Below are positions 1 to 43,018 of a DNA stretch of 43,018 nt, piece by piece. Where the stretch lies: the NCBI GenBank assembly GCA_019310525.1, contig JAFDEE010000030.1, positions 1 to 43,018 on the forward strand, given 5' to 3'. This DNA comes from Deltaproteobacteria bacterium. GTDB lineage: Bacteria > Desulfobacterota > DSM-4660 > Desulfatiglandales > HGW-15. Position numbers and translations under genes: made by a program. The notes under the pieces were generated by a model that searched no databases, was not told the DNA's origin, and saw only the letters and a program-made list of their open reading frames with translations. Each line of letters starts with the position of its first letter. The stretch's first letter is position 1.

Positions 1-1346
1 AGGGCCGCTGAAGGATCACCACGGAAATCGGTACTCATTTTGTCTACTTCGTCCAGGCAAAAGACCGGGTTGTTTGACTTGGCCCTGCGCAGGTACTGGA
101 TGATCTTTCCCGGCAAGGCGCCGATATAGGTGCGTCTGTGGCCCCGGATCTCAGCCTCGTCCCTGACACCTCCGAGGGAAAGGCGGACGAAGTTACGGCC
201 CGTTGCCCTTGCCACGGATTTCGCAAGGGATGTCTTTCCGACACCCGGGGGGCCTACGAGGCAGAGGATTGGGCCTTTGATCTTCTTGGTGAGACTCTGT
301 ACCGCGAGGTATTCAAGGATCCTTTCCTTGGGTTTCTTGAGGCCGTAGTGATCTTCTTCAAGGATGGCTTCGGCCTCTTCGATGTCCATTTTGCTCTTGG
401 TGCGCTCGAACCAGGGAAGGGCGAGAATCCAGTCGATGTAATTGCGCACCACGGTCGCTTCCGCCGACATGGGGGACATCATCTTCAGCTTCTTGTATTC
501 CTGCCAGACCTTGGTCTTGGCCTCTTTGGGCAACCGCTTTCTCTTGATTTTCTTTTCAAGTTCCTCGAGTTCGGCCTTGAAATCGTCCTTGGCCCCCATC
601 TCCTTCTGGATCGCCCGCATCTGCTCGTTGAGGTAATAGTCCTTCTGGGTCTTCTCCATCTGCTTCTTGACGCGGGTCTTGAGACGGTTTTCCAGTTTGA
701 GGATGTTGATCTCCCCTCGGAGTTTCTCAAAGAGCTTCTCAAGCCTCTTGTTGACGTCTTCCGTCTCTAAAATCTCCTGCTTGTCGTGGACCTTCAAAGG
801 AAGATGGGCGGCGATGGTATCGGCCAGGCGAGGAGGATCCTCTATAGCGGCGATGGTGGAAACGAGTTCTTTTCCTATCTTGTCATTGAGCTTGGCGTAT
901 TCCTCGAAACTCTCATTGACCGCCCGCATCAGGGCCTTGGATTCGATGGTCATCTGGAACTCGTCACTGAGTTTCTTCACCTGGACCATGAAGAATTCCT
1001 GGTCATCCAGAAATTCCTCTATGAGTGCCCTCTGCTTTCCCTCGATGAGGGCCTTCACGGTTCCATCGGGAAGCCTGAGCAACTGCAAAACGCTCCCAAG
1101 GGTCCCCATCCGGAAGATATCCTTCCTGGACGGATTGTCCACCTTGGCATCCCTTTGGGCGGAGAGCAGAATCTCCTTTTCGTGGGACATGGCGTATTCA
1201 AGGGCCTTAATGGATTTTTCGCGGCCCACGAACAACGGAACCACCATGTTCGGAAAAACGACCACATCCCTCAGAGGCAGCAAAGGGTACTGGAGATGCT
1301 GAGAGTTGAAGAAATCTACCGGGTTTTTCTTGTTTAAATTGAACAT
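1..1346 (-). CDS. lon: ATP-dependent protease Lon, N-terminal part (cut by window edge)
   Basis: Lon is a cytosolic AAA+ serine protease that degrades misfolded and regulatory proteins. I read the frame directly from the sequence: the protein starts [13 protein letters not shown], and the LON substrate-binding domain begins with the [20 protein letters not shown]-like segment around residues 24-43. A Walker A motif GPPGVGKTS lies near residue 365. A Walker B motif (CLDEVDKM) followed by RGDPSAAL is the last part visible, so the sensor region and the Ser-Lys protease domain lie outside the window. The ATG start lies 3 nt after the clpX stop, preceded by a GTAGGA ribosome-binding site. It is the last visible gene of tig-clpP-clpX-lon. 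No frame disruption is seen in the 448 codons present. Confidence 0.96.
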
Positions 1347-1349
1347 ATC

Positions 1350-2603
1350 CTACGCATACCCTGCCTGGTTTTCATAAAGTAGGAGGGGAGACTCACCCCT
1401 GGTGATGACTTCTTCCCCGATGATGCATTCCCGGACACCTTCCAGGTTGGGGATTTCATACATGATGTCCAGCATGATGGACTCCAGGATGGCCCTGAGT
1501 CCCCGGGCCCCTGACTTCCGTTCAATGGCGGCCTTGGCAACCGCCAGGAGGGCCTCGTCGGTGAATTTCAGTTCAACACCCTCAAGTTCGAACAGCTTCT
1601 TGTACTGCTTGACCAGGGCGTTCTTGGGTTCAGTCAGGATCCTCACAAGGGCATCCAGGCTGAGGTGATTAAGGGAGGCCACAATGGGAATTCTCCCTAT
1701 GAATTCCGGGATCAACCCGAATTTGACCAGGTCTTCGGGTTGGACCATCGACATGATCTCGTCCGTGTCGTTGTCCTTCTGTTTTAACTGGATATCGGCC
1801 TCGAATCCCATGGATTTGCTTCCGATTCGGCTTCGAATGATCCTGTCGAGACCGTTGAAAGTCCCCCCGCAGATAAAGAGGATATTGTTGGTGTTTACCT
1901 TTACGAAATCCTGCTGGGGGTGCTTCCGACCGCCCTTGGGAGGAATGCTCGCCATGGTGCCCTCTATGATCTTGAGAAGGGCCTGCTGAACGCCTTCACC
2001 TGATACGTCTCTGGTAATGGAAGGGCTGTCGGATTTCCGGGCTATCTTGTCGATCTCATCGATATACACGATACCCTTGCTGGCCGCTTCGACATCGTAG
2101 TCGGCCATCTGGACGAGGTTCAGGATGATGTTCTCAACATCCTCTCCCACGTAACCGGCCTCCGTAAGGGTGGTTGCATCGGCGATGGTAAAAGGCACCT
2201 TCAGGATCCTTGCGAGGGTCTGGGCCAGAAGTGTCTTTCCTGAACCAGTCGGACCGATGAGGAGAATATTGCTCTTTTGGATCTCTACACCTTCCATGTC
2301 CACCTTGGTGCCGATCCGCTTGTAATGGTTGTGCACCGCCACGGAGAGGATTTTCTTGGGTCGTTCCTGCTCGATGACATACTGGTCCAGGATTTCCTTT
2401 ATCTCTTTCGGTTTGATGAGTTGTCCGTCGAACTCGCCCTGTGGTTCTTCGCCGTACTCCTCAGCAATGATTTCATTGCAAAGCTGGATGCACTCGTCGC
2501 AGATATAAACCGAAGGTCCGGCGATGAGTTTTTTCACTTCGTCCTGGCTTTTTCCACAAAAGGAGCACAGGAGATCACCATTCGAATCGTCTTTCCTGGG
2601 CAT
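1350..2603 (-). CDS. clpX: ATP-dependent Clp protease ATP-binding subunit ClpX
   Basis: ClpX is the hexameric AAA+ unfoldase that recognises tagged substrates and feeds them into ClpP. The 417-residue product is normal length for the family. The N-terminal zinc-binding domain has Cys13, Cys16, Cys35 and Cys38. Walker A GPTGSGKT lies near residue 117, Walker B is VYIDEIDKI, and the ClpP-docking IGF-type loop is represented by the EFIGRIP region. It lies 11 nt downstream of clpP and 3 nt upstream of lon, so co-transcription with both is expected. Nothing in the sequence departs from the family. Confidence 0.98.
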
Positions 2604-2614
2604 AAAATGTTCTC

Positions 2615-3214
2615 CTACCTTTTGGTGTCTCGGACCTCTCGTTCCGTGATGACCTTGTCTATGATTCCGTAACGCAAGGCCTCTTCACTGTTCATAAAGA
2701 AGTCCCGCTCAGTATCCTGAGCGATTTTTTCAACGCTTTGACCCGTATGCTTGGCCAGGGTCTGATGAATGATGGCTTTGATCTTCAATATCTCCCTGGC
2801 CTGGATGTCGATATCCGTGGCCTGTCCCTGGAAGCCACCAAGGGGTTGATGTATCAGGATCCGTGAGTTCGGCAGGGCGTAACGTTTCCCCTTGGCTCCG
2901 GCGGCCAGGAGAAGGGCGCCCATGCTGGAGGCCTGGCCCATGCAGATCGTGGCGACGTCAGGTTTTATATACTGCATCGTATCGTAGATCGCCAGTCCTG
3001 CGGTTACGGATCCCCCCGGCGTATTTATATAAAGATTGATATCCTTATCCGGATCTTCGGATTCAAGGAAAAGCATTTGGGCGATGACGGTGTTGGCCAT
3101 GTTGTCATGGACCTGTTCACCCAAGAAAATGATTCTGTCCTTCAAAAGCCTGGAGTAGATATCATAGGCGCGTTCGCCGCGGCTCGATTGTTCAATCACG
3201 ATTGGAATCAACAT
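2615..3214 (-). CDS. clpP: ATP-dependent Clp protease proteolytic subunit ClpP
   Basis: ClpP is the barrel-forming serine protease that works with ClpX. With the ATG at 3214 the protein is 199 residues and starts [20 protein letters not shown], matching the mature family N-terminus. The catalytic triad is Ser97 (GQASSMG), His122 (ILIHQP) and Asp171 (DTERD), the spacing of E. coli ClpP. A longer reading from a TTG at 3238 adds eight residues; I prefer 3214 because GAGAGA lies at a usual distance upstream. It sits between tig and clpX in the same orientation. Confidence 0.98.
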
Positions 3215-3276
3215 GGTACTCGTTCTCTCTTGTTTCAATCAAAAGGTTAAATCAAGGCCCCCATATAAAGAGAGGG

Positions 3277-4617
3277 TTATTTCACTCCCATCTGAACCTC
3301 TTCTGGCTCGCTTGACTTTAATTTTTCCGCTTCAACCTCAATAATCTTAGCACCGCTGACCAGGTAATTCAAGGTCTTTTCCTCCAGAAGCCTCTCCCTG
3401 AAAGACTCCACGGCCTGATTCGCTTCATAGTACCTACGCACGACCTGGGGATCCTGGCCGAGGTTCACGGCAAGATCCCGAAAGCCTTCATTGAGTTCCT
3501 CCTCCCCGATGGTAATATCGTTCTGCCTGGCAATTTCACCCAGGATCAACATGTTTTTGACCCGCTGTTCAGAGGCAGGCCTTAAATCATCCCGCATTTT
3601 TTGGACGCTGATACCCGCCTTTTCCAGGTCGGATCCCGACCGAATCAGGTTTTGCCTGACATTTTCAACAGCCCGGTTGAGTTCCGATTCAACCAGGCTC
3701 TCCGGGAGCTCAAAATCCACGGTAGCTGAAATCTTGCCCAGAAGCCTGGTCTTCAGCTCCTGTTCAACCCGCTTTTTCTCCCTTGCCTCAAGGTCTTCCC
3801 TGATTTTCTCCCGGAGGTCATCGAGGCTTTGGAATTCGGAGCCCAGATTTTTAGCAAACTCATCATTCAAATCCGGCAGCTCTACTAATTTGATATCGGC
3901 CACCCGGACCTGGAACTCAACCGTTTTTCCCGCCAATTTCTGGTGGAAAAAATCCTCTTCGAATGAAACCGTGAACCGGGCCTCCTCGCCCTTTTTAAGA
4001 CCCAGGAGCTGCCTCTCAAAATCCGGGTGAAATTTATGACTCCCGACCTCCAGGGGAAAATTCTCTGCCTTTACATCTTCCAGGGGTGCCCCGCCCTCAA
4101 ATGCCTTGTAATCGATTACGGCGAAATCCCCTTCGCGGATTCCTCGATCCTCCTCCACTGGCATCAGGTTCCCATGGGCGGTCCGGATCTCTTCAAGATA
4201 TTTGGATACCTCCTCGTCGGTCACCCGGGGGATCTCTTTTTCCACCTCAAGCCCCATGTAGTCCTTGAGTTCGAACTGAGGTTTTACCTCCATTACGGCA
4301 GTATACCTGAATTCACAGCCTGCCTTGAGGTTTCCCTTTTCAATGACCGGATAGCTCAGCGGGAAAGTTTCGGTTTCCTGGACGGCCGCAGGCAGGGTCT
4401 CGGTCACCAGATCCCTTGCCAGGTCTTCCAGCAATTGGGGCCCGTAATAGCTCTCCAGGATCTTTCTTGGGGCCTTTCCAGGTCTGAAACCTGGAATCTT
4501 TGCCCTTTTGGCAAGGGTCCTGTATGCCTCATTGATCCTTTGATCGATCTCACTGGAGTCGATTTCAACGATCAACCTCTTCTTTACGCCGGTAATATCC
4601 TCTACGGTTGCTTTCAT
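3277..4617 (-). CDS. tig: Trigger factor, ribosome-associated chaperone
   Basis: Trigger factor binds near the ribosomal exit tunnel and shields nascent chains. The 446-residue product begins MKATVEDITGVKKRL. The N-terminal ribosome-docking domain carries the signature GFRPGKAPRKILESYYG near residues 45-60. An FKBP-like peptidyl-prolyl isomerase domain follows around residues 150-245 (IREGDFAVIDY to VRVADIKLVELPDL), then a helical C-terminal substrate domain. I chose the ATG at 4617 over a GTG six bases upstream because AGGAG is correctly spaced only for the ATG. It is the first gene of the tig-clpP-clpX-lon cluster; the gap to clpP is about 60 nt. Confidence 0.97.
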   Translation of the reverse strand: MKATVEDITGVKKRLIVEIDSSEIDQRINEAYRTLAKRAKIPGFRPGKAPRKILESYYGPQLLEDLARDLVTETLPAAVQETETFPLSYPVIEKGNLKAGCEFRYTAVMEVKPQFELKDYMGLEVEKEIPRVTDEEVSKYLEEIRTAHGNLMPVEEDRGIREGDFAVIDYKAFEGGAPLEDVKAENFPLEVGSHKFHPDFERQLLGLKKGEEARFTVSFEEDFFHQKLAGKTVEFQVRVADIKLVELPDLNDEFAKNLGSEFQSLDDLREKIREDLEAREKKRVEQELKTRLLGKISATVDFELPESLVESELNRAVENVRQNLIRSGSDLEKAGISVQKMRDDLRPASEQRVKNMLILGEIARQNDITIGEEELNEGFRDLAVNLGQDPQVVRRYYEANQAVESFRERLLEEKTLNYLVSGAKIIEVEAEKLKSSEPEEVQMGVK

Positions 4618-4724
4618 CTGCACTCCTGAAAAAAACGTTTCGCTGATTCTGTATCAGGCCAAGTCGTAAAGCCATATAGGTGTTTTCCGGATCCACCCAA
4701 AAATCATAGGTTGTTATTGCATTT

Positions 4725-4752
4725 ATAATAATGCCGGTTTGGATTGTTTCAA
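4725..4752 (-). promoter_or_regulatory. Predicted sigma70-type promoter for tig-clpP-clpX-lon
   Basis: On the minus strand TTGAAA (4752-4747) and TATTAT (4730-4725) are separated by 16 nt, each one base from consensus. Transcription would start near 4718, giving a leader of about 100 nt before tig. This is a pattern match only. Confidence 0.55.
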
Positions 4753-5014
4753 TGAACAGACCCGCAGTTATTAAATCCCGGGTCAATGAAAATAAGAGAC
4801 AGCCAAGGCTGAAACGATTCAAGGAATCCACAGGCCTTTTTCCTGGCTTGCCCGACTACCGCAAAAACCCGGGGTTTTGCGAATCAGCCGGAACCAAGAT
4901 TCATACAGGGGATTCCTACATGTTGTCAACAGGATAAACTTGTGATTCACATTGAAAGTCCCAAGGATGCCTTTCCGCCTCAACCGCGCCTTTTATTATT
5001 ATGGGTTCCCTCCC

Positions 5015-5160
5015 CTAATTAGTGCCCATCCATAAATGGCCCTTTTCCCCAATCTCTGCGTCAGGCTCAGATTTTAATCCTCGAAATACTTCAATGTATT
5101 CCTGCGGTTAAAATCTTCGCCTTCCTTGACCTTGACTATTTATGGATGGACACTAATTAG
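5015..5160 (-). repeat. Foldback repeat copy A, AATTAGTG-type ends
   Basis: This 146-bp non-coding element has terminal inverted repeats of 25 bp with two mismatches: CTAATTAGTGCCCATCCATA at 5015 onward and the complement of CTAATTAGTGTCCATCCATA ending at 5160. The core between them matches the cores of copies B, C and D in the opposite orientation. It contains an inner inverted repeat (GATTTTAA/TTAAAATC) and a further GTATT/AATAC pairing around a short loop, so the whole unit can fold back on itself. AATT flanks both ends but is itself palindromic, so a target duplication cannot be proved. No transposase lies inside or next to it; a non-autonomous element is the likely interpretation. Confidence 0.8.
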
Positions 5161-5337
5161 CAGGAAATATGCCACCCAACGGCCCGGATCCCTTATCCAA
5201 TCTTCAGAAATCCCGGCAAACAACCTCATTATGCTGGATTGGAATAATCGAGGAAGGGAAAAGGCGGGAATTCGGCTCAGAGATGTGAATTTCTCATATT
5301 CTTTACCGGCCCTTTCGATAATACCGGCCAAGAGAAC

Positions 5338-5634
5338 CTAGTCCTTTGTACGTTTTTTCACCAGCTCAATGAAATTTTCCAACTGTTCCTCTGAACCGAA
5401 GGCCTCGTTATACAACCGTTCGCTCCACAGAGAGAGGCCCATCTTGAAGATCCGGTGGATCAGTGTGTCCAGCTCTTCCGGTTTTTTGAATTTAAGGGTT
5501 TGATAAACGAGTTCATTGGGCACCTTAATCGGATAAACGGCTGTATCCGCCCTCTCTTCCGATTTCAGGTAATCCTGAATACCCTTGAGAATCCTTAGAT
5601 CAGCGTACTTTTTCTGATATTCGGCTTCATCCAT
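5338..5634 (-). CDS. Conserved-looking hypothetical protein, 98 residues
   Basis: I do not recognise this family. The product is small, charged and mostly helical in appearance, with no signal peptide, membrane segment or cysteine motif. It starts MDEAEYQKKYADLRIL and ends in a lysine-rich tail (ELVKKRTKD). The reading frame is supported by an AAGG ribosome-binding site and by a strong promoter match just upstream (5655-5683), giving a leader of only about 14 nt. It is divergent from the FmdB-like gene at 5801 and is probably monocistronic, since repeat copy A lies downstream. Confidence 0.75.
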   Translation of the reverse strand: MDEAEYQKKYADLRILKGIQDYLKSEERADTAVYPIKVPNELVYQTLKFKKPEELDTLIHRIFKMGLSLWSERLYNEAFGSEEQLENFIELVKKRTKD

Positions 5635-5654
5635 TTTTCTTGACCTTTTAAGTT

Positions 5655-5683
5655 ATGATAGTATCCCCTTCCCGGGGAGTCAA
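5655..5683 (-). promoter_or_regulatory. Predicted promoter for the 98-residue hypothetical gene
   Basis: On the minus strand TTGACT (5683-5678) and TATCAT (5660-5655) are separated by 17 nt; each hexamer is one base from the sigma70 consensus. The predicted start near 5648 is about 14 nt upstream of the coding sequence. Confidence 0.6.
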
Positions 5684-5737
5684 CGTAAAATGCTTGCGCC
5701 TCCCTGTTTCATAAACCTGCAAATCCCTCAATTTATG

Positions 5738-5765
5738 TTTACAAAGGAGAATTTTTCACTAAAGT
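5738..5765 (+). promoter_or_regulatory. Possible promoter for the first FmdB-type gene
   Basis: TTTACA (5738-5743) and TAAAGT (5760-5765) are separated by 16 nt. The predicted leader is about 30 nt and ends in a GGAGGT ribosome-binding site. The -10 match is moderate. Confidence 0.4.
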
Positions 5766-5800
5766 AATGACAATGCATTTCAGATGGAGGTGCTTTCAGC

Positions 5801-6172
5801 ATGCCCATTTACGAGTACCAGGCCCTGCGCCCGGAAAAAGGTTGTCCGCGGTGCCGAACCCCTTTTGAAGTCCTGCAGGGTATCGGGGAAAAACCTCTCG
5901 CCACCTGTCCACAATGCGGTGCAAAGTTGAAAAAAATCATCTCCTGGTGCAGAGCCGCGATCATCGAGAGATCAGACGAAGATATCAGGGTGGAAAAGAC
6001 CATCAAGGAATACGAGTCTTCGGGCATGTGGAGCCATGCCGCTGAACTTGCGGACAAACATTCGGAAAAGACCAAGGATAAGGATCTTAAAATGAGGGCC
6101 CTCGATAATTACGAGAAGGCGGGATATGACCCCGCCTCTCTAGCCAAGCACGCGGAGCCGGAAAACGATTGA
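5801..6172 (+). CDS. FmdB-family zinc-ribbon protein
   Basis: This 123-residue protein begins MPIYEY, the hallmark start of the FmdB/CxxC_CxxC_SSSS putative regulatory family. Two CxxC pairs, Cys15/Cys18 and Cys36/Cys39, form a likely zinc ribbon. Family function is not settled; a regulatory role was proposed from association with formamidase genes. After the ribbon comes a helical extension of about 75 residues ([20 protein letters not shown] to [20 protein letters not shown]) resembling a single helical-hairpin repeat. A GGAGGT site precedes the ATG at good spacing. A second, differently extended FmdB gene lies at 35445. Confidence 0.85.
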
Positions 6173-6498
6173 TAAACATGAACGTTTACCTTCCAGTCCC
6201 ACCCCTTTTCAGCCCTCGCATAAAAAACATGGGAATTTTCAAAGGCTTTCACCCTTCAAGCCTTTGCCTTACTCCTGAAAATCTTTATCTCCAGAGGGGA
6301 TCCCTGACCTTCCATTCATCTCGCATGGGACCCCGAACCCTTCAATCTTCCTTGACTTTATCTGTTTTTTATTGATGATGGTATCACAACCTGATGTGCC
6401 GGTGACCCTTTTCCCACAGACCGGAAAGAGATCAAGATCTCATTCCATGCGGACCCGGGGCCCGGGCCTGCAATTCAAGGATTGATGGAGAGACAAAG
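6173..6498. other. Non-coding gap upstream of exbB
   Basis: No credible gene lies here; a 68-codon frame beginning at 6169 has no ribosome-binding site or recognisable product. A weak promoter candidate is TTGACT at 6352-6357 with GATGAT at 6374-6379 (16-nt spacing). A GC-rich palindromic stretch (ACCCGGGGCCCGGG, about 6452-6465) lies about 35 nt before exbB and could form a short hairpin in its leader. Confidence 0.5.
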
Positions 6499-7119
6499 GT
6501 GATCGAACTCATATTGAAAGGGGGAATCTTTATCTACCCCATCATTGCCTGTTCCATCATTACCCTCGCCGTCTTTCTCGAGCGGTTGTGGATTCTCAGG
6601 AGAAACAGGATCATTCCTGCAGATTTTGTCAATAAGGTTGAGGATCTGTTGAAGAAAAAAAGGATCTCCGAGGCCCTTTCACTTTGCCAGGGCGATCCTT
6701 CCTCGATCGCCCGGGTCTTTTTCGCAGGGCTGAAAAATGCCGGCCGGGGCCTGTGGTTGGTCAAGGAGGCCATTGAAGACAGGGGGGGAAGGGAGGCTGT
6801 GATATTGGGTAAGCACGTAAACATCCTTTCCACAATCGCCCACCTGGCCCCTTTGCTTGGACTCCTCGGAACGGTCTCGGGTATGATAAAAATTTTCAAC
6901 GTTATCTCGGTCCAGGGGGTGGGGAACCCTGCGCCCCTTGCCGGAGGGATCGCCGAGGCACTCATTACGACGGCATCAGGCCTGTGCGTGGCCATTCCCG
7001 CGCTGGTCTGTTATCGGGTCCTCAAGGACAAGGCGGATTCCTTGATCTTTGATATGGAAGAGAGTTCGATCAGGATCGTGGAGATCATGGAGCAATACGG
7101 CCATAAATCCAAGGGATGA
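6499..7119 (+). CDS. exbB: MotA/TolQ/ExbB-family proton channel protein
   Basis: ExbB/TolQ proteins form the inner-membrane proton channel that, with ExbD/TolR, energises an envelope partner. The 206-residue product has a membrane segment at about residues 8-26 (IFIYPIIACSIITLAVFL), a cytoplasmic loop, a second at about 112-135 (LAPLLGLLGTVSGMI, the conserved family block) and a third at about 155-175 (ASGLCVAIPALVC). The start is a GTG with GGAGAGA upstream. exbD begins 10 nt after its stop. No TonB, TolA, TolB or Pal gene is visible, so whether this pair serves a Ton-like or Tol-like system cannot be decided. The symbol refers to the family. Confidence 0.9.
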   Translation: MIELILKGGIFIYPIIACSIITLAVFLERLWILRRNRIIPADFVNKVEDLLKKKRISEALSLCQGDPSSIARVFFAGLKNAGRGLWLVKEAIEDRGGREAVILGKHVNILSTIAHLAPLLGLLGTVSGMIKIFNVISVQGVGNPAPLAGGIAEALITTASGLCVAIPALVCYRVLKDKADSLIFDMEESSIRIVEIMEQYGHKSKG

Positions 7120-7129
7120 GCAGTGTCCC

Positions 7130-7585
7130 ATGAAATTCAGGAAATCCAAAGATGAAGAGATCAATCTCGGTATCGCACCTCTTGTGGATATCGTCTTTCT
7201 CCTGCTTATATTTTTCATGGTTACTTCCCATTTCGACGTCGCATCGGGAATTCGAATTCGACTGCCCAAAATAACCCAAAAGGTGTACCATCAGGAGAAA
7301 AAAAATATTACCCTGATCATAGCAGAATCCGGAGAGGCATATCTTGAGGGTGAAAAGATCGATCTTGAGGCCCTGGGGAAAAAGGTGGAGGAAATCATAA
7401 AAACTCGGGGAGTGAGCAACCTGATCCTCCAGGCCGATATCAACGTGAGACACGGAACGGTAGTAAAGGCCATGGATGTGGCCAAGTCTGCCGGAATCCG
7501 GTCCATCATAATTGCAGCCCATTGGAAGGCCGGCAAGATTCTATCCCAGCCCGAGACGGTGAATACGCTCAACCATGGAGATTAA
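7130..7585 (+). CDS. exbD: ExbD/TolR-family biopolymer transport protein
   Basis: This is the partner of the ExbB protein. The 151-residue product starts MKFRKSKDEEINLG and has one membrane helix at about residues 17-37 (LVDIVFLLLIFFMVTS) containing the conserved, proton-carrying Asp. A periplasmic domain follows (ITLIIAESGEAYLEGEKIDL to ILQADINVRHGTVVKAMDVA). I chose the ATG at 7130, not the longer frame from 7049, because it matches the family start, follows the exbB stop by 10 nt and has AAGGGATGAG upstream. Its 3' end overlaps the next gene by 11 nt. Confidence 0.92.
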   Translation: MKFRKSKDEEINLGIAPLVDIVFLLLIFFMVTSHFDVASGIRIRLPKITQKVYHQEKKNITLIIAESGEAYLEGEKIDLEALGKKVEEIIKTRGVSNLILQADINVRHGTVVKAMDVAKSAGIRSIIIAAHWKAGKILSQPETVNTLNHGD

Positions 7586-7865
7586 GAGGATCCGACTCAT
7601 AAAAGTTTTGTTCTTTCTTCTTATCCTGACCCTGATTGCGGCATGGCTCAGCTTTGGAGAAGGGGGGTTCGTACGCCTGTACAGGATGGAAAAGGAAAGG
7701 GAGGCTTACGTTCAAAGGCTCCGTAAACTTGAGGAGGAAAACCGTCGGCTCCTGGAAGAGATCGACCGGATGCGGAACGACAAGGAATATGTCGAGTCAG
7801 TCGCCAGGAGGGAGCTGAACCTCGTTAAAGATGATGAAATCCTTTACCGATTCACCAAAGAATGA
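7575..7865 (+). CDS. ftsB: Septum formation initiator (FtsB/DivIC family)
   Basis: FtsB/DivIC are small bitopic proteins that link early and late divisome components with FtsL and FtsQ. The 96-residue product has a short cytoplasmic N-terminus, one membrane helix at about residues 9-26 (IKVLFFLLILTLIAAWLSF), a coiled coil at about 36-70 (REAYVQRLRKLEEENRRLL) and the family-typical end VESVARRELNLVKDDEILYRF. It begins inside the 3' end of exbD, so translation is probably coupled. This location right behind exbBD is the interesting part. The symbol is by family; DivIC is an equivalent name. Confidence 0.9.
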   Translation: MEIKRIRLIKVLFFLLILTLIAAWLSFGEGGFVRLYRMEKEREAYVQRLRKLEEENRRLLEEIDRMRNDKEYVESVARRELNLVKDDEILYRFTKE

Positions 7866-7908
7866 GCCCATTGTTCCGAAAACCCCCAAATTGGACCAGG
7901 AGGAACCA

Positions 7909-8682
7909 ATGAGCATCCCGGAAGATTTCTATGATGAAATCCTGCGCCAGGGGCCTTCCACCGAGACACGATTTATCCTTCTCTCGCGGTTAAAGGAAGA
8001 AGGACGGATTGAAAAAGTCATCCGGGAGTGTCGGCGCGCCCTGGATATTTCTCCCCGTGATATCGGGATCCGGAGCCTTCTGGCCGAATGCTTACTGGAA
8101 TCCGGGCAGCCGGAGGAAGCGGAAGAGGAACTCAACCAAATCTATTCGCAATTCAGGGGCCTCACACGAAACTTCAAAGACATGGCCGGGGTGCTCAAGG
8201 AAAGGGGTAAGCCCGAGGCCGCCGAAAAGGCCATCCATCTTTACTTGGCCTTTCATAGGGATGATCCCGAGGCCGAAAAGATCATTGATGAACTCATGCC
8301 CCCTGGAAAGCCCGAACCAGATGTGCATCCTCCCACCCTTGACGAAGACGCCCTTCCCGAGTCCAGCCCCCTGGAGGATGAAGAAGAGGTGGACTTGCCC
8401 GAGATTTCCACTCCCACCCTGGCGGAAGTCTACTTCCAACAGGGACAGGTCCAAGAAGCCGTCCGGACTTACGAAAAAGTGGTTGCACAAAACCCCCTGG
8501 ATGAACGCTCCAGGGCGCGTCTCGAAGAACTAAGGAGCCTGCTCGAACCTTCTCCTGAAGAAAAGAGAGAAGAAGAGAAGTCGGAGGAAAAAGACCGGGA
8601 AAGGCTGATCACAATACTGGATACCTGGCGGACGAATATCCGGGGGATCTCTTCCCGCCGACATTCGACCCTGGACCCTTGA
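7909..8682 (+). CDS. Tetratricopeptide-repeat protein
   Basis: The 257-residue product starts MSIPEDFYDEILRQGPS. N-terminal helical repeats (about residues 12-120) resemble TPR units: SRLKEEGRIEKVIRECRRAL, then LLAECLLESGQPEEAEEEL. A proline- and acid-rich linker follows at about 130-165. A clear TPR unit lies at about 170-205 (LAEVYFQQGQVQEAVRTYEK, ending NPLDERSRARLEEL), and the tail is highly charged. I chose the ATG at 7909 because AGGAGG lies six bases upstream; the frame stays open upstream to 7831, overlapping ftsB. No signal peptide is seen, so it is probably cytosolic. Its partner is unknown; position suggests a link to the ExbBD/FtsB group. Confidence 0.8.
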   Translation: MSIPEDFYDEILRQGPSTETRFILLSRLKEEGRIEKVIRECRRALDISPRDIGIRSLLAECLLESGQPEEAEEELNQIYSQFRGLTRNFKDMAGVLKERGKPEAAEKAIHLYLAFHRDDPEAEKIIDELMPPGKPEPDVHPPTLDEDALPESSPLEDEEEVDLPEISTPTLAEVYFQQGQVQEAVRTYEKVVAQNPLDERSRARLEELRSLLEPSPEEKREEEKSEEKDRERLITILDTWRTNIRGISSRRHSTLDP

Positions 8683-8692
8683 AACTAACACC

Positions 8693-9790
8693 ATGAAAAA
8701 AGACAGACCCGCCTTTTTTTTTCAAGCCACTGGAATAGGAAGCGTGCCGTTCCTCGATGTTGAGGAGGCCTGTAGTTTTTTGCTGGAGCGATTTCCCACC
8801 ATCCCCTTCTGGCCCCAAATGGTGAAGCGCGATGCCCGGGAGGATATGTCGATTCAGTTTACCGAAGGGCTTCCTCTCCTGGAGATTGACGAGCAATCAC
8901 GATCCCTTACCATTTCCAGCACCGGGGAGAGAGAATCGGCCCTCGTAACCTTTTATGAACATTATCTTGCTGATGATCTCCCCTATTTCGCCATCAGCCG
9001 CAACTTCGCCCCAGGCCTTTATGAAATTATCGAAAAGGTCAAAAGAGAGGCGGAGACCTTCGGTCCCTTTATTAAGGGGCACTCGGTCGGCCCCGTAACC
9101 TTTGCTGCGGGGGTGAAGGCGGGGGAGGGACGCTCCCTCTTCCAGGAACCGGATCTCCTGGACGCGATGGTCAAGGGATTGTCCATCAAGGCCCTCTGGC
9201 AGGTGAAGGAACTGGCCCGAACAGGGAAACGACCGATCATCTTCCTGGACGAGCCATATCTTTCAGGTTTCGGGTCGGCCTTTTCTCCCATTCAGCGGGA
9301 CCAGGTGGTCAAGATTCTACGGGAAATCGTGGGTTACCTGAAGGAGAGAAGCGATGCCCTCGTGGGGATCCATTGTTGCGGAAACACGGACTGGCCCATG
9401 ATCCTGGAAGCGGAACCGGATATCGTAAGCTTCGATGCTTACGAATACCTGGATTATTTCTTGCTTTACCCCGAAGACCTCTCCCGGTTCTTGGAGAATG
9501 GAGGAACCATTGCCTGGGGCATTGTCCCGACCTTCTCTTTCACGGGGACGGAAACCGTGGATACCCTCCTTTCAATACTCCGGGAGGGCCTGGATCGGCT
9601 TCACCGGTGGGGACTGGACCCCGAACTCACGGCCGCCGCATCTCTCCTGACTCCGGCCTGCGGCATGGGAACCATGGATCCGGCATCGGCTATGCGGGCA
9701 CTTGAATTGCTGGAAGGTGTTACCGATAATTGTGGAGCACTGATTCCGGCGGGGGTCGCCCGCCTTGAGAGCCTGGATGGAAATCAATAA
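8693..9790 (+). CDS. MetE-like (cobalamin-independent methionine synthase C-terminal type) methyltransferase
   Basis: The 365-residue protein is a single UROD/MetE-like barrel that lacks the N-terminal half of classical MetE. Likely zinc ligands are His227 and Cys229 (GIHCCGN) and Cys323 (LTPACGMGT), with acidic Asp248 close to the position of the fourth ligand. The FLDEP motif at about 184-188 corresponds to the DEP block of MetE. Such short core-MetE proteins are thought to methylate homocysteine using a methyl donor other than folate, for example a corrinoid protein; the donor here cannot be read from sequence. A uroporphyrinogen-decarboxylase-like methyltransferase of other specificity is the alternative. 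It begins 10 nt after the TPR gene, suggesting one transcript. Confidence 0.78.
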   Translation: MKKDRPAFFFQATGIGSVPFLDVEEACSFLLERFPTIPFWPQMVKRDAREDMSIQFTEGLPLLEIDEQSRSLTISSTGERESALVTFYEHYLADDLPYFAISRNFAPGLYEIIEKVKREAETFGPFIKGHSVGPVTFAAGVKAGEGRSLFQEPDLLDAMVKGLSIKALWQVKELARTGKRPIIFLDEPYLSGFGSAFSPIQRDQVVKILREIVGYLKERSDALVGIHCCGNTDWPMILEAEPDIVSFDAYEYLDYFLLYPEDLSRFLENGGTIAWGIVPTFSFTGTETVDTLLSILREGLDRLHRWGLDPELTAAASLLTPACGMGTMDPASAMRALELLEGVTDNCGALIPAGVARLESLDGNQ

Positions 9791-9892
9791 TCCTCCTTTA
9801 AACCGATGATTCCACAGCCCCAGGCCTCCCTCACAAAGGTTTTTCTGTTACCTGCCGAAAGGAGAAAGGTCCGGGGCTATGGGGGGGCGGGA

Positions 9893-10690
9893 TCAATAAG
9901 ACTCCGCAAGGTATCCCCGCACCTGGGCGAATGCGTCCGGAGAGGTCACCAATAAGGCTTCGTCGATTCTCTGGCCGTCCATGTATTCGTTTAGGAAAAA
10001 TTCGCTCCCATCCATTCGATAGAGTTTCCCTCCCGCCGCCTCAACGATCACCCTGACGGCGGCCAGATCCTGGAAGGATTCCTTTGAGATAAGCGCCGCC
10101 TCGGCCCGGCCCATGGCGACGTAGCACAGGTGGGCCCCCGTGCATCCGAAATCCCGGATTTTCCCCGGAAAGTTAACCTTGAAATGCTGGTGAAAACGCG
10201 AATAGGTGAGGAGAAGACTTTCATCGTTGATCTCCTCCTGTGGAGAGACGTGTATCTCCCGATCTTTCCAAAAGGCCTTCTCACCGGCACGGGCATGAAA
10301 CATATCTCCTGTCGCCGGCATGTAGAACACCCCGAATATGGGCCAGTAGTTGTCAAGGAGGGCCACTGAAATCCCCCAAATGGGGATGCCAGCCTGGAAA
10401 TTAGCGACCCCGTCAAGGGGATCGAATACCCACATGAACCGCTTCTTTTCATGGGTATAGCCGTTGTCCGTCTGGCTGTTTTGAAATACCTGGTGTTCGG
10501 GAAAACGGCTGTGGAGTTGGTCCAGAAAGAACTCCCGCAGTTGGAGTTCGGCCTCTGTTACAAGGGATTCGTCGAATTTTATACGGGGGGTTCCCCGTCC
10601 CGAATAACCCAGGACCTCCTCTCCCGCCCCCTGAACCACGTCCAATGCGAAGCCGGTCAACTCCTCGATATCATGGCCTTCTGTTTCCAC
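9893..10690 (-). CDS. Inositol monophosphatase-family protein with altered metal site
   Basis: The fold is identified by the family motif DPLDGVANF (Asp90, Asp93), WGISVALLDN, and a late block DLAAVRVIVEAAGGK. The usual GEE segment, which supplies a metal-binding Glu, is replaced by FQNSQ at about residues 69-73, and the upstream VTxxD block reads VTEAE. Catalysis may therefore be altered or lost. I chose a GTG start at 10690 because AAGGAGG lies seven bases upstream; the frame is open to a TTG at 10729 but without a ribosome site. The product is 265 residues and cytosolic. It is the last gene of the long minus-strand run and converges with the MetE-like gene. Substrate is unknown. Confidence 0.82.
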   Translation of the reverse strand: METEGHDIEELTGFALDVVQGAGEEVLGYSGRGTPRIKFDESLVTEAELQLREFFLDQLHSRFPEHQVFQNSQTDNGYTHEKKRFMWVFDPLDGVANFQAGIPIWGISVALLDNYWPIFGVFYMPATGDMFHARAGEKAFWKDREIHVSPQEEINDESLLLTYSRFHQHFKVNFPGKIRDFGCTGAHLCYVAMGRAEAALISKESFQDLAAVRVIVEAAGGKLYRMDGSEFFLNEYMDGQRIDEALLVTSPDAFAQVRGYLAESY

Positions 10691-10825
10691 TGAATTCCTC
10701 CTTCTAATTTTGCCGTTTATTGCCTTCAAGGAAAAGATCTCCAGGCACCTCCACCGCCCGGGCCCCGCCCCTTTCCTGGGGCACTGTGAGATTTCCCCTT
10801 TCCTCCCCCCGTGACGAATATACCC

Positions 10826-11305
10826 CTAGAATCGTCCCATCCGGTGAAGGCAATGGTACACCACGATGCCGACCGAGGTTGAAAGATTCAGGCTTCGCAC
10901 CCTCCCCCAGATGGGGATCCGATAGGCCGGATAGTTCTCCAGGATCTCAGGCGGCAGTCCCCGGGTCTCTTTACCGAACAGCAACCCGTCTCCATGACCC
11001 ACCCGGGCCTCCGTATAAGGGACCGAGGCATGTCTGCTGAAAGCGAACAAGCTGCGACCTTCATTCCTCTCCCATTCCCCGAGGAAAGACTTGAAGGAAT
11101 CATGATATCGGATATCCACCTCCGACCAATAATCCAATCCCGCCCTCTTCAGGTGACGATCGTCCACCTTGAACCCAAGGGGAAAAACGAGGTGGAGACG
11201 CACCTCGGCTGCAGCGCAAAGGCGGGCGATGTTCCCGGTATTGGCGGGGATCTCGGGCTGGTACAGGATCACGTGGAGGGCGGGATCCTTGATGACCTTG
11301 TGCAC
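10826..11305 (-). CDS. trmL: tRNA (cytidine/uridine-2'-O-)-methyltransferase, TrmL/SPOUT family
   Basis: TrmL 2'-O-methylates the wobble nucleotide of certain leucine tRNAs using S-adenosylmethionine. All three SPOUT motifs are present: ILYQPEIPANTGNIARLCAA near the N-terminus, LLFGKETRGLP, and IWGRVRSLNLSTSVGIVVYH at the C-terminus. With the GTG at 11305 the product is 159 residues, the usual size. The start is uncertain: a GGAGG lies about 16 nt upstream, and the frame remains open through the preceding gene on the same strand in another frame. The neighbouring Cys-rich mini-protein gene ends about 60 nt upstream. Confidence 0.88.
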   Translation of the reverse strand: MHKVIKDPALHVILYQPEIPANTGNIARLCAAAEVRLHLVFPLGFKVDDRHLKRAGLDYWSEVDIRYHDSFKSFLGEWERNEGRSLFAFSRHASVPYTEARVGHGDGLLFGKETRGLPPEILENYPAYRIPIWGRVRSLNLSTSVGIVVYHCLHRMGRF

Positions 11306-11367
11306 GTTTCGTTTCGATGGGCCTCCGGAGATACCAGGGGAGATAGGTTTCACAGGATTGGATCGGA

Positions 11368-11562
11368 TCAAAAGGGCCTCATGGCCCCACAATCGGGACA
11401 TTGCCAATGGGTTCCGCTGCAGGTAAACCCCCAGAGGTTTTCCTCCATGCATAGGTTGCAAATCTGGAAACCACAGGGGCAAGTCCAGCAGAAAAGAGAA
11501 TCCGTCCCGCAGCAATGGCAGTGATAGCTCCTCCTGCGCCGTTTCTCTCTCTTACCTTTCAT
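11368..11562 (-). CDS. Small cysteine-rich zinc-binding protein, 64 residues
   Basis: The product is 64 residues with eleven cysteines (15, 17, 18, 25, 28, 30, 35, 38, 48, 55, 58), most in CxC or CxxC pairs, so it probably binds two zinc ions. It begins with a run of Lys and Arg (MKGKREKRRRRSY), suggesting nucleic-acid contact, and ends WQCPDCGAMRPF. I recall similar small proteins beside other genes in this phylum but no function. The ribosome site before the ATG is weak. It lies between the metallo-hydrolase and trmL on the same strand. The unusually regular Cys spacing makes it unlikely to be a chance frame. Confidence 0.72.
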   Translation of the reverse strand: MKGKREKRRRRSYHCHCCGTDSLFCWTCPCGFQICNLCMEENLWGFTCSGTHWQCPDCGAMRPF

Positions 11563-11609
11563 TTTATACAGGGTTCACATTCACTGGCAAGAGAATAGGG
11601 CCTGTCACC

Positions 11610-12383
11610 TCAACAATCCACGAGGGGGAGGGGCTCGTCCTGGGTGCTGACCAGGATCTTTGTTTCACCCCGCCCTGATTCATTCAGGGCCTTTTCAGCC
11701 TCCTTCAAGGCCTTGTCAGGGAGATTGTTGGCCTCACTCAAATGGGCCAAAACCACCCAGGCAAGTTTCTCATGGGCGACGGATTTCAGGAGCCGGCCGG
11801 CCTGGCGGTTGGACAGGTGGCCGTCAGGGCCTTTGATGCGCCGTTTCAGGGCCAGGGGATAAGGACCCTGTTCAAGCATTTTTTCATCGTGATTGAACTC
11901 AAGGATCAGGCCCCGGCATCCCCGAATACGATCCTCCACAACGGGCGAGCTGCGCCCCAGGTCGGTTACGAGTCCCAGTCTGTTCCCGTTCGCGGATATC
12001 ACCACACCCATCGGATCAGCCGCATCGTGGCATTTGGTGAAGGTCTCCAGGATAAGATCCCCGATGGTGATTGCCTGGCCTGTATGGAGGGGAATCGGAC
12101 GGGACAGGTTTCCCAGGGCACGCCAGCCCCTCTTAAGGGTCGCTCCGTTTATGAATACGGGGATGTCGAGGCGCCGCGCCAGAGGGCCGGCCCCCTTGAT
12201 ATGGTCCAGGTGCTCATGGGTGATGACAAGGGCATTGACCCGTGAAGGATCCACCCCGATGATTCTCAGCCTCCGAATCAATTCCCGGCTGCTCAATCCT
12301 GCATCAATGACAACACCAGTGGAAGGGGTCTCCACATAGCATGCATTTCCACCGCTCCCTGAGGCGAGAACCGAAAACCGCAT
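11610..12383 (-). CDS. MBL-fold metallo-hydrolase (YycJ/WalJ-like)
   Basis: The 257-residue protein begins MRFSVLASGSGGNACYVE, typical of the YycJ/WalJ branch of the metallo-beta-lactamase fold, proposed to be single-strand-specific exonucleases. The metal motif is THEHLDH at about residues 56-62, followed by further ligands at CHDAADPMG, FNHDEKML and LAHLSEANN. It is cytosolic, with no signal peptide. It lies 46 nt downstream of dut. A DNA repair role is inferred from family reports only. Confidence 0.88.
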   Translation of the reverse strand: MRFSVLASGSGGNACYVETPSTGVVIDAGLSSRELIRRLRIIGVDPSRVNALVITHEHLDHIKGAGPLARRLDIPVFINGATLKRGWRALGNLSRPIPLHTGQAITIGDLILETFTKCHDAADPMGVVISANGNRLGLVTDLGRSSPVVEDRIRGCRGLILEFNHDEKMLEQGPYPLALKRRIKGPDGHLSNRQAGRLLKSVAHEKLAWVVLAHLSEANNLPDKALKEAEKALNESGRGETKILVSTQDEPLPLVDC

Positions 12384-12429
12384 AATCGTCCTTAATTGAA
12401 ACCGAAACCAATGCGGGAGGACCCCCCGC

Positions 12430-12936
12430 TCACTTCACGCCGCTGTGCCCGAATCCACCTTCCCCGCGACCGGTGGGGTCAAGTTCATCGACCTCTTCTA
12501 TCCCTGCCCTGAAAACACGGGTTATGCACATCTGCGCTATACGGTCTCCCCGGCGGATTTCAAAGGGCTCTTTCCCCCAGTTGATCATGACGATCCCGAT
12601 CTCTCCCCTGTAATCTGAATCAATGGTACCAGGGGAATTCACCATTCCAATGCCATGTTTGAGGGCGAGCCCGCTGCGGGGACGGATCTGGGCCTCGTAT
12701 CCACGGGGGATGGAGACCGCCAGACCGGTGGGAATCAGCTTGATTTGCCCTGGATCCAGGATCGTTTTCTCCTTTACGGCAGCCCTCAAATCCATTCCGG
12801 ATGCCCCTTCCGTCTCATAGGAAGGAAGGGGGAGGTCGCTGTTATCATTGACCCGCTTCACCTTGATCGTCAGCCGTTCCAAATACTTGCCCCTTTTTTC
12901 CTTGCTTCTCCGTTCCCTTTCAACGGCATGTCTCAA
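12430..12936 (-). CDS. dut: Deoxyuridine 5'-triphosphate nucleotidohydrolase (dUTPase)
   Basis: dUTPase converts dUTP to dUMP and pyrophosphate, keeping uracil out of DNA. All family motifs are visible: GASGMDLRAA (motif 1), RPRSGLALKHGI (motif 2), NSPGTIDSDYRGEI (motif 3 with the catalytic Asp), RGDRIAQM (motif 4) and GRGEGGFGHSG (motif 5, the P-loop-like tail). The listed start gives 168 residues with about 20 charged residues before the core; a TTG at LERLTIKVKRV preceded by AAGGGG would give a more usual length, so the start is uncertain. It follows the M16 peptidase gene by 7 nt. Confidence 0.95.
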   Translation of the reverse strand: MRHAVERERRSKEKRGKYLERLTIKVKRVNDNSDLPLPSYETEGASGMDLRAAVKEKTILDPGQIKLIPTGLAVSIPRGYEAQIRPRSGLALKHGIGMVNSPGTIDSDYRGEIGIVMINWGKEPFEIRRGDRIAQMCITRVFRAGIEEVDELDPTGRGEGGFGHSGVK

Positions 12937-12943
12937 CCAAAGC

Positions 12944-14209
12944 CTACCCGGAAAACTTAAGATAATTCAGGTCAACATCTTCCTCGCGCAAAGGCCCCAG
13001 GGTGGTCAACGAAACCCCCTCATCCCCAAAGGCTTCCCGCGCAACGCTCACCACCTCTTCCACCGTGACCCTCTCCAGGTCTGAAAGAACCTCATCATAA
13101 TCAACGAACCGGCCGAATACGAACTCGTTCTTGGCAAGGCGCATCATCCGGGTATCGGTGTTCTCAGCTCCAAGGAGGATCCCCCCGACAAGATGCTCTC
13201 TCGCCGAACCCAGATCCTCCGGGGTGATATCTCCGTCCAGAATCTTTTTCACCTCCCCGTGCACAAGGGCAAGGACCTCGTTCAGTGAAGCGGGGTCTGT
13301 TGCGACGTATATGCCAAGGAGGCCCGTGTCGATGTAAGGAGAAAGAAAAGAATAGACAGAATAGGCCAGGCCCCGCTTCTCCCTTATCTCCTGAAAAAGC
13401 CTGGAGCTCATGTTCCCCCCGAGGATGGTGTTCAGGAGAGCACCGGCATACCGGCGTTCGCTCGCAAGATCAGGGGCCTTTCCCCCGATGCACACATGGA
13501 CCTGCTCCAGATCCTTGGTAAGACATGAAACGCCCCCGGTGATCCGGGGCTTGCTTCTGGAAGAAGGATCCCCGCCCTCTTCAAGGGATTCCAGCAAAGG
13601 CCTGAATGCGCTGACCAGGGTATCATGTTCAATGTTTCCCGCCGCCGTGACCAGGATCCTCTCCGGTCTGTAGAACCGATCCATGAACCGCAGGATACAC
13701 TCCCTCCCCATACTGGAGACGGTTTTCGTGCTCCCCAGCACGGATCTTCCCAGCGGGTGATTCATCCAGAAATTGCGGGTGAAAAGGACGTGGATGTAAT
13801 CATCTGGAGTGTCTTCCACCATGCTGATCTCCTGGAGGATGACATGTCTTTCTTTTTCGATATCGTGGGGATCGAGCACGGAGTGAAGGAGAATATCGGA
13901 GAGGATGTCCACCAAGATGGGAAAGTGCCTGTCCAGAACTTTGGCGTGGAAACAGGTGTACTCCTTCCCGGTGAAAGCATTGGACATCCCCCCGATCGCG
14001 TCCAGTTCCTTGGCGATGTCCAGGGCGGAACGATTCCTCGTCCCTTTGAAGAGCATGTGTTCGATGAAATGGGAAACGCCGCTTTCCTCTTCCGATTCGT
14101 CCCGGGAACCCACGTCCACCCAGATTCCCAGGGAAACGGATCGGTAGTTTTCCATCTGCTCGGAAAGGATCCGGATCCCGTTGTCCAAAACCGTTTTACG
14201 ATACATCAT
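12944..14209 (-). CDS. M16-family zinc peptidase (pitrilysin/processing-peptidase type)
   Basis: The 421-residue product has the inverted zinc motif HFIEH (His47, Glu50, His51) and a third ligand near Glu127, within the family spacing. It represents a complete single-chain M16B peptidase with the catalytic N-terminal domain and a second homologous domain ([20 protein letters not shown] onward) that usually lacks the motif. I chose the first of two adjacent ATG codons at 14209; it lies inside the 3' end of pnp, so translation is likely coupled. The pnp-M16-dut order is common in bacteria. Natural substrate is unknown. Confidence 0.92.
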
Positions 14210-16295
14210 CGAGAGTTTCGCCGAGGGCGGCCTTCCGGGAAAGGGCGATCCTTCCGTTCTTGTCGACATCCAGGACCTTTACAAGGACCTCGTCACCTTC
14301 CTGAAGGACGTCGGTCACCTTGTTCACCCTTCCCTTGTCCAGTTGGGAGATATGAACCAGCCCGTCCGTTCCGGGGAAGATTTCGACAAAGGCCCCGAAA
14401 TCCATGATCTTGGTGACCCTACCCCTGTAAAGCTTGCCCACTTCGGCCTCCTGGATGATCCGATTGATCATGTCGACTGCGGCCTTTGAGGTCTCCGCAT
14501 CGGGGGAAGCGATCATGACCTTGCCGTCATCCCCCACGTCGATCCGCGAGTCGGTCTTGCTGCAGATTTCTTTGATCATCCTGCCGCCGGGACCGATCAG
14601 GACCTTGACCTTCTCGGGCTTGATCTTGATGGTCGTGATGACGGGGGCATACTGAGACAGCTGGGGCCTGGGCTTTGGGATCACTTTGTTCATACGGTCA
14701 AGGATGAAAAAGCGGGCCTCTTTAGCCTGGTCCAGGGCATTTTGCATGGTCTCCCTGGTTATACCGTCGATCTTGATGTCCATCTGCAGGGCGGTGATCC
14801 CCTCCCGGGTTCCTGCCACTTTGAAGTCCATGTCGCCGTAATGGTCTTCGTCTCCGATGATATCGGTCAATACCACCGTCTTGTCCCCGTCCGATACGAG
14901 TCCCATGGCCACGCCTGCAACCGCCGCCTTGATGGGAACTCCCGCATCCATCAACGACAGGGAACCCCCGCAAACGCTCGCCATGGAGGAGGAACCATTG
15001 GATTCAAGGATCTCGGAGACGGTTCGGATGGCATACTGAAACTCCTCCTTTTCCGGTACAACGGGAAGGAGTGCCCTCCTGGCCAGTGCACCGTGCCCGA
15101 TTTCCCTCCTTCCGGGTCCGGTGAGCCTCCGGGTTTCCCCGACGCTATAGGGGGGGAAGTTGTAATGAAAGATGAAATGACGGAACACCTCGCCGTAAAT
15201 GGTTTCAATTCGTTGCTCATCCATCTCCGTTCCGAGGGTCGTCAAGACCAGGGCCTGGGTCTCTCCCCGCGTGAAAAGAGCCGATCCATGGACCCTGGGC
15301 AAAACCCCGACCATGCAATCGATCGGTCGAACTTCCGTAAAAGAACGCCCGTCAATACGCTTGCCCTCCTCAAGGATCCGACGGCGCACCAGTTCCTTCT
15401 CCAATCTCTCCAGGGACTGTTTGATGTAGGTCTCCCTGCCTTCAAATTCTTGAGCGAGCGCATCGAAGGTCCTGGTGTAACACTCGATCCGCTTCTTCTG
15501 GCGTTGAAGTTTATCCGCAATGGAGATCACATCCTCCATCAGGGGAACCGCGACCTCCCTCACCCTGTTTTCCAGCCCGGGATCCTCTTCCTGGGTCGGG
15601 GTCTCCCGCTTTGTTTTGCCCACGGCTTCCTTGATTTCCCTCTGCACCTCCAAGAGGGGCTGAAGGGATTCATGACCGAAAAAAATGGCGTCGATCATGT
15701 CCGATTCCGATACGAACCGCCCTCCGCCTTCCACCATAACCACCGCGGAACGGTTTCCCGCAACGACCAGATTGATATCGCTCTCTTTTTGTTCGGACAC
15801 GGTGGGATTGACGATGAACCTTCCGTTTCGCCTGCCGACTCTCACGGCGGCGATAGGCCCTTCGAAGAGAATATCGGATACCTCCAGAGCTGTGGAGGCC
15901 CCTAGAATCGCCAGCACGTCCGCCTCATTCTCCTTGTCGGTCGACAGGACCGTGGCGATCACCTGAATTTCATTGAAATAGTTGTCCGGGAATAAGGGGC
16001 GCAGGGGCCTGTCGATAAGTCGAGCGGTAAGGGTTTCCCTTTCGCTCGGTCTCCCCATGTCTCTTCTGAAGTAATTCCCGGGAAACCTTCCGCCCGCATA
16101 TGACATCTCCTGGTACTCCACGGTGAGGGGCAGAAAATCCACTCCTTCCCGAATCTGGTCCGAAGAGACCGCAGTGACCAATACCACCGTTTCACCCGAG
16201 GTTACGACAGCGGAACCTCCGGCCTGCTTGGCGATTCGTCCGGTCTCGACGTGAATCACCCGCCCGTCAATCTCTGTTGATCCACTCTTTATCAT
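14196..16295 (-). CDS. pnp: Polyribonucleotide nucleotidyltransferase (PNPase)
   Basis: PNPase degrades RNA 3'-5' by phosphorolysis and is a degradosome component. The 699-residue product begins [19 protein letters not shown]. Two RNase PH domains flank a helical linker; the catalytic block [17 protein letters not shown] has both conserved aspartates. A KH domain ([13 protein letters not shown]) and a C-terminal S1 domain ([17 protein letters not shown]) follow. The ATG at 16295 with AGGAT upstream is preferred over the longer frame from 16373. It lies about 90 nt downstream of rpsO, the order found in E. coli. Confidence 0.97.
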
Positions 16296-16383
16296 TGATC
16301 CTGACTTCCTTTCTCTCTGGAATAGACCTCCCACCCGTCTATGGAGGGCGATGGTCTTAGGAATTCGATCCACACGATCGAAT

Positions 16384-16653
16384 CTATTTCCGGAGACCGA
16401 GTTCCTTGATGATATTCTGGTATCGATTAATATCGCGCTTCTTGAGGTAGTTGAGAAGTCTCCTTCTCTGTCCGACCAGCTTCAGCAGCCCCCGCCTCGA
16501 ATGGTGATCCTTCTTGTGGGTCTTGAAATGATCCGTAAGATAACTGATTCGATTGCTGAGGATCGCCACCTGGACTTCGGGCGAGCCGGTGTCCTTCTCA
16601 TGGAGCCTGAAGCGATCAATAATCTCTTTCTTGGTTTCCGGAGTCAAAACCAC
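16384..16653 (-). CDS. rpsO: 30S ribosomal protein S15
   Basis: S15 is a primary 16S rRNA-binding protein of the small subunit. The 89-residue product is full length and contains the signature region [25 protein letters not shown]. The start is a GTG preceded by AAGGAGG at nine bases. It sits between truB and pnp, as in E. coli. The 138 nt upstream contain a CACCC/GGGTG foldback in the leader; S15 represses its own leader in other bacteria, but no specific binding structure could be confirmed. Confidence 0.97.
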
Positions 16654-16791
16654 TTTTCTGCACCTCCTTTAAAATCATTGATGATGGTTTGATGTTCGGC
16701 CTGACCTTTCATCCCACCCGGTTATGATCTAACAGGGTGAATTTCCATTAAATTTTTCACAGGTTCAAGATTGTTTATGCAAAATCCGGGC

Positions 16792-17718
16792 TCAATGAAA
16801 TACCCTTTGGATTTTCAGTCTCTCTCCTTTTCCATCCGGGTAAAGGGGCAGGCGGACGACAGCCACCAAATCCTCCCCGTGTAAGATCTTCCCCCAGGGT
16901 CCCTGTTTCCTCATACTGCCCTGTGGGGATTCCAGTTCCCTGAGAAAAGGTTGATATCCATTCCGAATCTTCCGGGCGGTAGGGCCGTCCACCTTAAAAG
17001 CTTCCAGATGGGGCAAGGCCTCGCCCAAGGGAATTACCCTGGTGAGGAGTTCCCCCTGCACCGACATCGATTTGTGAAGCTTCCGGGAATCCCAGGCATC
17101 CTCCACGCAAAAAGGGCCGATCGCCAGCCGTCTCAAGGCCGCCAGATGCCCGCCCGTTCCGAGTTTGCGGCCCATGTCGGCCGCGAGACTACGCATGTAG
17201 GTCCCTTTCGAGCATTCCACCTCCAGGGTAAAATCGGGCAAAGACACGGAAAGGACCTCCATCCGAAAAACCGTGACCTTCCTCTTTTTCAATCTGATCT
17301 CGACACCCTTCCGCGCCCATTGGTAGGCCCGGCTACCTTGAAACTTAACAGCCGAGAAGAGCGGGGGCACCTGCTCTATCTCTCCGACAAAGGCCCGGAT
17401 CTCCTGCTCGATCCCTTCCCGGCTGATCTCCGGCACCCTGTTCGTCGCTATTACGTTTCCGGTCGGATCAAGGGTGTCTGTTTCGATGCCCAGCCTGACG
17501 ACGGCGCGGTATTTTTTTCTTCCGTCCATGAGGAAGGGGGAAAGCTTGGTCCCCTCACCCAGGAGAAGGATCAGCAGACCCGTTGCAAAGGGATCCAGGG
17601 TCCCGGCATGTCCGACCTTTTTGACCTTCAGGATCCGCTTAACTCTCCTCACCACATCGAAAGAGGTCTCACCCTCGTTTTTATCAACCAGAATGATTCC
17701 GTCAACGGGTTGTCCCAT
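16792..17718 (-). CDS. truB: tRNA pseudouridine(55) synthase TruB
   Basis: TruB makes pseudouridine 55 in the T loop of tRNAs. The 308-residue product starts MGQPVDGIILVDKNEGETSF. The catalytic aspartate is Asp42 in GHAGTLDPFATG. The conserved blocks KKYRAVVRLG, QVPPLFSAVKFQG and VECSKGTYMRSLAADMG follow, with a C-terminal extension of about 90 residues that may include a PUA-like domain. Its ATG overlaps the rbfA stop by one base, indicating coupling. Confidence 0.96.
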   Translation of the reverse strand: MGQPVDGIILVDKNEGETSFDVVRRVKRILKVKKVGHAGTLDPFATGLLILLLGEGTKLSPFLMDGRKKYRAVVRLGIETDTLDPTGNVIATNRVPEISREGIEQEIRAFVGEIEQVPPLFSAVKFQGSRAYQWARKGVEIRLKKRKVTVFRMEVLSVSLPDFTLEVECSKGTYMRSLAADMGRKLGTGGHLAALRRLAIGPFCVEDAWDSRKLHKSMSVQGELLTRVIPLGEALPHLEAFKVDGPTARKIRNGYQPFLRELESPQGSMRKQGPWGKILHGEDLVAVVRLPLYPDGKGERLKIQRVFH

Positions 17719-18101
17719 CAGCTTGACGAGTTCTTGGATTCCCCTTGTGCTTGTGCATCCGCTTTCAGCCTGGACAATAATTCTTCCATGTAACGGCCCT
17801 TCTCAAGAGAAGGATCGTGCATGAAAACAATCTCAGGGAGGTATTTCAGATCCAGCCGCAGACCGATTTCTCTTTTTATATACCCCTTGGCGCTCTCCAA
17901 TCCCGCCTGGACCCTCATTATCTCTGCTCTTCCACCCAACACGCTGAAATAGACCCTGGCATGCCGAAGATCATTGCTCAAACGTATTCCCGTAAGGGTC
18001 GCTCCCTGGGCCCTAGGATCCTTTACTTTTCTCATGAGGAGATCGGCGATCTCCCTGAGGATCTGATCCCCCACCCTGACCGCTCTCTTTCCAGCCAGCA
18101 T
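17718..18101 (-). CDS. rbfA: 30S ribosome-binding factor RbfA
   Basis: RbfA binds the immature 30S subunit and aids 16S rRNA 5'-end maturation. The 127-residue product (MLAGKRAVRVGDQILREIAD) has the KH-like fold blocks DPRAQGATLTGIRLSNDLRH and KGYIKREIGLRLDLKYLPEI. I prefer the ATG at 18101, with GGAGGG seven bases upstream, to the GTG five codons earlier. It lies between DUF503 and truB in the infB operon. Confidence 0.95.
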   Translation of the reverse strand: MLAGKRAVRVGDQILREIADLLMRKVKDPRAQGATLTGIRLSNDLRHARVYFSVLGGRAEIMRVQAGLESAKGYIKREIGLRLDLKYLPEIVFMHDPSLEKGRYMEELLSRLKADAQAQGESKNSSS

Positions 18102-18157
18102 CGCTATACCCTCCACTACCAGGAGAAAAACGACCCTTCATTCGGGTCGCCTGCCCT

Positions 18158-18445
18158 TCAGGTATTCAGGATTTCCACCTCCGAGTCGACGATCTCCGCC
18201 AGGTAAAGGGAATCGATATAGTTCAAGATGGTGTTCAAGGAGGCATTGATATGACGCCTGTCGTTTCCCACCGTGCTGATCCCCAATTCGATCTTCTGCC
18301 ACATATCATTGGAGCCGATCTCGGCGATCGACGCGTTGAATTTATTCTTCACCTTGTCGATGAGGCTCCGTACGATCTTTCGCTTTCCCTTAAGGGAGCG
18401 ATTGTCATGCACGAAGAGCTCCACCCTGAGTATACCTATAACCAT
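18158..18445 (-). CDS. DUF503 (YlxP-like) protein
   Basis: The 95-residue product begins MVIGILRVELFVHDNRSLKG and contains the family block KGKRKIVRSLIDKVKNKFN. YlxP-like proteins are encoded in infB-rbfA operons of many bacteria; a role in ribosome maturation is suspected from this context. It starts 3 nt after the infB stop and ends 56 nt before rbfA. Confidence 0.9.
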   Translation of the reverse strand: MVIGILRVELFVHDNRSLKGKRKIVRSLIDKVKNKFNASIAEIGSNDMWQKIELGISTVGNDRRHINASLNTILNYIDSLYLAEIVDSEVEILNT

Positions 18446-18448
18446 CCT

Positions 18449-21160
18449 TTACAACTCGGCCTCGACCTCTTCCATCTGGTAGATTTCCAGGATATCACCC
18501 GGCTTAATGTCCTGGTAGTGTTCCAGTCCGATACCGCATTCATATCCCGCCTGGACCTCCCGGACGTCGTCTTTGAAGCGTTTGAGAGAGGCCAGTTTCC
18601 CGTCGAAGACCACAACCCCGTCCCTGACCAGACGGACATTGGAATTCCTCTCCACGAACCCGTCCGTCACGTAACACCCGGCCACGGTCCCCACCTTGGG
18701 AACGTGGAAGGTCTCCTTGACCTCAACCCTTCCGATGGTCTTCTCCTTGAGGACCGGTTCCAGAAGACCGGCCATAGCCATTCGGATATCCTGGATCACA
18801 TTGTAGATGACATCATAGTACCGGATATCCACCTGTTCCTTCTCGGCGATTTCGGTCACCCTTTGGTTGGCACGCACATTGAAACCGATCACGATGGCGC
18901 CGGAGGCGGAAGCAAGCATGACATCCGTTTCCGTAATGGCACCCGTTGAAGAATGGATGATCTTGAGCTTGACCTCGGATGTGCTCTGCTTGAGCAGTGA
19001 ATCCGAGAGGGCTTCCAGGGATCCCTGTACGTCTGCCTTGAGAACGATGTTGAGTTCCTTGACTTCCCCTTCCTTGATCTTCTCGAAAAGATCGTCAAGG
19101 CTCACAATACCTCGCCTGCCCGTCTCCCTCTCCCTCATCTGGGCTTGGCGCTGCTCGATAAACTGCCTGGCCTTCTTTTCATCCTGCACCACTACGAATT
19201 CGTCGCCAGCCATGGGAACACCAGAAATCCCATAGATTTCAACGGGTTCGGAAGGGCCTGCAGTCTTGATTCTCTTGCCGTGGCTGTTAAGCATGGCCCT
19301 GACCCGTCCGAAATAGTCGCCGCAGATGAAATCGTCTCCCTGTTTCAGGGTTCCATCCTTGATAAGAACCGTGGCCAGGGCGCCACGACTCTTGTCCAGT
19401 TTCGCTTCGATTATGGTTCCGATCGCCGGTTTTTTCGGATTGGCCTTGAGTTCCAGGAGTTCGGCCTGTAGCAGGATAAGCTCCAGGAGTTCATCGACCC
19501 CTTCCCCTGTCTTGGCCGACACGTACCCGAATATTGTGTCACCGCCCCATTCCTCCGGGACCAGTTCCATCTCTGCCAATTCCCTCCTCACCTTTTCGGG
19601 ATTGGCGTCGGGTTTGTCCATCTTATTCACGGCGACGATGATGGGGATGTCGGCCGCCCGGGCGTGGTTGATGGCCTCCCTTGTCTGGGGCATGACCCCA
19701 TCATCGGCCGCAACGACCAACACAATGAGATCCGTCACCTTCGCCCCACGAGCCCTCATGGCCGTAAAGGCCTCGTGACCCGGGGTGTCCAGAAAGACGA
19801 TGTCCCCTTCCGGCCTATCCACGTAATAGGCGCCGATATGCTGGGTTATTCCGCCCGATTCCCCGCTTATGATGTTGGATTTGCGAATATAATCCAGCAG
19901 GGAGGTTTTACCGTGGTCCACGTGACCCATGATGGTCACTACAGGGGGCCGCCGGACCAGGTCTTCGGGCTTTTCCTCGACCTCCGGAATCAGGCTCTTG
20001 ATGTCGAGCTTGTCGAGCTCGAGTTCGTAACCGAAATCATCCGCCACAAGGGAGGCTGTTTCATAATCAAGGGACTGGTTTACATTGGCCATCACCCCCT
20101 GAGCCATGAGCTTCTTGATGAGTTCAACGGCCTTAACCCCCATTGCTTTGGCCAGTTCCCCCACACTCACCTTTTCCTGCACCCGGATTCTCCGCTTGAT
20201 GGCCTTGGGCTGGGTGATTTCTGTGCGTTTGAGTCTTTTCTGGGCCTCCCTGCCCTTCCCTTCTTTTCTCTTGGGCTTGGTCTTTCTTCCTTCGTAAAGG
20301 TCGGCACGCTCAAAAATTTCTATCTTCTTCTGTCGAATACTCTTCTTCGGAACGGCTACGTCTCGCTCCGCCCGCTTCTTTTCTTTTTTCTTCTTTGGAA
20401 CCTTTTCTTTCTTTTCACTTACTGGGACAACAACTTCCGGTATCGGGGGCCCCTTGGGTTCAACCTTTTCGGGCTTAGACACTTCCTTTGCCAAAATCTC
20501 TTTTAGAGGTCCTTCCTCCGGAAGCCGGATGATCTTGGCGGGCTGATGGGCCTTTTTCTTTTTTGCCTTCTTCTTTTCTTTTACCTTCGCTTTTTTAACC
20601 TCTTCAGGTTTCTCGGGCTCCTCTTCCGGTTTCGGCTCGGCCTCACCAGGGGTGGGGGGGGCTTCTTCAGGCGGCGCTGGTGCTTCCGCCTGTTTTTCCT
20701 CCTCCGGTGCAGGAGCCTCACCGGCTGAAACCATCTCTTCCTTCTCGGGTTCGGGCCTCTCCTCTGGTTTTGGAATCTCCTCTTCCACTGCCTCTTTCAC
20801 CTTCTTCGGCTTCTCTTCAGGTGCCTCCTCCTTTACGGAGACCTTCTCTCTCGCCTTGGAGACTTCTTGGGCTTCAGGGGCGGTAGGCTCTTCGGGGGTC
20901 TCACCCTTGACTTCCTCTGCAGGCTTGGCTACCGGCACGGTCTTCCTTCGTCGGCGGATCACCGTGGGTTTGATTCGCTTCTCCTCCACGACCTCGGACA
21001 CCTTTCCGGTGATGAGGTCCCTGGCCCGGGCGGCGGCCTGCTCATCCAAGGTGCTCATGTAATTCTTGATATTGAGTCCACCGGCCTTGAGTTTCTCCAC
21101 CAGTTCTTTACTATCCATGTTGAGCTCTTTGGCCAATTCATAGACCCTGACTTTCGCCAT
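18449..21160 (-). CDS. infB: Translation initiation factor IF-2
   Basis: IF-2 is the GTPase that places initiator tRNA on the 30S subunit and drives subunit joining. The 903-residue product has an N-terminal IF2-N domain ([20 protein letters not shown]), a long Lys/Glu/Pro-rich low-complexity linker at about residues 75-300, a second IF2-N domain ([20 protein letters not shown]) and then the GTPase domain. G motifs are GHVDHGKTS at about residue 410, DTPGHEAF and NKMD. Domains II-IV follow ([19 protein letters not shown] to [20 protein letters not shown]). The linker is strongly biased but in frame. It lies between ylxR and DUF503. Confidence 0.97.
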
Positions 21161-21305
21161 CTAACCCCCCGATATTTGATATTCTATTTACTCTCACGTA
21201 TTGATCAACCAATCAGAATACTCACAAAACATAGTCGATCCGGACACTCAATGTTACGGAATCTGCGGTGTGTTCCCTTGGCCCCTTGAGATGCCCTTTC
21301 ACCTT

Positions 21306-21554
21306 CTAAGGTTGAAGAAGGGTCAGTGCCTTCTTCGTTCTAAAAGCCCTGTTGAGGCGTTTGCCCCGGGTGAGCCCGTTCCAGCATGTAGGGGCCTTGC
21401 AGACATAGGCTCCTCTTCCGGGTAATGTCCCTTTCTCGTCCCTCGCAACGACGCCCTCTGAAATCATGACTAAACGTATAAGCTCCCCCTTCTCCTTTTT
21501 GGTACCGCAAGAGATACAGGTTCTGAAGGGCACATGCCCCTTTTTCTTCCCCAT
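21306..21554 (-). CDS. YlxR-family (DUF448) RNA-binding protein
   Basis: The 82-residue product contains the signature RTCISCGTKKEKGELIRLV and GRGAYVC, with a putative RNA-binding surface. YlxR proteins are encoded between nusA and infB in many bacteria. The function is not settled; roles in RNA binding and regulation have been proposed. A GGGGGCGG site precedes the ATG. The 145-nt gap to infB holds nothing else I recognise. Confidence 0.9.
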   Translation of the reverse strand: MGKKKGHVPFRTCISCGTKKEKGELIRLVMISEGVVARDEKGTLPGRGAYVCKAPTCWNGLTRGKRLNRAFRTKKALTLLQP

Positions 21555-21582
21555 TTCAAACCGCCCCCCTCAAGAATCATCC

Positions 21583-23064
21583 TCACTCACCTTCAGGGCT
21601 TTCATCATCGGCGGCTTTCACTTCTTCGGCATCGGGCACTCCGGGCTCCTTCTCCATCCCTGCAGCGCTCTCTCCCGACTCCGATTTTTTGTCTCCGGTT
21701 TCAGGTTCCGGCTCCTCCCCCTCCCCTGCGGCTGAATCCGCAACAGGTTCAGCGTTCACGGTTTCCTCCGCCTCCACTCCTTGGCCTTCCATGGACTCCT
21801 GTTTCTCCTCCAGGCTTCCTTCACTTTCCTCCGCCTCAAGGCACAGGTTTGCATTCTCAATAATGGTTCGTGCCTTTTCCTCGTCCATGTCCTGTATCGT
21901 CATCAGATCCGATATTTGGGCGGCGGCCACGTCTCTGGCGGACCTATATCCTGCTTGGTAGAGATTCAGGGCTGTTTTCTCCCCGACTCCATCGATTTTC
22001 AGGAGGGAATCATAGGCCTCCTTAAGGGCCCGATTATAATTCGTCTCGCTCGTAACATCGAGATGCCAGCCGGATAGCTTAGACGCCAATCGAACATTCT
22101 GGCCCCGCTTGCCGATCGCAAGGGAAAGCTGGTCGTCCGGGACCACCACTTCCATAGCCTGGTCCTCTTCATCCATGATGACCCTTGTAATTTCAGCCGG
22201 TGCCAGCGCATTGCAGATAAATTTGGCGGGATCCGGGTCCCATGGAACAATATCGATCTTCTCGCCCCTCAGCTCCTGAACAACGGCCTGGACCCTGCTT
22301 CCCTTCATCCCGACGCAGGCCCCTACAGGATCCACGTCACTGTCCCGCGACTGCACTGCGATCTTTGCACGGCTTCCTGGTTCACGGGCCACCTGGACGA
22401 TGGACACGATCTTCTCGGAAATTTCGGGGACTTCATTTTCAAAAAGGGCTGAGAGGAAGTTCGGATGGGTCCGGGACAGGATGATCTGAGGACCACGGCT
22501 GAATTGCTTCACATCTAAAATATAGGCCCTGATTCGGTCCCCCTGCCTGTAAACCTCCTTTGGGATCTGCTCCCTGGGAGGGAGTTCGGCCTCGGTTCGC
22601 CCCAGGTTTACGATAATCGAGCCCTTGTCGAACCGCTGAACGATACCGTGGATGATCTCTCCCCGCCTGTCCTTGTAATCATCATACACGATGTTTCTCT
22701 CGGCTTCCCGTAACCGCTGCATGATCACCTGTTTCGCGGACTGGGCGGCGATCCTGCCGAACTCATCCGTGTCCATCTTGACACCCAGACTGTCGCCGAT
22801 CTCCGATTCCGGGTCGATCTCCCGGGCCTCTTCCAGGGAAATCTGGAGGTGGTCGTCCTCAACCTTTTCCACAACTTCTTTGAATTCGAAGACTTCTATC
22901 TCACCCAGTTCTTCGTTATAGTTGACCTCCAGGTCATAATTCGGTCCCATCTTTTTCTTGGCCGCGGCCCTTACGGCATCTTCCAGGGTCTTGATCAGCA
23001 CCTCTCGATCAATGCCTTTCTCCCGGCTCACCTGGTCAATGACTCTTTTCAATTCTGTAACCAT
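21583..23064 (-). CDS. nusA: Transcription termination/antitermination protein NusA
   Basis: NusA binds RNA polymerase and nascent RNA, promoting pausing, intrinsic termination and antitermination. The 493-residue product has the N-terminal polymerase-binding domain (about 1-125), an S1 domain (GIVQRFDKGSIIVNLG, about 135-200), and two KH domains (VGACVGMKGSRVQAVVQEL and LAIGKRGQNVRLASKLSG, about 230-345). A helix-hairpin-helix segment (LLKIDGVGEKTALNLYQAGY, about 355-415) and an acidic tail of about 75 residues follow. The tail is the only unusual part and is reminiscent of the acidic repeats of gamma-proteobacterial NusA. It lies about 130 nt after rimP. Confidence 0.97.
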   Translation of the reverse strand: MVTELKRVIDQVSREKGIDREVLIKTLEDAVRAAAKKKMGPNYDLEVNYNEELGEIEVFEFKEVVEKVEDDHLQISLEEAREIDPESEIGDSLGVKMDTDEFGRIAAQSAKQVIMQRLREAERNIVYDDYKDRRGEIIHGIVQRFDKGSIIVNLGRTEAELPPREQIPKEVYRQGDRIRAYILDVKQFSRGPQIILSRTHPNFLSALFENEVPEISEKIVSIVQVAREPGSRAKIAVQSRDSDVDPVGACVGMKGSRVQAVVQELRGEKIDIVPWDPDPAKFICNALAPAEITRVIMDEEDQAMEVVVPDDQLSLAIGKRGQNVRLASKLSGWHLDVTSETNYNRALKEAYDSLLKIDGVGEKTALNLYQAGYRSARDVAAAQISDLMTIQDMDEEKARTIIENANLCLEAEESEGSLEEKQESMEGQGVEAEETVNAEPVADSAAGEGEEPEPETGDKKSESGESAAGMEKEPGVPDAEEVKAADDESPEGE

Positions 23065-23191
23065 CTCATTATTACTCCGCGGTTATTAAGGTTATTCAGT
23101 ACCTCTCAGACTCCTCACAAAGGACTTAACATCACCCTTTTATTTTACCTGTCCCCGCAATCCCGCGCCTTTTTCTCATACGCCCCCGTGG

Positions 23192-23665
23192 TCAAATGTC
23201 GAACTCATAGACCACATTCGCCTTTTCAAGGTCGCTGAGAGAAAAGGTGAGAGACTTTCCCTCCCATTCCAGGTCCAGGACGCCGTCCTTGAACTTCTTC
23301 AGCCGGCCCACGAAGATCCGGCGTCCCCCAATAGGCCGCACCGTTCGAATCCTGATCTTTTTCCCGACGGCCTCAAGGAAATGCTTTTCCTTTTTGAGGG
23401 GCCTGTCGAGTCCAGGCGATGAGACTTCCAGGACATATTCATGGGGAATGATGTCCTTAACATCGATCAGATCACCGATTTCTCCACTCACCCTGGCACA
23501 GTCGTCGATCGTTACCCCACCTTCCGTATCGATATACAATCGGAGAATCCACCGGCCCCTACTGGAAAGGTATTCGACGTCAATCAGCTCAAAACCCAGA
23601 TCCTCAAGGATGCCTTCGACCAAACCCTCAACCTGTTTGGTTATATGCTGGAATTTACTAACCAT
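23192..23665 (-). CDS. rimP: Ribosome maturation factor RimP
   Basis: RimP assists assembly of the 30S subunit. The 157-residue product begins MVSKFQHITKQVEGLVEGIL and has the family blocks GFELIDVEYLSSRGRWILRLYID, TIDDCARVSGEIGDLID and YVLEVSSPGLDRPLKK. No clear ribosome-binding site is visible: the start codon lies only 10 nt after the T-tract of a predicted terminator. It is the first protein gene of the nusA-infB operon. Confidence 0.95.
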   Translation of the reverse strand: MVSKFQHITKQVEGLVEGILEDLGFELIDVEYLSSRGRWILRLYIDTEGGVTIDDCARVSGEIGDLIDVKDIIPHEYVLEVSSPGLDRPLKKEKHFLEAVGKKIRIRTVRPIGGRRIFVGRLKKFKDGVLDLEWEGKSLTFSLSDLEKANVVYEFDI

Positions 23666-23675
23666 TTCGACAAAT

Positions 23676-23700
23676 AAAAAAGCGGGTTAAAGACCCGCTT
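23676..23700 (-). terminator. Intrinsic terminator or attenuator between tRNA-Gly and rimP
   Basis: On the minus strand AAGCGGGT (23700-23693) and ACCCGCTT (23687-23680) form a perfect 8-bp stem with a 5-nt loop, followed by TTTTTATTT. It lies between the tRNA-Gly gene and rimP, ending about 10 nt before the rimP start. It may end the tRNA transcript while letting some polymerase continue into rimP-nusA-infB. Confidence 0.85.
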
Positions 23701-23862
23701 CCTCAATGCAGACTGACGTGTTGCCAGTATTAATGCATAGAAGTCATAAGGCAGTTGTTATGGTCACAACAACGTGTCCGCAATTCGAAGTAAATTGCCC
23801 CACCCTCCCGGGCAACAACCTCAAAAAGGGAACCAGGCCTTACACGAACCTCGGGAAATAAA

Positions 23863-23938
23863 TGGAGCGGGCAACGGGGTTCGAACCCGCGACCCCAAGC
23901 TTGGGAAGCTTGTGCTCTACCAGCTGAGCTATGCCCGC
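23863..23938 (-). tRNA. tRNA-Gly, anticodon CCC
   Basis: The 76-nt minus-strand gene folds as a cloverleaf. The acceptor stem is GCGGGCA with TGCCCGC, the D arm contains AGCTCAGCTGGTAGAGC, the anticodon stem CAAGC/GCTTG encloses TTCCCAA with anticodon CCC, and the T arm contains GGTTCGAACCC. The discriminator base is T and the CCA end is encoded. It would read GGG glycine codons. It lies immediately upstream of the rimP-nusA-infB operon, the position held by metY in E. coli. Confidence 0.95.
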
Positions 23939-24018
23939 ATAAGATCCCCCGATTGATCGTCCACACCGAGACCTTTAAAGCCACTTCAAAGATCTCTTAG
24001 TGTGGAACGTAATGCTAA

Positions 24019-24046
24019 AACCTAGCACATGTCTCGGCGATGTCAA
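24019..24046 (-). promoter_or_regulatory. Predicted promoter for tRNA-Gly and the rimP-nusA-infB run
   Basis: On the minus strand a perfect TTGACA (24046-24041) and TAGGTT (24024-24019) are separated by 16 nt, with TGTGC just before the -10. The predicted start near 24012 lies about 74 nt upstream of the mature tRNA. The -10 matches only half the consensus. Confidence 0.5.
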
Positions 24047-24083
24047 GTAAATTTTATGGCAAAGGACTAATAATTCAAGGTTC

Positions 24084-24112
24084 TTGACAGGCATAGCAAG
24101 GATCCATATTAT
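24084..24112 (+). promoter_or_regulatory. Near-consensus sigma70 promoter for corC-lnt-prfB
   Basis: TTGACA (24084-24089) and TATTAT (24107-24112) are separated by exactly 17 nt and followed by an A-rich stretch. The start would be near 24119, so the transcript carries repeat copy B in a leader of about 230 nt. It is the best promoter match seen in the window. Confidence 0.7.
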
Positions 24113-24150
24113 AAAAAAACTGTCAGGAATCAGCGAGGCTAAAATCGTAT

Positions 24151-24307
24151 CAATTAGTGTCCATTCATAAAGCAGGCAATTTTGTTCAAGGTCAAGGAAG
24201 GCGAAGATTTTAACCGTAGGAATACATTGAAGTATTTCGAGGATTAAAATCTGAGCCTGACCTGAGAGATTGGGGAAAAGGGCCATTTATGGAGGAACAC
24301 TAATTAA
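24151..24307 (+). repeat. Foldback repeat copy B, AATTAGTG-type ends
   Basis: This element of about 157 bp starts CAATTAGTGTCCATTCATAA and ends with the complement of TTAATTAGTGTTCCTCCATA. Its core matches copy A in reverse orientation and copies C and D in the same orientation, including GAAGATTTTAACCG, GAATACATTGAAGTATTTCG and GGATTAAAATCTGAG. AATT abuts both ends. It lies downstream of a strong promoter and ends 40 bp before the corC start codon, so it is probably transcribed as part of the leader. Confidence 0.8.
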
Positions 24308-24347
24308 TGATTAAAGATTCCATGCAGAAGACAGGATCTGAATTTCA

Positions 24348-25223
24348 TTGGATGACGATTCATACCACAGCTTGATCAACGTGATCAAGGCCCTGTTCAA
24401 AAAAAGAAAATCCCCCTCCCACAAGGGGGATGACCTCACTGAAGAAATCCATGATCTCATGGATGAGGGACAGGCCAAGGGGCTCATCTCGGACGAGGAG
24501 TCCGACATGGTTTTCGGAGTCCTTGATCTTAAGGAGACCCAGGCCCACTCCATCATGGTCCCCCGGACGGAGATCTCCTCTGCCCCCATCGATGCAACCC
24601 TGGGTGAGATCATTGCCCTGGTCGCCGAATGCGGCCACACCAGAATTCCAATTCATAACGGCAGCATCGACGAGATCGTAGGCATCCTCCATGCAAAGGA
24701 CCTCCTGAAATTCTGGGGAAAGGATCCGGCCCTGAAGATCCCGAGGGAAATACTGAGGGCGCCCCATTTCACCACCAGGAACCAAAATATCAGTGAGATT
24801 CTCAAAGACCTGAAGGAGAAGAAGACCCATTTGGCCATAGTCACCGACGAATACGGCGGCACGGCCGGCATCATCACCATCGAGGACATCCTGGAGGAGA
24901 TCGTCGGGGAAATCTTGGATGAGCACGATGAGGAACTCCCCCTCATCACCGTCCTGGAAGATGATTCCCTGCTCGTGGATGCACGGCTTGAAATCGAAAA
25001 GCTAGAAGAACACCTGGGCATTAAACTGCCGGAAGGAGAATTCGAATCAGTCGGCGGTTTTGTGATTCATCTCCTGGGAAGGCTGCCCAAGGTCAATGAA
25101 AAGGTTCACTATGACGGGATCGAGATGATCGTGGTCTCCGCCGATGAAAGGAAAATCAACAAAATTCATATCCTCCCTCATCCCGCCTCCCCTGTGTGCA
25201 CTCCGGAAAAAGATACGAAGTGA
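24348..25223 (+). CDS. CorC/HlyC-family CBS-domain protein (YbeX-like)
   Basis: The 291-residue protein has a tandem CBS pair ([20 protein letters not shown] at about 66-125 and [18 protein letters not shown] at about 135-190) and the C-terminal CorC_HlyC domain ([20 protein letters not shown] at about 205-280). The [20 protein letters not shown] motif is family-typical. Members have been linked to Mg/Co resistance and, for YbeX, to ribosome-related functions; none is established here. It lacks a membrane domain, like E. coli YbeX, which is also encoded upstream of lnt. The start is a TTG at 24348; no in-frame ATG exists nearby and the ribosome site is weak, so the start is tentative. Confidence 0.88.
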
Positions 25224-25261
25224 CGAGACCTTTAGGCCCCTGGAGGTGATCTTCCCGGTCC

Positions 25262-26827
25262 ATGAAATCCGTTTCCCTGGAAAAAATCCTTCTTGCCGTA
25301 CTTTCCGGCCTGATGCTGACGGCCGGTTTTCCTCCTGCCAAAATCCCCTGGATCCACTGGATCTCCTTGATCCCGCTCCTGAAGGCCCTCAAAGATGAAG
25401 AGCCCTCCGGGGCCTTCCGGCTGGGATTCATTGCCGGGATGTCCCATTACCTGACTCTGCTCTATTGGGTCACCTTGGTACTGGGGCATTACGGAGGGCT
25501 ACCATTTCCAGTAAGCGTTTCCATTCTGATCCTTTTCTGTCTCTATCTTTCCCTTTATCCAGCCCTTTTTTCCCTGCTTTTTTCCCGGGGCAAGGGAACC
25601 TTCGGGGCGATCTTTTTGACTTCTGGGCTCTGGGTCGCCTTAGAATTCGTAAGGGCCAAGATATTGACGGGCTTTCCCTGGTGCCTCATGGGTTACGGCC
25701 AGTTTCGGAATCTCCTTCTTATCCAGAGCGCGGACCTTTTCGGGGTCTACGGCCTATCCTTCCTCTTGTGCCTGGTCAACGTCACGATATATGTCCTACT
25801 ATTTGAGCGGGGCTTTTCAAGAAAAACCCTGGTGCTGGAGACCGCCCTCACCGCTTTCTTCCTCTCCCTCGCCGTCATTTACGGATACGATCGATTGGCG
25901 GAGACCCTGGAAAAAGAGAAGACCGCCCGGGCCCTCCGGGTCTTGATCGTCCAGGGGAATGTAGATCAATCGGTCAAATGGAATCCAGCCTACCAGAAAA
26001 AAACCGTGACCCTATATGAGACCCTTACCCACCGAGGGCTGGCCTCCAAACCCGCTTTGGTGGTATGGCCGGAAACCGCAATGCCTTTTTTTTTCCAGGA
26101 AAACACCCCCTTGTCGGAAAGGGTCAGGGAAACGGCGCGGAGGACAGGGGCGGACCTCATCTTTGGAAGCCCCGCATACGAGCGACGGAAAGGAAAACCC
26201 GCTTATTTCAATCGGGCCTTTGGCATCTCCCCTTCAGGGACCCTTGTAGGGACCTATGACAAGGTCCATCTCGTCCCCTTCGGAGAATATGTCCCACTTA
26301 AGCGATTCCTGTTCTTTGTCAACAGGTTGGTGCAAGCGGCAGGAGATTTCACCTCAGGAACCCGAATCGCCCCCATCCGCCTGACCTCAGCCCCTGCCGG
26401 CATCCTGATCTGCTTTGAAATCATCTTTCCCGAAATCGCGCGGGAACAGGTGCGCACCGGGGCGGAAATCCTGATCAACCTTACCAACGACGCCTGGTTT
26501 GGAAAGACCAGCGCCCCTTATCAGCACCTGGCCATGGCGGTTTTCCGGGCGGTGGAGACACGCAGGCCCCTGATCCGGGCGGCAAATACCGGTTTCAGCG
26601 CCTTCATCGCTCCCTCGGGGAAAATCCTTAAGAAAAGCGGCCTCTTCAAGACGGAAACCCTGGCCGCTGAAATACCCCTGCCTGCGAATCGCACCGTTAC
26701 ACCCTATGAACGATTCGGTGATCTCCTGCCCTGGTTCTTTTTTTTAATCTGGTTGATTAAAATTCTATTGATTTTATGTTATAATAAAAAATTTAAAAAT
26801 TCATGCGGTGCCTTATTCAACCGATAG
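25262..26827 (+). CDS. lnt: Apolipoprotein N-acyltransferase Lnt
   Basis: Lnt adds the third acyl chain to the N-terminal cysteine of lipoproteins in the inner membrane. The 521-residue product has several N-terminal membrane segments (about residues 7-205), a periplasmic nitrilase-like domain, and a final membrane helix (LLPWFFFLIWLIKILLIL). The catalytic residues are Glu271 (VVWPETAMPF), Lys334 (YDKVHLVPFGEY) and Cys384 (ICFEIIFPE). GGAGGTGAT lies about 12 nt before the ATG. It follows corC by 38 nt. Confidence 0.95.
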   Translation: MKSVSLEKILLAVLSGLMLTAGFPPAKIPWIHWISLIPLLKALKDEEPSGAFRLGFIAGMSHYLTLLYWVTLVLGHYGGLPFPVSVSILILFCLYLSLYPALFSLLFSRGKGTFGAIFLTSGLWVALEFVRAKILTGFPWCLMGYGQFRNLLLIQSADLFGVYGLSFLLCLVNVTIYVLLFERGFSRKTLVLETALTAFFLSLAVIYGYDRLAETLEKEKTARALRVLIVQGNVDQSVKWNPAYQKKTVTLYETLTHRGLASKPALVVWPETAMPFFFQENTPLSERVRETARRTGADLIFGSPAYERRKGKPAYFNRAFGISPSGTLVGTYDKVHLVPFGEYVPLKRFLFFVNRLVQAAGDFTSGTRIAPIRLTSAPAGILICFEIIFPEIAREQVRTGAEILINLTNDAWFGKTSAPYQHLAMAVFRAVETRRPLIRAANTGFSAFIAPSGKILKKSGLFKTETLAAEIPLPANRTVTPYERFGDLLPWFFFLIWLIKILLILCYNKKFKNSCGALFNR

Positions 26828-26930
26828 GCGGGTGTATTGGGAAACCGAGGAACCACCCCGCCCGGATCCTTTAGGGTTGGCATGAGTGAATATCGATAGG
26901 ACTTTTATTCCAAGACCAAGGAGAACAACC

Positions 26931-28053
26931 ATGAACCATGAAATGATTGCAAAGATTGATCACATAATGGGCCTCCTAGAAGAGCTCAGAGGTCATCTTT
27001 GACTTGGATCGAAGGCAAAAAGAACTTGATGAAATCGAAAAAACAATGGCGAAGGCCGATTTCTGGAACGGTGACCAGGAGGAAATCCTGCGCTTGAATC
27101 AGCATATGGCCTCTTTGCGGGAACCCATCGAGCGGTGGGAAGAATATTACCGCCGGGCTGAAGACGCCAAGATCCTTGCGGAAATGGCCTTCGAAGAGGA
27201 CGACGGACAGACCCTCAAGGAGGTCGAGGGTGAGGTCTCCCGGCTTGAAAAACAGATTCGGGGCCTTGAAATCCAATCCCTATTGGGGGATCCAGACGAT
27301 AAGCGAAACGCGATCGTGGCGATCAATGCCGGGGCGGGCGGTACAGAGGCCCAGGATTGGGTTGAGATGCTCCTCCGGATGTATCTCCGGTGGTGTGAAT
27401 CCAAGGGATTTGCCACCCGGATCATCGATATGCTGCCCGGAGAAGAGGCGGGGATCAAGAATGTCACGTTTACCGCGTCGGGCCCTTATGCTTACGGGTA
27501 TCTGAAATCCGAGCACGGCATACACCGCATGGTGAGGATCTCCCCCTTCGACGCGACGGGCAGGAGGCACACCTCATTTGCCTCGGTTTCCGTTCTCCCC
27601 GAAGCGGATACCGATATCAAGATTGAAATCGATGAAAAAGACTTGCGCATCGACACCTTCAGGGCGAGCGGCCCGGGAGGTCAGCACGTAAACAAGACCA
27701 GTTCCGCTGTTCGGATTACTCATCTCCCGACGGGCATCGTCGTCCAATGCCAGAACGAGAAGTCCCAGCATCGAAACAAGGACATGGCCATGCGGGTCCT
27801 CAAGGCGAGACTGTATGAGATCGAGAGGGCCAATCGGGAAAAAAAGAAACAGGAAATTCACGATTCCCAGAAGGAGATCGCCTGGGGAAGCCAGATCCGC
27901 TCTTATGTGTTCAATCCTTACCGCCTGGTGAAGGACCACCGGACAAACGTTGAGGTCGGAAATCTGGAGAAGGTCATGGATGGGGATATCGATGTATTCA
28001 TCGATGCCTATCTCCGGATGAAGCCCTCCGCTGCAAGCAGCGAGGTATCCTGA
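26931..28053 (+). CDS. prfB: Peptide chain release factor 2, programmed +1 frameshift
   Basis: RF2 terminates translation at UGA and UAA. The gene is in two frames: 26931-26999 (23 codons ending CAT CTT), then a TGA at 27000-27002, with the second frame from 27001 to 28053. The slip site CTT TGA C is the classical one, and GAGGT lies three bases before CTT as the internal Shine-Dalgarno-like stimulator. The product is 373 residues. The stop-codon recognition tripeptide SPF is at 204-206 and the peptidyl-hydrolysis GGQ at 249-251, within one residue of E. coli RF2 numbering. AAGGAG precedes the ATG by eight bases. An annotation starting at 27004 would miss the first 24 residues and the autoregulatory site. 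Confidence 0.96.
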
Positions 28054-28213
28054 GCGGAAATGCGACGGAGTCGGCCCGCCGTTCCTCCTTGCAGCAAGCT
28101 AGAAGGCATCATGGCGAAGGCGGATGAAAAAGTAGCGGTTGAAACAAAACAGGCTTTCAAGGAGAATTTGTGGATTGAAAGATGCCCGCATAGGTGGAAA
28201 AGAGGCATGAGGA

Positions 28214-29947
28214 TCACCCGCCCTTAAAGGTCTGCTCGATGCTTTGGATGTACCTCGCCACTCCTTTTACGATCCCGTTCGACAGAGTTTCCTGGTAAGA
28301 ATGGCTGAGGAGGCGTTTCCTTTCCGTGGGATTGGTGATAAATCCGGTTTCCACCAGAATGGCGGGCATTTCGGCTCCGATGAGCACGTAGAAGGGGGCC
28401 TGTTTCACCCCCAGGCTCTTGATGTTCCGATACCGTCTCCTCGCCTCGTACACCATGCTCTTTTGGACCGCAGCGGCCAGCCTGCTTGACTCGGTGATCT
28501 TGGTATTGAGCAGAAGGCTGTTCAGGATTACCTGGAGATCACTGATGTTCTTCTCCGAGGTGGCGTTTTCTCTGGCCGCCACCATCACGGCCCGGGCATC
28601 CGTCGCCATATTCAGGAAATAGGTTTCCAGACCGTGCACTCCCGGTTTTTTGTGGGCGTTTATATGCAGTGAGATAAAGAGATCCGCCTTCTTGGTATTG
28701 GCAAAGGCGGTTCTTTCATCTAAGGGGATGAACACATCCCTGGTACGGGTCAGGATCACCTCGCATCCCAGTTTTTTCTTGATTTTTGCAGCAAGGATCT
28801 TGGCCATCTGCAATACGATATCTTTTTCCTTGATTCCACCCTTCAAAAAGCACCCGGGATCCTTTCCTCCGTGTCCTGGATCGATCACGATCCTTTTGAC
28901 CGTCAACCCGAGCTGTCTGGCAAGAGATACGCTCTTGTCGGGTTTTTCGACCTTCCGGATCCCCTTTCGCACAGGCCTTGTCTTCTTGCTGCCTCCTGCG
29001 ATCCGTTTTGAAGCGGCCCCTTCCCTTCCCCGGACGTCCACAACGATGCGAAAGGGATCATAGAGGTGAAAAATCTTGTACCCACCGATACTGTTGATAT
29101 CCAGGACAACCCTGACGGTATCCTTTTTGTTTTGCGCGGCCCTGGCCCTCTTGAGAAGTCCGCCCCGGATCGGAATGGAACTTTCGATATCATTGTTTAC
29201 AAAGGCATTCTGGATATCCACATAGAGTCGCCTGGGCTTTTCGTGGTTCGGATCGGCCTTCAAGATATGGGATTGATATTTTACGGGCTTTTCCAGATCA
29301 ATGACCACCCTGGTATAGGTCGGAGTCGACCAGTGACGAATATTCGTGACCCTCGCAAGAGCACTTCGGGAATCCCCGGACTTCTTCTTCTCTTTACGCT
29401 CTGCCTTTTTGCTCATGGCGGCGGCAAGCCGGTCCATCATGGCACGGGCCTTAGGCCGCATGTCACCGGAGGGAAACTTTATTTCCGTCTTGAGAAATTC
29501 AACGTAGGCCTGGGTGGGGCTGTTTTTATAATAGTAAAAGATTTCGCCTATACGGTATTGGGCGTCATCGGCCAGGCGATGTGACTCGTAATCTTTGACC
29601 AGCTTCCGGAAAAGAGATAGGGCCCTATCAAGGTCCCTTTCCATGCCGGAATACTTATAGAGCCTGGTATAGAGGCGGCCCGACCGGTAAAGGGCCCATG
29701 CGGCCTCATCACTTCGGGGGTAGCGGGTGTAGACCCGCTTGTACTTTTCGATACATCGCTCCCAGTTGTGGCGGAAGCGCATCTTTTCCCTGGAACGGTA
29801 AAGAGATTTGGCGCAAGTATCTGCGGCCTTCAGGAGGGACTTGGCGCTGATTGAGCCCTTTGCAAGGGCCTGAAAACCGGCCGGCAGGAAAAAACCGATG
29901 CAAAGACAAAGCACAATGAAGATGACGTGATCCGATCGAGATTTCAT
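28214..29947 (-). CDS. N-acetylmuramoyl-L-alanine amidase with AMIN and helical-repeat domains
   Basis: The 577-residue product starts MKSRSDHVIFIVLCLCIGFF with a signal peptide (cleavage probably after FQALA), placing it in the periplasm. Residues about 35-185 form helical repeats like those of outer-membrane assembly and YbgF-type proteins (WALYRSGRLYTRLYKYSG, DDAQYRIGEIFYYYKNS). An AMIN cell-wall-targeting domain follows (VTNIRHWSTPTYTRVVIDLE, about 205-310). The C-terminal amidase_3 domain has VIDPGHGGKDPG near 351, SLHINAH and ILVETGFITN with the zinc and catalytic residues. It cleaves the peptide stem from muramic acid during cell separation. Its ATG overlaps the mutS stop by four bases (ATGA). 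Confidence 0.93.
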   Translation of the reverse strand: MKSRSDHVIFIVLCLCIGFFLPAGFQALAKGSISAKSLLKAADTCAKSLYRSREKMRFRHNWERCIEKYKRVYTRYPRSDEAAWALYRSGRLYTRLYKYSGMERDLDRALSLFRKLVKDYESHRLADDAQYRIGEIFYYYKNSPTQAYVEFLKTEIKFPSGDMRPKARAMMDRLAAAMSKKAERKEKKKSGDSRSALARVTNIRHWSTPTYTRVVIDLEKPVKYQSHILKADPNHEKPRRLYVDIQNAFVNNDIESSIPIRGGLLKRARAAQNKKDTVRVVLDINSIGGYKIFHLYDPFRIVVDVRGREGAASKRIAGGSKKTRPVRKGIRKVEKPDKSVSLARQLGLTVKRIVIDPGHGGKDPGCFLKGGIKEKDIVLQMAKILAAKIKKKLGCEVILTRTRDVFIPLDERTAFANTKKADLFISLHINAHKKPGVHGLETYFLNMATDARAVMVAARENATSEKNISDLQVILNSLLLNTKITESSRLAAAVQKSMVYEARRRYRNIKSLGVKQAPFYVLIGAEMPAILVETGFITNPTERKRLLSHSYQETLSNGIVKGVARYIQSIEQTFKGG

Positions 29948-32556
29948 GTCAGGTGTTCTTCTACATACTTCCGGAGCTTGTCGAGTTCGATCAAAGCCTC
30001 CAGGGGTGCCATGGATGGGATGTCCAGGTCCAGGATCCACTTCCTGAGACGATGATCCGGGCCCCCGAAAAGGCTGAGTTGGCAGGTATCCTCCGCGATA
30101 CGCTTCTTGCCGGATCGGGCCTTCATGGGGCGACCCGCCTCGTCCCGCTCTTCTCCCTCGAGATTGCGGAGTATCTCCTTGGCCCGATCAATGACCCCTT
30201 GGGGCAGACCGGCTATCCGGGCGACCTCTATGCCGTAACTTCTGCTTGTACCGCCCGGAACCAGCTTTCTCAGGAAGATGATCCGACCGTTCCATTCCCG
30301 CACGGCGATATTGAAATTTTTCACCCTCGGCTTGGTAGTCACGAGTTCCGTCAGCTCATGGTAGTGGGTGGCGAACAGGGTCCGCACCCCCCTCCCATTC
30401 CTGTCGTGCAAGGCCTCGGCAACGGCCCAGGCGATACTCAAACCGTCGTAAGTGCTCGTGCCCCGGCCGATTTCGTCCAGGATGACCAGGCTCTCCGTGG
30501 TGGCGTGCCTCAGGATGTTTGCGGTCTCATTCATTTCCACCATGAAGGTGCTTCGACCCCGCGCCAGGTCGTCCGAGGCGCCGATCCGGGTGAAGATCCG
30601 ATCCACGAGGCCGATCACCGCCTTTGAAGCAGGCACGAAACTTCCCATCTGGGCCATGAGAACTGTAAGGGCCGTTTGCCTCAGGATGGTGGATTTCCCC
30701 GCCATGTTGGGACCCGTGATGATCAGGAATTGCTGCGCCCTGTCATCAAGACGGATATCGTTGGGAACAAAGTCTTCATCCTTTACCGTTTGTTCGATTA
30801 CCGGGTGTCTTCCATCCAGAATTTCGATCGTCTTTCCATCGTTCACTTCCGGATAGGTATACCCGTATTCCTCGGCGGCCTCGGCGAGTGCGGCCAGGAC
30901 ATCCAGCTCACCGACCAGTTTCGCGGTTTCCTGTATGCGACCGTTCTCAGCCGCCACCCTCTTGCGGACCTCTTCAAAAAGTTCATACTCTAAGGCCGCC
31001 CTTTTCTCTTCCGCTCCCAACACGAGTTCCTCGTATTCCTTCAGGGTCTCGGTAATGAAACGTTCACCGTTGACCAGGGTCTGTTTCCGGATGTAGTCGG
31101 GAGGTACGAGGTGCAGGTTGCTCTTGGAGATCTCGATATAATACCCGAAGACCCGGTTGTATCCGATCTTCAGATTAGAAATACCGGTTCTCTCCTGTTC
31201 CGTCGAAACCAGCTCAGCGATCCATTTCTTTCCGTCTCGGGTGACGGAAATAAGCCTGTCCAGTTCAGGATGATAGCCTTCCTTGATGATGCCGCCTTCC
31301 CTTATGGACAAGGGAGGATCTTCCCTGAGGGCTTCTTCGATCCAGTCCGCCACGTCCTGGAGCGGATCCAGCCCCTCGGCGATCTCGGATACCAGTTCGC
31401 TGGGTGAGTCGTCAAGCCTGGTCTTGAGGGAGGGGAGCCTTCGCAGGGAAGACTTGAGGGCCACCAGATCCCTGGCATTGGCTCGGCCCATGGAGATGCG
31501 TCCGTTCAACCGCTCCAGGTCATATATACCCCTGAGTTGTTCACGGACCTCTTCCCTTAAAATACGATCCTCCCGGAAACAGCTCACTCCAGCAAGTCTT
31601 TTCCTGATCCTATCAAGGTCGAGAAGAGGATACCCGATCCAACGTTTAAGAAGCCTGCTCCCCATGGGGGTAACGGTTCTATCCAGGATATGAAAAAGGG
31701 TGCCCTTCGTGGATCGACGCCTCATGGTCCTGAAGAGTTCCAGATTGAGGGTCGTGGCCTCGTCAAGGAACATGAAGTCCCCAAGCCGGTAAGTGACGAT
31801 TCCCTTAATATGACGCGGGGTTCCCTTCTGGGTCTTGAGAAGGTAATGGACGACGGCACCGGCGGCGACTATCCCCTGATCCATTGCCTGACACCCGAAG
31901 GCGTCGAGGGAATGGACACCGAATTGTTTCAGGAGAAGCTCTTCGGCCCTCTCGGGAAGGAAATCATCCCGGTGGAGCAGTTCAAGGCGATAGGGTGCAA
32001 GTCTTTCCCTGGCTTCGGGAAGGTCCTTCTCAGGTAGGAGAACCTCGACCGGATCGATTCTCCCCAGTTCGTCCAGGAGTTCATCCAGGGTACCGGCCTC
32101 TGTGACCCGGAATTCACCCGTGGACAGATCCAGGTGGGCAAGGCCGTAAGGCCCTCCGACCCCGGTGACGGCAGCCATAAAGAGGTTGTTCTTGCCGTCC
32201 ACTTCCACTTCTTCCACCACCGAACCCGGTGTGACCACCCTGACCACTTCCCGCTTTACGACGCCCTTGCTGGCCTTTGGATCACCCGTTTGCTCGCATA
32301 TGGCCACCTTCCATCCCTCTTCTACCAGCTTGGCCACATAGGAACCGGCTGAATGATACGGCACACCGCACATGGGGACCTTTTCGCCGTTGTAAGTTCC
32401 CCGGGAAGTCAGGGTGATACCAAGGATCCTGGAGGCCACCTTCGCGTCGTCGAAAAACATCTCGTAGAAATCACCCATGCGGTAAAAAAGGATGGCATCC
32501 GCGTACTCGCTCTTGATACCCATGTACTGCTTCAGCATGGGCGTCATTTTGCTCAT
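29944..32556 (-). CDS. mutS: DNA mismatch repair protein MutS
   Basis: MutS recognises base mismatches and small loops and recruits MutL. The 870-residue product begins MSKMTPMLKQYMGIKSEYAD. The mismatch-contacting Phe-X-Glu is Phe30-Tyr31-Glu32 in MGDFYEMFF. Connector, lever and clamp domains follow. The ATPase has Walker A GPNMAGKSTILRQ at about residue 612, Walker B LVILDEIGRGTSTYDG and the ATHYHELTEL switch. The ATG at 32556 overlaps the lapB stop (ATGA) and has GAGGA at seven bases; the frame is open further upstream inside lapB. No mutL lies in the window. Confidence 0.97.
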   Translation of the reverse strand: MSKMTPMLKQYMGIKSEYADAILFYRMGDFYEMFFDDAKVASRILGITLTSRGTYNGEKVPMCGVPYHSAGSYVAKLVEEGWKVAICEQTGDPKASKGVVKREVVRVVTPGSVVEEVEVDGKNNLFMAAVTGVGGPYGLAHLDLSTGEFRVTEAGTLDELLDELGRIDPVEVLLPEKDLPEARERLAPYRLELLHRDDFLPERAEELLLKQFGVHSLDAFGCQAMDQGIVAAGAVVHYLLKTQKGTPRHIKGIVTYRLGDFMFLDEATTLNLELFRTMRRRSTKGTLFHILDRTVTPMGSRLLKRWIGYPLLDLDRIRKRLAGVSCFREDRILREEVREQLRGIYDLERLNGRISMGRANARDLVALKSSLRRLPSLKTRLDDSPSELVSEIAEGLDPLQDVADWIEEALREDPPLSIREGGIIKEGYHPELDRLISVTRDGKKWIAELVSTEQERTGISNLKIGYNRVFGYYIEISKSNLHLVPPDYIRKQTLVNGERFITETLKEYEELVLGAEEKRAALEYELFEEVRKRVAAENGRIQETAKLVGELDVLAALAEAAEEYGYTYPEVNDGKTIEILDGRHPVIEQTVKDEDFVPNDIRLDDRAQQFLIITGPNMAGKSTILRQTALTVLMAQMGSFVPASKAVIGLVDRIFTRIGASDDLARGRSTFMVEMNETANILRHATTESLVILDEIGRGTSTYDGLSIAWAVAEALHDRNGRGVRTLFATHYHELTELVTTKPRVKNFNIAVREWNGRIIFLRKLVPGGTSRSYGIEVARIAGLPQGVIDRAKEILRNLEGEERDEAGRPMKARSGKKRIAEDTCQLSLFGGPDHRLRKWILDLDIPSMAPLEALIELDKLRKYVEEHLT

Positions 32557-33830
32557 CGGTCTTCCTCTGAACGGGGATCGGATGGGAAAGGGTGTTTTTC
32601 CTGGAGATCGAGGGTGGATGTCGTATTCACGGTCCTGGACTCTACAAGATCCACGGTGTCCCACCTCCGGCACTGGGGACATTGCCATTGAAGTTCGGGG
32701 GGACTGAATCCGCACTGGAGGCATTGAAATTTGAGGTAGGGGACATTCAAATGGGAAATGAGATCCTGGTAGGCCGCAAGAGCTTCTTCTTTCTGTTCCC
32801 GTGAGAGAAGGATCTCACCCAAAAATTTCCTCGCCTCCCAGAAGGAAGGGTCGATCTCGAGCGCGGCTTTCAGTTCCCGGACGGCTCCCTCGTAGTCCTG
32901 TTCATTGTGCCGGTATCGGGCGAGGGCCATGTAAGTGAAGGCGTCCGGGTGGGACTCCGCGCATTCCCGGAGAAAGTCCTCAACCGGCTGGAGATTCTTC
33001 ATCTTCGAGTAAGCCCCTTCCAACCTCCGGTAGGCCAGGAATGTAAATTTCGGGGCAACTTTTACGGCCCTCTTCCATGTGTCTATGGCCTTGTTGTAAT
33101 CCTTCCTGCTGAAATGAAGGTCCCCCAGGTGAAGATAGGCATCCACGCACCCGGGATCCAGGGAAAGGGCCTTCTTGAAGCATGCCCTGGCCCGGCCGAA
33201 ATCCCCTTTTTCAAACCATGCTTTTCCCATTTCCGTCTGGTGATGGGCCAGGATATGACCATGGTTCCCCTTTGACAGCTTTGCGATTTTCTGACGCGTG
33301 AGAAAGGCGTTCTCCCAGTCCCTGAGTTCCTCGTAAATCTTTTCAACTTCCTTCAGCACGTTCAGATCCGAGGGTCGCTTCTGAAGGACCTTCTGAAACG
33401 TATCAAGCGCCCAGCTTAAAAACCCGCCCTTCCGGTAGTCCAATCCCAGGTCGATAAGGGCCCTCAACTTGATTTCTTCGTCAATATGCGGGCGGGCGAT
33501 GATGCTCTGGCGAATGCGGATGGCCCGATCGATATCTCCCCTCGATCGATACAGGTTTCCCAGGGCCACATAAGTCTCGATGGTTTCTGAATTTATTTGG
33601 ACGGATTGGGTAAATGCTTCAATGGCTTGATCATGTTCGTTGGAAAGAATGTACTGGACGCCCTTATAAAAGGCCTTGTCCTCTTCACTCCTGATTTCCC
33701 CGGAACCATGACCTTTCCTGGCACGCCACAGACGCCCGATGACCAGCCCTAAGATGAAGGCTGCGACGATCCCGAGCCCCACCTCCAGGATCCCTGGTTC
33801 TGTAATCCACTGGGCGATGCGGCTGGTCAT
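32553..33830 (-). CDS. lapB: Lipopolysaccharide assembly protein B (YciM-like TPR protein)
   Basis: LapB is a membrane-anchored TPR protein that controls LpxC turnover via FtsH and so balances lipopolysaccharide synthesis. The 425-residue product has an N-terminal membrane helix (VGLGIVAAFILGLVIGRLW, about 17-35), about nine TPR-like units from residue 55 to 365, and a rubredoxin-like zinc site near the end (FQCLQCGFSPPELQWQCPQC, four Cys). About 30 polar residues follow the zinc site. It lies directly after lapA and overlaps mutS. No lpxC or ftsH is in the window. Confidence 0.92.
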   Translation of the reverse strand: MTSRIAQWITEPGILEVGLGIVAAFILGLVIGRLWRARKGHGSGEIRSEEDKAFYKGVQYILSNEHDQAIEAFTQSVQINSETIETYVALGNLYRSRGDIDRAIRIRQSIIARPHIDEEIKLRALIDLGLDYRKGGFLSWALDTFQKVLQKRPSDLNVLKEVEKIYEELRDWENAFLTRQKIAKLSKGNHGHILAHHQTEMGKAWFEKGDFGRARACFKKALSLDPGCVDAYLHLGDLHFSRKDYNKAIDTWKRAVKVAPKFTFLAYRRLEGAYSKMKNLQPVEDFLRECAESHPDAFTYMALARYRHNEQDYEGAVRELKAALEIDPSFWEARKFLGEILLSREQKEEALAAYQDLISHLNVPYLKFQCLQCGFSPPELQWQCPQCRRWDTVDLVESRTVNTTSTLDLQEKHPFPSDPRSEEDR

Positions 33831-33852
33831 CGATCCATCTCCCCCAAGCCCT

Positions 33853-34200
33853 TTAGACCTGATTCACAGGACCTGAATTCACATCATCCGAGGTGATGGG
33901 AAGATTTCTCAGTGAATTCAGTTCTTGATTCTTGATCTGCAATTCCTTTTCGTATTGCTTGATCCGCTTTTTCAAGCGAAAACGCTCCATGATTCCACAC
34001 ACTCCAGCAACGACGAGGCCGAAAAAGAATGCTATGAGCGTAACGAGCCCTATGGCGATAGGAGGTGTACGGATCTCATGGGAAATAAGGGGATTCACCC
34101 TGAATTGAACGGTTCCGGATATGGCCGCCATGTTCTGAACAATCAATATAATAACGACAACCGTTGCAAAGATCAGAAGAATGAGCTTCACCTGTCTCAT
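33853..34200 (-). CDS. lapA: Lipopolysaccharide assembly protein A-domain (DUF1049) membrane protein
   Basis: The 115-residue product has two membrane helices (LILLIFATVVVIILIVQNM at about 5-24 and IAIGLVTLIAFFFGLVVAGV at about 48-68) and a cytoplasmic coiled coil (RLKKRIKQYEKELQIKNQEL). This is the LapA/YciS pattern. LapA is encoded beside lapB and assists it. Its start overlaps the HIT gene stop (ATGA) and its stop is 22 nt before lapB. Confidence 0.87.
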   Translation of the reverse strand: MRQVKLILLIFATVVVIILIVQNMAAISGTVQFRVNPLISHEIRTPPIAIGLVTLIAFFFGLVVAGVCGIMERFRLKKRIKQYEKELQIKNQELNSLRNLPITSDDVNSGPVNQV

Positions 34201-34706
34201 TGGATGCCTCCAGGTAAGTTGTTTGAGGATTTGAAATGGGGCACCAGCTTCTCATAGGTCTCCCGGATATGCTCGGGAATGACCCTCACTTCCCCTAATA
34301 CCGTCATAAAATTGGTATCCCCGTTCCACCTTGGCACGATGTGAAAGTGCATATGTTCCTCGACCCCCGCACCTGCAACCCTTCCAAGGTTCAACCCGAC
34401 ATTGAACCCCTCCGGGTTCATGACCTTTTTGAGTATCTCCACGGATCGGCGCACCAAGTGCATAAGGTCAAGGAGCTCTTCATCGCTTAGGTGTTCGAGG
34501 CCGGGTACGTGTCTGACGGGAGCCACCAGGAGATGACCGTTGTTATAAGGAAAACGGTTCATCATGACCAGGGAGAGGGTTCCCACGTGAAGAAACAACC
34601 GGTCTGAATCTTCATTCCTCTCAGGGCCTGGACAGAAAATACAACCTTCATCCTTTTCTTCGGACAAGATGTATTTCATCCTCCATGGCGCCCACAGCAC
34701 TTTCAT
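34197..34706 (-). CDS. HIT-family nucleotide-binding protein
   Basis: The 169-residue product begins MKVLWAPWRMKYI and carries the histidine triad EHMHFHIVPRW near residue 127. GCIFC near the N-terminus resembles the zinc-associated start of AP4A-phosphorylase-like HIT proteins. Such proteins hydrolyse or phosphorolyse dinucleoside polyphosphates; the substrate is not known here. I prefer the ATG at 34706, with AAGGGG close upstream, to the one eight codons earlier. Confidence 0.9.
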   Translation of the reverse strand: MKVLWAPWRMKYILSEEKDEGCIFCPGPERNEDSDRLFLHVGTLSLVMMNRFPYNNGHLLVAPVRHVPGLEHLSDEELLDLMHLVRRSVEILKKVMNPEGFNVGLNLGRVAGAGVEEHMHFHIVPRWNGDTNFMTVLGEVRVIPEHIRETYEKLVPHFKSSNNLPGGIQ

Positions 34707-34757
34707 AGCCCCTTGTCTCTCCTTTCTCATATTCTGGTAGGGGCGGTGATCCCGGAC

Positions 34758-35255
34758 TCATCGGGACAAACCCGAGGTTTCAATGTCAATGATCTCTCCG
34801 CGGATCCCGTCCTCGACCGTCAGTATTCCTACGCTGTGGATACCCGTGAGGGCGTATCCCATGGCTGTGCCGGGATTGAAAAAGAGGGTTCCCCCTCTCA
34901 GATGGTTTACGCTCCGGTGAGAATGCCCGTATACGATGACATCCACCGCACCGAATTCTCCCCATATCCTTTCTTCGAGGTCTTCAGGAGCGCCCCAGCC
35001 GTGAATGAGGCCTATTTTCACCCCTTCCAGTTCCAGCACCTTCTTCGATGGGAGGGACTGCTTGATTTCGGGTGGATCCATGTTGCCGTGGACCCCATGA
35101 AACTCCCACTCGGACAGGAAAGAGACGATCTCCGGTGATACGAAATCACCGGCGTGAAGTATCACGTCCGCATCAGAGAAATAGCGTTCCAAGAGATGCC
35201 GAAAGGCATCGGTTACTTTTCGAAGGTGGGTATCGGAGATCACGCCGATCTTCAT
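34758..35255 (-). CDS. YfcE/MJ0936-family metallophosphodiesterase
   Basis: The 165-residue product starts MKIGVISDTHLRKVTD. The metallophosphoesterase motifs are SDTH, HAGDF, GNMD, IHGWG and YGHSH. Members hydrolyse phosphodiesters in vitro; the physiological substrate is unknown. I chose the ATG at 35255, with GAGGA upstream, over the longer frame from 35318, which would overlap the predicted promoter. It is the first gene of the six-gene run ending in the amidase. Confidence 0.9.
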   Translation of the reverse strand: MKIGVISDTHLRKVTDAFRHLLERYFSDADVILHAGDFVSPEIVSFLSEWEFHGVHGNMDPPEIKQSLPSKKVLELEGVKIGLIHGWGAPEDLEERIWGEFGAVDVIVYGHSHRSVNHLRGGTLFFNPGTAMGYALTGIHSVGILTVEDGIRGEIIDIETSGLSR

Positions 35256-35290
35256 TCTCCACTTTCCTCGGCTCGATTTGATGGGGTAGG

Positions 35291-35318
35291 AGTATAACAA
35301 CCTAAGGGAAAAAGACAA
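35291..35318 (-). promoter_or_regulatory. Predicted promoter for yfcE-like - HIT - lapAB - mutS - amidase
   Basis: On the minus strand TTGTCT (35318-35313) and TATACT (35296-35291) are separated by 16 nt. The predicted start near 35284 is about 30 nt before the first gene. Confidence 0.45.
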
Positions 35319-35347
35319 GCCATAAATCTTGAAGACCCACGAGAACC

Positions 35348-35376
35348 TTGACTATAGGGATCATCTCGGGTATCTC
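35348..35376 (+). promoter_or_regulatory. Weak promoter candidate for the second FmdB-type gene
   Basis: TTGACT (35348-35353) and TATCTC (35371-35376) are separated by 17 nt. The -35 is good, the -10 is half-matched. Confidence 0.3.
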
Positions 35377-35444
35377 GTGCGTGAATGGAGAGAGACATAA
35401 AAAACCGACCCTTTTCATTCCAAAGCTTCCCTGGAGAAATACCG

Positions 35445-35933
35445 ATGCCGATCTACGAATTTTATTGCCCAGATTGCAATAGGATCTTCAATTTCTTCTC
35501 TGCATCCGTCAATACGGAAGCGAGGCCCCTGTGTCCGAGGTGTGGGAAAAGGAGGCTGGAGCGCAGGATGTCGGTCTTCGCCACTCCGCGAAATCTCGGG
35601 GAAGAGGGAGAAGCTCCCCTGCCCGAGTTCGACGAAAAAAAGATGGAGCAGGCCTTGGAGCGCCTTGCCCTGGACGCGGAACGAATGGACGGGGATGATC
35701 CCCGTGAGGCCGCCCTGCTCATGCGAAAACTCACCGACATGACCGGCATGAGGCCCGGCCCCGGCATGGAGGAGGTCTTACGGCGCATGGAGGCCGGAGA
35801 AGACCCTGACGAGGTGGAGGCTGAGATGGGCGATATCCTCGAAGAAGAGGATCCCTTTGTACCTTCCAAAAAATCATCAGGCAGGGGATTGAAAACCCCG
35901 CCTAAGGTAGATGAGAAGCTCTATTTTCTCTGA
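35445..35933 (+). CDS. FmdB-family zinc-ribbon protein with acidic helical extension
   Basis: The 162-residue protein begins MPIYEFYCPDCNRIFNFF with Cys8/Cys11 and Cys30/Cys33 forming the zinc ribbon. A long acidic extension of about 110 residues follows (EFDEKKMEQALERLALDAER, then MEEVLRRMEAGEDPDEVEAE). This extension is different from that of the FmdB-type protein at 5801, so the two are paralogues only in the ribbon. GGAG lies nine bases before the ATG; the frame is open from 35385. Function is unknown. Confidence 0.85.
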   Translation: MPIYEFYCPDCNRIFNFFSASVNTEARPLCPRCGKRRLERRMSVFATPRNLGEEGEAPLPEFDEKKMEQALERLALDAERMDGDDPREAALLMRKLTDMTGMRPGPGMEEVLRRMEAGEDPDEVEAEMGDILEEEDPFVPSKKSSGRGLKTPPKVDEKLYFL

Positions 35934-35960
35934 CCTCGAAATCCCTTATTCATCATTTCT

Positions 35961-35981
35961 CGGGGGGGCAAGAATCCCCCG
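35961..35981 (+). terminator. Possible hairpin terminator after the second FmdB-type gene
   Basis: CGGGGG (35961-35966) and CCCCCG (35976-35981) form a 6-bp GC stem with a 9-nt loop 27 nt after the stop codon. The following sequence is only weakly T-rich, so termination strength is uncertain. Confidence 0.35.
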
Positions 35982-36143
35982 TCCTTAACCCTTTGAAATA
36001 ACCAGGCCGGGAAATTCTGAAGCGAAGAAAAGATCCACATGCCCCTCCATTAAAATCCGGTGAGTATTCCAATACCATCTATACTCCAAAAATATGCTAA
36101 CATTTCAGTCAATTATATTGCCTCATTTGAAATATTCAACTTA

Positions 36144-36425
36144 GAGAGACCTTTGAAAAATGTTCAATTTTGTTCAAGGTCAAGGAAGACGAAAATTTTA
36201 ACCATCCCGCTTTAGAATGCCAAGCGGCAGAGGAGAGGCACCATACATTGAAGTATTTCGAGGATTAAAATTTGTCCGCGCGAAGCGACGACTCCCCACC
36301 CAACGGGCGGGTCCCCGGTTTGAGTCTGACGCAGCCTGTCCGCCGTTGTCTGGCGGACTTGTCACGCCGTAACCATAGCGAAGGCGGAAGATTGGGCAAA
36401 AGGGGGCGTTTTTCAAAGGTCTCTC
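36144..36425 (+). repeat. Foldback repeat copy C, GAGACCTTTGAAAAA-type ends
   Basis: This 282-bp element starts GAGAGACCTTTGAAAAATG and ends with its complement (one mismatch), a 19-bp terminal inverted repeat. Its core matches copies A, B and D (TTTTGTTCAAGGTCAAGGAA, ATACATTGAAGTATTTCGAG, AGATTGGGCAAAAGGG) although the ends are unlike those of A and B. Extra palindromes interrupt the core: CCGCTT/AAGCGG at 36207-36227 and GTCCGCC/GGCGGAC at 36338-36358. No target duplication is visible. Its right end forms the last part of the UPF0280 reading frame. Confidence 0.82.
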
Positions 36426-37118
36426 TCCCCATGGGGCCAAGGCATCGCCCATGACGGCCAGGCCGCCGATGATTCCTCCCATCTGAGCGGCCCACCGACC
36501 GACGTTTTCCAGGTCTTTCCTGTTCTTGATCCTGTTACATAGGGCCGTGGCCGCCCCGTCCGCCCTGGCGGCGGATTTAGACAGAACGCAGACCAGATCA
36601 GCGGCACCCAGGCTGAGAGAATGCCCGATGGTGGCCGAGGAGGAGCAGACCCCCATCGGCATCTGTTCTACAGGGATCTTCAACCCGAGCCTTTCGCTCA
36701 GCGCCGATTTCCCTGCAAAAACCGATACCGTCATCGGCTTTTTCATGTTCAGGTAGACATCCCCACCGTTTTCCACGATCACCTGCCGGGTGAACTCCCG
36801 AAGGCCCTCCGCCACGAACTGTGCCATGGCCCCGGCGACCGCCGCCATGGGTCCCACGCCGATATCATGTGTGGCCTCGATCATGGCCTTTACGATCGGC
36901 GGGGCGAGAGGGTCTTTCCGGAAGGGTTGAAGGGTGGAAAGAAAATCAGGATGCAGGGAGATGTAATGTTCGAGATGGTTCCTGTTTTTGAGGACGAGGT
37001 CCCTTGTCTCCTTCACCAACGGACGATCGGCGCATATCCAGAGATCCGTCTCTTTCACCGCCACCTGGAATGAATGAAGTCCCCGGGTCCCCACCTTCTT
37101 TCTGTATATGCGCTCCAT
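36198..37118 (-). CDS. UPF0280-family (ApbE-like fold) protein with repeat-derived C-terminus
   Basis: The core begins MERIYRKKVGTRGLHSFQVA and contains the family blocks IEATHDIGVGPMAAVAGAMA, VIVENGGDVYLNM and MGVCSSSATIGHSLSLGAAD. From memory, UPF0280 proteins are grouped with the ApbE-like fold; the function is unknown. The ATG at 37118 gives 306 residues, with AGAAGG upstream; the frame is open to 37190. Residues 1-231 end in MGDALAPWG, close to where family members usually finish. From residue 232 (ERPLKNAP) to the stop the frame runs through repeat copy C, adding 75 residues that encode only the repeat. Either the true end was lost when the element arrived, or the tail is tolerated. Confidence 0.83.
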   Translation of the reverse strand: MERIYRKKVGTRGLHSFQVAVKETDLWICADRPLVKETRDLVLKNRNHLEHYISLHPDFLSTLQPFRKDPLAPPIVKAMIEATHDIGVGPMAAVAGAMAQFVAEGLREFTRQVIVENGGDVYLNMKKPMTVSVFAGKSALSERLGLKIPVEQMPMGVCSSSATIGHSLSLGAADLVCVLSKSAARADGAATALCNRIKNRKDLENVGRWAAQMGGIIGGLAVMGDALAPWGERPLKNAPFCPIFRLRYGYGVTSPPDNGGQAASDSNRGPARWVGSRRFARTNFNPRNTSMYGASPLPLGILKRDG

Positions 37119-37622
37119 GCTTTGATGCCTTCTCTCCGAACGGGTCCATTCATTTACGTCTTCGCACCTTCCGCCTTGCATCTTCGGCAAACCTGGCGAT
37201 TGCTTAATCCGGGTTCAAGGCTCCCAGAAAAGTGCACCTATGGGAAATACATTGAGACCTTTGAAAAATGTTCAATTTTGTCCAAGGGTCAAGGAAGGCG
37301 AAAATTTTAACCGCAGGAATACATTGGAGTATTTCGAGGAATAAAATTTGAGTCTGACCTGTCTGCCGTGCCTGCCTGTCCCGTTGGAACGGCAGATAGG
37401 CCCGGCACAGGCAGGCGCAGAGATTGGGCAAAAGGGGGCGTTTTTCAAAGGTCTCACATTCTCCAATGCCGAAGGGCTTGCCTCCAATACCCAGATAATG
37501 GTATCAAACGGCGGATCCGAATTGGCCATCCACCAGGGTTTCCCCGGCCGGAGTCCTCCTTGATCCGGGAGAGGGCCCCACCTTCCCGACGATATCCCCT
37601 TGAAAGGAGCAAAAACAACGCG
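37119..37622. other. Divergent intergenic region holding repeat copy D
   Basis: The gap between the UPF0280 gene and the M24 peptidase gene is 504 bases. It holds copy D (37254-37455) with its flanking ACATT duplication. No clear promoter was found on either side. The frame extending the M24 gene upstream to 37368 runs through the repeat and is not used. Confidence 0.65.
37254..37455 (+). repeat. Foldback repeat copy D with target-site duplication
   Basis: This 202-bp element starts GAGACCTTTGAAAAATG and ends with its complement (one mismatch). ACATT flanks it on both sides (37249-37253 and 37456-37460), a likely 5-bp target-site duplication. The core matches copy C. Between GAGTCTGACC and AGAGATTGGGC it carries a nested palindrome, with GCCTGCCTGT (37370-37379) paired to ACAGGCAGGC (37407-37416) and CCGTT/AACGG inside. 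It has no coding capacity and no transposase. Confidence 0.85.
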
Positions 37623-38822
37623 ATGAACGATATTTTCAAGGTTCCTGCAAAAGAAATCAACGCGCGTATCCGCAAGATTCAGGAGACGATCCAGGCGCAG
37701 GATATAGACGCCCTTCTCGTGATTCAAAGGGTGGACCTCTTTTATTTCACGGGCTCCGCCCAAAACGGTTTTCTCTTCGTCCCGGCGGAGGGGCCTCCAC
37801 TTTTCATGGTCAAACGGTACATGCCCAGGGCCAGGGAGGAATCTCCCCTTGCGGAGATCGTGGAAATCCGCTCCGTCAAGGAGATACCCGGATTGATCCA
37901 GGATTATTACGGCCGGCTCCCTGAAAGGATCGGGTTCGAGTTGGACGTCATCCCGGTGAGGGATTTCAACTTCTATCGATCCCTCTTCCCTCGACAAGAA
38001 ATCGTGGACGCATCCCCCCTTATCCTGAAACTTCGGAGCCGCAAATCGGCCTGGGAAATCGAGCAGATGGAAAACACCGCAGAACTATCCCGCAAGACCT
38101 TTGAATACATGAGGCACATCATCAGACCCGGGCAGAGTGAGATGGAATTCGCCGGTCTATTCGAGGCCTATGCCAGGAAATTGGGTCATGGCGGGAAGAT
38201 GCGTGTCCGGGACTACCAGACGGAAGGGTATCCCTGGCATGTCCTGAGCGGGAAGAGCGGCTCCATGGTGGGCCTGCTGGATTCCCCGGCAAGCGGGCAA
38301 GGCACCTCCCCCGCCTTTCCTTGCGGAGCGGGGCCCAAAGCCCTTGCCCCCCACGAACCCATCATGGTCGACCTCGCTTCCGTGCTGAACGGTTACCACA
38401 TGGACGAGACCAGGATGTTCGCCATGGGTGCCATGCCCGACAAGGCCCTCAAGGCTTCCCACGCAGCCATCGAGATCCATCAGGCCGTCCTGGAAAAAAC
38501 GAAACCGGGCCTTCAGACCGGAGAGATTTTCGGCTTCGCCCACACCCTGGCGGAGAAACTCGGATACGGAGACGTCTACCTCGGGCTCCCGGGGTACAAG
38601 GTGAACTTCATCGCCCATGGGATCGGTCTGGAACTGATTGAACCACCCTTTATCGCCCGGGGGAAGCAGGAGATTCTGGAACCCGGCATGACCTTCGCCC
38701 TGGAGCCCAAGATGGTCTTCCCGGACGAATTCTGCGTGGGCGTCGAAAGCGTTTTCCTGGTGACGGAGACCGGATCCCGCCTCATCAGCAAGGTACCCGT
38801 CGAAATCTTCGTTTGCTCCTAG
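37623..38822 (+). CDS. M24-family metallopeptidase (Xaa-Pro aminopeptidase-like)
   Basis: The 399-residue product has an N-terminal creatinase-like domain (about 1-150) and a C-terminal pita-bread metallopeptidase domain. Metal ligands are recognisable: two Asp in VDLASVLNGYHMDETRMF, His in FIAHGIGLELIEPP, Glu in FALEPKMVF and Glu in CVGVESVFLVTE. It is cytosolic. Xaa-Pro dipeptidase or aminopeptidase activity is likely; some family members have lost it. AAAGGAG lies about 13 nt before the ATG, rather far. A 7-bp hairpin (38821-38844) begins at the stop codon. Confidence 0.9.
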   Translation: MNDIFKVPAKEINARIRKIQETIQAQDIDALLVIQRVDLFYFTGSAQNGFLFVPAEGPPLFMVKRYMPRAREESPLAEIVEIRSVKEIPGLIQDYYGRLPERIGFELDVIPVRDFNFYRSLFPRQEIVDASPLILKLRSRKSAWEIEQMENTAELSRKTFEYMRHIIRPGQSEMEFAGLFEAYARKLGHGGKMRVRDYQTEGYPWHVLSGKSGSMVGLLDSPASGQGTSPAFPCGAGPKALAPHEPIMVDLASVLNGYHMDETRMFAMGAMPDKALKASHAAIEIHQAVLEKTKPGLQTGEIFGFAHTLAEKLGYGDVYLGLPGYKVNFIAHGIGLELIEPPFIARGKQEILEPGMTFALEPKMVFPDEFCVGVESVFLVTETGSRLISKVPVEIFVCS

Positions 38823-38844
38823 GGAGGAGATTTCGAACCTCCCT
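38821..38844 (+). terminator. Hairpin at the end of the M24 peptidase gene
   Basis: AGGGAGG (38821-38827) and CCTCCCT (38838-38844) form a perfect 7-bp stem with a 10-nt loop starting at the stop codon. No T-tract follows, so it may protect the mRNA end rather than terminate. Confidence 0.3.
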
Positions 38845-38950
38845 CGCCGATGGAGCTCTTGGGCGGAATTGCGCCGGAGCCAAAACCGCTTTAGGGCAAA
38901 AGCGCTTCGACGCGCTCACCCCGCCTTTCCTCTCTGGAGCGTCTTTCAGT

Positions 38951-39277
38951 TCAACTAAGGATTCGAAGAATCTCCCTGAGGTCTCTTTTCAAGGATTCAA
39001 TGAACGCCCCAGGGGAGACCGGGGCAGTCTGGACTCCTCTCTTACGCAACTTTTGACGCGCCCCGGCGATGGTCATTTTTTCATCGTACAGGAGCCGCTT
39101 TATCTCGAAGAGGATCTCGAGGTCCTTCTTTTGGTAAGTCCGCTGGTTGGAATCAGCCCGCCTGGGGCGAATCTGGGGGAACTCCGTCTCCCAGTATCTC
39201 AAGACATAAGGCTCCACGCCGATTATACGGCTGACCTCTCCAATCCTGAAATATCGCTTGTCATCCGGGACCTGCAT
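38951..39277 (-). CDS. MerR-family transcriptional regulator
   Basis: The 108-residue product has an N-terminal winged helix-turn-helix (FRIGEVSRIIGVEPYVLRYW, QIRPRRADSNQRTYQKKDLE) and a short helical tail without cysteine or other effector motifs. This minimal MerR type follows pheT, usually with ihfA between, in many Desulfobacterota; here it starts 6 nt after the pheT stop and ihfA is absent. The target is unknown. Confidence 0.9.
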   Translation of the reverse strand: MQVPDDKRYFRIGEVSRIIGVEPYVLRYWETEFPQIRPRRADSNQRTYQKKDLEILFEIKRLLYDEKMTIAGARQKLRKRGVQTAPVSPGAFIESLKRDLREILRILS

Positions 39278-39283
39278 GTTGAA

Positions 39284-41701
39284 TCAGGCCTCTCTCAAAC
39301 GGCCGCCCGTCTTTTCCAGTACGGTCTTCATGACCCTCTCGTGCAACCGGTTCACTTCTCTTCCGTCCAGGGTCTCTATCCTTGACCGGTACCGCAGCCT
39401 GAAGGTCAACGCCTTCTCCTGAGAACCGATCTTCCCACCCTCGAAGACATCGTAAAGCTCCACGGATTCGAGGAGTTCTCCGCCTTCGCGAAGAATGATA
39501 TCATGAACGGACGCACTCTCCACTTCCTTGCCCACAACTATGGAGAGATCCCTATACACGGCCGGGAACCTGGAATAGGGTTTGAAGGATGCCCACCCTT
39601 TCATCCAGGATAAAAGAACTTCCAGGTGAAGTTCAAAGAGATAGGCGTTGTCGGTCTTGATATCGTACCGCTCAAGGACCTCGGGGGTGATTTTTCCAAT
39701 ATATCCTGCCGTGGTCCCCGAGACATCCACCAGTGCGGAGATCTCCCTGTCGAAATAGGCTGGGATCTGACCTCTCAGGAATCGAACACCCGTTACCCTA
39801 AGACCCTTCAGGAGGGACTCAAGGATCCCCTTGATATCAAAGAAGTCAACTTCCCGTTTTTCCCCGTACCAGGTTTTCCCGCAGGCCTCCCCTGTCATCA
39901 CCGCCGCCAGGCAGGAGGTTTCACGGGGCAACTCCTCTCCTTCCCGGGGCAAAAACAGGTTCCCCAACTCGAAGAGTCTCAGGGTTTCCTCACCGTGGGC
40001 GATATTGGATTTTACGGCACCAAGAAGTCCGGGAACAAGGGACGTCCTCATGACCGACTGATCCGATGTAAGGGGATTCAAAATCCTCACGCATGGCTTC
40101 AGGCCGCCACCGGTATCCCCATCAGCAAGGAGATCCAGGGCCTCAGGGGAAATGAAGCTATAGGTTAATATCTCGCTGAAACCCATCCCCGCCATTAGTT
40201 CCCTGGGTCTTTCATTGATAAACAGGAGCGGTTTCTCCGCCTGGGCATGGGGCCGAATGGAGGGATAGGTCACAGGGATCCGGTCATAGCCCTCGAGGCG
40301 TGCCACTTCTTCCATTAGATCGACCTCGCGCTCGAGATCCATCCGAAAGGCAGGGGGCCTGACCCGCAGGGTATTGTCATCCAAGGTTTCAACACTCAAT
40401 TGGAGAGCCTCGAGATCAGCCGCCACTTTGTCGCGGTTGAGTTCCATCCCTAGGAATCTATTGGTCCTGTCTATCCTCAGATCGATGGTCCTCTGTTTAT
40501 AGGGCCTGGAATAGATATCGATGACTCCCTTTGCGATACGTCCTCCCCCGAACTCGGCCATCAAGGCAAGGGCCCTATTAAGGGCCGAGACGGTATTTTC
40601 CGGATCCACCCCCCTTTCGAACCGATAGGACGCCTCGGTGGATAGGTTCAGTTTCTTGGATCCGCGCCGGATCGTGATAGGATCGAAACAAGCACTCTCG
40701 ATCAAGACGTTCCTGGATCCGGCGAAGATCTCGGAGTTGAGCCCTCCCATGATTCCTGCCAGGGCAATGGGCCTCTTTCCGTCACAGATCATAAGGTGAT
40801 CTTCCGAAAGGACATGGCTTTTTCCATCCAGGGTCGTGAACCTTTCTCCTTCGCGCGCCCTTCGAACGATGATTCGGTTTTCCTCAAGCCGGTCGTAATC
40901 AAAGGCATGGAGAGGCTGTCCCAGTTCCAGTAGTACGTAGTTGGTGATGTCCACCACGTTGTTGATGCCCCTCATTCCACACAGGTAGAGGCGGTAACGC
41001 ATCCAGAAAGGAGACGGTGCCAAGTCCACGTCCTGGATCATGCCTGCGGAATACCTGGGGCACCCTTCGGGATCCTCAACGCTGACCGATGCGAGATCCT
41101 GGATGGGCGGATCACTTGCTTCTATCCGGATGTCCTGATGTTTCAGATTCTGGCCGGTCAGCGCCGCGATTTCCCTTGCGATCCCTATAATGGACGTGCA
41201 ATCGGGACGATTGGGAGTGATTCCTACTTCAAGGACCCAGTCTGTAAGGGGAATCACCGAATCCACCGGAATCCCCGGTGGTGTGCCCTCGGGCAGCTCC
41301 AGAATTCCGGTATGATCATCGGTCAGTCCCATCTCGTCTTCCGCCAAAAGCATCCCAACGGAGCGCTGGCCCCTGATGCGGGTCTCTTTCACGATCATCC
41401 CACCGGGCAGCTTGGTTCCCGGCATGGCGATCGGGGCCACCACCCCGGTTTTCGCATTGGGGGCGCCGCAGACGACGGGAACCTCTCCACGACCCGTATC
41501 CACGAGGCAGACAGACAAACGATCCGCATCCGGGTGAGGACCCACGGAGAGGATTCTTCCGGTTATGATATCACCAAGCTCCTGACCGTGGGGCTCCACG
41601 GCCTCCACCTCCAGACAGTTCATGGTCAAGAGATGGGCCAGTTCAGCAGGCGGCATCTCGATTTCCACAAAATCTTTCAACCAATTCAGACTTACTCGCA
41701 T
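39284..41701 (-). CDS. pheT: Phenylalanine-tRNA ligase beta subunit
   Basis: PheT with PheS charges tRNA-Phe. The 805-residue product begins MRVSLNWLKDFVEIEMPPAE. It has the EMAP/tRNA-binding domain (about 40-150), the B3/4 editing domain (about 215-390), the B5 domain (about 400-475), the catalytic-like core and the C-terminal anticodon-binding FDX-ACB domain (FKPYSRFPAVYRDLSIVVGK, about 710-805). All are in order and full length. The gap from pheS is 83 nt. Confidence 0.97.
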   Translation of the reverse strand: MRVSLNWLKDFVEIEMPPAELAHLLTMNCLEVEAVEPHGQELGDIITGRILSVGPHPDADRLSVCLVDTGRGEVPVVCGAPNAKTGVVAPIAMPGTKLPGGMIVKETRIRGQRSVGMLLAEDEMGLTDDHTGILELPEGTPPGIPVDSVIPLTDWVLEVGITPNRPDCTSIIGIAREIAALTGQNLKHQDIRIEASDPPIQDLASVSVEDPEGCPRYSAGMIQDVDLAPSPFWMRYRLYLCGMRGINNVVDITNYVLLELGQPLHAFDYDRLEENRIIVRRAREGERFTTLDGKSHVLSEDHLMICDGKRPIALAGIMGGLNSEIFAGSRNVLIESACFDPITIRRGSKKLNLSTEASYRFERGVDPENTVSALNRALALMAEFGGGRIAKGVIDIYSRPYKQRTIDLRIDRTNRFLGMELNRDKVAADLEALQLSVETLDDNTLRVRPPAFRMDLEREVDLMEEVARLEGYDRIPVTYPSIRPHAQAEKPLLFINERPRELMAGMGFSEILTYSFISPEALDLLADGDTGGGLKPCVRILNPLTSDQSVMRTSLVPGLLGAVKSNIAHGEETLRLFELGNLFLPREGEELPRETSCLAAVMTGEACGKTWYGEKREVDFFDIKGILESLLKGLRVTGVRFLRGQIPAYFDREISALVDVSGTTAGYIGKITPEVLERYDIKTDNAYLFELHLEVLLSWMKGWASFKPYSRFPAVYRDLSIVVGKEVESASVHDIILREGGELLESVELYDVFEGGKIGSQEKALTFRLRYRSRIETLDGREVNRLHERVMKTVLEKTGGRLREA

Positions 41702-41784
41702 GAAGACGACTCTTTCGATCGGATTTGAAAACAGGGATCAAAGACCTCCGGGGGTCAACCCCAAGGGGCCTGTGTAGGAAATGG

Positions 41785-42792
41785 TCAAAACTGATTCAAG
41801 AAACGGATGTCATTCCTGTAAAACAACTGGATATCGTCGATCCCGTATTTCAGCATAGCTATCCTCTCAATTCCCATCCCGAAGGCGAATCCCGAAACGG
41901 ATTCCGGATCGTATCCCACGAATCCGTACACGGCCGGATCAACCATTCCTGAGCCCAAAATCTCCAACCATCCGGTGTTGGAACATGTCCTGCACCCCTT
42001 TCCCCCGCATATGACACATTGGATATCCACCTCGGCGCTCGGTTCGGTGAAAGGGAAAAAGCTCGGCCTGAATCGCAGGGCCGTGTCGCCTCCGAACATC
42101 TCCCTGACGAAATGGGTCAGGGTGCCCTTGAGATCGCCGAATGTGACCCCTTCATCCACCAGAAGACCTTCCACCTGGTGGAACATGGGGGTATGAGATA
42201 CGTCCGAGTCCCTACGGTAGACCTTCCCGGGCGCGATGATGCTGACAGGAGGGGCTTGTTTCTCCATTACCCGGATCTGCATGGGCGAGGTATGGGTCCG
42301 CAGCACAACGTTGTCCGACACATAGAAGGTGTCCTGCATGTCCCGGGCCGGATGGTCTTTGGGGATATTGAGTGCTTCAAAGTTATAGTAATCCAGCTCA
42401 ACGTTAGGGCCTTCTACGACCTGGAACCCCATGGCCATGAAAATATTGCATATTTCTCGAAGCACTTGATTGATGGGATGGAGATGACCTCTTGGAGGTT
42501 CTCTTCCAGGCAATGTGATATCCAGGAGGGCCCGTTTTTCAGTCTTCTGTGATTCCAGCTTCGCACGTGTCTGCTCATAAAGCAGGGTAATCCGAGACTT
42601 GACCTGGTTAGCCAGTTGACCGATTTCGGGTCTCTCTTCCGGAGGCACCTCCTTGATTCTTTTCAACAAGGCGCTGATTCGCCCTTTTTTTCCAAGAAAA
42701 GCGATCCTGAAATCTTCGAGGGCCTTCAGGTCCCGTGATTTTTCCAGTTCCCCAAGCGCCTCTTTTTCAAGCTCCTTGAGTTGAGCTTTCAT
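41785..42792 (-). CDS. pheS: Phenylalanine-tRNA ligase alpha subunit
   Basis: PheS is the catalytic class II subunit. The 335-residue product has an N-terminal coiled coil (about 1-90), motif 1 around [20 protein letters not shown], motif 2 ([20 protein letters not shown]) and motif 3 ([15 protein letters not shown]). It carries a four-cysteine insert [20 protein letters not shown], found in some bacterial PheS and a probable zinc site. GTG and ATG are adjacent at the start; I use the ATG at 42792, with GGAGG and GAGGTG upstream. Repeat copy E begins about 95 nt upstream. Confidence 0.96.
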
Positions 42793-42885
42793 CACCTCGA
42801 CTTCTCACCTCCACAAAGATAAAAACCATTCCGTTTTAATGAGAGATCCCTTCTTCGGCATTACGGATACTATGGGCAAACCCAC

Positions 42886-43018
42886 TGAGAGACCTTTGAA
42901 AAACGCCTGACCCGCCCAATGGGGCGGAGCCTGCTTGTACGTTGCCCTCCGAGAGGCGGACTCAAACCGGGTATCCTTTCGAAAGGCGGGGAGTCCGCCG
43001 CGCGCGGAGCGATTTTAA
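42886..43018 (-). repeat. Foldback repeat copy E, partial (cut by window edge)
   Basis: GAGAGACCTTTGAAAAACG at 42886 matches the right-hand end of copy C in inverted orientation. The following sequence shares GACTCAAACCGGG, GGGGAGTC and CGCGCGGA with the complement of copy C before the window ends at ATTTTAA, the start of the conserved core. It contains its own GC-rich palindromes, different from those of C and D. The far end is outside the window. Confidence 0.72.

Follow-up and report, generated by a model that had tools for sequence, protein, structure and literature searches.

A MITE-like repeat forms the C-terminal end of a UPF0280 protein in a Desulfobacterota genome

The window analysed here is a stretch of 43,018 nucleotides from a Deltaproteobacteria bacterium (Desulfobacterota; Desulfatiglandales), comprising positions 1 to 43,018 of contig JAFDEE010000030.1 in assembly GCA_019310525.1. 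Towards its right end lies a gene for a UPF0280 protein, the 3′ part of which runs into a short, repeated element. The features of the locus, with the evidence for each, are as follows.

34758..35255, minus strand: phosphoesterase gene (Metallophos_2), the native next neighbour (Pfam PF12850; gene order in several relatives)
35429..35933, plus strand: FmdB-like zinc-ribbon gene (Zn_ribbon_8), the native convergent neighbour (Pfam PF09723; gene order in most relatives)
36146..36423, no strand assigned: copy 1 of the MITE-like element, 278 bp, terminal inverted repeat GAGACCTTTGAAAAA, no target duplication (TTAGA / TCTCC) (repeat search, copies read)
36198..36422, minus strand: repeat-derived tail, 74 codons (R233–G306) plus TAA (translation; absent from 38 homologues; element consensus open in the same frame; predicted disordered)
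36420..37118, minus strand: core of the UPF0280 / PRK04334 / COG2122 type, residues 1–233 (family match 2–232), ApbE-like fold (NF003323, 2o34, Foldseek)
37254..37455, no strand assigned: second copy of the element, with a perfect 5-bp target duplication, ACATT (repeat search, copies read)

The minus-strand frame from 37118 to 36198 is open on translation and encodes 306 amino acids. Residues 2–232 match the NCBIfam profile NF003323 (PRK04334, UPF0280) with an E value of 6e-82 and a score of 274.7 bits, above the cut-off of 271 bits, which places the protein in this family; the match reaches position 243 of the 250 in the profile. A Pfam search of the protein returned no model match. The closest solved structure is PDB 2o34 (DVU1097 of Desulfovibrio vulgaris; E value of 1e-36 by sequence), which is also ranked first by Foldseek, followed by ApbE flavin transferases.

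After the conserved W230-G231, the frame crosses into the element at E232 (position 36423), the codon of which straddles the boundary and takes its third base from the first base of the element. Codons 233–306 and the TAA stop (36198–36200) lie wholly within the element, and the resulting tail includes the segments NAPFCPIFR, WVGSR and NTSMYGASPLPLGILK. We compared this end with those of 38 homologues from relatives, read to the stop or to the contig end (one is truncated where its contig stops); the nearest are about 63% identical to the protein studied here. All 38 end 5–10 residues after W-G-x, whereas the present protein does not; a stop no more than about 10 residues past W-G-x is a regularity seen in these homologues and not a criterion of the profile. 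The commonest native end is WG(D/E)-(I/V)EL(V/I)xL, most often WGD-IELVxL*. The initial annotation had proposed that the C-terminal tail comes from the repeat, a proposal that would fail if repeat-free relatives carried the same tail; none of the 38 homologues does, and the proposal is borne out. Its further statement that the frame runs through the whole repeat arm needs correction: the tail spans about 226 of the 278 bp, leaving about 52 bp at the far end outside the frame. The C terminus of this protein is thus mobile-repeat sequence that replaces the last few native residues.

The element (GAGACC...GGTCTC) begins with GAGACCTTTGAAAAA and ends with TTTTTCAAAGGTCTC, and the two termini constitute an imperfect inverted repeat of 35 nt with 80% complementarity. 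At least 62 matching pieces were found in the same genome when 40 of the 387 first-look candidates were scored, and a pattern search with one element end, allowing up to 3 mismatches, returned 105 sites. We read 31 distinct complete copies, which range in size from 142 to 311 bp; the 5-bp target duplication is exact in 18 and matches at 4 of 5 bases in another 5 (23 of 31 in total), and appears to be shifted by one base in 2 more. Related copies occur in relatives of the same family and order. The element has the features of a MITE (terminal inverted repeats, short length, many copies, no transposase and, at the level of the family, a 5-bp target duplication). A search for the parent insertion sequence found no PF13701 and three DDE_Tnp_1 loci, of which none is bounded by matching ends on both sides; ‘MITE’ is therefore a label for the form of the element, the parent not being proven.

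Two further copies lie in the window. The second is situated between two divergent genes, the UPF0280 gene (start at 37118) and an M24 peptidase gene (37624), where it probably lies within the promoter region of each. The third (42887–43018) is a partial copy that starts close to the right edge of the window and is truncated by the contig end, where the repeat probably interrupted the assembly. The minus-strand transcript of copy 1 (36146–36423) is predicted to fold strongly (−92.5 kcal/mol; z = −2.9), such that the 3′ part of the UPF0280 mRNA, including the tail codons, could form a long hairpin.

We read 80 element ends of the same type inward in all three phases. One phase meets a stop after two codons. 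In the other two, the median open run is 36 and 37.5 codons, and 16 and 11 runs, respectively, reach at least 60 codons (27 over the 80 ends). Entry from this end thus meets open sequence in two of the three phases, and a long tail needs no special cause. A query-anchored consensus built from 106 pieces of other copies has the same frame and the same TAA, except for a 5-bp block that is present in copy 1 and in some other copies but is missing from most. Only one base of the tail, at position 51, is private to copy 1, and it is silent; the remaining differences are shared with a subset of copies. Judged by these comparisons, the tail is ordinary element sequence and, with about one private base, it gives no power to test for selection on the tail. 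Elsewhere in the genome, a 343-codon frame (positions 1465–2493, minus strand, of locus L116, contig C33; RPLKNVPFCPIFRLRRGYG...) enters another copy in the same phase; a Pfam search of this frame returned no match and it is possibly non-coding. Nine ORFs of at least 138 codons that enter element copies were considered as further fused genes, and none has a Pfam match that would mark it as a real gene.

Copy 1 differs from most of its family in its flanks, TTAGA and TCTCC, which match at 1 of 5 bases. The initial annotation had noted the missing target duplication, correctly, and had taken it as consistent with a deletion that removed the native end of the gene; absence of the duplication is indeed unusual for the family, and a deletion is plausible but not proven. 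The tail itself does not depend on a deletion: insertion alone would suffice, as the frame reaches the stop of the element before its far end. In most relatives, an FmdB-like zinc-ribbon gene lies directly downstream of, and convergent with, the UPF0280 gene, followed in several by a phosphoesterase gene, and the window carries both genes in the same order. Any loss must therefore have been small and local, as the native neighbouring gene is still there, and the evidence suggests that copy 1 underwent either a minor local deletion or a recombination event involving two direct copies. No large rearrangement is necessary with the native neighbour in place. In a search for the reciprocal partner of a recombination, with TCTCC or TTAGA flanks, two contigs (C18 and C22) matched the 5 bases but continue into unrelated genes.

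Two other accounts of the missing duplication deserve consideration. The element may simply have inserted, without any deletion, leaving the native end stranded beyond it while the target duplication decayed. On the minus strand just beyond the element, the sequence reads ..GTT GAA TAT TTC AAA TGA (VEYFK*); if 4 bases are removed, it continues the frame across the element as WGE-VEYFK*, which is somewhat similar to the native WGE-VELVRL*. However, VEYFK* has a weak score of 5.5, below every native end (10.1–15.4), with p about 0.08 against composition-matched shuffles and 0.007 against uncorrected genomic sequence, and the flanks share 1 of 5 bases although the element itself shows little private decay; we consider this account unlikely. 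A high-copy repeat could also have led the assembler to join unrelated flanks, which would likewise leave no duplication: the genome consists of 158 contigs with many repeat copies, and C18 opens with an element end next to TTAGA, the left-flank 5 bases of copy 1. Yet a random misjoin would not yield flanking genes that are convergent as in most relatives, and C18 runs on into oxidoreductase genes, which are absent from the neighbourhood of copy 1, so that its 5-base match is probably due to chance among many ends. As both flanking genes are natural neighbours, the element is at a native junction, which disfavours misassembly as well as large rearrangement, and an artefact of assembly is very improbable.

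The consequences for the protein were assessed with AlphaFold2 models, which were built from alignments of only ten rows and serve as a guide. In the model of a native-ended relative, the last strand is formed by residues 233–236, at the native end. The core of the tailed protein is modelled with confidence (about 74–96 in most blocks), its 233–236 stretch forms no strand, and tail residues 241–306 have pLDDT values of 22–34 and are predicted to be disordered. In these models, the last predicted β-strand of the family is replaced by a predicted disordered tail. The missing strand, together with the conservation of the C-terminal end in most homologues, is what would be expected of a recent pseudogene in which these changes have abolished function, and a loss of function that happened very recently would be indistinguishable from a working tailed protein. 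By contrast, the core frame is intact, has no internal stop and is 52–63% identical to same-family homologues. UPF0280, which we take to be COG2122, is present as a single copy according to a homologue search of the genome, which also retains two intact HcyBio (PF01837) genes. In D. vulgaris, genetic evidence indicates that COG2122 and DUF39 are both needed for homocysteine synthesis (PMC5764234). As the sole UPF0280 copy alongside retained partner genes for homocysteine, the tailed protein most likely still works, and we regard the pseudogene as the less probable outcome. That the tail is itself kept for the function of the protein (in partner binding or regulation), as a domesticated MITE-encoded C terminus, seems exceedingly unlikely.

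We propose the following course of events. A non-autonomous, MITE-like element would have inserted after the second base of the Glu or Asp codon that follows the conserved Trp-Gly, and translation would then read through 74 stop-free codons to the TAA of the element. The protein would thereby lose about six residues of its native end, usually IELVxL, which form the last predicted β-strand. A short stretch beside the element, probably containing the stranded native end, would most likely have been lost as well, by adjacent deletion or by recombination between two nearby copies; it is the missing far copy of the 5-bp target duplication that points to this local loss. The core would have stayed intact, and the protein, presumably still made, would retain its function with a disordered extra tail. 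We assign a probability of roughly 0.88 to this joint reading, comprising insertion, read-through, local loss beside the element, a retained core and a protein that most likely works.

The locus is a clean and large (74-residue) case in which a mobile repeat has rewritten the C terminus of a conserved bacterial protein that is probably important in metabolism. Because two of the three phases are open when this element family is entered from one end, many insertions close to a stop codon could append long tails. Within the family, DVU1097 (UPF0280 / DUF375) shares its fold with the core described here but ends shortly after WGDMEL, without a tail. In the ECA3499 amidase of Erwinia carotovora, the repeat RU-1 at the 3′ end eliminated the usual stop and extended the protein by about 35 residues (Delihas 2007, PMC2759123); in both cases, a small MITE-like repeat replaces the native stop of a conserved enzyme and supplies the last residues beyond its conserved domain. 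The repeat families are unrelated, however, the contribution is about 35 residues compared with 74 here, and the conserved domain of ECA3499 is complete, whereas the UPF0280 protein falls short of the last few conserved residues. In EnhC of Coxiella burnetii Dugway, QMITE2 supplies the last 33 residues (PMC5896051); there, too, a MITE gives C-terminal residues in frame, but the element is unrelated, the stretch is shorter and comparison with another strain is possible. Protein ends made by repeats have thus already been described, and the mechanism is not new; the UPF0280 case is the longer one.
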